Shown here: in pieces, positions 1 through 64,000 of the stretch | How the letters are laid out: each line of letters opens with the position of its first letter | Numbering within the stretch: the stretch's first letter is position 1 | Source of the DNA: an uncultured Clostridia bacterium | GTDB taxonomy: Bacteria; Bacillota; Clostridia; Christensenellales; CAG-138 | DNA: 64,000 nucleotides | Direction of reading: 5' to 3' | NCBI GenBank assembly: GCA_946411635.1 | Contig: CAMKES010000003.1 | Span: 1-64,000 of the forward strand | The notes under the pieces: model-generated | The model's input: only the letters and a program-made list of their open reading frames with translations | Databases searched by the model: none | Told to the model about the DNA's origin: nothing | Position numbers and translations under genes: made by a program

Positions 1-138
1 CAAGAGGTTCTGGACGCGACGGGAGGAAGGTTCTCTTGACACCCTGCTAAGTATGGAAAGAGACCACCATTAAACATAAGCGATTGGTGACAATATGAAA
101 CACAAGGGGACGGTTCCTCTGTGTTGAAGCAAAACAGG

Positions 139-170
139 AAAAAAAGACTGCCCGGAGGCAGTCTTTTGCA
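139..170 (-). terminator. Rho-independent terminator for the downstream-facing minus-strand gene
   Basis: GC hairpin gactgcccggaggcagtc followed on the minus strand by a T run (plus strand aaaaaaagactgcccggaggcagtctttt). Confidence 0.7.
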
Positions 171-177
171 TTTCGTC

Positions 178-1113
178 TTATTTCACGGTGCGCTGCGAGA
201 TGCCGCGGATCATGTGCACGGTCCACTCGTGGTCCGAGAAGGTCAGCACCGAATCGCAGTACGGGCACTTGATGCTCTCGTTGACCGAAAGCGGCGCGCC
301 GCAGTTCGGGCAGTGGCGTTCGGAAACGCCCTCGTGCTTCGGGTCGGTGATCTTGCCGCTCGGACGCGACAGCGTGTATTCATAGGTCATGAATTTCTCC
401 GCCGTCTGGCTGCCGGAGAGCAGCTTTTTCGTCTCGTCGTCGAGCGTGTAGTCCGTGATGCGGGTGTAGAGGGAGGCGAGGATCACGTCGCTGCCGTTCT
501 CCTGATACCAGCCCAGAAGGTCCACCGACAGCACCGCGATGCGGTCGACGTAGTTGGTGCGCTTCGCCGCGCGGTACTGCTGCGCCTCGCGGTTGAACCG
601 CTGATAGAGCGCGTCCGCAAAGTACGGGCGCACGGGCTCGTAGTCGCGGCGCGTGCAGCAGTCCTGCACCTTGAAGTACAGATTCTCAAGCCGCTGCTTC
701 ATGTCCTCGGCGGAGAAGTTCGGATCGAGCTGCGTGTAATCCGCGATCGGCCGGAGCGTCGAAACGGCGGTACGTTCCGGACCGGGCGCGGGAGCGCGGC
801 GTTTCCTGATGGAGGTGATCACGCCGAAACCCACCGCGACGAGCACGATCAGAACGATCCAGAACGCAGCGATCTGACCGCCCGAGCACTTGCCGGACGA
901 CGCGGCCGCCTCGCTCGCGCCGCGCGCGCACTGGAACAGGATAAAGAGCCCTTCGCCGGAGCAGCCGTCGCTCGAACTGCTTCCGCCGTAATCGCCGCTG
1001 CCGGAAAAGCCGCCGCCGTCCGCCGCGCCCGCGCGCGGCGCAAGCACCGCGGAGATCACGAGCAGCAGACAGACCGTCAGCGCGGCCATCCACAATACGC
1101 TTCGTTTCTTCAT
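178..1113 (-). CDS. Membrane/secreted protein with Tim44-like domain and C-terminal zinc ribbon
   Basis: ORF track; likely start MKKRSVLW (1113). Signal/TM segment, GGGFSGSGDYGGSSSS linker, C-terminal CPNCGAPLSVNESIKCPYC zinc ribbon. Confidence 0.7.
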   Translation of the reverse strand: MKKRSVLWMAALTVCLLLVISAVLAPRAGAADGGGFSGSGDYGGSSSSDGCSGEGLFILFQCARGASEAAASSGKCSGGQIAAFWIVLIVLVAVGFGVITSIRKRRAPAPGPERTAVSTLRPIADYTQLDPNFSAEDMKQRLENLYFKVQDCCTRRDYEPVRPYFADALYQRFNREAQQYRAAKRTNYVDRIAVLSVDLLGWYQENGSDVILASLYTRITDYTLDDETKKLLSGSQTAEKFMTYEYTLSRPSGKITDPKHEGVSERHCPNCGAPLSVNESIKCPYCDSVLTFSDHEWTVHMIRGISQRTVK

Positions 1114-1310
1114 AGCGAACCTCCCGGTCAAACCGTTCGTTGTTACCATACAGTATAGCACGGATCCGCCGCGCTGTATAGAGGAAAATCGACGGAATAC
1201 GGCGGCGCAATTCGTCACAAAGATGTAAAATCATTGCAAATATCGGGCGCTTCGCGTTGACCGCGCATCCGCGGCGTGATACGATACGCGTGACCGGATA
1301 ACGAAACGAG

Positions 1311-1976
1311 GTGTTGGATATGAAGTGCAGGAACTGCGGCGCGGAGCTGGACGAGGGCGCCCTGTTTTGCCGCAAGTGCGGAACGGCCGTTCCGGAAACG
1401 AAGGAAGCGGCGCCGAAAAAACGCGCGTTCCGGCTGCCGGACGTTTCAAAGCTTCTGAAAAACCGCAGGGCGGCGATCGCGATCGGCGCCGGTGCGGCTC
1501 TGCTTCTGCTGATCCTGATCCTCTGCCTCACCACCTGCGGCGGAACGAAAACGGGATTCCGATCCGCGGACGAGGCGTTTTCCGCCGCGGTTGAAGCGCT
1601 TGAGGCCGGCGACGGCGAGCGGCTTTACCGGATGACGGAAACGTCCGCGGCCTTCCTCGGCACGCATCCGGAGACCTTCGGCGAGGGCGATTCGCCCGAA
1701 GCGGTCATGAAAGACTATTACAAGCGCCTTGCGAACAGCTTCGCGGCGCTGCGGAAGACCTACGGAACCGACGGCGCGGTCGAATCGCGGTTCGAAACGG
1801 AAACGCTGACCGGCTCCGCGATCTACGAATCGAACCGCACGCTCGGTCTCGAAGCGGAGGAATACGCGACGGCGAAAGGTCCGCTCACGGTCAACGGCGA
1901 AACGGTTTCGGACGCGTACCTCGTCGCGGCGAAGCTGAACGGCGAGTGGAAGCTCATCGTGCTGTATCTGTATTGA
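1311..1976 (+). CDS. Zinc-ribbon domain membrane protein
   Basis: N-terminal MKCRNCGAELDEGALFCRKCGT zinc ribbon, one TM helix, extracytoplasmic domain. Confidence 0.75.
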   Translation: MLDMKCRNCGAELDEGALFCRKCGTAVPETKEAAPKKRAFRLPDVSKLLKNRRAAIAIGAGAALLLLILILCLTTCGGTKTGFRSADEAFSAAVEALEAGDGERLYRMTETSAAFLGTHPETFGEGDSPEAVMKDYYKRLANSFAALRKTYGTDGAVESRFETETLTGSAIYESNRTLGLEAEEYATAKGPLTVNGETVSDAYLVAAKLNGEWKLIVLYLY

Positions 1977-1991
1977 TTCCGGATTCCGGAC

Positions 1992-2015
1992 AAACGCCCC
2001 GCGGGGCGTTTTTTC
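1992..2015 (+). terminator. Rho-independent terminator
   Basis: aacgccccgcggggcgtttttt. Confidence 0.75.
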
Positions 2016-2104
2016 TTGCCCGAAATTCTTGTGTTCGGAACGCTTTTCGTGTATACTGAATCTATCTTCTACGTACTGCGCGTCCTGCGCGGAAAGGATG
2101 TCCC

Positions 2105-4978
2105 ATGCGGCAACTGAAACGCCCGGTCTCTCTGCTTCTCGCTCTGCTGCTGATCTTTGCGCTCGTTCCGGCGGGCGTCGCGCAGACCGGTACGCTTACG
2201 ACCAATACCGGCACGCGCCACGAGGTCTGTACCGCGCTTTCCGCACAGGCGCAGGCGTACTATACCGCGGGCTATACGTACGACGAGATCGCCGCGCTTT
2301 CCGCGGATCCGAACGACCCGATGCACAGCGCGATGTTTACGAAACTCCATACGCTGATGGATACGACCATGACGAATTCCGTCAGCTACAGTTCGCTGAC
2401 GAGCTACTGGCCGAAGACGGACGCGAACAACGGCTCAAGCGACGCCGTGCTGTTCTATTCCGACGAGGTCAGCTCCAGCTACAACCGCGAGCACGTCTGG
2501 CCGAAATCGCGCGCGAGCTTTTATCAGTCGAACGGCGGCAGCGACCTGCATCACCTGCGCCCGACGAATAAGGATATCAATTCGACCCGCGGCAACATGA
2601 CCATGGGCAACGTCAGGAACGTCTACACCTCCTACACCCCGAAGGCGTACAACGGCAGGATCGTACTGTGGTACAACTCCGCCGCCGACCTCGTCGAGGT
2701 CAACGACAACATCAAGGGCGACGTGGCGCGCATCCTGCTGTACGTCTGGTGCCGATGGGAAGAGAAGAATCTGTACGAGAACGATCCGGATCCGTATTCC
2801 GCGCCCGGGGACACCGGCGGGAACAACGGACTGAAGGTCATCGAATCGCTCGACACGCTGCTCGAATGGATGGAGCTCGATCCGGTCGACACGTGGGAAA
2901 TGTCAAGAAACGATCAGTGCGAAAACGTGCAGGGCAACCGCAACGTGTTCATCGACTATCCCGAGTACGCGTGGCTGCTCTTCGGGCTCGAACCGCCGGC
3001 GGATTATTCAACGCCGAGCGGTGAAGCCGGAAACTATGAAACCTTTTCGATCACCGCGATCGCGAACAACGCTGCGTGGGGCAGCGTTGCCGTCACCGGA
3101 CGTACCGTGAACGCGACGCCGAACGCCGGGTATTATGTGCAGAACGCGACCGTTTCGCCCGCGGGCGCGGCGCTTCTGACGCGCTCCGGTAATTCCTTCC
3201 GCGTGACCAATATGACCGCGGACTGCACCGTGACGGTCGTCTTCGCGGCAAAAACGCCGGTCACCGTCACCTTCACGGATGCGATCGGTCTGAACGCGAC
3301 GACCGTGAGCACCTACGCGGGCGACGCCTTTACGCTGCCCGTCGGCGCGAACGTGACGGTCGGCGGCACGGAATACGTGTTCTTCGGCTGGGCGGACGCG
3401 AGCGTCGCCGACACGACGAACGTTCCGACCGTCCTTACGGGCGGCAGTCAGCACAGCGTGACGGAGGACACGACGCTGTGCGCCGTCTACCGCTACGGCG
3501 TGGAGGGCGGCACCGAAAACGAGTGGACACAGGTCACAAACGCCGCGGAGCTCGCAGACGGCGGCGAGTACGCGTTCATCGGCGTCCCGTTCGACAGTTC
3601 GCGGGAAAGCGGATTCGCGATGAACAACACGCCGATCAAGGAAGGATTCTGGTCCTACAGCGCGCTCGAAGACGTCACCGGTTCGTTCGACGCCGGCACC
3701 GCCGCGGTCAGCGCGGTCCCCGCGATCGCCGTCTGGAGAGCGGGACAGCTCGCGCCGGATACCTTCTCGTTCACGAACGCCGCGGGCGGGGAAGTGCTCG
3801 CGCTGCAGACAGGCAGCAACTCGTCCTATAAGAAATTCAACGTCTCCGCGACGCAGGCGTCGCTTTCGGATACCGCGACCTGCTGGCGCATCCGCAGCAT
3901 CTCGGACAATTACCGGATCAAGCTTTCGACCGACCTGTACAACAGCTTCTTCCTGTGCCTTGCGTATGAATACGACGATTTCGCCGCCTATTCGGGCGAC
4001 AATCAGGGCGCATGGGCGATCGCCGCGTGCTATATGCTGATGCGGACCGGCGGCAAGACCTATCATTACACCTCGTCGATCGGCGATACGCCGACGCCTA
4101 CGCCTACGCCGACGTCCACGCCTACCCCGACCCCGACGCCTACGCCGACGCCCACGCCGACACCCACGCCAACTCCCACGCCTACGCCGACCCCGACGCC
4201 TACGCCTACGCCGACGCCGACGCCGACGCCCACGCCGACTCCGACGCCGACGCCTACGCCGACGCCGACGCCCACACCGACGCCTACGCCGGTTCCCGAA
4301 CCGGTCGATCTGCCGCGGAACGGCGATTACGTCGTCCGCATTCGCGGCGGCTACGTGTCCGAGCATACGGAAACGGTCAACGGCGCGGACTGCCTGCGCG
4401 TGGATGTGTATCTCGAAGGCGTGACGGACGAGAGAATGCTTTCGTCTCTGCAGTTTAAGCTCTTATACGATTCGGAGCAAGTGACGTATGTAAAGCATCA
4501 GATACTGTCGGGGAATGGAGCGTTAGGCGCTTTCAATCCAAAGGTCGATGGATTGATTCAATACGCATATGTTTTTACGACCGGGATTATGATCGACGAG
4601 GATACGCCATTTCTGACGCTTTGGTTCACGGTCGCGGAGGAGCTCGGACCCGGCACGCAGATCGGCTTTGCGTTTTCCGAGCCGATCAAGGCGTATTCGA
4701 TTGTCGCGGGCAGCGACAGCGCGCAGAAGCGCTCCGTCGGCGCACAGCTGAAGCCGTACGGGATCGGGCCGATCTATGGCGACGCGAACTGCGACTGCGA
4801 GGTGACGGCGGCGGACGCGGCGACGATCCTGCGCGCGGCCGTGGGACTGCACGCGCTGTCCGAAGCGGGGCGTGTGAACGCGGACGTGGACGGAAGCGGT
4901 TCCGTGACGGCGGCGGACGCGGCGCTGATCCTGCGGCGCGTGGTGAAGCTGATCGACCGTTTCCCCGCGGAGGAATGA
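2105..4978 (+). CDS. Secreted endonuclease I (EndA/NucM-like) with repeat domains, Pro-Thr linker, cohesin-like module and dockerin type I
   Basis: Signal peptide; [29 protein letters not shown] endonuclease I motif; long (PT)n; C-terminal [23 protein letters not shown]...[23 protein letters not shown] dockerin repeats. Confidence 0.85.
4089..4292 (+). repeat. Low-complexity Pro-Thr linker encoded by tandem CCN-ACN codons
   Basis: Uninterrupted cctacgccgacgcc-type hexamer repetition. Confidence 0.9.
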
Positions 4979-4993
4979 TCCCGAAAACCGGAA

Positions 4994-5021
4994 AGACGGC
5001 GCTTCGGCGCCGTCTTTTTTT
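4994..5021. terminator. Terminator between convergent genes
   Basis: agacggcgcttcggcgccgtctttttt hairpin. Confidence 0.7.
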
Positions 5022-5679
5022 ATTTGCCGCCGGTCAGATAGGCGAGCACCCCGTCGGCGATCGCGTCGGCCAGGCGCTGCTGATACGCCGGCTCCTGCAG
5101 GCTTCGTTCGTCCTCCGGATTGCTCAGGAACCCGCATTCGACGAGCACGGACGGCACGGAGGGGATGCGCGTCACGTAGTTGTTGCCGGGGTTCGCAAGC
5201 CGCGCGTCGCGTCCGAGCGCGGCGGTCAGCGCGTCCATCACGCATTGCGCGAGCGCCTTTCCGCTGTCCGCGCCCGCCTGATAATAGCACATCGGCCCTT
5301 TCACGCGGCGGTCCGCAAACTTGTTCATATGGATCGAAACGGTGCAGTCCGCGCCCTCGGAGCAGAGGATCGCGCCGCGCCGCGCCATGTCGTCGCGCTT
5401 CGTATCCGCGAGCGCGTCCGGTCCGGTCCGGGTGCGCAGCACGAAGCAGCCGCGGTCCTCGAGCGCCCTTGCGACGCGTTCGCCGATCAAAAGCGTCAGT
5501 TCGGATTCCCGGACGCCCGTGTCGACGCCGATCGCGCCGCAGTCGCGTCCGCCGTGTCCGTAATCGAGGATCACGAAATACGCCGGCGGCTCCGTCCCGA
5601 GCGTGACGGGGGTGCACGGCGCCGCGGGCGCGCAGTTGAGAAGGAAAAAGGACAGAAGGAGCGTCAGCGTTCGTTTCAT
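5020..5679 (-). CDS. cwlD: N-acetylmuramoyl-L-alanine amidase (amidase_3, CwlD-like)
   Basis: ILDYGHGGRDCGAIGVDTGVRESELTLLIGERV, SIHMNKF and VLVECGFLSNPEDE motifs. Confidence 0.75.
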   Translation of the reverse strand: MKRTLTLLLSFFLLNCAPAAPCTPVTLGTEPPAYFVILDYGHGGRDCGAIGVDTGVRESELTLLIGERVARALEDRGCFVLRTRTGPDALADTKRDDMARRGAILCSEGADCTVSIHMNKFADRRVKGPMCYYQAGADSGKALAQCVMDALTAALGRDARLANPGNNYVTRIPSVPSVLVECGFLSNPEDERSLQEPAYQQRLADAIADGVLAYLTGGK

Positions 5680-5775
5680 GGTACAGTTTATGCGAAAAAG
5701 ACGGGCAATTACCGTTTTTATCCGTTGACAATTCCGAGAAAAGCAAGTAAAATAGTGGCGTTATCATGGAGGCAT

Positions 5776-5849
5776 GCGGGTGTAGCTCAGTGGCAGAGCA
5801 CCGGCTTCCCAAGCCGGCTATACGGGTTCGATTCCCGCCACCCGCTCCA
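5776..5849 (+). tRNA. tRNA-Gly (anticodon CCC), CCA encoded
   Basis: Cloverleaf gcgggtg...ccggc TTCCCAA gccgg...gggttcgattccc...cacccgc t cca. Confidence 0.92.
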
Positions 5850-5957
5850 AAAGCCGAGGCATCGGCTTCGGCGCCACCGACATGATAACGGTCGGCCCGC
5901 TGCCATTGCAGGTTCGGCGGGTAAAAATGAAAAAATATTTTTATAAGGAGAACTACA

Positions 5958-7169
<1,212 letters not shown>

Positions 7170-7186
7170 TCGAACCGAAACAAACA

Positions 7187-7211
7187 AGGGAGTCGCAGGA
7201 CTCCCTTTTGT
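7187..7211 (+). terminator. tuf terminator
   Basis: aagggagtcgcaggactcccttttgtttt. Confidence 0.7.
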
Positions 7212-7272
7212 TTTGCCGCAAAGACGGCGACAAAGAAAAAACCCTCCCGCCCGGGAGGGTCTTTTGTTCGGT

Positions 7273-7869
7273 TCAGTTCCGGAACGCTTCGAGCTTGTGC
7301 TTGACGCGCTGCATGGCGTTGTCGACGGATTTCAGCGGCTTTTCGATCGCCGCCGCGATCTGCGGATACGAGTATCCGTCGAGATACAGCCCGAGCACGC
7401 GCCGCTCCATGGGGGAGAGCACCTGCTCGAGATAGACCACGAGCCGGTCGAAGTTTTCGCGCCCGATGATGACCTCTTCGGGATCCGCCACACGCAGCGA
7501 GCGCACCGTGTCGAGCAGCGTGAACTCGCCGTTCGCTTCGACGGGGGAGCGGTTCAGCGAGATGTAGTTGTTCAGCGGCGTGTGCTTTTTGCGCGTCGCA
7601 TTCTTGATCGCGGACAGGATCTGCCGCGTGACGCAGACCTCCGCGAAGCTTTTGAACGAGGCCGCCTTGCCCGCGTCGTATTCGCAGACCGCCTTATAGA
7701 GCCCGAGCATGCCTTCCTGCACGAGGTCCTCGTGGTCCGCGCCGATCAGAAAATACGAATGCGCGCGCGAACGCACGAACTGCTTGTACCGTTCGTACAG
7801 GATGCGCTCCGCTTCGCGATCGCCCGCGCGGATGCCTTCGATCAGTTGTTCGTCGGTTCGTTCCGCCAT
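7273..7869 (-). CDS. sigH: RNA polymerase sporulation sigma factor SigH
   Basis: SigH-like regions 2/4; DLVQEGMLGLYKAVCEYD; LSPMERRVLGLYLDGYSYPQIAAAI; adjacent to rlmB-mrnC. Start MAERTDEQL at 7869. Confidence 0.9.
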   Translation of the reverse strand: MAERTDEQLIEGIRAGDREAERILYERYKQFVRSRAHSYFLIGADHEDLVQEGMLGLYKAVCEYDAGKAASFKSFAEVCVTRQILSAIKNATRKKHTPLNNYISLNRSPVEANGEFTLLDTVRSLRVADPEEVIIGRENFDRLVVYLEQVLSPMERRVLGLYLDGYSYPQIAAAIEKPLKSVDNAMQRVKHKLEAFRN

Positions 7870-7870
7870 G

Positions 7871-8950
7871 TTATTCCGCGTCCTGCCGCTTCTTTTCAAA
7901 CATCAGCACCGCCGCCGCAACGCCCGCGTTCAGCGAATCGATGTGTCCCTGCATCGGGATGGAAACGAGGAAGTCGCAGTTCTCGCGAACGAGCTTTGAA
8001 AGCCCTTCGCCCTCGTTGCCGATCACGAGCGCCAGCGGACCCTTCAGCGCCTGCGAACGCATGTCGCCGCCTTCCATATCCGCGCCGGCGACCCATACGC
8101 CCTCGCTCTTGAGCTGCGCGAGCGCCGCGGAGATGTTCACGACGCGCGCGATCTTCACGTATTCGGTCGCGCCCGCGCTCGCCTTGACCGCCGCCGCGGT
8201 GACCGACGCGCTTCTGCGCTTGCCGATGATCACGCCGTGCGCGCCGGCGCAGTCCGCGCTGCGGATGATCGAGCCGAGGTTGTGCGGATCCTCGACGCCG
8301 TCCAGCACGATGACGAACGGCGCTTCGCCGCGCGACTTCGCGTATGCGAGAATGTCGCTTACCTCGCAGTAGGTCACGCCCGCCGCGTATGCGACGACGC
8401 CCTGATGGTTCGCGGTCTTTCCGCCGTGACCGAACGGCATGCACAGCTCGTCCAGCTTTTTGCGGTCGACCTCGCGCACGACGAGCTTGCGTTCGCGCGC
8501 AAGCGTCACGATCTCGCCGAGCGAACCGTCGTGCTCAGCCGTGACGAGGATGCGGTCGATGCTGCGCCCGCTTTTGATCGCCTCGCGCACCGCGTTGCGT
8601 CCGATCAGCAGATACGGCTGTTCGTCGCGCTCGTTTTCGACCGGCGCGGGCGCGTACGGCTTTTTCGGCGCGTCTTCGCGTCTGCGGTCGTACGGCTTGC
8701 GGTCGCCGTCCCTGCGGTCGTACGGCTTTTTCGCGGGATCGCCCTTCGGACCGCCGGCGTTCTTTTTGCGGTGATCGCCTTCGTACGGCTTTCCGTATAC
8801 GGGCTTCGGATACTCGCGCTCGCCGTTCTCATAGCTGCGCTTGTTTCCCTGATACGGCTTCTTGCCGTACGGCTTTTCGTACTGCGTGCGCGTACGCGTG
8901 CCGAGCTCCTTCGAGCCGGGGCGTCTGCCGTATTCGTTTCGTTCGCTCAT
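7871..8950 (-). CDS. rlmB: 23S rRNA (guanosine(2251)-2'-O)-methyltransferase RlmB with basic/low-complexity N-terminal extension
   Basis: SpoU motifs LDGVEDPHNLGSIIRSADCAGAHGVII and LVIGNEGEGL..NAGVAAAVLMFE. Confidence 0.9.
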   Translation of the reverse strand: MSERNEYGRRPGSKELGTRTRTQYEKPYGKKPYQGNKRSYENGEREYPKPVYGKPYEGDHRKKNAGGPKGDPAKKPYDRRDGDRKPYDRRREDAPKKPYAPAPVENERDEQPYLLIGRNAVREAIKSGRSIDRILVTAEHDGSLGEIVTLARERKLVVREVDRKKLDELCMPFGHGGKTANHQGVVAYAAGVTYCEVSDILAYAKSRGEAPFVIVLDGVEDPHNLGSIIRSADCAGAHGVIIGKRRSASVTAAAVKASAGATEYVKIARVVNISAALAQLKSEGVWVAGADMEGGDMRSQALKGPLALVIGNEGEGLSKLVRENCDFLVSIPMQGHIDSLNAGVAAAVLMFEKKRQDAE

Positions 8951-9393
8951 CGTTCGGTCTCCTTTCCGGATTCATCGGATTGCTCCAGCGCGGCGCGCAT
9001 CAGTTCGCCGATGCGCGCGTCCTCGCCGGTCAGATACAGATATCCGAGCAGCGCTTCGAGCCCGGTCGCCACGCGGTAGTCGCGCACGCGCGCGTTTTTC
9101 GGCACGGTGCCGCTGTGCGCGTTGCGTCCGCGCCGGAACGCGGCCTGCTCCCGCTCGGAAAGCATCGGCGCGATCCTGCGGTACGCCGCCGCCTGTCCCG
9201 CGGCGCAGACGTGCTTCGCCGCGATCAGATGCAGCGCGTGCACCTGCGCCTGTACGGTTTCGGCAAGCAGCGTGCGCACGTACAGGTCGTAGATCGTGTC
9301 GCCGATGTAGGCGAGCGTCAGGGCGGGCAGCGACAGCGGATCGCCGCTGCGTTCGATCCCGAGCGCCGCCGTAATGTCGGAATGAATGCTCAT
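8947..9393 (-). CDS. mrnC: Mini-ribonuclease III
   Basis: LALAYIGDTIYDLYVR-type motif (LTLAYIGDTIYDLYVR), synteny with rlmB and sigH. Confidence 0.88.
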   Translation of the reverse strand: MSIHSDITAALGIERSGDPLSLPALTLAYIGDTIYDLYVRTLLAETVQAQVHALHLIAAKHVCAAGQAAAYRRIAPMLSEREQAAFRRGRNAHSGTVPKNARVRDYRVATGLEALLGYLYLTGEDARIGELMRAALEQSDESGKETER

Positions 9394-9495
9394 ACACAAT
9401 TATGATACCTTTTTTTGCGTCCGAACGCAACAGAAATCTGAAAAAAAAGGATCCTTCCGCGCAGGCGGAAGGACCCGTATCGCCGCTGCGGCGCG

Positions 9496-10347
9496 TTATA
9501 CGGTGCCGGTCACAACGACGGTCAGCGTGCCGGGCGAGACGGTGACGGCGCCGGTTTCGGGATCCTGCGCAAACGTCGCGGCGGGAACGGTCAGCGTCGT
9601 CGCGGCGCTGCCTGCCGCGGGCAGGGTCAGCAGCGCGTCTTCAAACGTGAAGTCCGTCACCGGCGCGCCGTTCACCGTGACGGCGACGTCCGTAAGCGGG
9701 ATCGGAAACGCGTCGGTGAGCTGAAGGCCGGTCGCGGGCTCGTTGCCGCTGTTCTCGACGGTGAACGCCGCCGTGAGCGTGCCGCCCGGGGAAACCGGAT
9801 CCGGCGTCATTTCCTTTTCGATCGTGAGGTGCGCGAACGAATCGACGGGTACGGTCGCGGACACGGTGACCGGATCGGCGCCGATCTCCGCCGTGTTCGT
9901 GATCGCGCCGCCCTGTGCCATCGGCGCAAAGCCATTGACCTGCGCCTTGTAGATCAGCAGCACGTCCGCGCCCGCGGGGATCGCGGGGATCGTGAACCGA
10001 ACGCCGCCCTGCACCGGCTCCGGCGTCAGCGTTTCGCTGAATTCGCCGTCGAGGTACAGCGCCGCCGGATCGACGGCGGTCAGAGGCGCGACGGGATCCG
10101 TTCCGCCTTCCGGAACGTATGCGCCGAGATCGTCCGTCACGGGGACGTTCGTGAGCGCGGTCTCGCTCTCGTTGCGCAGCGAGATCACGTAGGTGAGCGT
10201 CGACGCGGCGCGGTAGCTGCCGTCCAGCGCGCGCTTTTCGGCGTCGAGAGCGGCCGCGAGCTCCGTTGCGGCAACGTTCGATCGCACGGACGCCGTCGTT
10301 GCGCCGTACGTGTATGTCAGGTTCGCCTGATTGGTGATGATAGCCAT
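9496..10347 (-). CDS. DUF11-type repeat protein
   Basis: TYVISLRNESETALTNVPVTDDL and LTAAFTVENSGNEPATGLQLTD repeats typical of DUF11 proteins. Confidence 0.7.
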   Translation of the reverse strand: MAIITNQANLTYTYGATTASVRSNVAATELAAALDAEKRALDGSYRAASTLTYVISLRNESETALTNVPVTDDLGAYVPEGGTDPVAPLTAVDPAALYLDGEFSETLTPEPVQGGVRFTIPAIPAGADVLLIYKAQVNGFAPMAQGGAITNTAEIGADPVTVSATVPVDSFAHLTIEKEMTPDPVSPGGTLTAAFTVENSGNEPATGLQLTDAFPIPLTDVAVTVNGAPVTDFTFEDALLTLPAAGSAATTLTVPAATFAQDPETGAVTVSPGTLTVVVTGTV

Positions 10348-10455
10348 GTTCTTCTCCTTTCCGGACGGCGAAAGCCGCCCTGGGTATTCTATGCAAACCG
10401 GAAAAAAACGGCTACAAAAAGCGGACGCTTTCGCGTCCGCCCGGGGTTCAATTCG

Positions 10456-10848
10456 TTATTTGTCTTTGCATTCCTTTTTCTTCATCTGATACAGTCGCTG
10501 CAGGTACAGGACCGCGTCGGAAAGCAGCCAGATGATCGCGCCGAGCGCGATGCCGGACAGGAGCTTCGTCAGCACCTCGGTAAAGATCATGCCCGCGGAA
10601 ACGCCGCCGGTGATCAGCGTGACGAGGTACACGATCGAAACGAGCAGATAAAACGCCATCACGATCACGGCGAGCGCCTTGGCGATCAGGCAGAACTGCC
10701 CCTGGTCGAGCGCCCATTTGCGAAGCGCGTCCTTCACTTCGGCGGGCTTCTGCTCGGGTTCGGGTTCGGGATAGAGCGGCGCGCCGCACGCGTCGCAGCG
10801 GACCGCGTCGTCAGACAGCGATTTTCCGCATTTCGGACAATACGTCAT
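10456..10848 (-). CDS. Zinc-ribbon domain membrane protein
   Basis: MTYCPKCGKSLSDDAVRCDACGAPLY plus two TM segments. Confidence 0.7.
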   Translation of the reverse strand: MTYCPKCGKSLSDDAVRCDACGAPLYPEPEPEQKPAEVKDALRKWALDQGQFCLIAKALAVIVMAFYLLVSIVYLVTLITGGVSAGMIFTEVLTKLLSGIALGAIIWLLSDAVLYLQRLYQMKKKECKDK

Positions 10849-10863
10849 ATGCGTTCCTCCTTA

Positions 10864-12339
10864 TCAGTACAGATACATATCGCCGATCGATTCATACGTT
10901 TCGGGATGGAACACGGCGATCTCGTTCGCTTCGGCCAGCCACGAATCAAACTGCGCTTCCCACGCGTCGTCCCGGTTCGCGGCGGTCGCGGCGGCGGTCA
11001 CCGCGTCTTCGACGGAAGCGCGGTCCGTTTCGCCCTCCGGAAGCCGTTCGACCATGCGGATGATGTAATAGGCGCCGTCGATCACGATGGGTTCGGAGAT
11101 CTCGCCCGGATTCAGCTTCGCCGCTTCGGTCGCAAGATCGCCGTAGCGCGTGTCCGGACCGGCGAGATAGACCAGCCGTTCGTCCTTGCCGGATTCGCCT
11201 TCCGCGTGTCTGTTGTAGGTATCCATCAGGTCCTCGAACGACGCGCCTTCCTTCACGGCCTTGTCCGCGGCGTTGACGCTGTCGATCACGCCGGCGTAGA
11301 ACGCGTCCTCGAGCATTTTGTTTTCCTTCTGCAGCTCGGCGTAGCGCGCGGCGATCTCCTGCTGCCGTTCTTCGTTTTCACCCTTCAGAACGAGCGCGCC
11401 GTACTCCGCTTCCAGCCGCGTCATCTCGGCGGCGTTGCGTTCGATGTTCTCGTCGGGATCGCCGTCCGGATAAAACTCGAGCACCTGGATGCGCGCAAAG
11501 CCTTCGGGGACGTACAGAACGGGCACGTAGCTGTCGCCGTCGGCATAGTTCTCGGCGGCAGTGCGATACTCGGAGGGCAGCTCGGTAAAGGTTTCGCGCT
11601 GCTTTTCGAGCGTTTCGGCGTACCAGGCGTCGACCGTTTCGGCGTCGACGGCGTCGTCCGTCAGCGTGCGTTCCTTCAGGACCTGCGTCAGACGGTCGAT
11701 CCGCGCGCCCGTGCAGTAGGTCTCCAGCTGCTGATCGAGGTACTGCTCGAACGTGAAGCCCTCGTAGAACACGCCCGCGAGCTCCTCGTTGATCGCGGCC
11801 ATGACCGCGGCCGTTTCCTCCTCGGTCAGGGCGGAGGGGTCTTCGGGATACGTTTCGGTGATGCCGTAATAGTACGCGAACTGGCAGATCACGGCGTCGC
11901 GCTCCTCTGCGACCTGTTCGCGCGCAAGCGCATCGATCTCCGCCTCGTCGGCTTCGGACAGCTCGATGCCGAGCTCCTTCGCCTTCCACATCGGCAGATA
12001 GTATTGCAGAATGTAATCGAGCGACATGTCGAGGCACTGCTCGATCTGCGCTTCTCCGACCGAGCCGGAATAACTGAACAGGCCGATGTACTGATCGAAC
12101 ACGTCGGCGATCTCGCCGGCCTTGATCTGCAGGTCGCCGAGCTCGACGGCAACGGCCTCACGGTCGAACGCGGACGCGTTCGGATTGACGGAGGGCGCGT
12201 CGGTCGCCGCGCCGGATACGGGTTCCGTCGCGTTCGAGCCGTCCGTTTCGGCGTCCTTCGTCGCGACGAGACAGCCCGTCAGCGACAGCGCCAGAAGCGC
12301 GGCGGTCATCAGAGCAAGAATACGTTGATAGAATTTCAT
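10864..12339 (-). CDS. Lipoprotein with SurA/PrsA-like parvulin peptidyl-prolyl isomerase domain
   Basis: LSLTGCLVAT lipobox; C-terminal ASFEDLMDTYNRHAEGES...LNPGEISEPIVIDGAYYIIRMVER rotamase-like segment. Confidence 0.75.
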   Translation of the reverse strand: MKFYQRILALMTAALLALSLTGCLVATKDAETDGSNATEPVSGAATDAPSVNPNASAFDREAVAVELGDLQIKAGEIADVFDQYIGLFSYSGSVGEAQIEQCLDMSLDYILQYYLPMWKAKELGIELSEADEAEIDALAREQVAEERDAVICQFAYYYGITETYPEDPSALTEEETAAVMAAINEELAGVFYEGFTFEQYLDQQLETYCTGARIDRLTQVLKERTLTDDAVDAETVDAWYAETLEKQRETFTELPSEYRTAAENYADGDSYVPVLYVPEGFARIQVLEFYPDGDPDENIERNAAEMTRLEAEYGALVLKGENEERQQEIAARYAELQKENKMLEDAFYAGVIDSVNAADKAVKEGASFEDLMDTYNRHAEGESGKDERLVYLAGPDTRYGDLATEAAKLNPGEISEPIVIDGAYYIIRMVERLPEGETDRASVEDAVTAAATAANRDDAWEAQFDSWLAEANEIAVFHPETYESIGDMYLY

Positions 12340-12376
12340 GTATTCGGAATGATTCCTTTCCTGGATTTGTTCTTCA

Positions 12377-15300
12377 TTATACTCCCAGCGCCGGGTCGAC
12401 GCAATGCATCAGTCTGTGAATTAATTGTGGAAGTTTTTTGACAAAACCGGCCGTTGTCATCGATCGGTCGATCCATTCGACGGCGGCGGGCTCGCTTGCG
12501 ACGAGCCGCAGATGCGGGTCCGAGGACAGCACCGCCAGAAGCTGCACGCCGTCCGGCTTCGCGCCCGGGTCGTACGTGAGCGTCGTTTTTCCGTTCCGCA
12601 CGGTGACGGTGCAGAACCCCGCGCGGCTTGCATAGGCGCGGATCAGCGCCAGCTGCATCAGCGTCGTCACGGGCTCCGGCAGATCGCCGTAGCGGTCGTT
12701 GAATTCGTCCAGCAGATCGGTGTACGCGTCGCTGTCGCCGATCTGCGCGATGCGCTTGTACATCGCGAGCCGGTGCAGCTCGGACGGCAGAAACGTCCGC
12801 GGCACGTACGCGTCGACCGGCGCGTCGACCGTCGTCTCGATCTCGGGCGGCAGCGTTTCGCCCTTTGCCTCCGCAACCGCGGAGCGCATCAGCTTGCAGT
12901 AGAATTCATAGCCGACGTCCGCGATGTGCCCGTGCTGCTCGGCGCCCAGAAGACTGCCCGCGCCGCGGATCTCCAGATCGCGCATCGCAAGCCGGAAGCC
13001 CGCGCCGAACTGGGTGAATTCGCGGATCGCAAGGAGCCGCTTCTGCGCCGTTTCGGAGACCGCGCGCGCCTGCGGCACGGTGAAGTACGCGTACGCCATA
13101 CGCGTCGAGCGACCGACCCGGCCGCGCAGCTGATAGAGCTGGGCGAGCCCCAGCTTGTCCGCGTCGAGCACGACGAGCGTGTTCGCGTTCGGAATGTCCA
13201 CGCCGCTTTCGATGATCGTGGAGCAGAGCAGGATATCGATCTCCCGGTTCAGAAACGCCATCATCGTGTTTTCGAGCAGCGCCTCCGGCATCTGTCCGTG
13301 CGCCATCGCGATGCGCGCGTCCGGAAGCAGCGCCTTGAGGTGCGTCAGCTCCGCGCCCATCGTGATCACGCGATTCGACACGACGAACGCCTGCCCGCCG
13401 CGCGAAAGCTCGCGCCGCAGCGCCGCGGTGACGAGCGCGTCGTTGTACTCGGTGACGAACGTCTGCACGGGGAAGCGGTTCTCCGGCGGCGTTTCGATCG
13501 TCGAGATGTCGCGGATGCCCGTCATCGACAGGTTCAGCGTCCGCGGGATCGGCGTCGCGGTCAGCGTCAGCACGTCGATCTCGTTCCGCAGCGCTTTGAT
13601 CTGTTCCTTGTGGTTCACGCCGAAGCGGTGCTCCTCGTCGATGATCAAAAGACCGAGGTTCTTGAATTTCACGGACTTCGCCAGCAGCGCGTGCGTGCCG
13701 ACGACCACGTCGATCTCGCCGCTCTCAAGTCCCTTTTTGACGGCGGCGCACTCCTTCGGCGACTGGAAGCGGCTCAGACACGCCACGCGCACCGGGAAAT
13801 CCGCGAACCGCTGCAGAAGCGTATGGTAATGCTGCTGCGCAAGGATCGTCGTCGGCACCAGAAACGCCGTCTGCTTGCTGTCCTGCGCCGCCTTGAACGC
13901 CGCGCGCATCGCGACCTCGGTCTTTCCGTAGCCGACGTCGCCGCACAGCAGCCGGTCCATCGGCCGCGGCGATTCCATGTCCGCCTTGACGTCTTTGATC
14001 GCCTGCGCCTGATCCGGCGTCTCCTCGTAGGGGAAGGCGTCCTCGAGCCGCTTCTGCCACGCGGAATCCTTCGAGAACGCGAATCCGCCGTTCGCGCTGC
14101 GCGCCGCGTACAGCCGCGCCAGGTCGACCGCGAGCTTTTTCGCGCCCTGCCGCGCCTTTTCCACGCGCTGCTGCCATTCCGCGCCGCCGAGCTTGCTTAG
14201 CTGCGGGGGCACGTCTGCGTCCGCGCCGACGTATTTCTGGATGCGGTCGAGCTGATCGGTCGGGATGTACAGCCGGTCGTCGCCGCGGTAGGCGAACAGC
14301 AGGTAATCCTTCGTGCTGTTGTCGACGGTCAGCTGTTCGACGCCCAAAAACTTTCCGATGCCGTGCGCCTCGTGCACGACGTAGTCGCCCACGGCAAGAT
14401 CGGTGTATTTCAGCGTGCCGCCGCGTTTCCGGATCTGCGCCGACGGCTTTTTGCCGAACAGCTCCTGCGCGGTCAGCACGAACAGATGGATCTCGGGGAA
14501 CGCGAATCCCTGCGGGAGCGTCCGGGAGATCGCGAGCGCTTCGCCGCGCACCGGCGGACGCGTCAGCTCCTTCGCGTACGCAACGGAAAGATCGCTGTCG
14601 CGCAGCACGTCGCGAAGACGCTCCTCCGCTTCGCCGACGTACAGCAGCACCGCCTCGCGCGCCTTCAGAAGGCGGCCGAGCTCGGACACGAACTGTCCGG
14701 CGTCGTTCAGGAACGCCGGCGCGGGCTCGACGGTGAACTGCGCGCGGGCGCGGTGCCGGAAGCCTGCGTACGGCCGGAACAGCGTGTAGAACGCCGCGCT
14801 GTCCTTCGCGTCGAGCAGCCGCATGACCGTGTCGGCGGGAAGCAGAAGCTTCGCCTGCGCCGGATGCCCTTCGCCGCGCTCGAGCGTCGCCGCGACGGTC
14901 TCGGCAAACACGAGCTCCGCGGCCCTCGCCTCGTCCGCGATGCGCGCGGGGTCGTTCAGCAGGATCGCGCGCCGTTCGGGCAGATAGTCCAGAAGCGTTT
15001 CGGTCACGGGGCAGAGAAGCGGCACCAGAACGTCCGCGCCGACGCACGGACGGCGCTCCGCCCACGCTTCCCGCTGCGCGTCGAAACCGGCCGCGTCCCG
15101 GAGAAGCCGCAGCGCTCTCGCCATTGCCGCGTCGGTCTGCGGCGTTTCGAATGCGGGCGGCAGAACGACCGAGGGCGTCTGCTCCACGCTGCGCTGGGTC
15201 AGCGGATCGAACAGGCGCATCTGATCCACGTCGTCGCCGTAAAACTCGATGCGGCACGGATACGCCGCCTGCGGGGGATATACGTCAAGGATGTCGCCGC

Positions 15301-15817
15301 GCATCGTGCACTGGCCCGGGCCCTCGATCTGCTCCGTGCGCTCGTAGCCGGCCTCCGTCAGCCGCCTGAGAAGCAGCCGCGGATCGATCGTGTCGCCCAC
15401 ACGCACCGAAACGATCTGCGACAAAAAAGTCTTATGCGGAACGAGCCGCTCCATCAGCGCTTCGGGGCAGGTGACGATCAGCGACGGCACGGACAGCGCA
15501 AGGCGCGAAAGCACGGCAAGCCGCTGCGAACGCCGTTCGGACGAAACCGCCTCCAGATGAACGAGCGGCAGATCGCGCGGCAAAAACAGCCCCGTATCGG
15601 GCCGGAACGCCCGCTGCAGCTCAAAAAGCCGCATCGCCTCCGCCGGCGTCGGCGCGACCCAGACGACCGTGCGGTCCTCCGCAAGCGCCGCGTTCACCGC
15701 CGGACGGTGCGATTCGCTCAACCCGAAAACGGCGACCGTTCCGTCGCCCGCTTCCAGGGAGGTATGCAGCTGTCGATAACCGGGATCGTTTGCGATCGCC
15801 TGCAATAATGCGTTCAT
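12377..15817 (-). CDS. mfd: Transcription-repair coupling factor Mfd
   Basis: RLLCGDVGYGKTEVAMRAAFKA, IDEEHRFGV, LTLTATPIPRTL, GRVGRSTRMAYAY. Start MNALLQAI at 15817. Confidence 0.95.
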   Translation of the reverse strand: MNALLQAIANDPGYRQLHTSLEAGDGTVAVFGLSESHRPAVNAALAEDRTVVWVAPTPAEAMRLFELQRAFRPDTGLFLPRDLPLVHLEAVSSERRSQRLAVLSRLALSVPSLIVTCPEALMERLVPHKTFLSQIVSVRVGDTIDPRLLLRRLTEAGYERTEQIEGPGQCTMRGDILDVYPPQAAYPCRIEFYGDDVDQMRLFDPLTQRSVEQTPSVVLPPAFETPQTDAAMARALRLLRDAAGFDAQREAWAERRPCVGADVLVPLLCPVTETLLDYLPERRAILLNDPARIADEARAAELVFAETVAATLERGEGHPAQAKLLLPADTVMRLLDAKDSAAFYTLFRPYAGFRHRARAQFTVEPAPAFLNDAGQFVSELGRLLKAREAVLLYVGEAEERLRDVLRDSDLSVAYAKELTRPPVRGEALAISRTLPQGFAFPEIHLFVLTAQELFGKKPSAQIRKRGGTLKYTDLAVGDYVVHEAHGIGKFLGVEQLTVDNSTKDYLLFAYRGDDRLYIPTDQLDRIQKYVGADADVPPQLSKLGGAEWQQRVEKARQGAKKLAVDLARLYAARSANGGFAFSKDSAWQKRLEDAFPYEETPDQAQAIKDVKADMESPRPMDRLLCGDVGYGKTEVAMRAAFKAAQDSKQTAFLVPTTILAQQHYHTLLQRFADFPVRVACLSRFQSPKECAAVKKGLESGEIDVVVGTHALLAKSVKFKNLGLLIIDEEHRFGVNHKEQIKALRNEIDVLTLTATPIPRTLNLSMTGIRDISTIETPPENRFPVQTFVTEYNDALVTAALRRELSRGGQAFVVSNRVITMGAELTHLKALLPDARIAMAHGQMPEALLENTMMAFLNREIDILLCSTIIESGVDIPNANTLVVLDADKLGLAQLYQLRGRVGRSTRMAYAYFTVPQARAVSETAQKRLLAIREFTQFGAGFRLAMRDLEIRGAGSLLGAEQHGHIADVGYEFYCKLMRSAVAEAKGETLPPEIETTVDAPVDAYVPRTFLPSELHRLAMYKRIAQIGDSDAYTDLLDEFNDRYGDLPEPVTTLMQLALIRAYASRAGFCTVTVRNGKTTLTYDPGAKPDGVQLLAVLSSDPHLRLVASEPAAVEWIDRSMTTAGFVKKLPQLIHRLMHCVDPALGV

Positions 15818-15847
15818 CTGTCGAAGATGGTGCAAAAACACACCAAG

Positions 15848-16456
15848 TTATTCCTTGTCCGAACGTCCGTCGATCGAGACGGAGCGGTTCTTTTCGTGTT
15901 TTTTGTTGTACTGCATCTGCGCGTCGCCGATGCGTCCCGCAACGATCAGCTCGGCGGCGTCGGCGGCGTGCTCGAAGACCTCGTTCAGCGCCTGCTGCTC
16001 GGCCTTCGACGGGCGCTTCAGCACGTAATCGCGCAGCAGGATGCTTTCGTCCTTGCCGACGCCGATGCGGATGCGCGCGAAGGCTTCGGACCCGACGCAC
16101 GAAATGACCGAGCGCATGCCGTTGTGACTGCCCGCGGAGCCGTTCGCGCGGATGCGGAGACTGCCGATCGGCAGGTCGATGTCGTCGTACAGCACGATCA
16201 GCCGGTCCGGCGCGAGCTTATAGAAGTGCATGAGGCTCTGCACCGCGTCGCCGCTCAGATTCATATAGGTCTGCGGCTTCATGAGGATCACGCGTTCGGT
16301 CCCGATGCGGCCCTCGCCGTACAGCGCCGAAAAGCCCTTGGTCTTCACGCGTACGCCGTGGCGCGCCGCCAGCACGTCCAGCGCCTGAAAGCCTGCGTTG
16401 TGCCGCGTTTTTTTGTAGCTCAGCCCGGGGTTTCCGAGTCCTGCGATCAGATACAT
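15848..16456 (-). CDS. pth: Peptidyl-tRNA hydrolase
   Basis: MYLIAGLGNPGLSYKKTRHNAGFQALD; KPQTYMNLSG; GSAGSHNGMRS. Confidence 0.95.
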   Translation of the reverse strand: MYLIAGLGNPGLSYKKTRHNAGFQALDVLAARHGVRVKTKGFSALYGEGRIGTERVILMKPQTYMNLSGDAVQSLMHFYKLAPDRLIVLYDDIDLPIGSLRIRANGSAGSHNGMRSVISCVGSEAFARIRIGVGKDESILLRDYVLKRPSKAEQQALNEVFEHAADAAELIVAGRIGDAQMQYNKKHEKNRSVSIDGRSDKE

Positions 16457-16562
16457 ATCCGTTCCTTTCCGAAAAGGGTATTTCCCCACGCCCCGAACGG
16501 GGGAGGGGTAAGCGTTTCGTTTGATTCAGTATACCACGGTTTGCGCCGTGATGCAACCGCGT

Positions 16563-17153
16563 TTACAGCGTCGGGACCTCGATCCCGATCGGCGCGGGAT
16601 CCGCTTTTGCCGCGGCGAGGAATCCGTCGACCGGATCGAGCGCGAACCGCAGGACCGGCGTTCGGAAATGCATCGGCACGACGGTCTTCGGCGCGATGCG
16701 CTTCGTGATCTCCCACGCGGCTCTGCCGTCGACGGTATAGACGCCGCCGACCGGGATCATCAGCACGTCCGCGCCCTTCAGCGCGGCGATCGTCGCGTCG
16801 TCCGGCATATGGCCGAGATCGCCGCAGTGCACGATCCGTTCGCCGTCCGCTTCGATCAGAAAGATCACGTTCGGACCGCGCTTTGCGCCCCGCACCTCGT
16901 CGTGAAACGAGGGAAAGCCCGTGATCGCAAAGCCCGCGGCCGTCTCCGGTTCGCAGGTCCGCTTCACGACGGGATCGCCCGTCACGCGCTCGACGGCGCA
17001 GTGATCGTGATGCCCGTGCGACACGGTCACAACGTCGGCGAAAACCGGCGGGAACGCATATCCGCTGCCCTCGTCCACCGGGTCGGTGACGAGGCGCTTG
17101 CCCGCTTCGTTTTCCAGTACAAAGGTCGAATGACCGAGCCACGTCCGTTTCAT
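16563..17153 (-). CDS. MBL-fold metal-dependent hydrolase
   Basis: VTVSHGHHDHCAVE (HxHxDH), HCGDLGHMPDDATI. Confidence 0.85.
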   Translation of the reverse strand: MKRTWLGHSTFVLENEAGKRLVTDPVDEGSGYAFPPVFADVVTVSHGHHDHCAVERVTGDPVVKRTCEPETAAGFAITGFPSFHDEVRGAKRGPNVIFLIEADGERIVHCGDLGHMPDDATIAALKGADVLMIPVGGVYTVDGRAAWEITKRIAPKTVVPMHFRTPVLRFALDPVDGFLAAAKADPAPIGIEVPTL

Positions 17154-17680
17154 TTTGCGTTCCTCCGTTCCCATAATAAGAGCTTGCCGACGCGGTGAAG
17201 CCGCTGCTCCAGCGCGACGCGCGCCGTGCCGTCCAGATGCCGCGCGGCGGAAAGCAGCGTTTCCTCCGCGCGCGGCGCGGAAAACAGCACCGCGTAGAAT
17301 CCCTGCAGCACGTACGGATCGTCCGGAACGGGCGCGTCCGCGTGCCGCGTCATGATCTGAAGCCGCCGCTCGAAAAACGATTCGTCCGGTTCGGGCGCGG
17401 GCGGCAGCGTTTCGGCGTACGCGTTCGGTACGTCCGCGGTCAGGAAAAACAGCACCCAGCCGTTCTCTGTGCGGATCGCTTCGATCAGCGGACGGCCGAA
17501 CAGCGCGCAGTCCGCCGCGTGCGCGGAAAGCAGCGCCGCGGCGTGTTCGGCGCCGCCGCGCAGAAACGCGTTCGTCGCAAGATGCGCGCGCTTCGACGGC
17601 TTGAACGCCGGCCGCACGCCGGTATGCCGCTCGACGAAATCGCCGAGCGCCGTTTCGATCAGGGGCTTCAGGGCTTCCAT
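17150..17680 (-). CDS. Conserved hypothetical protein
   Basis: ORF track; start MEALKPLIE at 17680; overlaps the next gene by a few bases. Confidence 0.6.
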   Translation of the reverse strand: MEALKPLIETALGDFVERHTGVRPAFKPSKRAHLATNAFLRGGAEHAAALLSAHAADCALFGRPLIEAIRTENGWVLFFLTADVPNAYAETLPPAPEPDESFFERRLQIMTRHADAPVPDDPYVLQGFYAVLFSAPRAEETLLSAARHLDGTARVALEQRLHRVGKLLLWERRNAK

Positions 17681-17760
17681 ATCTGCATCGTAGCGGAGTT
17701 TTTTGAAAAAGTCAACAGGTATGAAGCGGCGGACGAATGGAAATACTCTCCGCGAGGTGA

Positions 17761-18300
17761 ATGATGATGAAAAAACGGTTTCTTTGCGGCATGATCCTGC
17801 TGCTTCTCGGCGTCCCGTGCATCCTGAAGGCCGCGCCAGCGGTCGAAACGTCGTCGGTGCACGAGGGGATCCTGCGTCTGCACGTGATCGCAAACAGCGA
17901 TTCGGACGCCGATCAGAGCGCGAAGCTCGCCGTGCGCGACGCGATCCTGCCGCTGTTTGCGGAGGAAACGAGCTATGACGACGCGCGGACGTATCTGCTC
18001 ACGCACGGACGCGAGATCCAGGAAACGGCGGAGCGCGTACTGAACGCGCGCGGCATGGACTACGGCGTCTGCCTTTCGCTCGGCACGGAGACGTTCCCGG
18101 ACCGTACCTACGGCGGACTGACGTTCCCCGCGGGCGATTACGACGCGCTGTGCGTGCGGCTCGGCGCCGCCGAAGGACACAACTGGTGGTGCGTGCTGTT
18201 TCCGCCGCTGTGCATCGTCAGCGAAACGGGCGAGCCGGTCGATCCGGAAGATATCGAGCCGGAAAGCTGGCTTTGGAACTGGCTTTCGTCGCTGTTTTAA
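17761..18300 (+). CDS. spoIIR: Stage II sporulation protein R
   Basis: LRLHVIANSDSDADQSAKLAVRDAIL and GHNWWCVLFPPLCIV motifs. Confidence 0.92.
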   Translation: MMMKKRFLCGMILLLLGVPCILKAAPAVETSSVHEGILRLHVIANSDSDADQSAKLAVRDAILPLFAEETSYDDARTYLLTHGREIQETAERVLNARGMDYGVCLSLGTETFPDRTYGGLTFPAGDYDALCVRLGAAEGHNWWCVLFPPLCIVSETGEPVDPEDIEPESWLWNWLSSLF

Positions 18301-18309
18301 GGAGGGCGC

Positions 18310-18984
18310 ATGATCCGTTCGGCAGTAAAAAAAAGCAAGGCGGCGATCCTCGTGCTGGCGATCCTCTGCATGCTGATCCCGCTTCTCTCCGCGGAGGCGG
18401 CGCTGCGGCGCGGCTCGACCGGCGACGACGTGACCGCCGTGCAGAAGCGGCTGAAGCAGTGGGGCTACTATTCCGGCGCGGTCGACGGCGTTTACGGCTA
18501 CGCGACCGAGCGCGCGGTGCGCTGGTTCCAGCAGAAAAACGGACTGACCGTCGACGGCGTGGTGGGCGAAAAGACCGCCGCGGCGATGGGGCTTTCGCTC
18601 TCGTCCGCGGTCTCCGGCGCGTCGAAGCCCGCGAACGGCGACACGTACCTGCTCGCGCAGTGCATCTACAGCGAAGCGCGCGGCGAGCCGTACAAGGGAC
18701 AGGTCGCGGTCGGCGCGGTCGTGCTGAACCGCGTGAAAAGCAGTTCGTTCCCGAACTCGATCTCGGGCGTGATCTATCAGAAGGGCGCGTTCTCGGCGGT
18801 CGACGACGGGCAGATCAACCTGACGCCGAACGAGACCGCGATCAAAGCCGCGAAGGACGCCCTGAACGGCTGGGATCCGACGGGCGGCTGTCTCTTCTAC
18901 TATAACCCCGCAAAGACCAGCAACCGCTGGATCCGCAGCCGCCCGATCGTGCTGCGGATCGGCAGTCACGTATTCTGCAAATGA
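18310..18984 (+). CDS. sleB: Spore cortex-lytic enzyme SleB (PG-binding + hydrolase_2)
   Basis: LRRGSTGDDVTAVQKRLKQWGYY peptidoglycan-binding repeat; AQCIYSEARGEPYKGQVAVGAVVLNRVKSSSFPNSISGVIYQKGAFSAV. Confidence 0.93.
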   Translation: MIRSAVKKSKAAILVLAILCMLIPLLSAEAALRRGSTGDDVTAVQKRLKQWGYYSGAVDGVYGYATERAVRWFQQKNGLTVDGVVGEKTAAAMGLSLSSAVSGASKPANGDTYLLAQCIYSEARGEPYKGQVAVGAVVLNRVKSSSFPNSISGVIYQKGAFSAVDDGQINLTPNETAIKAAKDALNGWDPTGGCLFYYNPAKTSNRWIRSRPIVLRIGSHVFCK

Positions 18985-20288
18985 TCCGGTTATCCAAGAA
19001 AATCTGGCTGTTCGGCTTTCCCGCGATCCTGCTCGTCGGGCTCGCGGTGATGACCGTTACCTTTTTCCGGCAGCGCGAAACGATCGCGGAACAGCGGCGC
19101 GTCATCGAAGCGCAGACCGAAAGCGCGTACCGCGCGCTTTCGAACGATCTCAACGACCTGTCCGTCGCGCTCGGCAAGCTGGACGCGGCGTCCACGCCCG
19201 CAAGCCTCTCGAAGCGCTTTGCCGAGATCCGCCGTCTCACCGCGGGCGCGACGCGCGCGCTGAGCCTTCTGCCGGTCTCCTATGCCGACGATTCGGGGCT
19301 CATGCAGTTTCTCACGCGCACCGGCGACTATGCCGATACGCTGATGGACCGCGTGCTCTCCGGACAGATGCTCACCGGCGGGCAGCTCGAATCCCTCGGT
19401 GCGCTTCGCACCTGCTGCGCGGACCTGTCCGCGTCGTACGACGGCGGCTGCGTCGACGGCAGCTTTCCGGCCGCGGGCGAAGACGGCTTCTACGCCGAGG
19501 CCGACGAGGAGAACCTTGCGAACTATCCGACGCTCCTGTACGACGGACCGTTCTCCGAAAGCAGCGAGCAGGCGGAGCCGCTGGGTCTTCCGGACGAAAC
19601 GGTCGGCGAGGCGGAGGCGGCGCGCATCGCGCAGGACCTCTTTCCGGACCGCACGCTCGCGTTCGACGGCAAAACGGAATCGACGATCGTGACCTACGAT
19701 TTTTCCGCGGCCGACGAAAAGGGAGAGCTGTGCGTTTCGATCACCGAGCGCGGCGGATTGCTGCTCTATTTCATGGGCACGCCGGCGGGCGCGAACAGCG
19801 ATCCGCCGGGCGACGAAGAAAGCGAACGTCTGCACGCCGCGGCAAGCGCGTGTCTCGAACAGCTCGGCTTCGGCAGAATGGAGCCGTCGTACGCGCAGTA
19901 CTACGCCGGAACGGTCGTGATCAACTACGCCGCCGTGCAGAGCGGCGTGATCCTCTACGCCGATCTCGTCAAGGTGTACGTCGACCGCGAAACGGAGCGG
20001 GTGATCGGGCTCGACGCGACAAACTACCGCTTCTGCCACAGGCCGCGCACGTTCGACCGCCCGATCCTGACCGAAGCGGACGCGAAAAACACCGTGTCCG
20101 ACACGCTGACCGTCGAGCACACCGCGCTCGCGCTGATCCCGAAAAGCCGCACGCTCGAGGTGCTCTGCTACGAATGCAAATGCACGGCGAACGGCACGTT
20201 CTTCCTCGTCTACGTGAACGCCGAGACCGGCGCGGAGGAGGAGATCTTCGAGGTCATCAACAGCGAGGAAGGCGACCTCGTGGTATAG
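18981..20288 (+). CDS. ypeB: Germination protein YpeB
   Basis: Follows sleB with 4-bp overlap; N-terminal TM, PepSY-like C-terminus. Confidence 0.88.
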   Translation: MIRLSKKIWLFGFPAILLVGLAVMTVTFFRQRETIAEQRRVIEAQTESAYRALSNDLNDLSVALGKLDAASTPASLSKRFAEIRRLTAGATRALSLLPVSYADDSGLMQFLTRTGDYADTLMDRVLSGQMLTGGQLESLGALRTCCADLSASYDGGCVDGSFPAAGEDGFYAEADEENLANYPTLLYDGPFSESSEQAEPLGLPDETVGEAEAARIAQDLFPDRTLAFDGKTESTIVTYDFSAADEKGELCVSITERGGLLLYFMGTPAGANSDPPGDEESERLHAAASACLEQLGFGRMEPSYAQYYAGTVVINYAAVQSGVILYADLVKVYVDRETERVIGLDATNYRFCHRPRTFDRPILTEADAKNTVSDTLTVEHTALALIPKSRTLEVLCYECKCTANGTFFLVYVNAETGAEEEIFEVINSEEGDLVV

Positions 20289-20318
20289 AAAAACGCTCCC
20301 GGACGGGAGCGTTTTTTT
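20288..20318. terminator. Bidirectional terminator
   Basis: aaaaacgctcccggacgggagcgttttttt between convergent genes. Confidence 0.75.
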
Positions 20319-20324
20319 GATTTG

Positions 20325-21164
20325 TTATCGTTTTCGTTCGTACCGCGTTTCAGGGCGGTAATGCTCGAAGATGCGGCAGTCGTACCGCTTCTGAAGCGTC
20401 CCGTGATCGGAATCGGGACGCTCCGTCCAGAAGACGGTCATCGCGCCCGCGGGCCGCGCGAGGAACCAGCAGAGCGGACGGCGGCCCCGGCCGAACGCGA
20501 TGAACTGCGGATGCGTCAGGAAGTTCACGCAGAGCGTGTGCATGAGCAGCGCCTTGTGCAGCGGCGCGCCCGCCTTTCGCCAATACCGGAACGATTCGGT
20601 AAGCTGTCCGCGGACGAGGTCCGGGGCGTTTTTGTAAAACCAGCGCACGATGCGCGGATCGAAGCTTTCGACGCAGAAGGGTCCCTTCCGCGTTCTGAGG
20701 ATCGCGAGCGTCTTTTCACAGAGCTCCGGATAGTTCTCGGTCGATTTCAGCTCCACGATCGTGGGGGAGACGCCGTCGAGCACCGCCATGACGTCGGTGA
20801 ACAGCGGCACGCGGTGCTCCGTTCCCATGAGCGGCATCGCCTGCAGCTCCGCGAGCGTAAAGCCGTCCACGCGGCCCTTGTGTTCCGTCATGCGGTCGAC
20901 CGTGTCGTCGTGAAAGACCACGACCTCGCCGTCGCGCGTCAGCTGCACGTCGAGCTCGACGCCGTACCCGTTTTCCGCGGCGCGGCGAAACGCCTCGAGC
21001 GCGTTCTCGGGGACCGACTGATCCTTTTCATAAAGCCCGCGGTGCGCCGCCATCAGTCCCTGAAACGGGGCTTTTTTTGCCGCGTCCGCGCGGCGTGGGC
21101 TGACGAAAAAGCAATAGAGCGCAAACAAAACGACAAGAACGCCGCCGACGATCGCAAAGACCAT
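20325..21164 (-). CDS. Glycerophosphodiester phosphodiesterase family protein
   Basis: AHRGLYEKDQSVPENALEAFRRAAENGYGVELDVQLTRDGEVVVFHDDTVDRMT. Confidence 0.9.
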   Translation of the reverse strand: MVFAIVGGVLVVLFALYCFFVSPRRADAAKKAPFQGLMAAHRGLYEKDQSVPENALEAFRRAAENGYGVELDVQLTRDGEVVVFHDDTVDRMTEHKGRVDGFTLAELQAMPLMGTEHRVPLFTDVMAVLDGVSPTIVELKSTENYPELCEKTLAILRTRKGPFCVESFDPRIVRWFYKNAPDLVRGQLTESFRYWRKAGAPLHKALLMHTLCVNFLTHPQFIAFGRGRRPLCWFLARPAGAMTVFWTERPDSDHGTLQKRYDCRIFEHYRPETRYERKR

Positions 21165-21275
21165 GTTCCGTCCCTCCGGGTAATAATATAAGAAATTTTC
21201 CTATTGAGATTATAACACGTTTTCGGTATAATAAAAGAGGTAATTCTATCGTGATTCGATCGATCGGGGGCAATT

Positions 21276-22826
21276 ATGAAACTCAATTACAAGCGCACGA
21301 TCTTAGTCGGCTTCGCATTCTTTCTCATTTGCGCCTTCTGGCAGGCGTACGACAGCATCATCCCCAAGATTTTGACGGATAAATTCGGCATGGCGCAGGG
21401 CTGGTCCGGCGTGGTCATGGCGCTTGACAACGTGCTTGCGCTGTTCATGCTGCCGATCTTCGGCGCACTGTCCGACAAGACCAAGACCCGCTTCGGCAAA
21501 CGCACGCCGTACATCGTGATCGGCACCGTCATCGCCGTGATCGCGTTCGTCGGGCTCTCGTTCATCGACAACGCGCAGCTCGCCCGCGTGGGCGACGCCG
21601 CGGAGATGTCCGAAACGGGCGTGCACGCCGTCTATGCCGAGACCGATATCGTCAACGGCGAGCTCAAAACGCACGACGGCGACAAATACGTGCTCTCCGA
21701 GAAGTACACCGAAGCGCAGATGACCGAAGTCGCGGTCAAAGCCGCGCAGGGCGACAAGGAAGCCACGGCGGAGTGGGATACCTACTTCGTGCCCGCGCGT
21801 CAGGCGGTCGCCGCCAAGACCACCGCGTCGCACCGCGGGATCCTCGTTCTGTTCATGGCGGTGCTGCTCATCACGCTGATCTCGATGAGCATCTTCCGCT
21901 CGCCGGCCGTCGCGCTGATGCCGGACGTCACGATCAAGCCGCTCCGCTCGAAGGCGAACGCGATCATCAATCTGATGGGCTCCTTCGGCGGCATCCTGGT
22001 GCTCGTGCTCGGCATCGTGTTCGGCACCGGCAAAGCGCCGAAGGCCATGATGAGCTATACACTGTTCTTCACCGTCATCGCGGCGATCATGATGATCGCG
22101 CTCGTCATCTTCATGCTCACCGTGCGCGAGCCGAAGTTCGTTGAGGAGATGGAGGAGGAGAGCAAGCGCTTCGGCATCGACAACGGCGAGGACGACGACG
22201 GCTCCGGCTCCCGGAAGCTCTCGAAGGGCGAGCGCGTGTCGCTCCTGCTGATCCTCGCGTCCGTGGTGCTGTGGTTCTTCGGCTACAACGCCGTCACGAG
22301 CAAGTATTCCGTTTACGCGGGCAAGGTCCTGAACCTCGACTACAACATGACCCTGATCATCGCGCAGGCCGCGGCGATCATCTCGTACCTGCCGGTCGGC
22401 ATTGTTTCGAGCCGCATCGGCCGCAAGAAGGCGATCCTCGCGGGCGTCGTGATGCTCGCGGTGGCGTTCGGCGTCGCGTCGTTCCTGCGCGAGGGCAGCC
22501 CCGCAATGCTGATGAACGCGATGTTCGCACTCGCCGGCATCGGCTGGGCGACGATCAACGTCAACTCGTTCCCGATGGTCGTCGAGCTCGCAAAGGGCGG
22601 CAACGTCGGCAAGTACACCGGCTATTACTACACCGCGTCCATGGCGGCGCAGGTGCTGACGCCGATCCTTTCCGGCTTTCTGATGGACGCCGCGGGACTC
22701 AGCATCCTGTTCCCGTATGCGACGGTATTCGTGATACTCGCATTCTTTACGATGTTCTTCGTCAAACACGGCGACAGCAGGCCGATCCGAAAGAAAGGCC
22801 TCGAGGCGCTGGACGTCGACGACTGA
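21276..22826 (+). CDS. MFS transporter (GPH/SLC45-like) with a large hydrophilic insertion
   Basis: Multiple TM segments, GALSDKTKTRFGKRTPYIVIGT motif; about 70-residue soluble stretch (NAQLARVGDAAEMS...KTTASHRG). Confidence 0.8.
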   Translation: MKLNYKRTILVGFAFFLICAFWQAYDSIIPKILTDKFGMAQGWSGVVMALDNVLALFMLPIFGALSDKTKTRFGKRTPYIVIGTVIAVIAFVGLSFIDNAQLARVGDAAEMSETGVHAVYAETDIVNGELKTHDGDKYVLSEKYTEAQMTEVAVKAAQGDKEATAEWDTYFVPARQAVAAKTTASHRGILVLFMAVLLITLISMSIFRSPAVALMPDVTIKPLRSKANAIINLMGSFGGILVLVLGIVFGTGKAPKAMMSYTLFFTVIAAIMMIALVIFMLTVREPKFVEEMEEESKRFGIDNGEDDDGSGSRKLSKGERVSLLLILASVVLWFFGYNAVTSKYSVYAGKVLNLDYNMTLIIAQAAAIISYLPVGIVSSRIGRKKAILAGVVMLAVAFGVASFLREGSPAMLMNAMFALAGIGWATINVNSFPMVVELAKGGNVGKYTGYYYTASMAAQVLTPILSGFLMDAAGLSILFPYATVFVILAFFTMFFVKHGDSRPIRKKGLEALDVDD

Positions 22827-22923
22827 TGAGTAAGGACAGCTTCGGCTGTCCTTTTCATATATCATATATTTACAACGAAATCGCCGCGGCAGCGGCAAAA
22901 ACGTAAGAAAGGCGGATAATCAC

Positions 22924-24675
22924 ATGGATCCTGTATTGCTTTCCGGCAACGAAGCGATCGCGCGCGGCGCGTACGAAGCAGGCGTCAAGGTCTGCTCGGC
23001 GTATCCGGGCACGCCCAGCACGGAAATCTTTGAGAACCTCCCGCAGTATAAAGACGCTTTGTACTGCGAATGGGCACCGAACGAGAAGGTCGCGGTCGAG
23101 GTCGCGTACGGCGCGTCGATCGCGGGCGTCCGCTCCCTTTCGGCGATGAAGCACGTCGGCGTCAACGTCGCGGCGGACCCGCTGTTCACGGCGGCGTACA
23201 ACGGCGTCTGCGGCGGCTTCGTCATCGTCTCGGCGGACGACCCCTCCATGCACTCCTCGCAGAACGAGCAGGACAACCGTCATTACGCCCGCGCGGCGAA
23301 GATCGGCATGGTGGAGCCCTCCGATTCGCAGGAATGCCTCGATTTTCTGAAGGAAGCGTACGAGATCTCCGAAAAATTCGACATGCCGGTCATGTACCGC
23401 ATCACGACGCGCGTCGCGCATTCGAAGAGCCTCGTCACCTTCGGCGAGCGCGCGGAACGCGAAGTGCCCGCCTACAAGCGCAACATGAAATACGTTTCGT
23501 CCCCCGCGAACGCGTACGTGAACCACGCGAAGGTCGAAAAGAACCTCAAGGCGCTTGAGGAATACGCGAACACGTCCAAGCTCAACAAAGAAGAGATCAA
23601 CGGCTCCGAGATCGGCGTCATCACCGCCTCGATCGCGTACGAATACGCGAAGGACGCGTTCCCGGAGGGGACGTCGTTCCTGAAGCTCGGTCTCACCAAT
23701 CCGCTTCCGATGGAGCGGATCAAGGCCTTTGCGAAGAAGGTCAAAAAGCTCTACGTCGTCGAGGAGCTCGATCCGTTCATGGAGGAGCAGATCAGGGCGG
23801 CGGGCATCGAATGCATCGGCAAGGAGCTGATCGGCAACCTCTACGAGCTGAATCCGCAGCTTCTCAAAGAGCGCCTGTTCGGGATCAAGCCGGAAACGGT
23901 CGACGTCGGCGTCAAGCCCGTGTCGCGTCCGCCGGCTCTGTGCCCGGGCTGCCCGCACCGCGGCTTCTTCTACACGGTCGGCCGTCATAAGAACTACGTC
24001 GTCGCAGGCGACATCGGCTGCTACACGCTCGGCTTCGCGCCGCCGCTGAACGCACTGGATTCCGTCGTCTGCATGGGCGGCGGCTTCACGGTCGCGATGG
24101 GCATGGCCAAGGCGTTCGAAGCGTCCGGCCAGACCGACAAGAAGGTCTTCGGCGTCGTGGGCGATTCCACGTTCTTCCACTCCGGCATGACCGGCGCGGC
24201 CGAGATCATCTACAACAAGGGCAACGTGATCCCCGTCGTGCTCGACAACTCGATCACCGGCATGACCGGTCATCAGGACAATCCGGGCAGCGGCTTCACG
24301 CTCGAGGGCGAGATCGCCGAGAAGCTGAAGATCGAAGACATCCTTCGTTCCTACGGTTATCAGAACGTGATCATCGTCGATCCGCAGGACCTCAAGGCGA
24401 TGGAAGCGGCGGTCACCGAGGCCGCGAATTCCGAAGTTCCGGCGGCGATCATCACGCGCCGTCCGTGCCTGCTGATCAAGCGCATCAAGCATGACATCGG
24501 CAAGTGCGAGGTCGACACCGAAAAGTGCATCGGCTGCAGGAAATGCCTCTCCGTCGGCTGTCCGTCCGTGATGGTCGAGAACAAGAAAGCGAAGATCGAC
24601 GTCACCACCTGCGTGGGCTGCACGGTCTGCGCGCAGGTCTGCCCGATGGGCGCGATCACCCGAAAGGAGAAATAA
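22924..24675 (+). CDS. iorA: Indolepyruvate:ferredoxin oxidoreductase, alpha subunit
   Basis: LLSGNEAIARGAYEAGVKVCSAYPGTPSTEI; TPP motif GVVGDSTFFHSGMTGAAEIIYNKGN; two C-terminal [4Fe-4S] motifs. Confidence 0.95.
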   Translation: MDPVLLSGNEAIARGAYEAGVKVCSAYPGTPSTEIFENLPQYKDALYCEWAPNEKVAVEVAYGASIAGVRSLSAMKHVGVNVAADPLFTAAYNGVCGGFVIVSADDPSMHSSQNEQDNRHYARAAKIGMVEPSDSQECLDFLKEAYEISEKFDMPVMYRITTRVAHSKSLVTFGERAEREVPAYKRNMKYVSSPANAYVNHAKVEKNLKALEEYANTSKLNKEEINGSEIGVITASIAYEYAKDAFPEGTSFLKLGLTNPLPMERIKAFAKKVKKLYVVEELDPFMEEQIRAAGIECIGKELIGNLYELNPQLLKERLFGIKPETVDVGVKPVSRPPALCPGCPHRGFFYTVGRHKNYVVAGDIGCYTLGFAPPLNALDSVVCMGGGFTVAMGMAKAFEASGQTDKKVFGVVGDSTFFHSGMTGAAEIIYNKGNVIPVVLDNSITGMTGHQDNPGSGFTLEGEIAEKLKIEDILRSYGYQNVIIVDPQDLKAMEAAVTEAANSEVPAAIITRRPCLLIKRIKHDIGKCEVDTEKCIGCRKCLSVGCPSVMVENKKAKIDVTTCVGCTVCAQVCPMGAITRKEK

Positions 24676-24678
24676 GCA

Positions 24679-25251
24679 ATGGAAAACAAGAGTGCTCTTT
24701 TGGTAGGCGTCGGCGGTCAGGGCGCGATCCTCACCGCGAAGGTTCTCGTTACGGGGCTCATGCGCGCGGGCTATGACGTGAAGATGAGCGAAGTCCACGG
24801 CATGTCGCAGCGCGGCGGCAGCGTTTCGACGCAGGTGCACTGGGGCGAAAAGGTCAACTCTCCGGTCATCGGCGACGGCGCGGCGGACATCATCGTCGCG
24901 TTCGAAAAGATGGAAGCGGTGCGCTATTCGAACTATCTGAAGCCGAACGGCGTCGCGATCATCAACGATTACGAAATGGCGTCCTCGACGATCGCGGCGG
25001 GCATGGCGCAGTATCCCGCGGGCTGCCTCGAAGCGATGCAGGCGCACTTTAAGGTGTTCCCGCTGAACGCGGAAAAGATCGCCGCCGAACTCGGCAACGT
25101 CAAGTGCGCGAACATCGTGCTGTTCGGCAGCATGGTCAAGGCGCTTCAGATGACGGATATCGACTGGGAAGCGGTCATTTCGGACGTCGTTCCCGCGAAG
25201 TTCCGCGAGCTGAACCTCAAGGCGTATCACGCCGGCTTCAACGCGGTATAA
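24679..25251 (+). CDS. iorB: Indolepyruvate:ferredoxin oxidoreductase, beta subunit
   Basis: VGVGGQGAILTAKVLVTGLMRAGYDVKMSEVHGMSQRGGSVSTQVHWG. Confidence 0.94.
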   Translation: MENKSALLVGVGGQGAILTAKVLVTGLMRAGYDVKMSEVHGMSQRGGSVSTQVHWGEKVNSPVIGDGAADIIVAFEKMEAVRYSNYLKPNGVAIINDYEMASSTIAAGMAQYPAGCLEAMQAHFKVFPLNAEKIAAELGNVKCANIVLFGSMVKALQMTDIDWEAVISDVVPAKFRELNLKAYHAGFNAV

Positions 25252-25256
25252 CCGAT

Positions 25257-26327
25257 ATGAAGGTACTTGTCATCAACCCCGGCGCAACGTCGACGAAGAT
25301 CGCGGTGTTCGAGGAGGAAACCGAACAGTTCCGCGTGTCCATCGACCACAGCGCCGCCGAACTCAAAGACTTTGAACGGGTCGCGGATCAGATGCCGTAC
25401 CGCAAGGCGCTGATCCTCGACGCGCTCGCAAAGAACGGCGTCGACCTGAAAACGCTCGACGCGGTCTGCGGCAGGGGCGGTCTGTTCCGCCACATCCCGT
25501 CCGGCACGTACGCGGTCAACGACCTCGCGATACAGGACATCCTGCATCCGTTCTACGGCGAGCACGCGGCGAACCTCGGCGCGTACATCGCGCGCGAGAT
25601 CGCGGATCCCCTGGGCATCCCGGCGTTCTTCGTCGATCCCGTGTGCGTCGACGAGTTAAGCGATCTCGCCCGCGTTTCGGGTCTCAAGGGCATGGTGCGC
25701 GAAAGCTTTTTCCATGCGCTGAACCAGAAATCCGTCGCGCGCAAGGCCGCGAAGCAGCTCGGAAAGCCGTACGAGGAGCTGAACCTGATCGTGCTGCATC
25801 TCGGCGGCGGCGTTTCCGTCGCGGCGCACGAAAAGGGCATGGTCGTCGACAACTTCAACGTGAAGGACGACGGCGCGATGGGTCTCGACCGCGGCGGCGC
25901 GCTGCCGGTCAACGCGGTCGTGAACCTGTGCTTCTCGGGCAAAACGAAGCAGGAGATCAAAAAGCTCATCAGCGGCGAAGCGGGCGTGTATTCGTATCTC
26001 GGCACGAAGGATTTCCGCGAGATCGAGCGCCGGGCGCTCTCCGGCGACGATCCGGAGGCGACGCTGATCTTCAAGGCGCTGGCGTATCAGCTTGCGAAGG
26101 ACGCGGGCGCGCTCGCGGCGGTCATGAAGTTCAGGGTCGACGCGATCGTCTATACGGGCGGCATGGCGTACAGTAAGCCGTTCTGCGACGAGCTCGATTC
26201 CTACCTTGCGCCGCTTGCGCCGGTGCTGCGCTTCCCGGGCGAGGAGGAAATGAAGAGCCTCGCGGAGGGCGCGCTGCGCGTGCTGCACGGAGGGGAATGC
26301 AAAACGTATCTGGGGGAAAACACATGA
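25257..26327 (+). CDS. buk: Butyrate kinase
   Basis: MKVLVINPGATSTKIAVFEEE; LHLGGGVSVAAHEKGMVVDNFN; YTGGMAYS. Track ORF begins upstream; ATG at 25257 used. Confidence 0.94.
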   Translation: MKVLVINPGATSTKIAVFEEETEQFRVSIDHSAAELKDFERVADQMPYRKALILDALAKNGVDLKTLDAVCGRGGLFRHIPSGTYAVNDLAIQDILHPFYGEHAANLGAYIAREIADPLGIPAFFVDPVCVDELSDLARVSGLKGMVRESFFHALNQKSVARKAAKQLGKPYEELNLIVLHLGGGVSVAAHEKGMVVDNFNVKDDGAMGLDRGGALPVNAVVNLCFSGKTKQEIKKLISGEAGVYSYLGTKDFREIERRALSGDDPEATLIFKALAYQLAKDAGALAAVMKFRVDAIVYTGGMAYSKPFCDELDSYLAPLAPVLRFPGEEEMKSLAEGALRVLHGGECKTYLGENT

Positions 26328-27229
26328 TAACGATTCGTGAGATCATTGCAAAGGCGGAGGGGTACGCCTCCGGGCGCATCGCCGTCGCCGCCGCGCACGA
26401 CAGGGACGTCCTGTCGGCGGTCGCGGAAGCGAAAAAGAGAAAGATCGCGGAGCCGATCCTGGTCGGTCACGAGGAAACGATCGCGTCGATCCTTAAAGAG
26501 ATCGGCGAGGATCCCGCTTCCTACGAGATCATCCATGCGGATTCCGACGTGGACTGCGCGGAGAAGGCGGTCAGGTGCGTGTCCGAGGGCAGGGCGAACT
26601 TCCTGATGAAGGGGCTTCTGAACACGCCGGACATCATGCGCGCGGTTTTAAAGCCCGAAGCGGGACTCCGCACCGGCAAGCTCATCAGCCACGTCATGAT
26701 GTACGAGCCGAAGGGCCATCGCATGATGGGTCTCACCGACGGCGGCATGAACACGTTCCCCGATCTCGACAAGAAGGCCGAGATCCTCGAGAACGCCGCA
26801 AAGGTGTTCAGGGCGCTGGGCTACGACGAGATCAACGCGGCGTGCATCTGCGGCGCGGAGGTCGTGAACCCGAAGATCCAGTCGACCGTCGACGCGCAGA
26901 CGCTTTCGGAGATGACCGAGCGCTGGGCGCCGTACAACATGAACGTGTACGGTCCGGTCGGTCTCGATCTCGCGGTCAGCGAGGCGGCGTGCCGTCACAA
27001 GCATTACGAAGCGAAGGGTGCGGGGCAGGCGGACATCCTGCTCGTGCCGTCGTATGAAACGGGCAACGGGATCGGCAAGGCGATGTCGATCTTCGGCGGC
27101 GCCATGAACGCCGGCATCGTCGTCGGCGCGAAGGTGCCGATCGTACTGGTTTCCCGCGCGGACAGCGCGGAGGTCAAGCTTGCGTCCATCGCGCTCGGCG
27201 CGGTCGTCGCTCGCGGTTTGCAGCTTTAA
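26324..27229 (+). CDS. ptb: Phosphate butyryltransferase
   Basis: PTA_PTB family features (RIAVAAAHDRDVLSAVAEA, VAGGLDLA-like region GPVGLDLAVSEAA, GAKVPIVLVSRAD); ATGA overlap with buk. Confidence 0.92.
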   Translation: MITIREIIAKAEGYASGRIAVAAAHDRDVLSAVAEAKKRKIAEPILVGHEETIASILKEIGEDPASYEIIHADSDVDCAEKAVRCVSEGRANFLMKGLLNTPDIMRAVLKPEAGLRTGKLISHVMMYEPKGHRMMGLTDGGMNTFPDLDKKAEILENAAKVFRALGYDEINAACICGAEVVNPKIQSTVDAQTLSEMTERWAPYNMNVYGPVGLDLAVSEAACRHKHYEAKGAGQADILLVPSYETGNGIGKAMSIFGGAMNAGIVVGAKVPIVLVSRADSAEVKLASIALGAVVARGLQL

Positions 27230-27241
27230 AGGAGGATCATC

Positions 27242-28426
27242 ATGCTGGTAAACGAAATGGTACAGCTCGGCGCAAAGCGCTCGGGCATCCGGGAACTGTT
27301 TGAGTACGGTCTGAGGCGCAAGGCGGAGGTCGGTGCGGAAAACGTGTTCGACTTCTCGATCGGCAACCCGTCCGTTCCGGCGCCGGAAGCGGTGCAGGAC
27401 GTGTATCGGGAAATCGCCGCGCGCAAGGACACCGTCAAGGTCCACGGCTATACGTCCGCGACCGGCGCCATGAGCGTGCGCGAAGCGGTCGCAAAGAACC
27501 TGAACGAGCGCTTCCACGCGAACGCCCGTCCGCAGAACCTGTTCTTCACCTGCGGCGCGGCGCCCGCGCTGATGAGCACGATGAAGGCGATGTGCGTGCC
27601 CGGCGCGGAATATATCGTCCTCGCGCCGTATTTCCCGGAGTATCCGACGTTCATCAAGGCGATCGGCGGCAAGATCGTCGTCGTGCCCGCCAACACGGCC
27701 GACTTCGACCTGCACGTGGAGGAGATCGAGCCGTATTTTTCGGAGCACACGCAGGCGATCCTCGTGAACTCGCCGAACAATCCCTCCGGCGTCGTCTACA
27801 CGAAGGAAGCGCTCGAAGCGCTCGCCGCGCTGCTGCGGAAAATGAGCGTAAAATTCGGTCATCCGATCTACCTGATCGCCGACGAGCCGTACCGCGAGCT
27901 GGTCTTCGACGGACGCGAAGCGCCGTTCATCCCGAACATCTATGAGAACACGGTCGTCTGCTATTCGTGGTCGAAGTCGCTGAGCCTGCCCGGCGAGCGT
28001 ATCGGCTACGTCTTCGTGCCGGACCGCTGCGCGGACAGCGTCGATCTGTTCCACGCGGTCGCGGGCTCCGCACGCGCGCTCGGTCACATCTGCGCGCCGA
28101 CGACCTCGCAGTACGTCGTCGAACGCTGCTGCGGCGTGATGCCGGACATCGCGGCGTACGACGAGAACCGCAAAACGCTCTATCAGGGTCTGACCGAAAT
28201 GGGCTATACCTGCGTTTATCCGCACGGCGCGTTCTATATGCTTTTGAAGGCGCCGTTCGGCACCGCGCTCGAGTTCTCCGAGCGGGCGAAGGACTTCAAC
28301 ATCCTCGTGCCGCCGTGCGAACCGTTCGGCTGCTCCGGGTATCTCAGGCTGTCCACCTGCGTCAGCCACGACATGATCCTGCGTTCGCTGCCCGCCTTCA
28401 AGGCGCTGATCGAAGCGGGTCTGTAA
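27242..28426 (+). CDS. Pyridoxal-phosphate-dependent aminotransferase (class I/II)
   Basis: FSIGNPSVPAP, NSPNNPSG, YSWSKSLSLPGERIGYV. Confidence 0.92.
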   Translation: MLVNEMVQLGAKRSGIRELFEYGLRRKAEVGAENVFDFSIGNPSVPAPEAVQDVYREIAARKDTVKVHGYTSATGAMSVREAVAKNLNERFHANARPQNLFFTCGAAPALMSTMKAMCVPGAEYIVLAPYFPEYPTFIKAIGGKIVVVPANTADFDLHVEEIEPYFSEHTQAILVNSPNNPSGVVYTKEALEALAALLRKMSVKFGHPIYLIADEPYRELVFDGREAPFIPNIYENTVVCYSWSKSLSLPGERIGYVFVPDRCADSVDLFHAVAGSARALGHICAPTTSQYVVERCCGVMPDIAAYDENRKTLYQGLTEMGYTCVYPHGAFYMLLKAPFGTALEFSERAKDFNILVPPCEPFGCSGYLRLSTCVSHDMILRSLPAFKALIEAGL

Positions 28427-28434
28427 ACGAATCA

Positions 28435-28468
28435 AAAAAAGGACTTCCGCAGGGAAGTCCTTTTTTGT
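28435..28468. terminator. Bidirectional terminator
   Basis: aaaaaaaggacttccgcagggaagtccttttttg. Confidence 0.75.
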
Positions 28469-28476
28469 TTGCTCCG

Positions 28477-29811
28477 TTATTTGCCGGAAACGACCAGCTT
28501 GCCGATCAGAAGACTCGGACAGCCGATCCTTCCGCTCATCGGCGGACCGAACCGGAGATCGCTTCCGACCGCTTCGATGCCCTGCATCAGGGCGAGGAAG
28601 TTGCCCGCGACCGTGATCTGGTCGACCGAGCGCACGATCTCGCCGTTTTCCGCGAGCTGCCCCTTCGCGATCAGCGAGAAGTCGCCGCTGATCGGGTTCA
28701 GACCCGCGTGCAGACCGCTCAGCTCCGTAATGATCAGCCCGTTGCCGAGCGCCGTTCTGAGTTCGTCGAAGCTCTTTTCGCCCTTGCCGATATAGAAGTT
28801 GCTCGGCGCGGTGGTAACGGCGCCCGCGGGACCCATGCGGCCCGCGTTGGACGTGGACGCCACGCCGTCCTTCCGTGCGGATTTCAGGTTATAGAGGTAG
28901 CTCTTCAGCACGCCCTTTTCCACAACGCTCGTCAGGACCGACGGAACGCCCTCCGCGTCGAACGCGCGCGGATTGTCCGCCTCGAACGGGTCGTCGACGA
29001 TCGTCACGGCTTCCGACGCGATCGGCTGACCGAGCTTGCCGCCGAGAAGCGACAGTCCCTTCTGCACGCGCTCCGCAAAGAACATGGACGAGAACGCGGA
29101 CAAAAGATCGCCCGCCGCGTCGTTGCGCAGCAGGATCCGGTATTCGCCGGAATCAACGGCGGACGCGTTGAACTGCATCAGCGCGTTTTCGATGCTCTCC
29201 TTGATGATGCCGGCGTACTCCGTCATCTCCGGTCCGAACTTGAACGAATAGCTTTCATGCTCCTCTTCGCCGTCCCGGAGAATGGGCGCGAGCACGGCGT
29301 AGGAGACCCGTTCCGTGCTGTCCGCGTTGAGTCCGAGCGTGTTGCTGATATGCGTTTCGATGACGCCGGTGTCGACCGAGCAGTATCCCATGCGGTTGAC
29401 GCGCGCGTCGGCCGCAAGCGTGTCGCGTTCCATCGCCAGCGCGAGATCGATCTTTTCCTCCTCGGAAAGGTCGACGACGGGATTCGGCTTTTTCGTGATC
29501 TCCGGGTATTCGCACGCGCCCTGCATCGGGCTTTCGTCCGTGTTCTCGATCGCCTTCGCGTTGTCGATCGCGTGCGCGACGAGGCTTTCCGGATCCTCGA
29601 ACACCTCGGTATAGGCGTAGCCGGTCTTGCCGTCGAACAGCACGCGCAGATTCAGCCCCTTGCTGCGCTCGACCGCGTACTTGATGATCTCCGCGTTCAG
29701 CACGTTGACGGAGAATCCGTCGGACGAGGCGGTATAGACCTCGGCGCTTTCGCAGCCGTTTTCCAGAGCGCACCGGAAGCAGGCGTCCTTGAACTGTTCA
29801 TACGTCATCAT
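28477..29811 (-). CDS. pmbA: TldD/PmbA family metallopeptidase, PmbA-like subunit
   Basis: YAVERSKGLNLRVLFDGKTGYAYTEVF; C-terminal NGLIITELSGLHAGLNPISGDFSLIAKG. Start MMTYEQFK at 29811; track ORF over-extends. Confidence 0.88.
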   Translation of the reverse strand: MMTYEQFKDACFRCALENGCESAEVYTASSDGFSVNVLNAEIIKYAVERSKGLNLRVLFDGKTGYAYTEVFEDPESLVAHAIDNAKAIENTDESPMQGACEYPEITKKPNPVVDLSEEEKIDLALAMERDTLAADARVNRMGYCSVDTGVIETHISNTLGLNADSTERVSYAVLAPILRDGEEEHESYSFKFGPEMTEYAGIIKESIENALMQFNASAVDSGEYRILLRNDAAGDLLSAFSSMFFAERVQKGLSLLGGKLGQPIASEAVTIVDDPFEADNPRAFDAEGVPSVLTSVVEKGVLKSYLYNLKSARKDGVASTSNAGRMGPAGAVTTAPSNFYIGKGEKSFDELRTALGNGLIITELSGLHAGLNPISGDFSLIAKGQLAENGEIVRSVDQITVAGNFLALMQGIEAVGSDLRFGPPMSGRIGCPSLLIGKLVVSGK

Positions 29812-31199
29812 AACGCACCTCCTTTGCCGCCGACGACGATCTCGCTCACGCGGATGCGCGGCTGACCGACGTTCGTGGGAATGCTGCCGGACTGCGAACC
29901 GCACATGCCGGGCGCCATCCACATGTTCTTTCCGATCCGGTCGATCTTCATCAGCACCTCGGCGCCCTTGCCGATCAGCGTTGCACCGCGGACGGGGCAG
30001 AGGATCTTGCCGTCCTTGACCCAGTAGCCCTCGCCGACCGCGAAGTTGAATTCGCCGGTCAGCGGGTTTACGGAGCCGCCGCCCATCTTCGCCGCGAACA
30101 GACCGTCGCCCATCGTGCGGAGCATTTCCTCCTCGTCGTCCTTGCCCGGCGCGAAGAACGTGTTCGTCATGCGCGAGGTCGGGGCGTAGGTGTAATCCTG
30201 CCGTCTGCCGCTGCCGGTCACCGGATGGTTCATCAGCCGCGAACCGAGGATATCGACGAGGTAGGATTTTAAGATGCCGTTCTCGATCAGCAGATTCCGC
30301 TGCGCGGGATTGCCCTCGTCGTCGTAATGCATCGAGCCCCATTCGCCGGGGAGCGTGCCGTCGTCCACCGCGTTCACGACCGGGCTTGCGATCTGCTGAT
30401 TCAGCTTGCCGCAGAACACGGAATTGCCGCGGCCGACGCTCGTCGCTTCCAGACCGTGCACGCACGCTTCGTGCAGGATGACCCCGCCGAATCCGCCGTC
30501 GATCACGACCGGGACCGTGCCCGCGGGGCATTCCGGCGCGTGCAGCATGGTCACCGCGGTCTTCGCCGCTTCTTTGCCGACGTTCTCGATGTCGATCTTG
30601 TCGGTATACGCTTCAAAGCCCATCCCGTAGCCGGGGGAGGAACTGCCGGTCTGCGCTTCGCCGTTTGCCATCGCGACGGCCTGGATCGCCGTGCGTACGC
30701 GCGGACGCCGGTCCTCGGCGTGCACGCCTTCGCTGTTGTAGACCCGGGTGCGGTGGTCGCAGTCCATGTAGTTCGCCACGACCTGCGTGATCTCGTCCGA
30801 ATACGCCTTTGCGGCGTTCGTGCCCTTGCGCATCAGCTCGATGCGCTTCGCGTTGTCGATCTCGGAGAACGGGATCTTCGCCCACGACGTGCCGATCCGG
30901 TCGACGCAGATCTTTTTCGCTTCAAATTCCTTCGTGCCCTTCAGCGCGGACGCCGCGGCTTTCGCGCAGGCGAGCAGCGCGGCTTCGTCCGTGTCGGCGG
31001 AATACGCGTATGCGCTGCGGGTGCCTTTCAGCACGCGAACGCCGGCGCCGACCTTGCGCTGATAGTTCGCGTTCTCCACCTTTCCGTCGATCATGGTCAC
31101 GGTGTTGGTTTCGGTGTCCTGCAGATACAGTTCCGAAAAATCGCCGCCGGTTTTGAGCGCTTCGTTCAAAACGGCGTCCACGATACTGCTTTTGATCAA
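29808..31199 (-). CDS. tldD: TldD/PmbA family metallopeptidase, TldD-like subunit (probable TTG start)
   Basis: GGFGGVILHEACVHGLEA metal motif, GRRQDYTYAPTSRMTNTFF. Minus strand GGAGGTGcgtcacTTGatcaaaagc places the RBS 6 nt before TTG at 31199. Confidence 0.87.
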   Translation of the reverse strand: MIKSSIVDAVLNEALKTGGDFSELYLQDTETNTVTMIDGKVENANYQRKVGAGVRVLKGTRSAYAYSADTDEAALLACAKAAASALKGTKEFEAKKICVDRIGTSWAKIPFSEIDNAKRIELMRKGTNAAKAYSDEITQVVANYMDCDHRTRVYNSEGVHAEDRRPRVRTAIQAVAMANGEAQTGSSSPGYGMGFEAYTDKIDIENVGKEAAKTAVTMLHAPECPAGTVPVVIDGGFGGVILHEACVHGLEATSVGRGNSVFCGKLNQQIASPVVNAVDDGTLPGEWGSMHYDDEGNPAQRNLLIENGILKSYLVDILGSRLMNHPVTGSGRRQDYTYAPTSRMTNTFFAPGKDDEEEMLRTMGDGLFAAKMGGGSVNPLTGEFNFAVGEGYWVKDGKILCPVRGATLIGKGAEVLMKIDRIGKNMWMAPGMCGSQSGSIPTNVGQPRIRVSEIVVGGKGGAL

Positions 31200-31380
31200 G
31201 TGACGCACCTCCGTTTTCTTTTTGTCTATCATACCACGCGCCCCGTGCCCCGCGCAAGCACCAAACGCCCGGATCACGCAAAAAGGACCGCGCCGGATGC
31301 GTCGGTCCTTGTTCAATACGGTTTTGATCCGTCAGATTCAGCGGCATGCGCGGCGCATTCGACGCCTTAGGCCGAAGCCC

Positions 31381-32604
31381 TTACGCTTCGCCGCCCTCCC
31401 AGCGCTTTTTCGCGTCGGCTTCCAGCTTCAGCAGCGTCGCCTGCGGGTTTTTGACCTTCGCAAGGAAGATCATCGCCGCGATGATGTACGGCTTGAAGGA
31501 CGCCTGCTTGTACAGCGGATCGCGATAGCGGTCGAACACGCTCGCGGCGACCTCGCCCGCTTCGCAGCTCACGTCGGTGATGTCGGCGGGCAGGCAGTGC
31601 AGATACAGCGCCTTGCCGTCCTTCGTCAGCTGCATCATTTCCTCGGTGCACTCCCAGTCCTTGTGCTCCGCGTTCTGCGCGAGCAGCCGCTTTTCGAGCG
31701 CCTTGATGCCCTCGAGATCGCCGTTGCCGTACAGCTCGGTGCGCTCTTCCATCGCCTGATAGGGCGCCCAGGACTTCGGATACACGATGTCCGCGTCTTG
31801 GAACGCTTCTTTCATGTCGTGCGTGATCCTGAATTTCGCGCCGGACTTTTTGCAGTTCTCTTCCGCGACCTTGACCACGCCGTCCATGATCTCGTAGCCC
31901 TCGGGATACGCGAGCGTGACGTCCATGCCGAACCGCGTGAACAGCCCCGCCACGCCCTGCGGCACGGACAGCGGCTTGCCGTACGACGGGCTGTACGCCC
32001 AGGTCATCGCGACCTTCTTGCCCTTGAGGTTCTTGATCGCCTCGTCGAGATCGTCCGATCCGCCGAGCGTGTGGATGACGTGCAGCATGTCCGCCATGCA
32101 CTGCGTCGGATGGTCGATGTCGCACTGCAGGTTCACGAGCGTCGGCTTCTGCTCGAGCACGCCCGCCTTGTTGCCCTCGGTCACGGCGTTGACGACGTTG
32201 TGCATGTAGGTGTTGCCCTTGCCGATGTACATGTCGTCGCGGATGCCGATGACGTCCGCCATGAACGAGATCATGTTCGCGGTCTCGCGCACCGTTTCGC
32301 CGTGCGCGATCTGGCTCTTGCCCTCGTCGAGGTCCTGCACCTCAAGACCCAGGAGGTTGCACGCCGACGCGAAGCTGAAGCGCGTGCGCGTCGAGTTGTC
32401 GCGGAACAGCGAGATGCCGAGTCCGGAATCGAAGATCTTCGTGGAAATGTTGTTCTCGCGCAGATGCCGCAGCGCGTCCGCCACGGTGAACACCGCCGCG
32501 ATCTCGTCGTCGGTCTTTTCCCAGGTCAGGAAAAAGTCGCCGTTGTACATCCGGTCGAATTTCAGCTCGTTGAGCTTGTCGGTGTATTTCTTTACGTTGC
32601 TCAT
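31381..32604 (-). CDS. ygeW: Knotted carbamoyltransferase YgeW
   Basis: SLFRDNSTRTRFSFASACNLLGLEVQDLDEGKSQIAHGETVRET; HCLPADITDVSCEAGEV. Confidence 0.88.
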   Translation of the reverse strand: MSNVKKYTDKLNELKFDRMYNGDFFLTWEKTDDEIAAVFTVADALRHLRENNISTKIFDSGLGISLFRDNSTRTRFSFASACNLLGLEVQDLDEGKSQIAHGETVRETANMISFMADVIGIRDDMYIGKGNTYMHNVVNAVTEGNKAGVLEQKPTLVNLQCDIDHPTQCMADMLHVIHTLGGSDDLDEAIKNLKGKKVAMTWAYSPSYGKPLSVPQGVAGLFTRFGMDVTLAYPEGYEIMDGVVKVAEENCKKSGAKFRITHDMKEAFQDADIVYPKSWAPYQAMEERTELYGNGDLEGIKALEKRLLAQNAEHKDWECTEEMMQLTKDGKALYLHCLPADITDVSCEAGEVAASVFDRYRDPLYKQASFKPYIIAAMIFLAKVKNPQATLLKLEADAKKRWEGGEA

Positions 32605-32617
32605 GGGATCCTCCTCG

Positions 32618-33994
32618 TCAATCGTCTGCAAATCGGGTGTCGGTCTTGCCCGCGCGGTAAACGGTCACGTCGTCCGTGCGGTTTTCGGGTTTATAGCACA
32701 TCGGGACCGCCGCGTACAGCGCCGCGCAGGTCACGAGGTCCTGCTTCCAGGTGATCTCGTTCGGCGCGTGCGCCTGCGACTCCGCGCCGGGGCCGAAGCC
32801 CACGCACGGGATGCCGTAGCGTCCCTGGATCGAAACGCCGTTGGTCGAGAACGTCCACTTGTCGATCAGCGGACGGTCGCGCTTGTCCATCGCGGAGGGA
32901 TGCCCGATGCGCTTGTCACCGAACAGTCCCTTGTGCGCGTCCACGAGCGCCTGCACGTGCGCCGCGCTCTCCTTGTTGATCCAGGTGGGGAAGTAGCACT
33001 CGGTCTCGTACTTGAGACCCGTCCACGCCGGACGGTCGTACATATACATCGAGACCTTCACGTCGTCGCCGTACTTTTTGCACGACGGGAGGTTCCGGAT
33101 CTCCTCAAGGCACGAATCCCACGTTTCACCCGCGGTCATGCGGCGGTCCAGAGACACCGCGCACGAATCCGCCACCGCGCAGCGCGACGGCGAGGTGTAA
33201 AAGATCTGCGAGCAGGTGATCGTGCCGCGGCCCAGGAAGCGCGCGTCCTCCCAGTGCTCGGGATTGTACTTCGGATCGAGCATCTTGACGAGTCCCTTGA
33301 TCTCGTCCTGCTCGGTTGCCGTATTCTCGTTCAGCGCGCGGACCTCATTGAGGATGTCCGCCATTTTGTAGATCGCGTTGTCGCCGCGTTCCGGCGCGGA
33401 GCCGTGGCACGAAACGCCCTTCACGTCCACGCGGATCTCCATGCGTCCGCGGTGTCCGCGATAGATGCCGCCGTCGGTCGGCTCGGTGGAAACGACGAAT
33501 TCCGGCGTGATGCCGTCTTCCTTATGGATGTACTGCCAGCACAGACCGTCGCAATCCTCCTCCTGCACGGAAGCGACGACGAGGATCCGCGTGTCTTCGG
33601 GAATAAGGCCGAGATCCTTCATGATCTTCGCGCCGTACACCGCCGAAACCACGCCGCCCTCCTGATCGGAGCCGCCGCGGCCGTAGATGACGTCGTCGGT
33701 CTCGTAGCCCTCGTAGGGATCGTGCTCCCAGTTTACGATGTTGCCGATGCCGACCGTGTCGATGTGTCCGTCGAACGCGATGATGCGCCGGCCTCTGCCC
33801 ATCCAGCCGAGCGCGTTGCCCTCGGGATCGATCTCCGCCTTGTCGAAGCCGAGCGCCTTCATCTCGGCGATCGTGCGGCGGATCACGCCTTCCTCGTCGC
33901 AGCTCTCGCTGGGAATGGCGATCAGGTCGCGCAGGAACTTCGTCATCTGCGGAAGATAGCCTTGCGCCGCTTGCTTGATTGCTTCAAAATCCAT
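32618..33994 (-). CDS. ygeY: YgeY-type M20 family metallohydrolase
   Basis: [45 protein letters not shown]; adjacent to ygeW. Start MDFEAIKQ at 33994. Confidence 0.87.
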
Positions 33995-34011
33995 ACTGCT
34001 TTTCCTTTCTG

Positions 34012-34641
34012 TCAATTGGAATTCTTTGCGTCGATATAGGAATACAGGGTATATTTGCTGATGCCGAAATACTTCGACACCTTGTCGCCGCTGCGGGTAA
34101 TAAGAAACGCGCCGGCCTTGTTGAGGAACGCGATCGCTTCGATCTTGTCCTCCTTCGTCATGACGGCGACGGGCTTGCCGATCCGCTGCACGGACTGCTC
34201 GATCAGATCGTCCAGAAGATCGTTGACCGACAACGGGATACGGTCCGGGATCTTCTTTTCCTCCTTGTGGTGCAGGATCGAGCCGATCGCGCGCTCCGCC
34301 ATCAGAAGCTCGGTCACGTCGTAATTGATCGAGAACACGCCCTCCGGCACGCCGTTTTCGTCGCGGACGTAGACCGTGGAGCATTTCAGGATCCGCCCGT
34401 CGTGCGTCTTCATCAGATAGCCGGACGCGTCCCGGAGCGAATCCGGATCCTCCTTCAGCGCCTCCAGCACGACGCGGCTCGGCCCGTCGCCCGCCTTCCG
34501 GTGCGAGACGTGCCCGTTTTCGATCAGCGCGACCGTGTGCTCGGGATCGCCGCTTTTGAGGTCGTGCACGACCACCTCGCAGTTCTCGCCGAACTGCTCC
34601 GCGATCGCCTTCGCAAGACGTTCCATAAATGCAAGGTCCAT
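34012..34641 (-). CDS. YheO-like PAS domain / HTH transcriptional regulator
   Basis: [12 protein letters not shown]...[24 protein letters not shown]-terminal [18 protein letters not shown]. Start at 34641. Confidence 0.82.
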
Positions 34642-34834
34642 ACGCGCCCTCCGTCGGTTTATTCCATTTCTATTATAAACCTTTCTCACCCGAATACAAG
34701 AGGGAATCAAAATTTGATTTAGATTTGCAAAAAGTTTTTTCGCCCGCGCCCGCGCGGTTTTTCCGTTCTTTTCCTTGCATTGCGGCGCGAAATGCGGTAC
34801 AATAAACAGGAAGTAAAGCAAAGGAGATTCACCA

Positions 34835-35149
34835 ATGGAAGACGAAAGAGATCTTGTCACCTTTACCGATGAGGAAGGCAACGAGTTTGACCTTGAGGTC
34901 ATTGATTATTTTGAACATGAAGGCAAGGAGTACGCGGTGCTCGTAGACGCAGAGCTTCCCGAGGAGCCCGAGGAGGACTTCGAGGTCTGCATCATGGAGA
35001 TCATCGTCAACGAGGAAGAGGACATCGAGGAATTCGTGCCCGTCGCCGACGACAAACTCGACGAGCTGTTCGCGATCGCGGAAAAGCGCATGGAGTGCTG
35101 GGACTGCGAAGCGGAGACCTGCGAAGGCTGCGAAAACGCAGACGACTGA
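34835..35149 (+). CDS. DUF1292-like acidic protein
   Basis: VTFTDEEGNEFDLEVIDYFEHEGKEYAVLV. Confidence 0.75.
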   Translation: MEDERDLVTFTDEEGNEFDLEVIDYFEHEGKEYAVLVDAELPEEPEEDFEVCIMEIIVNEEEDIEEFVPVADDKLDELFAIAEKRMECWDCEAETCEGCENADD

Positions 35150-35157
35150 CCGACGCA

Positions 35158-35193
35158 CAAAAAGAGCTTCCCGCACATGGGAAGCTCTTTTAT
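35158..35193 (+). terminator. Rho-independent terminator
   Basis: aaaagagcttcccgcacatgggaagctctttt. Confidence 0.7.
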
Positions 35194-35254
35194 GTATACC
35201 GAATGGAGTGACACCTCCGTAACGCAACATCTAACAAAAATCAGGAGATGAACA

Positions 35255-35674
35255 ATGCTGCAAAATAGACGATTCCGGTTAGTTATTTTTCTATTGTTTT
35301 GTGCGATGCTTTTCGGTGGCTTAGGAGGTATTGCCTGCAATGTCAGGCACGAGGAGCATACGGTGCAGGACCGTACTCCGATCCCCGAACGAACGCCAAT
35401 CCCCAGTTTCCGTCGAATTGCCATCGCGGAGGATTTTGCGGAACTGTGCGAAAGTATGCTGGATTGGAACGCCCCCTACGGCGTGGATCACTTCAGCACA
35501 ATATCCTATGGCTCATCTTCCGTCAACAGTGCAGGAAACGTCATAGTAAAGGGTCTTTGTTACGGACGGGATGAATACGGCCGTTCCGTCGGCAGATACA
35601 CGTTCGATTGGGAAATATCCGTCGATGAATGGGGTGTAGCGGATTCCGTTCGGATTACGTTCAAAAAGGACTGA
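35255..35674 (+). CDS. Hypothetical secreted/lipoprotein-like protein
   Basis: N-terminal hydrophobic segment with GGIACN lipobox-like site. Confidence 0.55.
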   Translation: MLQNRRFRLVIFLLFCAMLFGGLGGIACNVRHEEHTVQDRTPIPERTPIPSFRRIAIAEDFAELCESMLDWNAPYGVDHFSTISYGSSSVNSAGNVIVKGLCYGRDEYGRSVGRYTFDWEISVDEWGVADSVRITFKKD

Positions 35675-36006
35675 TTGCTGCCGGCATATCGATGGAGCGA
35701 TTCTGCTGACACATGGGATCGCATAAAAATCGAAACCGCCCCGGGGTGAGGGCGGTTTCTTCAAGGATAGAGGGGGGTAATGATAAGGAGGAGTCAGTTC
35801 CTTAGTCTAATCGGATCGCGGAAGGGGTAAACCGCTTTCCTTTTGACACTGTCAGTATAACCCGCAAATGCGTCAAAAATTCGTTATCCGTGTGAAAGAA
35901 GCGTCACAAGAATGTGAAGAAAATGCAAACCGGGGCATTGCCTGCGCCATATCCGCGTGGTATAATGAACCGTAAATCGTTCGGCATACGCCGCAAGGAG
36001 GGTTCT

Positions 36007-36519
36007 ATGGATCTCAAGGCTCTGGTACGCAACATTCCCGATTTTCCGAAGCCGGGCATTCTGTTCCGCGACATCACGCCGCTGATCGGCGACGCGGACG
36101 GCTTTGAAACGCTGGTCGGCGAGATGGCGAAGCCGCTGTCCGGGCAGGACGTCGATCTGGTCGTCGGTCCCGAGGCGCGCGGATTCATCTTCGGCGCGGC
36201 GCTGGCGAACGCGCTGCACGCGGGCTTCGTTCCCGCCAGAAAGCCGGGCAAGCTTCCGTATGAAACGATCGGGTACACCTACGGCCTCGAATACGGCACG
36301 GACGAGCTGCAGATCCACGTGGACGCGATCCGTCCCGGAAGCCGCGTCGCGATCGTCGACGATCTGCTGGCCACCGGCGGCACGGCGCTTGCGTGCGCGA
36401 AGCTCGTCGAGCAGGCGGGCGGCGTCGTGGTCGGCTGCGTGTTCGCGATCGAGCTCTGCGATCTTCCGGGCCGCGAAACGCTGAAGGACTATCCGGTCGA
36501 AACGGTCCTGAAATACTGA
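36007..36519 (+). CDS. apt: Adenine phosphoribosyltransferase
   Basis: MDLKALVRNIPDFPKPGILFRDITPLI; VAIVDDLLATGGTALA PRPP motif. Confidence 0.96.
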   Translation: MDLKALVRNIPDFPKPGILFRDITPLIGDADGFETLVGEMAKPLSGQDVDLVVGPEARGFIFGAALANALHAGFVPARKPGKLPYETIGYTYGLEYGTDELQIHVDAIRPGSRVAIVDDLLATGGTALACAKLVEQAGGVVVGCVFAIELCDLPGRETLKDYPVETVLKY

Positions 36520-36585
36520 GGTTTTTTCGAACGATCCGCGCTCCGGACGACCGGAGCGCGTGCTCGTTTCCGGATGAAATAATCC

Positions 36586-36614
36586 TTGCGTTTTCGGATT
36601 ACTTGTGCTATAAA
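36586..36614 (+). promoter_or_regulatory. Predicted promoter of the host tRNA-Leu
   Basis: TTGCGT - 17 nt - TATAAA, 13 nt before the tRNA 5' half. Confidence 0.55.
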
Positions 36615-36627
36615 TAGAAAAGCACTT

Positions 36628-36669
36628 GCCGGTGTGATGGAATTGGCAGACGTGACGGACTCAAAATCC
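36628..36669 (+). pseudogene. 5' half of a tRNA-Leu(CAA) gene interrupted in the anticodon arm (left attachment junction)
   Basis: gccggtgtgatggaattggcagacgtgacggactcaaaatcc is identical to 36818-36859, then diverges (ccttcgctg). Confidence 0.88.
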
Positions 36670-36750
36670 CCTTCGCTGTCTGTCGTACCAAAGCCCGGAA
36701 ACGCCCTAAAACAGGGCACTTTGAAAATTCAAAAAACGCGAAATTGGACG

Positions 36751-36772
36751 TTTGGCCTCCACTTTGGCCTCC
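36751..36772 (+). repeat. Paired 10-bp direct repeats (tttggcctcc) inside the element left end
   Basis: tttggcctccACtttggcctcc; a related pair lies at 61544-61561. Confidence 0.6.
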
Positions 36773-36783
36773 GATTTCCGTGT

Positions 36784-36801
36784 TGTCCGCTTTAACGGAC
36801 A
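36784..36801. repeat. Inverted repeat TGTCCG-CTTTAA-CGGACA upstream of the element tRNA-Leu
   Basis: Perfect 6-bp arms read directly. Confidence 0.7.
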
Positions 36802-36817
36802 GGAAATAAAGTCTCAT

Positions 36818-36905
36818 GCCGGTGTGATGGAATTGGCAGACGTGACGGACTCAAAATCCGTTGGGCTAATCACCCGTGTGGGTTCGAGTCCCACCACCGG
36901 CACCA
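36818..36905 (+). tRNA. tRNA-Leu (anticodon CAA), complete, CCA encoded; carried by the element
   Basis: Full cloverleaf with acggaCTCAAAAtccgt anticodon arm, variable arm gggctaatcaccc, gtgggttcgagtcccac, caccggcacca. Confidence 0.93.
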
Positions 36906-36933
36906 CGAAACCCCAGTATTTACTGGGGTTTCG
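36906..36933. terminator. Terminator-like hairpin after the element tRNA-Leu
   Basis: gaaaccccagtatttactggggtttc. Confidence 0.6.
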
Positions 36934-38299
36934 AGCTTTTTGGAACCCCGTTTTTGTCCTTCAAATCCGTTGCGTTTGCCATTGTCCGAGCCCTTGTTTT
37001 TGCTTTTTTCAAATCCGATTCATTAGATGCCGCGCCGCTTTCCGGGTTTTCGGAGGTCTTTTCGGGAGGCGCCGAAATCCGTTGCGTTTGCTCCTGTTGC
37101 CCGTCTTTTTGGGATAAAATGCCCATGATCGCGTTTGCCGAAGCCACCTTGGACGAGTAATCGAGGTGCGTATAGATGTTGCTCGTCGTCGCGATATCGC
37201 TGTGACCGAGCCACTCCTGAATGTCCTTCAGCGCCACTCCGTTCGCGTACAGCAGCGTTGCGCAGCTGTGCCTGAGATCGTGAAAGCGAATTTTCCGAAG
37301 CCCGTGCTTTTCCAGAAATACCGGAAACGCCTGCGTGAGGTAATTCGGCTTCATCAGCTCTCCCAGTTCGTTCACATAGATGTAGTCAAGATTCTCCGTG
37401 TTGTAGCTGCTGCCGCAGAGCCGCCGATTGATCTCCTGCTTGTCGCGGATCGTCAGAAGAAAATCCTCGAACGGCTTCACAAGGGGCAGCGTCCGATGCG
37501 AAGATTTCGTTTTTGTACGATCCTTCCTGACAAGCATCGTTGAGCCGTCCACCTTCGTCTGCACGACGGTGTGGCGGATCGTGATCGTTTTTCGCTCGAA
37601 GTCGATCGCATCCCATTTCAGTCCGCAGACCTCGCCCCGCCTCAAGCCGTAGAACGCGGCAAGCATCACGCCGAGTTCGAGGTTCGTTCCCTTGACGAGA
37701 CGCAGCAGCGTGTCCAGCTCGTCCGCAGTGTAGGGATGGGTTTCGAAGCGGAGCTTTTTCGGACGCTGTACCTTGGCGGCAGGGTTGCTGTCGATCAGGC
37801 TTGTTTGAAACGCATACTTCAACGCCTTGTGGATGTTTGCGTGGCGATGAATGACCGTGTTCGGGCTTACCTTTTCGACCTCCAGTTCATAGGTGTAGTA
37901 GTCCTGGATGTGCTTTGGCGTGACGTCGCGGAGCTTCAGCTTCGGATGTCGCTTGTTGAAATACGGAATGATTTTGCCCTTGATGCTCTTTTCGTAATTC
38001 GAGTAGGTGGAAAGCTCCACGCTGTTTTTCATCATCTTGAGCCAGTCCGAAAGGAAGTCCGTGAATTTCAGTTCGTCCGGTACGACCGTCATGCCGGCGC
38101 TTGCCGCAAGCTTTCGATATTTCAGTTCCTGTTCTTTCTTCTGACGCGCCTCCTGCAGCAATTCTTCGGCGCGCTTCTTGTTACCCTTGACGGGCAGTCC
38201 CGTGGACTGCGACGGCGTTTTGCGGACGCCGTATTCGTCCGTATAGCTCAGAACGAGATAGTAGATCCCGTTCTTTTCTCTCAGATGTCCTGCTACCAT
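36920..38299 (-). CDS. Tyrosine recombinase / site-specific integrase
   Basis: N-terminal AP2-like/SAM-like domains; catalytic GLRRGEVCGLKW, IRFHDLRHSCATLLYANGVALKDIQEWLGHSDIATTSNIYTHL. Confidence 0.95.
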   Translation of the reverse strand: MVAGHLREKNGIYYLVLSYTDEYGVRKTPSQSTGLPVKGNKKRAEELLQEARQKKEQELKYRKLAASAGMTVVPDELKFTDFLSDWLKMMKNSVELSTYSNYEKSIKGKIIPYFNKRHPKLKLRDVTPKHIQDYYTYELEVEKVSPNTVIHRHANIHKALKYAFQTSLIDSNPAAKVQRPKKLRFETHPYTADELDTLLRLVKGTNLELGVMLAAFYGLRRGEVCGLKWDAIDFERKTITIRHTVVQTKVDGSTMLVRKDRTKTKSSHRTLPLVKPFEDFLLTIRDKQEINRRLCGSSYNTENLDYIYVNELGELMKPNYLTQAFPVFLEKHGLRKIRFHDLRHSCATLLYANGVALKDIQEWLGHSDIATTSNIYTHLDYSSKVASANAIMGILSQKDGQQEQTQRISAPPEKTSENPESGAASNESDLKKAKTRARTMANATDLKDKNGVPKSSKPQ

Positions 38300-38388
38300 T
38301 TGTTGCTCCTTTCCTGTAGCGTGTATTCACCTGCCATTGACACGGACAGGATACCGCCTGTCCGTGCCGATGACAAATGTGTGAGAGT

Positions 38389-38616
38389 TTACGAAACGGA
38401 TTTTTGAAGGCCGGTCAGATACTCAATGACCGAAACCTTCGGTATCCGGTATCGCTTTCCGATTATGTAGCTCTGGATCTCGCCGCTTTTCAGCAGGCGG
38501 TAGATGCTTTTATTGCTTGTCCCGCCGAGCATCGCGGAAAGCTGTTCGACGCTCACCACGTCCGGGTATTCCGTAAACATGACCTTGTAATAGTCCGTAA
38601 GGTTTTGCTTTCGCAT
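38389..38616 (-). CDS. Excisionase-like HTH protein
   Basis: YPDVVSVEQLSAMLGGTSNKSIYRLLKSGEIQSYIIGKRYRIPKVSVIEYL. Confidence 0.8.
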   Translation of the reverse strand: MRKQNLTDYYKVMFTEYPDVVSVEQLSAMLGGTSNKSIYRLLKSGEIQSYIIGKRYRIPKVSVIEYLTGLQKSVS

Positions 38617-38627
38617 ATCGCTTCACC

Positions 38628-39515
38628 TCATCTTTCTTCCTCGCGATTGCGCGTTCTGCGCTGTTCGCGGGATTGCTCCCGTGCTTCCAGCATCCGCACA
38701 ATCGACCGTTCCATGTCGCGCGTGGTATAGTCGATGGGAAAGAACCGACGGATGTCCTGCGCCGGGATGCTCACACGCTCCCGCTGATTGGCTTTCTGCT
38801 CCTGCATCACCGCCATGATGCTCTCCTCGGTCAGATCGCCGCAGCGGAACAGGTTCTTCAGCCGGACGGCTTGGGAGTAGGAGGGCGTGCAGTCCTCCGC
38901 TTCCATGGCGTCCAGCACAGCGTATTGTTTTTCTTCGTCGAGATACGACAGCTCCACGCCGACCGACAGCGCCATCTCATCCCGATCGAGATACTCCAAC
39001 AGCTCCGGGATCAGGTTCGTCAGGCGAATATAGCGCTGTACCGTCTTGTAGCTTTCGCCGTACTCCTCACCGATCTGCGCCGTGGTACGGTTGTCGTCCG
39101 ACTTTGGGACAATTTGTCCCGAAGTGATAAGATCGGTTCGCTGCCCCTGTCGGTTCAACGCATCCGCTTTCAGCTTGTACGCAAACGCCTTTTCACTCGG
39201 CAGCAGATGCTCCCGGTGCAGATTGCTATCCACGAGCAGGATCGCCGCCTCGTTGCGGCTCAGATCGCAGACGATCGCGGGCACGGTCTTGAGCCCGACC
39301 GCTTTTGCCGCATGACAGCGCCGGTGACCGGAGATGATCTCGTACCCGTCCTTTTCGGGACACACCAGCACCGGTGACAGAATGCCGTGCGCGTCAATGC
39401 TGTCCATCAGCGCGAACATCGCTTCGTCGTCGGTGACCTTGTACGGATGGTTCGGAAACGGATGCAGCGCGGAGAGCGGCAGCTCCGCAGAGGTCGGTTT
39501 ATCGTTCCGGGACAT
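38628..39515 (-). CDS. ParB/RepB/Spo0J family protein
   Basis: LHPFPNHPYKVTDDEAM...ISGHRRCHAAKAVGLKTVPAIV; HTH region. Confidence 0.9.
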   Translation of the reverse strand: MSRNDKPTSAELPLSALHPFPNHPYKVTDDEAMFALMDSIDAHGILSPVLVCPEKDGYEIISGHRRCHAAKAVGLKTVPAIVCDLSRNEAAILLVDSNLHREHLLPSEKAFAYKLKADALNRQGQRTDLITSGQIVPKSDDNRTTAQIGEEYGESYKTVQRYIRLTNLIPELLEYLDRDEMALSVGVELSYLDEEKQYAVLDAMEAEDCTPSYSQAVRLKNLFRCGDLTEESIMAVMQEQKANQRERVSIPAQDIRRFFPIDYTTRDMERSIVRMLEAREQSREQRRTRNREEER

Positions 39516-40488
39516 AGCGCGGTTTCTCCTTCCGGTCGAGCGTTTTCCGAACATCGTCCGGGAGGCGGTCGAGAAGGCCCTGCGCGCGGCGCTGCCATTC
39601 CTGCAGCTCGCTTGCGCGGATCGCCGTTTCCTCCAAAAGCTCGCTCATCTTTACATACTCGTCGTCCTGCTGTGCGATCGTTTTGCTCTGCTCCGCAACC
39701 TCCGTTTCCAGTTCCCGTTTTGCTTTTTCCAGTTCACGGACGTAGGTTTCTGTGCTTTGCATCTGTCCCGCAAGCGAATAGCAGACCGGCAGCATCTGCC
39801 CGATCAGCTTCAGCGCGTCGTCGCGTTTCTTTCCGGCGTTGAACACCGTGACCGTTTTCAGCGCTTCCTCCAGCCGACCGTAGCTTTTCGAGAGATCCTT
39901 CGCCATGCGGAACTGGTATGCAGGGATGTGTTTTCGGTGCGTGATCCGGCGCGGCAGTCCGCGCGACAGGGTGGGGTAGCGCTCCGCCATCCATGCGTGA
40001 AACTCGTCCTGCCACTTGGAAAGCTCCTGCGCGTTGCCGAGAATGTCCTTTGCACTCAGCCGTCCGTTCTTCGTGATCGGCACAAAACAGAGGTGCATGT
40101 GCGGCGTTGTTTCGTCCATGTGAACGACCGCCGAGATCACGTTTTCCTTGCCGATCCGTTCGTACAGAAACGCGGTGGCGCGCTCAAAGAACTGTCGCTG
40201 TGCGTCCGGCGTCATGCCGTTCAGAATCTCCGGCGTTGCCGTGATCAGCGTTTCGACCAGCACCGTGCTGTTGGATCGCGTCCGGCAGCCGACCGCTTGA
40301 ACGCGGCTTTCGTATGCCTCCTTGTAGGTTCCCTCCGGCTCAACCAGATGGTAATTCAGATGCGATTTGCTCCGGTCGATGTTCGGATTGCTCTTGTATT
40401 CCAATTTCTTGCGCTCGTTGTGCCGGTTCCGCGCGGCGACACCGCCTGCCTTGCATTTCTGAAATCGCATGATTGCGTATTGGCTCAT
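39499..40488 (-). CDS. MobV family relaxase (plasmid recombination/mobilization protein)
   Basis: N-terminal MSQYAIMRFQKCKAGGVAARNRHNERKK...NPNIDRSKSHLNYHL; VVHMDETTPHMHLCFVPI. Confidence 0.92.
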   Translation of the reverse strand: MSQYAIMRFQKCKAGGVAARNRHNERKKLEYKSNPNIDRSKSHLNYHLVEPEGTYKEAYESRVQAVGCRTRSNSTVLVETLITATPEILNGMTPDAQRQFFERATAFLYERIGKENVISAVVHMDETTPHMHLCFVPITKNGRLSAKDILGNAQELSKWQDEFHAWMAERYPTLSRGLPRRITHRKHIPAYQFRMAKDLSKSYGRLEEALKTVTVFNAGKKRDDALKLIGQMLPVCYSLAGQMQSTETYVRELEKAKRELETEVAEQSKTIAQQDDEYVKMSELLEETAIRASELQEWQRRAQGLLDRLPDDVRKTLDRKEKPRYVPER

Positions 40489-40764
40489 CCGGTCTCACCT
40501 CTTTCTTGTTTTGCTGTGATTCTCGTCTTTTTCATAATCCTGTTCCTTTCGTTTGATGGGTGCGGAAGGAAGAACGCCGCATCGAAAACAATGTGAATTG
40601 CGGACTTCCTTCCGTTGGGTAATTCATAGAATCCTGCATCGCCGCAGGGTCGAGCCCTGTCGGATCGCGGTGCGCTCCTTCGGGCTCTCTGTGCCGTCGC
40701 TTTTCCCGAAAACCGACTGCACAGGGCAGGCAAAAGCGCCCGCTTTTCCTGCCGCGGCGGTGCA

Positions 40765-40793
40765 GTATAACACACTACACCTGCAAGCAGGTG
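40765..40793 (-). promoter_or_regulatory. Predicted oriT / MobV nick region
   Basis: Minus strand CACCTGCTTGCAGGTG-TAGTGTG/TTATAC matches the pMV158-type nick motif TAGTGTG/TTA with an adjacent perfect inverted repeat; upstream of the relaxase gene. Confidence 0.75.
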
Positions 40794-41019
40794 GTGTGCC
40801 CTTGCAGGGGGCTTTTCGACCGCCGTATAACGGTGTTTGACCGTTCCCGTCGGCCTCAGCGGACGGCGTCGAAGTGTCCTTCTTCCGTCCGTGGGCGGCG
40901 GCAGCGGGGGCTTGCCAATGGCAAACCACCGATTCTGCCTGCCGCAGGTGTCGCAAGGAAGGTCGTATAAACCGCAGTTTTCCTTGCGGCGTTCTTCCTT
41001 CCTTGCTCTCGTGGTGCGG

Positions 41020-42003
41020 TCACAGCCGTTCCCGCAAAGGACGCAGATCAAAGCACCAGCCCTTGCCGCGCTTCACGGAGGGCAGCCCAAGCTCCCGCTT
41101 TGCGTTCTCGACGGTCTTCTGGCTGAACCCCTTTTGCGCGAACAGGCGGTATGCGTCGGCGGACGGGATTTCGTCGCGCGTTGCAGCAAGCTCCTCAAAG
41201 TAATCGATCGCCTGCATGACCTTGGTCGGCAAATCGCCTTCGCCTTTCTCCCCGCCGTGCAGAAGCTCCTCCGCGCAGATGTCGCAAGCGCCGACATATT
41301 CCATTCGGTTGTTCCGCACCGTAAACTGCAGCGTCTGCCCAAGCGCTGCAAGGTTCGATTTGATGTGCGCCAGACACAGCACATCCGATCCGTCCGCCAG
41401 CCGCCGTACCAGAAGAATGCTTCGCGCCGCGCCCGCGATGTCGATCGAGCCGAGCCCGCGGTAGAGACCGCCCTGTCCCTTCGTCTTGTTCATGTGCCCG
41501 ATCAGCACGATTGCGCAGCCGGTGCGCTGGGCGATCCCGCCGAGCGCATGGAACGCCGGACGCACCTCGTTTGCGCGGTGCATATCGACCGCCGCGCCGA
41601 GATACGCCTGCAGGGGATCAAGGATCAGAAGCTTTGCGTTCGTTTTTACGATCGCCTGCTCGATGCGGTCATCCGTAAATGACAGAGACGACTTTGATTC
41701 GTCGATCACAAAGACCCGGCTGCAATCCGCGCCCGCGTCCTCCAGCCGCGGCTTGATCGTGTCCGCCAGCCCGTCCTCCGCGGTCTGATAGATGCAAGTC
41801 ATCGGCTCCCGCGCGTCCTCCTGCCCGAACACCGGCTCGCCGTTCGACAGCCGTGCAATCAGCGACATTAAAAGCATCGTCTTGCCCTCGCCCGGATCGC
41901 CCTGCACGATCGTCACCTTGCCGAAGGGGATGTACGGATACCACAGCCAGTCCACCTCCTGCCGCATGATCTCGCTCATGTTGATCAATTCCAGTTTACG
42001 CAT
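41020..42003 (-). CDS. RepA-like AAA/RecA-fold ATPase
   Basis: TIVQGDPGEGKTMLLMSLIARL Walker A; AKLLILDPLQAYLG Walker B. Confidence 0.85.
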   Translation of the reverse strand: MRKLELINMSEIMRQEVDWLWYPYIPFGKVTIVQGDPGEGKTMLLMSLIARLSNGEPVFGQEDAREPMTCIYQTAEDGLADTIKPRLEDAGADCSRVFVIDESKSSLSFTDDRIEQAIVKTNAKLLILDPLQAYLGAAVDMHRANEVRPAFHALGGIAQRTGCAIVLIGHMNKTKGQGGLYRGLGSIDIAGAARSILLVRRLADGSDVLCLAHIKSNLAALGQTLQFTVRNNRMEYVGACDICAEELLHGGEKGEGDLPTKVMQAIDYFEELAATRDEIPSADAYRLFAQKGFSQKTVENAKRELGLPSVKRGKGWCFDLRPLRERL

Positions 42004-42057
42004 GGTTCCTCCTATCCGGCAGGGGAGCGACCTTGCCGCCCCCGCGCCATACCATCC

Positions 42058-42495
42058 TTATTCGTTTCGAATGCGATCCGCCTCGAGCAGCGTCGTAATC
42101 ATCAGATCAATCACTTCCGCCGGGGTGTCCTCGTCGAAGTACGGGGCAAGATCCTCGCGCCGGAGGATCACAAACGCGTCCGGGTCCGCCGCAACCTCCG
42201 CCGCCGTTGGCTGCGCTGTCGGTTTAAGCAGCGTTCCCATGGAGGCAAGCACTTCGTCGAGCACCGCGTCCTGCTCGTCCTCGTCCTCAGAAAGCTCCAG
42301 GAACATCTGCGGTTCCCGTTCCGCTTTCTCCTCATCCCCCAGCAGCGGCACCGTCATTACGGGGTCGGTTGCCATTGCGTTCAGTTCTTCCTCCGTGATG
42401 TTCGGGTTCTCAGCCATTGCCTGCCGCATGCACCGGCAAAAATCGGCAAAGCTGATCACATCCATCGTTTTGCAGTTCTCGTTTGTCTGTTTCAT
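42058..42495 (-). CDS. Hypothetical acidic element protein
   Basis: ORF track; start MKQTNENCK at 42495. Confidence 0.55.
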   Translation of the reverse strand: MKQTNENCKTMDVISFADFCRCMRQAMAENPNITEEELNAMATDPVMTVPLLGDEEKAEREPQMFLELSEDEDEQDAVLDEVLASMGTLLKPTAQPTAAEVAADPDAFVILRREDLAPYFDEDTPAEVIDLMITTLLEADRIRNE

Positions 42496-42942
42496 GTTGT
42501 TTTTCTCCTTCTGAAATGAATTTGTTGTCCGGAAGGGACAAAGAAGGTTTTGAAGAAAACCCCTTCCGCATATTTCTTGCTTGCTCGTTCTCATGACCGC
42601 CTGCGTTCCTGCGCTGCCTTGCACCGCGTTGCCGCAGCGGGCTGTGCCCGCGACCTTGCCGAATGGCCCGGTTGTTTGCCGTATCCTCGGCGGCAGAACG
42701 ATATGAAGTTGTCAAGGTGCTGAAAGCTTGAAGTGTTTTTCTTTTTTGGCTTTCACCTACTACTCTTATTTACGGGGCTATTGAAATGAACAATTTGTGA
42801 ACATTTCATAGACGGTCAGATTTTGCAGATATTTAGGGAAAAATCAGAAAGGAGCAGGGATAGAATAATTGCCGAAATATGTTGATTAATAGGGCTATTT
42901 CTGATAAAATGACAAAAAGATCATATCGGGATTGGATAATTT

Positions 42943-44292
42943 ATGGAATTTGATTTGACAGAACAACGAAAGAGCTTCCATACGTTATGGAACAATGTAG
43001 CGTTTCATATCAATACAGACTCGGAACGCTTCTCACAGCCGATCATTAAAATGATCGGACCGAAAGACAGCGGAAAAACGCGGCTTGCGCAGGAGATTGC
43101 TCGTACATATCCAAATGTGCTGTATCTGTCCTTTGAGGGGCAAACAAGGGAAGATGCGCTTGCGCTGTTTCAGCAAATGTATCTCAAGAATCATGCGCCT
43201 ATCTCGGATTGGGAGCAGGCGGCTGATGCATATATGAAAGAACATGAAATCGGCTACAAGCTGTTGATCTGGGAGGATGAACATAACCCTGTTCAAAATG
43301 AATGCTATCATGCATTTTCCAAGTATTTAAGGGAAGACTCTGCATTCGTGGTATTTTGCATGATAGAAGAAGGGGACATTGAAATCTATGAAAGCATCTT
43401 TTCGGTACGGTATCGGACGCTTGCGGAATACTGCAAGCTGTTTGCTGCGTATGAGAAAAAAGATATTGTACGTTTGTTCGGATTGACCGAGGGCATTCCT
43501 GCCGTTGCAAAAGAACTGGATACAGAAAAGAATTACGAGGAGAACCTACGAACGCTCCTTGCATTCGATTCTGCTTTTTCGACCTATTTGCCGCAGCTGC
43601 TTCGTGAAACCTTCCGCGCCCCCGAAAGCTATTATCCGATCATTGCAAGCATCGCCTGTGGGAAGCACCGATTAAGCGAAATTGCAAAGGATGTCGGATT
43701 CCCGAATAACAAATGCGGGACCTATCTGGACGCCTTGATCAAGCATGGATTTGTAAGGGAAGAGAAGAGCGAGCCCGGCGCTTGGGCGCGGTACTATCTT
43801 GCAAACAGCTATTATATTGCTTGGGGCAGGTATGTATACGGAATGCAGAACCTGCAGATAGCGACGCCGGACTTGCTGATGCAGATGGTAAAAGAAAGCA
43901 TTGACGAGGCAGTCGCGCTCCCTGCGCTGCATGCCGCTTGCATACGCTATATCCAGCAGAAACCAAAGTTTGAGTACTGGCTTCGATCCCCCGATTCAAA
44001 CAGAATTAAAAAAGCCGTTCCGGTAAAGCTTTGGAACGGCACAACGGTGATTTTGGATTATTATGACTCGGACGATAGTGACTCTCTGATCGGGATCTTT
44101 CCGCATGGACTGGATAAACGCTATACGATTGACGATTATGAGCAAATCACGGAAGCGATCAGCCAACATGAAGGGCTCGATAGCGCACAAATCCTTTTGT
44201 TCAGTCTATATCGGTTCAGCGATTGGATCGTTCATAAGGCGGCACGAAACGCCCTGCTGTATGCGGTGACCATAGAGCGGTTGAAGTATTAG
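42943..44292 (+). CDS. P-loop ATPase (ATPase_2/DUF234-like) with HTH
   Basis: IKMIGPKDSGKTRLAQEIARTYPNVLYLSFEG; KLLIWEDEHNP; HRLSEIAKDVGFPNNKCGTYLDALIKHGFV wHTH. Confidence 0.75.
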   Translation: MEFDLTEQRKSFHTLWNNVAFHINTDSERFSQPIIKMIGPKDSGKTRLAQEIARTYPNVLYLSFEGQTREDALALFQQMYLKNHAPISDWEQAADAYMKEHEIGYKLLIWEDEHNPVQNECYHAFSKYLREDSAFVVFCMIEEGDIEIYESIFSVRYRTLAEYCKLFAAYEKKDIVRLFGLTEGIPAVAKELDTEKNYEENLRTLLAFDSAFSTYLPQLLRETFRAPESYYPIIASIACGKHRLSEIAKDVGFPNNKCGTYLDALIKHGFVREEKSEPGAWARYYLANSYYIAWGRYVYGMQNLQIATPDLLMQMVKESIDEAVALPALHAACIRYIQQKPKFEYWLRSPDSNRIKKAVPVKLWNGTTVILDYYDSDDSDSLIGIFPHGLDKRYTIDDYEQITEAISQHEGLDSAQILLFSLYRFSDWIVHKAARNALLYAVTIERLKY

Positions 44293-44366
44293 AACAATAA
44301 CATTTTGGTAACTTTTTTTCTTATCGTTCATGGTACAATGAGATTTGGAAAGAGGTGCTTTTCGTT

Positions 44367-45032
44367 ATGAATAGAATCTTGTTGGTAGAAGATGATCATG
44401 CGATTGCGGATGCAGTTGCATTGAACCTGCGGACGGTCGGCTATGAAGTTGCTGCATTTGACGACGGCAATGAAGCAGCCGCTTCGCTTGAGAAGGATCA
44501 TTCTTTTGATCTTGCACTCTTGGATATCATGCTGCCCGGTCTCGACGGCTTCTCGCTGTTTTCGCTAATGCAGAAATACAACATTCCCGTCATCTATATG
44601 ACCGCCAAAACAGACAGCGAATCGGAGGTGCGCGGGCTCAAGGAAGGTGCGGAGGATTATATCGTCAAGCCGTTTGAAATCGTGACGCTGCTCGTGCGGA
44701 TCGAAAAGGTGTTGGCAAGAACCGGACGGCTAAACCAAATCTATCGCTTTAAGGAGTTTACATTGGACGCAGAAAACCGGATTCTGACGCGTGCCGGTGA
44801 GCCAATTGAACTGACGCCGATGGAGTTTGATGTGCTGACGGTGCTGATGAAAAACAAGAACCGCACGGTTTCACGCGACCGCATCTTGAACGAAATCTGG
44901 GGTGAATGCTATTATGGTGATACACGTACTGTCGATGTTCGTGTGGCGAACCTCAGAAAAAAGCTAGGGCTGACCGATGAGATCCGCACCATTTCCAAGG
45001 TCGGATACCGATTGGAGGAGCGGCGGAAATGA
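44367..45032 (+). CDS. OmpR-family response regulator
   Basis: MNRILLVEDDHAIADAVA, LLDIMLPGLDG, wHTH RTVDVRVANLRKKLG. Confidence 0.93.
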   Translation: MNRILLVEDDHAIADAVALNLRTVGYEVAAFDDGNEAAASLEKDHSFDLALLDIMLPGLDGFSLFSLMQKYNIPVIYMTAKTDSESEVRGLKEGAEDYIVKPFEIVTLLVRIEKVLARTGRLNQIYRFKEFTLDAENRILTRAGEPIELTPMEFDVLTVLMKNKNRTVSRDRILNEIWGECYYGDTRTVDVRVANLRKKLGLTDEIRTISKVGYRLEERRK

Positions 45033-46474
45033 AGCTTTGGAAAAAAGTATCCCTGCTTTGCGGTACGGTGTTGATTCTTGTTGCGGGCATTTGCCTGACG
45101 CTTTTGATCGTTAGGTCTGGAGAGAAAGTATTAGGCTTGACTTATAGCTATGCCGAGCAAAAGCAGCAAGCACTTGTGACATCTTTTCAAAATATGTTGC
45201 GCTATTATCATGAAGAGCATGACAGCGAGGTTGCCACGCGTTCCTTGGTGAAGTACTGCTTTTCTCAGTACGCAGATGACGAAGCCGTCCTGATCTATCG
45301 GGATGAAACAATAAGCTCCAATCTGACATTTGACCCCTCGGACTATCTTTCCATAGATAACACGAACGATCTTCCCTACAATGATACGGACGATGTTTGG
45401 ATCGACGAGGACGAGAAACCGCAGCACTTTGTCGGTACGGTGAATGGAAAGCGGCTTCTGATCGTCGGGAGCAGCGTCGACCTGCCTTCCGAGTTTTCTC
45501 ATTCCTACAGCGGCAATTCCTTGTGCCGAATCTATATCGTACAGGAAATTTCGCCGGTATATACACAGATTCGCTTGATGACCGGACAGTTTCTTGCGAT
45601 CGGTGCGGCGTGCATTATCATAGGATTGATTTGTATTGCACTCCTCGTTCGACGAGCATTGCGTCCCTTGCAAACGCTGCAAAACGCGGCGTCGCGGATT
45701 GCGGCAGGCAGTTACGGCGAGCGAGCTTCCGTTTCGTCCAATGACGAGATCGGCGCGCTTGCACGAGATTTCAATGCAATGGCGGCGTCTGTGGAACAGC
45801 GGATTGACGAGCTCACCGAAACGACGGAACGGCAGCGGCTCTTTATCGGCGGTGTGACGCACGAGTTCAAGACCCCTCTGACCGCGCTTTTGCTGAACGC
45901 GGATTCGCTGCAGAATACCTACATGGAAGAGGACGAACAGATCGCAGCGCTTTCCCGAATCCGGCATCAGGCGCATTGGCTCGAGCGGCTGGTGCAGAAG
46001 CTTCTGAAGCTGATCACACTAAATGAAAAGCCGAAAAAGGAACCGGTTTCCGTTCCGCTGCTCTTGGAGCGCGTGCGGGAGAGTACATCCGATACGCTTG
46101 CCGCACGCGGCGTCTCCTTGGAAACGGATTGCCGTGTGGCGCAATTGGAGTTGGATGCCGATCTTATGCAATCGGTCTTGATCAACCTGATCGACAATTC
46201 TTCAAAAGCATCCAAGGAGGGACAGACCGTAACTGTCACGGCGGATGCGGAGGGTTTTGCCGTTTCCGATAGCGGCTGTGGCATTCCGCAGGCGGAAATC
46301 GATCGGATCACCGAACCGTTCTACATGGTAGATCGTTCCCGCAGCAAAAAGCTCGGCGGTGTCGGGCTCGGGCTTGCGCTTGTCAAGGAGATCGTCAAGG
46401 CGCATAGTGGACATCTTACGATCGAAAGCACGGTTGGCAAAGGAACGATTGTGCGGGTAATTCTCAAACGGTAA
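45029..46474 (+). CDS. HAMP-domain sensor histidine kinase
   Basis: GGVTHEFKTPLTALL H-box, HAMP, GVGLGLALVKEIVKAHSG; 4-bp overlap with the regulator gene. Confidence 0.93.
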   Translation: MKLWKKVSLLCGTVLILVAGICLTLLIVRSGEKVLGLTYSYAEQKQQALVTSFQNMLRYYHEEHDSEVATRSLVKYCFSQYADDEAVLIYRDETISSNLTFDPSDYLSIDNTNDLPYNDTDDVWIDEDEKPQHFVGTVNGKRLLIVGSSVDLPSEFSHSYSGNSLCRIYIVQEISPVYTQIRLMTGQFLAIGAACIIIGLICIALLVRRALRPLQTLQNAASRIAAGSYGERASVSSNDEIGALARDFNAMAASVEQRIDELTETTERQRLFIGGVTHEFKTPLTALLLNADSLQNTYMEEDEQIAALSRIRHQAHWLERLVQKLLKLITLNEKPKKEPVSVPLLLERVRESTSDTLAARGVSLETDCRVAQLELDADLMQSVLINLIDNSSKASKEGQTVTVTADAEGFAVSDSGCGIPQAEIDRITEPFYMVDRSRSKKLGGVGLGLALVKEIVKAHSGHLTIESTVGKGTIVRVILKR

Positions 46475-46555
46475 TAATTCCGTAATCTTTCGGTAACGAC
46501 ATTACTTTTTGAAAGGGCTATGATTTAGATAAAGTCTAAAGCGTGAGGTAGCTAA

Positions 46556-47794
46556 ATGAAAAAAACAGTTCTGGTTTTATTGATAATCACAGCTTTGCTG
46601 TCTTTGTTTTTGGGGTGTCAACCGACGCCGGACGAGCCGTTTGTCGTTTCAAAGGATCAGCAGGAAATGATCGGAAAAGCACAGGAGACCGCTGCGCCGA
46701 ATGCAGCCGAACCGGTGACGGAGCATGTACAGGAATCCTTTTCGGAACACGGGGTGTCTGTTGAGGTCGACGCGAACGTGACGATTCCGTATGGGGAAAT
46801 GCCGATCATTCGCGTCCACGGTATCAATTTTGCACAGGAGACGGTTGATCGATTTTGGGACGTTCTGATCGGTGACACGACAATGTATGATTTGCTCGAC
46901 GAAGCCGGAAAAGAAACGAACGCGGCGCTGAATACCCGGGACGACGGTGTAACGCTGCTGATTGCAGCAGAGCATCCCAACGGCGAGTGGTGGAAAAAGG
47001 ACGGCAAGTATTTCAATGTTCTGAATAACCGGGAAACCCCGTACGGAAAGGGCAAGCCGTTGAATTATGATGCAACGCTGTGTTACCGTTTTGCTTATTC
47101 CTTCGAGGAGTTTTTTGAGGACGCCTCTGATCGTCAGCCGATTACAGAACGTTCTGCGGTCTCGAACGGCGTGAATCTCAATATGACGCCGGACGAAGCG
47201 ATGCGGCGGGCGACGGAATGGATCGAACGGTTGGATGTCCCGTTTACGCCGATGCGTGTGACGGCGGTGCGGGACGAAGCAAAGCAGGACGCATATCTGA
47301 TCGAGTGTGCGCGTGTCGTCAACGGGGTGCCGATCGCCGTCACGGACGGTTACAGCCGATTGGATCCGAAGACCTCGGTTACGGTTGACTGGTATTATGA
47401 AAGCTTCAAAATCCTGCTTTCCGATGAAGACCTGTTGGCGCTGCAATGGGAATCCCCAATCGAGAAAGAGGATACGGTCGTTGAAAACAGCAGTCTTCTG
47501 CCGTTCGACAAAGTGATGGATGTTTTTCGCACCATGATGCCGATTCGATATGCCGCCTCCTATGAGGATCGGTCGGAGGTCTACGCAATCGGCGATATTC
47601 GATTGGAGCTTGTGCGCGTATTGGAGCAGAATGTTCAGAATTCCGGTCTGTTGGTTCCTGTATGGTGCTTTTACGGAACGAATCGAGAAAAAGCGAAGAA
47701 CGGTTCGAATTATCAGGGCGTCGAAATCTACGGATGCTGGCTGATGATCAACGCGATCGACGGCAGCATCATCGATCCGCAGAAAGGGTATTGA
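46556..47794 (+). CDS. Lipoprotein (DUF6034-like), paralogue 1
   Basis: LFLGCQPTPDEPFVVSKDQQEMI lipobox and motif. Confidence 0.7.
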   Translation: MKKTVLVLLIITALLSLFLGCQPTPDEPFVVSKDQQEMIGKAQETAAPNAAEPVTEHVQESFSEHGVSVEVDANVTIPYGEMPIIRVHGINFAQETVDRFWDVLIGDTTMYDLLDEAGKETNAALNTRDDGVTLLIAAEHPNGEWWKKDGKYFNVLNNRETPYGKGKPLNYDATLCYRFAYSFEEFFEDASDRQPITERSAVSNGVNLNMTPDEAMRRATEWIERLDVPFTPMRVTAVRDEAKQDAYLIECARVVNGVPIAVTDGYSRLDPKTSVTVDWYYESFKILLSDEDLLALQWESPIEKEDTVVENSSLLPFDKVMDVFRTMMPIRYAASYEDRSEVYAIGDIRLELVRVLEQNVQNSGLLVPVWCFYGTNREKAKNGSNYQGVEIYGCWLMINAIDGSIIDPQKGY

Positions 47795-47797
47795 AAC

Positions 47798-49177
47798 ATG
47801 AAAAAGTATGTATGTTTGATACTGCTTGCACTGCTCTTTCTCTGTGCCTGTCAACCGACGCCGGACGAGCCGTTTGTCGTTTCAAAGGATCAGCAGGAAA
47901 TGCTGGAAGCTGCAAAGGACGGCAAGGACAATTCTGCATTGCTTGCCGCGCTGGAGGTGCCGGATCGTTTTTCGGGCGATTGGAAAGGCGTAAACGACAT
48001 TGTTCATGTCATAGCCGATGCAGAGATTCTATTGCCCGATACAGAGCAGATTCCCGCTGGCAAGATCACGCGGAGGGAGTTTTTACAGAGCGATTTGGAT
48101 ATCTTTCTGCGCGTCTTTCTAAAGGGCAATCCCTTCTATGAGGAAGTAACTGTCACGAAGCAGGAAGCACTGGAACGCTTAAAAACCTATCAAGCGATGC
48201 AAAGCGGCGAGCTTCCGCTTTCGGGCGACACGACCATGGAGAAGCTTCCGGGGCTGATCTCCTACTATGAAGAACTTGCCCGCACTGCACCGGACGAAGG
48301 CGAGCTGCGGCTTGCGCCGACAAGCTTCGTGTCGGATTCGATGATGTCGAAAATGACCGGATGGTCGAATGTGAACGGGAAAAAGGTGCATCTGTGCGTG
48401 CAGAACTTTGATATTTGGAATACCGCTGTTTTTTATCAGGATGGATATGGCGATACAAATTACAGCTATACGCAAGCTGCGTCTTCCGCGCCGGAATTCT
48501 TTGAAACGCAGGCGATTGAAATGGGGAATGCATTGATCGCCGAGCTTGGACTTACAGACGTCGTTTGCGATCAGATCATGCCGGTCATGTTTTCGGATGC
48601 GCAGTATATTGTCTCCGAAAGAAGCGATGCGGACGGGGCAAATGAAATTACACAGGAAAACATAGCCGGATATCGGATGCAGTATGTTCGAACATTGGAT
48701 GGATGTCCGATCGGATATACAGGTGTGATGGGTGCGGCTGTCGATGAATCCTACAGCAAAGCATGGCCGTATGAAACAATTGAGATTTGTGTAACAAAAG
48801 AAGGCGTTGTTTATTTCAGATGGAGCGCACCGACCGATGAACCGGAATTGACGCTTAAGGATACGCAACTCATGCGCTTTGATGAAATTGCGTCTGTTTT
48901 TGAGCGTATGATCATGGTCAAATACGCCTATTTTCAGAACGCGCTTGCAGATGGCGTAGACATTCATGCCACGATCCGAATGGATCAGGTGAAACTCACG
49001 CTCATGCGAATCCGGGCAAAGAACAGTCAGGAAGATGGGCTGTTGATTCCGGTTTGGGATTTCTACGGAACTGTGACGATCGTGAATAACGGGGATGAAA
49101 CGACAATGAAACGTACGATCCTTCTAACACTGAATGCAATCGACGGCAGTCTGATCGACCGCGAATTAGGATATTAA
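47798..49177 (+). CDS. Lipoprotein (DUF6034-like), paralogue 2
   Basis: FLCACQPTPDEPFVVSKDQQEML; shared start motif and C-terminal LNAIDGSLID. Confidence 0.7.
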   Translation: MKKYVCLILLALLFLCACQPTPDEPFVVSKDQQEMLEAAKDGKDNSALLAALEVPDRFSGDWKGVNDIVHVIADAEILLPDTEQIPAGKITRREFLQSDLDIFLRVFLKGNPFYEEVTVTKQEALERLKTYQAMQSGELPLSGDTTMEKLPGLISYYEELARTAPDEGELRLAPTSFVSDSMMSKMTGWSNVNGKKVHLCVQNFDIWNTAVFYQDGYGDTNYSYTQAASSAPEFFETQAIEMGNALIAELGLTDVVCDQIMPVMFSDAQYIVSERSDADGANEITQENIAGYRMQYVRTLDGCPIGYTGVMGAAVDESYSKAWPYETIEICVTKEGVVYFRWSAPTDEPELTLKDTQLMRFDEIASVFERMIMVKYAYFQNALADGVDIHATIRMDQVKLTLMRIRAKNSQEDGLLIPVWDFYGTVTIVNNGDETTMKRTILLTLNAIDGSLIDRELGY

Positions 49178-49190
49178 GCTTTTTATACAA

Positions 49191-49222
49191 TAGCCGTCGG
49201 GATCATCCCGACGGCTGTAGCT
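49191..49222. terminator. Terminator-like hairpin between convergent genes
   Basis: agccgtcgggatcatcccgacggct. Confidence 0.6.
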
Positions 49223-49228
49223 GATTTC

Positions 49229-49684
49229 TTATGCGATGGAAACGATCAGCTTTGCATCCAACGCCTGCGCAATGCGATTTAGGGTGTTCACGGACGGATT
49301 CGCAATGCCGCGCTCAATCTTCGATAGGTCGGACTGATCGATGCCGGTCATTTCAGAAAGCTCCTTCTGTGAAAGCCCTTTCTTCGCTCGTGCGGCGGCG
49401 ACTGCATTGCCGACCATTACAAATGCAGCGGGCTTCTCCTCACGAACGGTTTCGCCGTCCTCATAGATCGTCTCTGCTTCGATGTCAAGATCGTCGTTCC
49501 AGACAATGCCGTACGGACCTAAAAGCTGACCAGAAGTGAATAGAGCTCGATCCTTCAATGCTTCCAACTGCGGGTACTTCGGGAAAAGGGCAGACATATC
49601 ATAGCGCTTGACCTTACCGTCCTGAAACGTCAGTTCAAGTGTTGTGCCTTCCCGGTATTCCAATTTGATTGCCTTGTGAAACAT
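49229..49684 (-). CDS. DUF2442-like / XRE HTH fusion protein (putative antitoxin)
   Basis: N-terminal TLELTFQDGKVKRYDMSALF; C-terminal ARAKKGLSQKELSEMTGIDQSDLSKIERGIANPSVNTLNRIAQAL. Confidence 0.82.
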   Translation of the reverse strand: MFHKAIKLEYREGTTLELTFQDGKVKRYDMSALFPKYPQLEALKDRALFTSGQLLGPYGIVWNDDLDIEAETIYEDGETVREEKPAAFVMVGNAVAAARAKKGLSQKELSEMTGIDQSDLSKIERGIANPSVNTLNRIAQALDAKLIVSIA

Positions 49685-49939
49685 TTAGATCAGCGGCGGG
49701 AGCTTTCGATACTGTTCGGTCTCCCACATTTCCTCCAGTTCTTTTTGATAGGTCATGATGAATTCCTTCACCAGTTCCTTTGCCTTCGGCGGGAATTCTC
49801 CCTCCATGATCTCGCCGGTCGCGATCAGAAACGGCGCATCGAAATCCTGTGTGATTGCATGAACGTGCGGCGGGTTGTGCTCCTTGTTGCGCAGGTACAT
49901 CACAATAATGATTCCGTAAAAATGACAAATGGTCGGCAT
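49685..49939 (-). CDS. DUF4160 protein (putative toxin partner)
   Basis: MPTICHFYGIIIVMYLRNKEHNPPHVHAITQDF; ends next to the start of the HTH gene. Start at 49939. Confidence 0.8.
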   Translation of the reverse strand: MPTICHFYGIIIVMYLRNKEHNPPHVHAITQDFDAPFLIATGEIMEGEFPPKAKELVKEFIMTYQKELEEMWETEQYRKLPPLI

Positions 49940-50082
49940 GTTCCGTTCACCTTTCCTTTCAGCTACAGTATAGGGGATATATCCCATATTTGTCAAGAGG
50001 ATTCCTAGAATTATTATATCGCAGCACCATGGTAAATAATCATTAAAAGCACTGTATCCAGTGTGTAGGCGCAGGACTACTC

Positions 50083-51066
50083 CTACTTTGTACTGGCATC
50101 CTGCCCAATCTGATAAATCGGGGCATCAACTATGTCAAGTGAGATCCCATTCACTAGTCGCAAATCAGAAGATACGGCTTTACATAACTCGGGATTGAAC
50201 AAAACTACATTAACACCCCCTTTATGCAGAGAACTGTTAAAGCGTAATCCATCGAAACCCATTCGCTTGATTTCTTCCGCTAAAAACTGAGTTGGCAAAT
50301 AATGCTGCACTTCGCCGTTAAAGGGCTTTGAAAACATTTTACCAATCATATCGTATAAACTTGACCATTGATTGTCTGTAATACGCATCTGATCTTGAAT
50401 ATCCAATGTTAAGTCATAAACAATAATATCTTTCAGAAGACGAAACTCTGCGACGCTTACTATATCACCAATAATAGGTCTTATTTCATATACTGGGGTT
50501 CTATCGTCTTCACACAAATATAGATACCGGATATGATCCGGATTTGCCCGCCCATTTCCCACCAAATTTGATTTTGGCGCGGTTGATTCTATTGCCGAGT
50601 ACCCTTTAAATCTCACATTCTTCTTCCACTTTTGCTGAAGATTACTTGCGGTTTTGCTGCTTGAAGCTTTGCATGCATCTAAATTGCTATAATACTGTGA
50701 TTGAAGTGACAGCAATTTCTCTGAATCTGAAAGGCTTTTAGTGAACTCATCTATTTCCTTTGAACTGTGTCCCGTCGACTTCATGTAATACCGCAAAAGC
50801 TTATCATAGCTATTATACGGATAAACACGAGCACGATAAAAGACCGAATTGCTTGGGATCTTTTTTGCAGCTCTTTCAGCGCAATCATGCAGTTCTGCTA
50901 CAACAGGGCTTTTTGAGGAAAAGCGATTTGTATAAATCAAATCCTTTTCGAACTGATCCCACTTTTCTTTTTGTTGTCTTTCGTCTTCTTCCAAAAGAAG
51001 CAAAAGAGCAAGAAAATACTCTTCGTTAGTCAGATCATTCGTCTTTTCGTTTTTCGGAGTCTCCAT
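50083..51066 (-). CDS. RES-domain protein
   Basis: FYRARVYPYN...GRANPDHIRYLYLCEDDRTPVYEIRPIIGDIVSVAEF; FLAEEIKRMGFDGLRFNSSL. Confidence 0.75.
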   Translation of the reverse strand: METPKNEKTNDLTNEEYFLALLLLLEEDERQQKEKWDQFEKDLIYTNRFSSKSPVVAELHDCAERAAKKIPSNSVFYRARVYPYNSYDKLLRYYMKSTGHSSKEIDEFTKSLSDSEKLLSLQSQYYSNLDACKASSSKTASNLQQKWKKNVRFKGYSAIESTAPKSNLVGNGRANPDHIRYLYLCEDDRTPVYEIRPIIGDIVSVAEFRLLKDIIVYDLTLDIQDQMRITDNQWSSLYDMIGKMFSKPFNGEVQHYLPTQFLAEEIKRMGFDGLRFNSSLHKGGVNVVLFNPELCKAVSSDLRLVNGISLDIVDAPIYQIGQDASTK

Positions 51067-51387
51067 TCCTTTATCCCTTCACAAAGTACTAGTATTCCTA
51101 ACTGGTGAACCATTAATCAAGTATCCTAGTATTATTATATCGACTTTTTTCGTTATTTCAACAGACTAGTCTTCATTTCGTGGTAAAAGCAAGCTGATAA
51201 TACGAATAGACTAACGGACGCCTTATTCATACGCTTGAACTTCAAACAAATTAGGGAACAAATTAGCGTTTGACAAAGGAAAGAATTCCCTGATTTGCGC
51301 TGCGAGAGAAGTGCTGGAGGCGGTTCTGACGTGCTAATATATTCGCAATTCATTGACATAAGAAAAGGAATTTGCTAAAATATAAGC

Positions 51388-51660
51388 ATGAATATGATGA
51401 AAACACCGAAAGAGCTCGGCATGGAAATTGCCGCGAATCTGAAGAAGCTGCGAAAGCAGAGGAAGCTTTCGCAAAAAGCGCTTGCCGAAAAGGCGGGTAT
51501 CAGCTACGGCTCGATGAAGCGGTTCGAGCAGACCGGGGAGATTTCGCTCGAATCGCTGCTGAAGATCGCCGTCGTGCTTGGCGAAACTGCGTCGTTTGAA
51601 GCGATCTTCAAACCGACCGAAATCAAGTCCATTCAGGAGATCATCGATGGAAACCTTTAA
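51388..51660 (+). CDS. hipB: HipB-like XRE antitoxin
   Basis: ELGMEIAANLKKLRKQRKLSQKALAEKAGISYGSMKRFEQTGEISL. Confidence 0.8.
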   Translation: MNMMKTPKELGMEIAANLKKLRKQRKLSQKALAEKAGISYGSMKRFEQTGEISLESLLKIAVVLGETASFEAIFKPTEIKSIQEIIDGNL

Positions 51661-52771
51661 GTCGTTGGATGTGCTCTATCACGGGCGAAAGGTCGGCACG
51701 CTCGCGCTGTATCAGAGATGGCTCGGCGCCTTCCAGTACGACGCGGATTGGCTTCTGGACGGCTTTTCGATCAGCCCGTTCACGCTGCCGCTGGACGGTC
51801 GCGTGTTCATTCCGAAATACGACCCGTTCGAGGGCTTGTTCGGCGTGTTCGCGGACAGCTTACCGGACGGCTGGGGACGGCTTTTAGTGGATCGGATGCT
51901 CCTCAAAGAGCACGAGGACCCGAATGCGATCAATGCGCTCCAGCGGCTGGTGATCGTCGGTGAGTCCGGCATGGGTGCGCTGACCTACCGCCCGTCCGTG
52001 CAGTGGCAGAGCGAGACCACGCAGAAGGAGCTGGACTACTATGCCGAGGAGTGCAGCCGCATTCTGAAATCCGCGTATTCCGAGAATCTGGACGAGCTGT
52101 TCCGGCTCGGCGGCTCCTCCGGCGGCGCGCGACCGAAGATCATGACGGAGGTCGACGGCGAGGATTGGATCATCAAGTTCCCGTCCGCGATCGACGGACC
52201 GGACATCGGACGCATCGAATATGAATACAGCCAATGCGCAAAGAAGTGCGGCATCGAAATTAGCGAAACGCGCCTGTTCCCGTCCAAGACCTGCGACGGG
52301 TATTTCGGCACAAAGCGCTTTGACCGGCGCGGAACCGAGCGCATTCACATGCTGTCCGCGTCGGCGCTGTTGGAGCATTCACATCGCCTGCCGACACTGG
52401 ACTACCATACGCTCATGAAGCTCACGCTTGCGCTGACGCAAAGCTACAAGGAGGTCGAGAAGCTGTACCGCCTGATGTGCTTCAACGTCTTTGCCCACAA
52501 CCGCGACGATCATGCCAAGAACTTTGCGTTCTTGTACGAACCGGAAACCGGCTGGCGTCTCGCCCCGGCATACGATCTAAACTACAGCAACAGCACCGGC
52601 GGCGAACACGCAACAATGATTAACGGCAACAGCGCGAATCCCTCGATTAAGGATCTCTACGCTGTCGCCGAAGCAATCGGGCTGTCGAAGGAAAGCTACA
52701 AACACATTACGGAGCAGGTGCAGGATGCGGTTGAGACGGATTTGAGCGATATTTACAAGAGAATCAGATAG
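51647..52771 (+). CDS. hipA: HipA-like serine/threonine kinase toxin
   Basis: VGTLALYQRWLGAFQYD; GGSSGGARPKIM; RLMCFNVFAHNRDDHAKNFAFLY; overlaps hipB. Start METFKSLDV at 51647. Confidence 0.9.
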   Translation: METFKSLDVLYHGRKVGTLALYQRWLGAFQYDADWLLDGFSISPFTLPLDGRVFIPKYDPFEGLFGVFADSLPDGWGRLLVDRMLLKEHEDPNAINALQRLVIVGESGMGALTYRPSVQWQSETTQKELDYYAEECSRILKSAYSENLDELFRLGGSSGGARPKIMTEVDGEDWIIKFPSAIDGPDIGRIEYEYSQCAKKCGIEISETRLFPSKTCDGYFGTKRFDRRGTERIHMLSASALLEHSHRLPTLDYHTLMKLTLALTQSYKEVEKLYRLMCFNVFAHNRDDHAKNFAFLYEPETGWRLAPAYDLNYSNSTGGEHATMINGNSANPSIKDLYAVAEAIGLSKESYKHITEQVQDAVETDLSDIYKRIR

Positions 52772-52802
52772 GTAGAAAGCGACAAAAAGAGGAAAATATT
52801 CT

Positions 52803-52831
52803 TTGCTTATTATACGGTAGCATGCTATAAT
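52803..52831 (+). promoter_or_regulatory. Predicted promoter of the NurA-HerA operon
   Basis: TTGCTT - 17 nt - TATAAT at 52826-52831; inverted repeat tcactat/atagtga follows at 52842-52865. Confidence 0.45.
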
Positions 52832-52873
52832 ATACATTAGTTCACTATATTCTGTCGAATAGTGAGGATAAAG

Positions 52874-53995
52874 ATGAGTACACTGCAAAGTTTATTTAAA
52901 AGGAGCGGCATCACTTTATACCAAAACGAGAGCCTGGATCTTGATCATTATTATCAAGATCCATATCAAGATGCAGAGGATACTTTTCCTGATCAATATC
53001 AAATGGGAGAACCGTTTGAAAAAAAGAAACTCCCAAAACAGCAGAGAAAGATAGATGTTATCCGTGAAAGAGAATCAAATTTTAGCTATTTCATGGATGG
53101 TTCTCGTCGCACATATAAAATCGGTGATATTGTTTTAGAGAAGTCTAAAATTTATCCGGTTGTCGTTGCACAGGTTCGAGCAGGATGTGGCTTTAGAGGC
53201 AGTGATCGAAGAATCCATAAGCACTTAATCGAGCAAAAGAACCTTTTGCTCGTTACAAGTCGCTTTAACAATAGTGATTTCCAAGAACTGAAATATCGAA
53301 TCAAGAAAGGGAATCTTGCTCAAGAACTCAATTTGGATGTTATTCAGTATTCCTTTGATAAAACGAAAGATTTGGCCCCAACAAACGCTGCGATTGCAAA
53401 AGCCAATAGCATAATGCATGAAATGGAAATATCTATCCTGCAGCAGATGGTTAATTCAAAAGATCTTGATACCGAACACTTGTTGATTGTTGATGGACCA
53501 TTACAGTTTTTAAAGGAAGATACGGGAAAGAAATCATTCGCGGATTTGTTTTACAATGTTGTTGGCGTCTCAAAAACATTTGACCCAATGTTACCGATTT
53601 CTGAGCGGTCGCGCGGAGGCGCACAAGTTGGGTCACAATTATTGAGGTTGGAGTATGGGGAACGAACTCCTGTCTTCCATAAAAAGAATAGTAGAGGACG
53701 AGAATTTGGCTGCTGGTATTTGAGAATTCGTCCCAAATCTCAAGTAAGTAGTCCTCTTGAAGGAATCATTAAAGTTGAAAAGATGGCATGTGAAGAGGAT
53801 TTAGAGGATGGATTTGATTCAGATATTATTGACAATATTTCACACTGGCTAATAGAGGAAGGATGTCCAACCTGTCATGGAAAAGACGATAGATGGGCGG
53901 CGCATTTATATCCTGTTTATCTTACCGAAAAGATGGTGAAGGCAACTTTTATGGGCGATTTATCATTTATCCATCAGTTTAAAAAGGAGTTTTAG
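52874..53995 (+). CDS. NurA-like nuclease-fold protein
   Basis: YFMDGSRRTYKIGDI, LLIVDGPLQF, VGVSKTFDP, ERTPVFHKK, AHLYPVYLTEKMVKATF, followed by a HerA-like gene. Start MSTLQSLF at 52874. Confidence 0.7.
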   Translation: MSTLQSLFKRSGITLYQNESLDLDHYYQDPYQDAEDTFPDQYQMGEPFEKKKLPKQQRKIDVIRERESNFSYFMDGSRRTYKIGDIVLEKSKIYPVVVAQVRAGCGFRGSDRRIHKHLIEQKNLLLVTSRFNNSDFQELKYRIKKGNLAQELNLDVIQYSFDKTKDLAPTNAAIAKANSIMHEMEISILQQMVNSKDLDTEHLLIVDGPLQFLKEDTGKKSFADLFYNVVGVSKTFDPMLPISERSRGGAQVGSQLLRLEYGERTPVFHKKNSRGREFGCWYLRIRPKSQVSSPLEGIIKVEKMACEEDLEDGFDSDIIDNISHWLIEEGCPTCHGKDDRWAAHLYPVYLTEKMVKATFMGDLSFIHQFKKEF

Positions 53996-54006
53996 GGGGA
54001 ATCGCA

Positions 54007-55680
54007 ATGAAACAGATTATCGGGAAAGTATCCGCAACGGAAAAGAGCCCTTCAACTTGTGACGACTTTTCGTTTTGGTTGACAGATGAAACTATATTGA
54101 GTCCCTTTGATATTGTCCGTGTAACAAATCCGATTGATCAATCGGATACATATGGCGTTGTTCAAGATATCTTACATATTACAGATAGCCCTAGTCATAT
54201 TAGCAATTTTATCTCTTCCGATTTTGGAGATGCAACCGCTGAGTCAATGACAAGGAAACTCGGCCTATCTTATGCAAAGTGCTCTGTTATACATAATACA
54301 AAAGAAAATTATATGCCATTACCTGATGGGGCAATGGTTTCTACAACAGATGAAAACGACATCATGATTGCTTTAGGATTGGATTCGATCCCAGAAGAAT
54401 CTGCGATTCCTGCAGGATTGATGAAAGCATCGAATGATGTTATCGTTCCGATCAAATATAATGGTGATTTTATTGTAGGACCTGAAGGCGCACACGTTAA
54501 TGTTTCCGGCATTTCTGGTCTTGCAACAAAAACAAGTTACATAATGTTTCTGCTGAAGGCAATTCAGTATAAACTGGATAATGACGTAGCGATGATTATA
54601 ATGAACGTGAAAGGAGACGATCTGCTTCATATCCATCAGTCAAATGACGTTATTACAGATTCACAAAAAGCAGAGTGGGAAGCTTTGGGAGTTCCTTGTG
54701 AGCCGTTTGATAATGTGCGGTATTTCTATCCTTATTCTGGAAGAAGAGACTCTCTTTTTACAAATTCAGCGATTTCTCAAGAAGATCTTGCAGAACAATT
54801 CAATGATGGCATAGCTTCAACTTTTGCATATACGTTTGAGCACGATGTGGACAAGATCTCTATGCTTTTCTCAAACGTGGACGATCCCAATTGGACGATT
54901 GAATCTATTCTCAATTTTATTGAAACAAACCCGGAATTTAAGAGCATTTCTGATTGGGATGGGTTTAAGGAAAAGCTTAAGAGTTATGTTAACAAGGCAA
55001 ATGGGAAATCAACCGGCAGTGCTGAAATACCGGTGCAATCGTGGAGAAGGTTTAGCAGATTGATAAACAATTCAATCAACGACCCTCTATTTCAAAACTC
55101 CATTTCAGAGAAAAAAGAGCGTCATCAAGGATACCTATCTGATGCAATCATGAATATTGAAGGAGGGAGTGCTTTTGTAGTTGATATAGCCGGGCTAAAT
55201 GAGCAACTCCAATGCTTGGTCTTTGGAGATGTCATTCAATCAGTTTATGAATTGAAACATGGAGATTTTGATGATCTTTCGAGAAAGACGAGAAAGCAGA
55301 TTCCGAAGCGTATTATTATATTTGTTGATGAATTGAATAAATATGCCCCGTCGACTTCGGGAAAGAATTCGCCTTTGCTGTCAAATCTGCTTGATATTAC
55401 TGAGAGAGGTCGTTCAGAAGGAGTTATACTGTTTTCTGCAGAGCAGTTTAGAAGTGCAGTCCATGAAAGAATAAAAGGGAATTGTGGGACAAATGTTTAT
55501 GGCCGATCAAATGCAATTGAGATTTCAAGACCTGACTACAAGTTTGTTCCAAATGTTTATGCGAATATGATGACAAGGCTCAAAAAAGGAGATCTGATTG
55601 TCCAGCATCCCGTATTCAAGACTTTGTTGAAAATCACGTTCCCCTTCCCCTCATACAATCAAGGAGGTAGTAAAAAATGA
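54007..55680 (+). CDS. HerA-like ATPase/translocase
   Basis: VGPEGAHVNVSGISGLATKTSYIMF P-loop variant; RIIIFVDELNKYAP Walker B; follows NurA-like gene. Confidence 0.8.
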   Translation: MKQIIGKVSATEKSPSTCDDFSFWLTDETILSPFDIVRVTNPIDQSDTYGVVQDILHITDSPSHISNFISSDFGDATAESMTRKLGLSYAKCSVIHNTKENYMPLPDGAMVSTTDENDIMIALGLDSIPEESAIPAGLMKASNDVIVPIKYNGDFIVGPEGAHVNVSGISGLATKTSYIMFLLKAIQYKLDNDVAMIIMNVKGDDLLHIHQSNDVITDSQKAEWEALGVPCEPFDNVRYFYPYSGRRDSLFTNSAISQEDLAEQFNDGIASTFAYTFEHDVDKISMLFSNVDDPNWTIESILNFIETNPEFKSISDWDGFKEKLKSYVNKANGKSTGSAEIPVQSWRRFSRLINNSINDPLFQNSISEKKERHQGYLSDAIMNIEGGSAFVVDIAGLNEQLQCLVFGDVIQSVYELKHGDFDDLSRKTRKQIPKRIIIFVDELNKYAPSTSGKNSPLLSNLLDITERGRSEGVILFSAEQFRSAVHERIKGNCGTNVYGRSNAIEISRPDYKFVPNVYANMMTRLKKGDLIVQHPVFKTLLKITFPFPSYNQGGSKK

Positions 55681-57275
55681 GCGACATCGTTGTAGGTAAG
55701 AATACTCTGGAAACCTTATCCACAGGCATGTATGTAGATCCTCGTACTATATACAGAGAGTACATTCAAAACGCTACAGACTCTATAGATTCTGCTGTAA
55801 GACAGGGAATTATAACCAAAGAGGAAGGCGAGATTCACATAAAGATAAATACGAAGTCCCGCGTCATTTCCATCAGAGATAATGGTGTTGGTATTCCTTG
55901 TGAAAAAGTATTAAATACACTTTCTGATGTTGGTAATTCCAGCAAGGATTATACAGAGAATCGTGGATTCCGGGGAATTGGTAGATTAGCTGGGCTAGCT
56001 TATTGTAAAACGCTCTATTTCATCACTTCAGCGAAAGGTGAATCTGTTGAAACAGTAATGAAATGGGACTGCAAAAAAATGAAAGAGCTGCTTTCACCCA
56101 GCAACAATTCTGCGGAGACACTGGTTGATGTGATTAAAGCCATTTCCGATATTTGCCCTCCCAGACCTGCAGAGGCAGACAAGCACTATTTTGAAGTACG
56201 CATGGAAGATGTGGACGATGATGAAAAAGGCAACATTTTAATAGACGAAAGTGATATCCGAAACTATCTTGCGATTGTTGCCCCTGTGGATTTTGATGGA
56301 CAAAAGTTTAGGCAGGCAAAAAAGATAAAAGAGTTTTATAAGGAAAAAGGTCAAATGATCTCAACTTATAGAATTTTCTTCGGAGATAGAAAACAGCCGG
56401 TTTATAAGCTCTACACGCAAAGATTAGATACCAACGTAGGCAGGGGAAAACAAAAAGAGGATGAGCATATAAAGGATGTCGAATTGCTTTATAAGACTAC
56501 TGAAAACGACGAACCGCTTTACATTGGTTGGCTCGCAATTACTGGCTTCTCTGGACAGATTAGAGATCCGAATTTAAGGGGAATCAGGTTGCGAAAGAGT
56601 AATATACAAATTGGTGACTCGCAAACTTTTGACAGCTACTTTCCTGCAGAAGGAAATAACGCAAATAAAATGTTTGCCGGAGAGATACATGTTCTTGACA
56701 GAGAGGTGATACCTAATTCGCAACGCGATGATTTTGAACCAAATGATTCTTTGTACGAATTAAAAAGAGCACTTTCTCAATGGGCAGGGGACATTAATAA
56801 ACAGTATCGTCGCGGGACTTCTCAAGCATCTTCTTCAATGAGAAAGATTGAAGAAGGTCTCAGGCAGCAACAGGAGATTGCTCAAAAAATAGAACGCGGC
56901 GGAGTGTCGTCAGATGCAAAAAAGGAAGAGCTGGCAAAAGAACTTGAAAAAGTTCAGAGAACAATTAAACGGGAAAGTGGAACGCTTCAAAGAGCGATAA
57001 AGAATAGCGGAGCGGACGAGAATCGACAAGAAAAGGTTAACGCTTTATTAGAGAAAGCTAGAAAATCCTCGACGGAAGCGGTTTCACTATCTAATAAAAT
57101 TGTTCAAGCAAAGTACGCAACGAAGGAAGATTTGCCTACAAGTTACTCAAGAGAAGAAAGGAAACTATATCAAAGAATCATTAGCGTAATAGATTCCTAT
57201 TTTGCAAATGATCCAAAGATTGCGGAAAACCTCCGTGAAAAGATTAAGCAAGAGCTAAGTGTAAAGAAAAAATGA
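55677..57275 (+). CDS. GHKL (Hsp90-like) ATPase-domain protein
   Basis: N-box REYIQNATDSIDSA, DNGVGIP, GFRGIGRLAGLAY; coiled-coil C-terminus; ATGA overlaps both neighbours. Confidence 0.87.
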   Translation: MSDIVVGKNTLETLSTGMYVDPRTIYREYIQNATDSIDSAVRQGIITKEEGEIHIKINTKSRVISIRDNGVGIPCEKVLNTLSDVGNSSKDYTENRGFRGIGRLAGLAYCKTLYFITSAKGESVETVMKWDCKKMKELLSPSNNSAETLVDVIKAISDICPPRPAEADKHYFEVRMEDVDDDEKGNILIDESDIRNYLAIVAPVDFDGQKFRQAKKIKEFYKEKGQMISTYRIFFGDRKQPVYKLYTQRLDTNVGRGKQKEDEHIKDVELLYKTTENDEPLYIGWLAITGFSGQIRDPNLRGIRLRKSNIQIGDSQTFDSYFPAEGNNANKMFAGEIHVLDREVIPNSQRDDFEPNDSLYELKRALSQWAGDINKQYRRGTSQASSSMRKIEEGLRQQQEIAQKIERGGVSSDAKKEELAKELEKVQRTIKRESGTLQRAIKNSGADENRQEKVNALLEKARKSSTEAVSLSNKIVQAKYATKEDLPTSYSREERKLYQRIISVIDSYFANDPKIAENLREKIKQELSVKKK

Positions 57276-58960
57276 GGAAGATTCTTCTTGTAGAACCTGC
57301 ATATAAAAACAAATATCCGCCGATGGGGCTTATGAAAATAAGCACCTATCATAAAATGCTGGGTGATGATGTTACTTTTGTCAAAGGGATAGATGCTGTT
57401 CTCGCAATGAAAGCATGGGATAGGATATATATCACCACTCTATTTACTTTTGACTTTGATATAACGGTTGATACAATAAATCATTACAAAATGTATGCTG
57501 ATGATTTAGATAGCATTTTTGTCGGCGGAATAATGTCATCATTGATGCCAGAAAAAGTAATGGCAGCAACCGGGCTCCATAAAAAGAACATTTTGATAGG
57601 TTTATTTACCGATACTTCAGTTGTTGGGGACGATAATGATATAAATGTAGATCTATTACCGCTGGATTATGATCTTTTAGAACAAATATCATATAAATAT
57701 CCCGCTGGAGATAATTATTTCGCTTATACTTCAAGGGGATGCCCAAATCATTGTAAGTTCTGTGCGGTTCCGATATTGGAACCTCAGTTTACTGTTACAA
57801 ATAATATCGTACAGCAAATTGAAAAGATTAATCAAAAATATGGGCCGAAGCAAAACCTGTTGATGTTGGACAACAATATTTTGAATGCCCCGAATCTGTC
57901 GGAGATTATTGATTCTCTTTGTCAAGCAGGGTTTTATCGAGGAGCAAAATATGAGAATCCTGGCGATTATAACATTGTGTTGATGCGTTATCACAATGGA
58001 GATAGAGGCGCATTTTTAGATAAGCGGTTGCAGGATTATTTGATATCGTTTAAGAAGAGAATTAAATCTGAGAGCACACTGGAAACTTATCTACAGATTG
58101 TAATAGATGCTGAAGATGCTAAAGATTATGCACAGTATATGCTTGATCATGAAGCTCAGCTAAGACCTATTATAGAAAAATATCGTAGTAAAGCAACCAG
58201 CAACAGATATATTGATTTTAATCAAGGTGTTGACGGTAGGCGGATAAATGATGATACAATGGCTCAATTGGCAAGACTTGCAATTCGTCCTCTGAGGATT
58301 GCTTTTGATGACATTGCCTATGAGAAAATATATGTGAATGCAGTACATACTGCATTCAATCATGGGATAAAGGAGCTGTCAAACTATATCCTTTTTAACT
58401 TCAATGATTACCCGGAGGATCTCTATAAGCGATTGGAGATTAATATTAAGCTTAACGTAGAGCTAGGAATTCAGATTTTTTCTTTCCCTATGAGATTTGC
58501 TCCAATAAACAGAACGGATAGATCCTATGTTGGCAAGCATTGGAAAAGGAAGTATTTACAGGCTATCTCTGCCATTTTACATGTAACAAAAGGCGTTGTT
58601 GCTGCTGGATCTGATTTTTTCTACAAAGCCTTTGGCAAGGACGAGAACGAATACAGGGAGATCCTTGCAATGCCGAGAGATATGATCATGTACAGGTCCC
58701 ACTATGAGGAGACTGGTGAGACAAATGAATGGCGAGAACTATATCATAGTTTAACTGCAGAACAAAAAGAAGCTTTGGTTGATTTTGTATCGTTATCAAA
58801 TGAGGAGATCAAAGAAAAACCTTCTCCAAAGGGGTTAGAAAGCATCATTCCCTTTTATCTGCTAAAGTTCCGACCGAGCGCAAAAGTAAAAGAAAAAAGG
58901 GATAGGGTTAGCGAAAATGATGCTTATGCTTTTATAGCTGATAGCATAGAGATAGAGTAA
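57272..58960 (+). CDS. B12-binding-domain-type radical SAM protein
   Basis: N-terminal KILLVEPAYKNKYPPMGLMKISTYHKMLGDDVTFVKG and SIFVGGIMSSLMPE; TSRGCPNHCKFCAVP (CxxxCxxC). Confidence 0.87.
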   Translation: MRKILLVEPAYKNKYPPMGLMKISTYHKMLGDDVTFVKGIDAVLAMKAWDRIYITTLFTFDFDITVDTINHYKMYADDLDSIFVGGIMSSLMPEKVMAATGLHKKNILIGLFTDTSVVGDDNDINVDLLPLDYDLLEQISYKYPAGDNYFAYTSRGCPNHCKFCAVPILEPQFTVTNNIVQQIEKINQKYGPKQNLLMLDNNILNAPNLSEIIDSLCQAGFYRGAKYENPGDYNIVLMRYHNGDRGAFLDKRLQDYLISFKKRIKSESTLETYLQIVIDAEDAKDYAQYMLDHEAQLRPIIEKYRSKATSNRYIDFNQGVDGRRINDDTMAQLARLAIRPLRIAFDDIAYEKIYVNAVHTAFNHGIKELSNYILFNFNDYPEDLYKRLEINIKLNVELGIQIFSFPMRFAPINRTDRSYVGKHWKRKYLQAISAILHVTKGVVAAGSDFFYKAFGKDENEYREILAMPRDMIMYRSHYEETGETNEWRELYHSLTAEQKEALVDFVSLSNEEIKEKPSPKGLESIIPFYLLKFRPSAKVKEKRDRVSENDAYAFIADSIEIE

Positions 58961-58980
58961 AAGAAAGGGATTTAGCACCA

Positions 58981-59049
58981 ATGTCATTTTTGATTGCAGT
59001 CCACGTTAATGAAGGAATAGTGTTGGCAAGTGATCGGCGCATCACATAA
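58981..59049 (+). pseudogene. Truncated proteasome-beta-like (Ntn hydrolase) ORF remnant
   Basis: AAAGGGA-type RBS then MSFLIAVHVNEGIVLASDRRIT-stop; removing one base after the last codon continues as NDAYFIERLYV. Confidence 0.5.
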
Positions 59050-59151
59050 TGATGCATATTTTATTGAGCGATTGTATGTGTGACTTGACAACAAGGGCAA
59101 AGAGAGAGCATATTAGTTTTATGGATTCTTTTAATAATGGGAGGATACGAA

Positions 59152-59937
59152 ATGGCCAGATACGATAATGTAAAATATACGAATTCTTTTCTCAATCAAG
59201 TAATTCTGCGGTTTGATTTTTTACAATTTGCTTCTACCAACCGTGTCTTTACAGATGATATTGAAAAGAGTATTCTTCGTTTCTTTCCTCGGAGAGGGAT
59301 GGATCAAATAATGAGGTTTAACTCTATTAATGTCGTTTTTGATTCCAATAATCCTTCCACTCCGAATGCGCAGAGAGAGATTCAAGAGGGGATTCAAAGG
59401 GAGTACTATTCTCTTAACCAGAAAAACAAGTTGGTGCTATCTAATAAGTATCTGATTATTGAGATAAACGAATATTCAAATTTTGAAGAGTTACAGCAGT
59501 GGCTCCAGGGAATTGTTATACCTTTTTATTTAGAAAATCAGCTGACCGTTATCCGAGCAGGGATTCGCTATATCAATATTTTGAAACCAGACAGAGTAAA
59601 AATCAGAAAGAATTTGTTTTCTCCAGAAATCGCAGCGACTATTAATGTAAATGAGTTTCAAGAAAGCGGAGAAATATCCTTAATTCGATCGATGCATATG
59701 ACAGAATACCTTGTAAATGGGATGCGACTAAACTTTAGATATGGTCTTTTTAACCCGCAATATCCGAATAGGCTTCTAGATAATAGTTTCGCGTTAGATT
59801 ATGATTGCTATAGTGAAGAGCCGATCGAAGTTGCAGATGGATTGCTTCGTTGCGTAGAAAAGGGGCATAATGCAATACAATTGCTCTTTGAATCCTCAAT
59901 TACAGAAGCACTCCGGAAGGTGATGCGTAATGAATGA
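59152..59937 (+). CDS. TIGR04255-like family protein
   Basis: YTNSFLNQVILRFDFLQF; IRAGIRYINILKP; ITEALRKVMRNE; gggagg RBS before ATG 59152. Confidence 0.7.
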   Translation: MARYDNVKYTNSFLNQVILRFDFLQFASTNRVFTDDIEKSILRFFPRRGMDQIMRFNSINVVFDSNNPSTPNAQREIQEGIQREYYSLNQKNKLVLSNKYLIIEINEYSNFEELQQWLQGIVIPFYLENQLTVIRAGIRYINILKPDRVKIRKNLFSPEIAATINVNEFQESGEISLIRSMHMTEYLVNGMRLNFRYGLFNPQYPNRLLDNSFALDYDCYSEEPIEVADGLLRCVEKGHNAIQLLFESSITEALRKVMRNE

Positions 59938-60157
59938 TTATCTTAAAAGCATTAGCAATTTGGAAAAGGGTATTACAGCATTAAAAGTTGAATCCTCAGA
60001 TATTATTGAGGGAACCCCGATTGTATCGGCACCTTTAACTCCGCCATTGATTACAGATGCGGATACTATTGGAGTGCAAAACCAAAACAATGAGCTCCCT
60101 GCTGAGTATCTGACCCCACGAACAATAAAAGTGAGAAAATACCGACTAAAGAAGTAA
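59930..60157 (+). CDS. Small hypothetical protein with basic tail
   Basis: Overlaps the TIGR04255-like gene; ends PRTIKVRKYRLKK. Confidence 0.55.
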   Translation: MNDYLKSISNLEKGITALKVESSDIIEGTPIVSAPLTPPLITDADTIGVQNQNNELPAEYLTPRTIKVRKYRLKK

Positions 60158-60161
60158 TAAA

Positions 60162-60743
60162 ATGTCTACTTATTCAAAAGCCATTGTTCCTGAAAACGCA
60201 AGGCCAATTATGCAGGGGGATATATATAAAAACGTCAAATACAGCTACATCGATTCTGAAGACGATGCAGGAGTAAATGTAGTCGAGTTTGAGTTCCCTC
60301 TTGCAGTGATAATCAGCCAAGCATGTGATGCTATCTCTATGGAGCAAATAATCACAGAACAAAAAGGAAAGCCTGCCAAGTTTATGCCATCAATTTTGCT
60401 CTGCCCTATATATGATAGGACAGTTGCGAAAAATGGGGATCACCTTATTGATGCGTTTAGCAAGCTGGATTTAGTTCTGGTAAAGGAAGATATATATCAT
60501 AGCGACGATTATAAAGTTGCTCAACGGGATTGGCACTATAGATTACATGCCTTAGAAGTCGTTATAGATGGTAAAGGAGTAATCAATAATGCTATCATTG
60601 ATTTCAAACATTACTTTACGGTCCCCATGTCATATCTTGTGAAGCACAAAGAAGATCGTCTTTTCCATCTTGATGACTTGTATGCAGAGCAACTGTCTTT
60701 GAAATTTGCAACTTTTATTTCTAGAGTTGCAATTCCAGATTGA
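60162..60743 (+). CDS. Hypothetical protein, last gene of the putative operon
   Basis: Four-base gap from the preceding ORF; typical AT-rich coding sequence. Confidence 0.65.
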   Translation: MSTYSKAIVPENARPIMQGDIYKNVKYSYIDSEDDAGVNVVEFEFPLAVIISQACDAISMEQIITEQKGKPAKFMPSILLCPIYDRTVAKNGDHLIDAFSKLDLVLVKEDIYHSDDYKVAQRDWHYRLHALEVVIDGKGVINNAIIDFKHYFTVPMSYLVKHKEDRLFHLDDLYAEQLSLKFATFISRVAIPD

Positions 60744-60806
60744 AATTCATCATGGACAATTTCTTCAGCATTCTCGAAGTGTAAGACAGTTTATTCTATC
60801 ATGAAG

Positions 60807-60840
60807 CAACAGCCGCCGGATTCGGCGGCTGTTGGCGTTT
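60807..60840. terminator. Terminator hairpin at the end of the cargo operon
   Basis: aacagccgccggattcggcggctgttggcgttt. Confidence 0.6.
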
Positions 60841-60844
60841 GGAC

Positions 60845-61213
60845 TTATGTGTATATCAGCTCGTGGTTGACGGTTTCCGTCACGCGGTTGCGGATGCTGT
60901 TCATCCGTCCGACCCAGACCATCGGATCGGCGGCTTTCAGAGCTTCGGTCACGCCTTCGGTGCGGGCGAGTTGAGCGGTCAGATGGGAGGCCATTTCGGA
61001 AGCGTCGGCGTCGATCGAGGAGAGATGTTCTTCCAGCTTACCCGAAAGCAATAGGTCGGCGTACAGATCGCGGCGGTGGGCTTTGAGATAGGCGAGCCGA
61101 CGGCAGCCCCAGATTCCGAGAGGCGGCAGATCGTCCTCACCGGCAGGCAGGTAAAAGTCTCCGACCAGCTCGTAGGCGAGACCGGTGCGTTCGTCTTTGA
61201 TATGTGGCTTCAT
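60845..61213 (-). CDS. TnpV-like transposon protein
   Basis: HRRDLYADLLLSGKLEEHLSSID...EGVTEALKAADPMVWVGRMNSIRNRVTETVNHELIY. Confidence 0.85.
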   Translation of the reverse strand: MKPHIKDERTGLAYELVGDFYLPAGEDDLPPLGIWGCRRLAYLKAHRRDLYADLLLSGKLEEHLSSIDADASEMASHLTAQLARTEGVTEALKAADPMVWVGRMNSIRNRVTETVNHELIYT

Positions 61214-61227
61214 GAGCGGTTCCTCCT

Positions 61228-61470
61228 TCACTTGATGCGGTGCTTCAGCTTGCGGCGATAGAAACGGTAGTGCTGGCTGCAGATGTAATCGATCGCCTTG
61301 ATCTTTGGAATGTAATAGGTTGTGTTGACCGTGAAATGCTCAACGCGGTTCTCGCGCATGAGCTTGCGCGCGGTGCCGTCGGCGATACCGCCGAGCATGG
61401 CGCGGAACTGTTCGAGAGTCAAAAGATCGGGATAGGATTCGAACTTGCGTTCGTACTCAAATCGTGTCAT
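61228..61470 (-). CDS. Second excisionase-like HTH protein
   Basis: YPDLLTLEQFRAMLGGIADGTARKLMRENRVEHFTVNTTYYIPKIKAIDYI, similar to 38389-38616. Confidence 0.75.
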   Translation of the reverse strand: MTRFEYERKFESYPDLLTLEQFRAMLGGIADGTARKLMRENRVEHFTVNTTYYIPKIKAIDYICSQHYRFYRRKLKHRIK

Positions 61471-61727
61471 GGGTTCATCTCCTGTGCGTATTTGTCAATG
61501 GCAGGCGATGAATGGATCGAAATCGGAGAATTTTTGGGCGGGTGGCCTCCTGAAGACCTCCGATTTCTTTGTGATTCTGCATCGGTCCGGAAAAACCGCA
61601 AAGGCCGACGCTGCCTACATTTTTGCACTTTTGCGGTCGAAAGTGCCGATTCTTCGGGACTTTTCGGAACTTCCCCAGACCTCCTCGACGGGATTTGAAG
61701 GGTGTTACCGTCCGAACGTGAGGGAAA

Positions 61728-61783
61728 ACTCAAAATCCGTTGATGGCGACATCGTGTGGGTTCGAGTCCCACCACCGGCACCA
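61728..61783 (+). pseudogene. Displaced 3' half of the host tRNA-Leu(CAA) (right attachment junction)
   Basis: actcaaaatccgttg then gatggcgacatc variable arm then cgtgtgggttcgagtcccaccaccggcacca, identical to the 3' end of 36818-36905. Confidence 0.88.
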
Positions 61784-61784
61784 A

Positions 61785-61820
61785 ATCAAAACCACCCCTT
61801 GCGGGTGGTTTTTGATTTGG
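61785..61820 (+). terminator. Host tRNA-Leu terminator
   Basis: atcaaaaccaccccttgcgggtggtttttgat. Confidence 0.7.
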
Positions 61821-61965
61821 TATCTGAAGACTGGGACTCGACCGCGTGCGGCTTCTCTGAAGCCGTACGGAAGGCCGCAGTGCGGCGTTCCGTAGCGGGG
61901 GGCTTGCGGCGTAAGACCGGCTGCGAAGTTCGGAGAACGAGCAGACGCGTCTGAAACGCCGGAAG

Positions 61966-61985
61966 GAGTCCCACCACCGGCACCA
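61966..61985 (+). repeat. Additional 20-nt copy of the tRNA-Leu 3' end
   Basis: gagtcccaccaccggcacca identical to 36886-36905 and 61764-61783. Confidence 0.75.
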
Positions 61986-62370
61986 CGTCGCCGCGGACGT
62001 CGCATCGTTCGCGGCGGTTTTTTATCCTTACGGATCAAAACCACCGTTCACCCGCTCCGTCGCGGCTCCTTTCCGCAAGCGATCCCGCTTGCTTCGTCTG
62101 CTCGGTTGTAAACGCCCTCGCAACGCCTCCGCTGCGCTACCAATCGCTTGCGGGCAAGTCCGTTATCAACACTCGCACCATAGAAGGACTCTGATTTGGA
62201 TACCATCAGGGTCCTTCTTTTTTGCACCCCTCCCATGTGAAAAAGTCCTTATATTATGGGCTTTTTCGGCTTCTCGCACACGAATACCTGCTCGAGCCGT
62301 CTCTTCATTCATGCTCATCCAGTCGATTTTCGACCATTTACAGTAAAAGCCCCATCCCGACCGACTCTGA

Positions 62371-62470
62371 AATCGTGTGCGAGATGGGGGTAATCGTGTG
62401 CGAGATGGGAGTAATCGTGTGCGAGATGGGGTAATCGTGCGCGAGATGGGGTAATCGTGTGCGAGATGGG
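62371..62470 (+). repeat. Five-copy tandem repeat, unit 20-21 bp
   Basis: taatcgtgtgcgagatggg(g/ag) repeated five times with few differences. Confidence 0.9.
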
Positions 62471-62492
62471 TTGTAACTACAAACGGGAATTT

Positions 62493-63695
62493 TTAGCGTT
62501 CTATCCTGTTGCAGCGAAGGCACATGGCATAAAACGCAATTGCCAGAAGCTGTGATGCTACAGATACGACAACAAGATACATTGGATTCAAATCATACAG
62601 GGCACCGAGGAGCCAACTTCCCAGAAACCACGCAATACCGAAGCCTGTTTCAAAAATACCGAAGCCCGTACTTCGCATGGAACGGGGGACCATTCCGCTG
62701 ACAGCTGCCTTCATAATACTTTCCTGCGCGCCTATTCCGATTCCCCACAGGATAATCCCGATTCCGATTATCCGGGCATTTCCGGTCATGAAAATAAAAC
62801 AGGAGAAGAAGGTGCTGCACAGCGTGGAAATGATCAGTGCTTTCAGCCCGATTTTATCGAAAAGCCAGCCGAAGAACAGCGCAGCAAAGGCATCCACCGC
62901 CATTGCTGCTGCATAGAGCAGACTCAGCGTGGATTCTGGAAACGCTCCCGTATTGGCTGCATGAAGTGTGATCAAGGTGAAGTCGGCAAAGCCGAAGGCA
63001 AAAAAGCAGATGGACGCCATGAATAGAGCAAATGACTTCCCAAACCGAAAGTTCTCCGGTTTATCTTCCTGCTTTTCAAACATCTCCGGATCGGGATACT
63101 TAATCTTTGCCGCCAAAACAAGCGCTATGGTAATCAATGCAGGAACGAGCAGTACCGCAAAGGAGATCCTGTATGTTTGAAAGAGGTCGTCCGAACCTTT
63201 TACAAGAGCCGTTACGAAGAGCAGTATCGGCCCGAGAAATGCGCCGAGCTGGTCCAGAAATTCCTGATAGGCAAAGCCTTTTCCGGTTCCGATCTCGCTT
63301 GCCGCAAAGCTGACCAGCGTGTTTTTGGCAGGCTTCTTAACTGCTTTTCCGACCCGCTCCAGAATCACAAGGCCGCAGGCCCAAACCCACCCATGTTCCG
63401 GTACAAGAGCCAGTGCGGGGATTGCCAGTACTTGAATGACATAGCCCGCGATAACAAGTGTCCAGTATTTCTTCGTCTTATCGGCTATCAATCCGGAAAT
63501 CAGCCGCAGCGAATACCCGCATAATTCGCCTATACCGGATACGAATCCGATGGCAGCGGCGGATGCGCCCGCAAGGTTTAAGTATTCGCCCAATATGCTT
63601 CTGGCGCCTTCATGGGTTAAGTCTGAAAACAGACTCACGATCCCCATCAGGGTTATAAATGCGATCGCTCCGGATATAGTCCTTTTCTTATTCAT
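62493..63695 (-). CDS. MFS transporter
   Basis: 12-TM-type hydrophobic profile; GLIADKTKKYWTLVIAGY and FGWLFDKIGLKAL loops. Confidence 0.85.
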   Translation of the reverse strand: MNKKRTISGAIAFITLMGIVSLFSDLTHEGARSILGEYLNLAGASAAAIGFVSGIGELCGYSLRLISGLIADKTKKYWTLVIAGYVIQVLAIPALALVPEHGWVWACGLVILERVGKAVKKPAKNTLVSFAASEIGTGKGFAYQEFLDQLGAFLGPILLFVTALVKGSDDLFQTYRISFAVLLVPALITIALVLAAKIKYPDPEMFEKQEDKPENFRFGKSFALFMASICFFAFGFADFTLITLHAANTGAFPESTLSLLYAAAMAVDAFAALFFGWLFDKIGLKALIISTLCSTFFSCFIFMTGNARIIGIGIILWGIGIGAQESIMKAAVSGMVPRSMRSTGFGIFETGFGIAWFLGSWLLGALYDLNPMYLVVVSVASQLLAIAFYAMCLRCNRIER

Positions 63696-63748
63696 GTTTC
63701 ATGCCTTTATCTTCTCAAACAGGAATTCGTTGATCTCTGTGCGTCGGA

Positions 63749-64000
63749 TCACAATTCCTTCACCATGTATGTTCCGCCTTCTTCACGGTTATCAGGCTTA
63801 TACCCGCATTTTTCATACAAGCTCATCCCTTCCGGATTGTGATCCCACACGAAGAGCACGCTTGATGAACAGCCGTCCTGCCGTGCCAGTGTATTCATCT
63901 CATGGATTGCCGCAGACGCAAAACCCCTTCTTCTTTCCGACTCGAATATCAGCAGGTCTTCGAGGAACACATAGTATTGGCCGTCGCCTTCGCGCGAATA
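63749..64000 (-). CDS. GNAT family N-acetyltransferase, truncated by the window end
   Basis: FLEDLLIFESERRRGFASAAIHEMNTLARQDG...EKCGYKPDNREEGGTYMVKEL; the reading frame stays open to position 64000. Confidence 0.75.
   Translation of the reverse strand, partial: YSREGDGQYYVFLEDLLIFESERRRGFASAAIHEMNTLARQDGCSSSVLFVWDHNPEGMSLYEKCGYKPDNREEGGTYMVKEL

Follow-up and report, generated by a model that had tools for sequence, protein, structure and literature searches.

In T. kodakarensis, HerA-NurA breaks down the two strands of dsDNA alike, and the pair has been proposed to act against viruses (PMC12977600), such that, on the basis of this published work on relatives, HerA-NurA can be regarded as a dsDNA-degrading machine. 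The Dnd systems are organised around an ABC-ATPase-DndE core, to which different parts for modification and for restriction are recruited (PMC10853773). Here, we describe a locus in a 64,000-nucleotide stretch of contig CAMKES010000003.1 from an uncultured Clostridia bacterium (hereafter, the window), in which genes for a NurA-like nuclease, a HerA-type ATPase, a GHKL ATPase and a radical SAM enzyme (rSAM) form a four-gene unit (52862–58960, all on the + strand, Table 1). This four-gene cassette recurs in many unrelated bacteria, and the rSAM, usually with the GHKL ATPase, is an exchangeable core that is joined to different nuclease modules. We see an even chance that the four genes constitute a single mobile counter-invader system, in which an rSAM-GHKL core provides recognition or marking and NurA-HerA provides degradation.

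Table 1. Features of the locus and of the island that carries it (positions in the window).
Feature	Position	Strand	Basis or remark
tRNA-Leu (CAA), island integration site	36818–36905	+	ARAGORN
Tyrosine integrase of island	36920–38299	-	PF00589, 1e-27
Mob_Pre relaxase (mobilisation)	39499–40488	-	PF01076, 1.8e-52
NurA-like RNase H-fold nuclease	52862–53995	+	Family profile, AlphaFold model/Foldseek
HerA-type DNA translocase ATPase	54007–55680	+	Match to 7f6d_B
GHKL (Hsp90-like) ATPase, C-terminal helical part	55677–57275	+	HATPase_c_3, 1.2e-10
Radical SAM enzyme, N-terminal B12-type Rossmann domain	57272–58960	+	Radical_SAM (PF04055), 1.6e-6, just under the Pfam curated cut-off; phrog_9298, 1.2e-42
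Terminator-like hairpin	59039–59055	+	Consensus scan, number at chance level; inside the 176-nt gap
Promoter-like site	59085–59114		Inside the rSAM/TIGR04255 gap
TIGR04255 protein (separate cassette)	59137–59937	+	2e-16; 60.6 bits, curated cut-off 30
75-aa ORF (separate cassette)	59930–60157	+	
193-aa protein (separate cassette)	60162–60743	+	
Far attachment site, 31-nt exact copy of tRNA-Leu 3' end	61753–61783	+	Repeat match

The original prediction had placed these genes in one tightly coupled, AT-rich operon, and much of that description is present in the sequence: the reading frames, their order and their single strand are as claimed, the HerA/GHKL and GHKL/rSAM genes overlap by 4 nt as ATGA (55677/55680 and 57272/57275), and the G+C content of the run is 0.37–0.39, compared to ~0.60–0.66 across most of 1–33 kb. 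The small gaps claimed elsewhere do not extend to the interval between the end of the rSAM gene (58960) and the start of the TIGR04255 gene (59137), which is 176 nt, and the proposed upstream promoter and downstream hairpin carry no weight, since the numbers of such sites are not above those in shuffled sequence (26 promoter-like sites compared to 24.1, and 6 terminator-like sites compared to 5.7). The hairpin listed in Table 1 may nevertheless mark the end of the four-gene operon. In the interval between the two cassettes, a short reading frame at 58981–59049, MSFLIAVHVNEGIVLASDRRIT, resembles by eye the start of a proteasome-type Ntn hydrolase, and is possibly a gene remnant. At the other end of the unit, the ATG at 52874, behind a GAGG, is the more likely start of the NurA gene than the GTG at 52862.

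The predicted operon thus stands for its NurA-HerA-GHKL-rSAM core and not for its TIGR04255 part, as the TIGR04255 gene and the two ORFs that follow it accompany no other copy of the core, on which ground a seven-gene single operon was rejected. Relatives of the first and third of these genes are similarly neighbours on a Methylocystis iwaonis plasmid (L138, 6548–8076) from which the core is absent, and which carries them, with a small ORF of 70–75 aa, downstream of an abortive-infection family gene. Because the TIGR04255 part is missing from the other core loci, and its outer genes are found together without the core in Methylocystis, we consider it a separate cassette. The 75-aa ORF resembles its Methylocystis counterpart in position only (score of 22, compared to a shuffled mean of 24.1), and the 193-aa protein has no relative in 382 genomes of the class besides its own genome.

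The domain identities of the four core proteins can be established computationally, in each case with intact motifs. The single NurA sequence has no Pfam match and reaches Deinococcus NurA only at an E-value of 0.088, but a 12-member profile gives 7f6d_H as its sole significant match (2.4e-6), and Foldseek searches with the AF2 model (pLDDT 73.4, pTM 0.77) return 7f6d_G (1.7e-12) and TM1739 (1.9e-9), with nothing else below 0.1. Residues D79, E189, D211 and H348 are kept in 19 of 19 members, and are the putative active-site residues. HerA matches 7f6d_B at 6.8e-40 as a single sequence and at 8.5e-62 by profile, carries a variant P-loop, GISGLATKTS, that is near-identical to that of Deinococcus HerA, and retains both DELN and the Walker A/B residues K175, T176, D441 and E442 across all 19 members. 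Both folds named in the original prediction are therefore supported, and both lead to the Deinococcus pair; by analogy, the HerA-NurA of the window is predicted to form a complex with nuclease activity. The two proteins occur without GHKL or rSAM in one locus (L074), and therefore a lone NurA-HerA pair exists.

In the GHKL ATPase, N-box residues E28 and N32 are invariant across 38 members, and the nearest solved folds are HtpG (2.3e-8) and TRAP1, in the N domain only: Hsp90 middle and C-terminal domains were not found, with the best match confined to profile positions 24–146 and no further Hsp90 Pfam domain. The rSAM carries CxxxCxxC (C157, C161 and C164) in 48 of 48 members, and its AF2 model (pLDDT 87.2, pTM 0.83) has MgmA (4.3e-10), TsrM, AprD4, MiaB, OxsB and CysS as Foldseek neighbours, all at low identity. 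The substrates of these neighbours are proteins, tRNA and small molecules. No PDB chain, viperin included, matches the rSAM profile at an E-value of 0.01, and an identity as viperin or a known solved radical SAM enzyme was set aside by sequence. The designation of this enzyme as B12-type agrees with fold neighbours of the B12 class, but the canonical DxHxxG is absent from all 48 members; some true B12-dependent radical SAM enzymes also lack it, and we use the label for the modelled architecture only. One further candidate (L003) was set aside as a more distant radical SAM protein without the partners (30% identity over 86 residues), and a profile comparison between GHKL and rSAM found nothing.

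Conservation of the neighbourhood, which the original prediction had proposed as a check, is borne out: NurA, HerA, GHKL and rSAM follow one another in the same order and on the same strand in 17 loci from all sources, some of which are related to each other and thus not fully independent counts, mostly with overlaps or gaps of <25 nt. These include a RUG12424 copy with 64–79% identity to the window, a human-gut phage scaffold and three further genomes of the phylum. One locus with NurA-HerA, L059, contains a second GHKL and, in addition, a ParB-like gene; we note that its HerA gene (3952–5403, G210) contains one in-frame TGA, and may be broken or misassembled. Among 392 genomes of the class, the rSAM is found in 11, HerA in 8 (from eight families) and GHKL in 9, and all of the HerA and GHKL genomes fall within the 11 rSAM genomes. 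Assuming independence, such nesting would arise by chance with probabilities of 1.3e-14 (HerA) and 1.0e-16 (GHKL), values to be read with the caveat that both queries were built from loci found through the rSAM and so favour their relatives, although other HerA or GHKL genes of these families would still be listed. Co-occurrence and conserved order together reject a chance run of genes.

The quartet is thus co-conserved as predicted, but what recurs across module types is the rSAM(-GHKL) core rather than the whole quartet. On alphaproteobacterial plasmids and viral contigs, rSAM and GHKL lie beside ParB-like proteins, an SNF2 helicase and a small protein whose conserved PD...EAKT signature is typical of PD-(D/E)XK nucleases. 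A DGQHR protein of the DndB/DpdB type is often found beside the rSAM in alphaproteobacteria, as well as near it in L129. In two loci, the rSAM instead has a ParB-like partner, which matches PD-Lambda-5_A in L022 and was assigned by a similar motif only in L052. In four genomes of the phylum (L128–L131), the rSAM, distant in L131 (1e-24), follows a Pbe-type module, with PbeA in L128 and L130, PbeA and PbeC in L129, and PbeC in L131, plus a ~150-aa protein of PbeD size; GHKL is downstream of the rSAM in two of the four. DndC (TIGR03183) was found in none of 10 genomes at an E-value of 1e-5, the window's own genome included, a threshold that a very divergent DndC could escape, and the presence of phosphorothioation genes in these genomes was set aside on this basis. 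Three of the Pbe-type loci (L128, L129 and L130) also have a ~1000–1120-aa protein ahead of PbeA, with no strong PADLOC match and, for L129, no Pfam family.

On the rSAM tree, loci with NurA-HerA (type A) and with ParB/SNF2 (type B) interleave: L059, of type A, and L026, of type B, are fully supported sisters, and a single type A clade is rejected (AU p 6.5e-6), while long phage branches are uncertain in their placement. This interleaving, and the rejection of one type A clade, indicate that the nuclease modules were swapped. The rSAM and GHKL are themselves not strictly one machine, because GHKL is missing from several rSAM loci (L022, L052, L054, L128 and L131) and relatives of GHKL are also found paired with PIN-like nucleases. 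In five loci of alphaproteobacterial plasmids (L004 of Novosphingobium aromaticivorans pNL1, L005, L006, L008 and L009), a second GHKL paralogue and a PIN-like protein, which in L006 is PF18476, form a separate two-gene module.

The rSAM of the window belongs to the phage radical SAM family phrog_9298, whose phage copies differ in being shorter (~300–375 aa) and without GHKL, with HerA present too only in Marinitoga camini virus 1 (L060, 7927–11753). In this virus, NurA-HerA and a short rSAM relative lie in opposite orientation; its NurA bears the annotation of a Rad50/Mre11-associated exonuclease. Phage-borne relatives without the quartet partners are found near DNA methyltransferase, SNF2 or ParB genes: in four of six phages viewed, an annotated DNA methyltransferase lies within 6 kb of the phrog_9298 copy, and in a fifth a ParB-like gene is adjacent. 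DNA methyltransferases are common in phages, and this proximity is therefore suggestive only. Phages that carry the rSAM need not use it against restriction.

The claim that the genes lie on a mobile element is confirmed by a tRNA-Leu gene with a 31-nt repeat of its end, and by an integrase and a Mob_Pre relaxase beside the tRNA. The tRNA gene and the repeat delimit a mobilisable island of ~24.9 kb, which also carries ParB, and the operon sits near its far end. A second copy of the tRNA-Leu end, of 20 nt (61966–61985), lies 202 nt past the first, and is perhaps the trace of another integration. Just upstream of the operon on the same island, 50083–52771 encodes a RES-domain protein (2.4e-13) and a HipB/HipA toxin-antitoxin. 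Among the genes that flank other type A loci are AbiEi/AbiEii, LmuA/LmuB (Lamassu), PDC-M38A/B, PDC-S06, a type IV restriction enzyme (mREase_IV) and PD-Lambda-5_A proteins, as well as integrases and a relaxase, all given here as occurrences and not as a rate. The defence genes expected beside relatives are thus present, and a defence role of the cassette is well supported by this context.

Taking these observations into account, HerA, as a ring motor, and NurA would act jointly as a motor-driven nuclease, drawing dsDNA in and degrading it, and the GHKL ATPase would be a nucleotide-gated clamp or switch working with the rSAM. Together, rSAM and GHKL would chemically mark resident DNA, or else the DNA-bound complex, such that unmarked foreign DNA alone would be handed to NurA-HerA. 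By analogy with Dnd, a marking or licensing core would be expected to show the pattern seen here, in which the nuclease modules around rSAM(-GHKL) are exchanged, some partners are DndB-like or of the Pbe type, and phages carry lone copies. The parts of this reading differ in strength: the system very probably acts against phages or plasmids; whether the rSAM modifies DNA is evenly balanced, and its substrate is possibly tRNA, protein or a small molecule instead; and a protective rather than a targeting role of the mark on DNA is plausible, at somewhat under an even chance. Still more tentatively, rSAM-GHKL could be a new DNA-modifying core, placing a radical-chemistry DNA mark, that serves at least three restriction modules unrelated to each other (NurA-HerA, ParB with PD-(D/E)XK and SNF2, and PbeA/PbeC without DndC), with the lone phage enzyme imitating the mark.

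The same genes could act without any self-mark, if GHKL senses invasion, the rSAM either modifies tRNA or protein or yields a product that is toxic or chain-ending, and NurA-HerA degrades DNA. The architecture of the rSAM, which is like that of enzymes modifying tRNA, peptides and small molecules, would fit such a sensing or abortive-infection role, as would the pairing of GHKL relatives with PIN-like nucleases, expected of a general switch; however, the rSAM is repeatedly partnered with DNA-processing modules, DndB-like and PbeA/PbeC proteins included, and its profile matches neither viperin nor another solved radical SAM enzyme, and we consider this reading unlikely, while keeping it ahead of the two that follow. 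A DNA repair function, with NurA-HerA resecting ends as proposed for Deinococcus and rSAM-GHKL repairing or handling lesions, appears improbable: although the closest solved relatives are the Deinococcus pair, and HerA relatives elsewhere accompany SbcCD, among 392 genomes of the class only 8, from scattered families, have the cassette, its carriers are a mobilisable island and phage contigs, its neighbours are defence genes, and its nuclease modules have been swapped. There is a similarly slim chance that the cassette is a device of mobile-element competition, guarding the island against rival plasmids or phages or aiding its transfer, and not a part of host immunity as such. The position of the operon near the end of an integrated mobilisable element agrees with this, as does the presence of both NurA-HerA and an rSAM relative in Marinitoga camini virus 1. 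For several copies, however, no recognised element was seen in the part of the flanks that was studied; such devices act as defence, and so this explanation overlaps with a counter-invader system that marks and degrades.

No named system in PADLOC (2023 release) matches the quartet, and no description of it or of the rSAM(-GHKL) combinations was found in a literature search that had preprints and most subscription papers outside its scope and could have missed a recent one; the Dnd and BREX surveys, by word search, do not show it. Within these bounds, the original prediction that the gene set belongs to no described system holds, and none of the three findings that it had named as refuting was made for the four-gene core, which is co-conserved, without a named match and supported in its folds. 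If the counter-invader reading is correct, the quartet is one member of a scattered, wide group of defence cassettes that share an enzyme pair absent from the described systems found, and HerA-NurA, a pair usually assigned to repair, has a role as a bacterial defence nuclease. The same reading, if right, might account for the PbeA/PbeC modules of genomes without DndC, and the demonstration of a new mark on DNA would make the finding categorically new.

Among known systems, the Deinococcus radiodurans HerA-NurA pair (7f6d) shares both folds and the variant HerA P-loop with the window pair, which differs in sharing an operon with the GHKL and rSAM genes, carried on a mobile island. The Sir2-HerA and HerA-DUF4297 anti-phage systems likewise combine a HerA ATPase with a nuclease or other effector, and the HerA of 8xau is weakly matched by the window profile (9.2e-7); however, they have no counterpart of GHKL and rSAM, and the effector in the window is NurA, with no Sir2 or DUF4297 domain in the operon by Pfam or PADLOC. 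The mad gene set of MADS was not found in the operon, where HerA alone weakly matches mad8 (7.1e-5). With Dpd (7-deazaguanine), there is a likeness in the DpdB-type and SNF2 proteins beside the rSAM in alphaproteobacteria, but the rSAM is not a Dpd gene, and the annotated neighbours of these loci include no DpdA (TGT-like) gene. Dnd and PbeABCD, which are linked to phosphorothioation, likewise combine a modifying part and a nuclease or translocase part as modules. No Pbe or Dnd protein of the window operon was matched by PADLOC, and DndC was matched in none of the 10 genomes searched, whereas some rSAM loci have PbeA, PbeC and DndB-like proteins of their own, and in these cassettes it is rSAM-GHKL that occupies the place expected of the modifying part.
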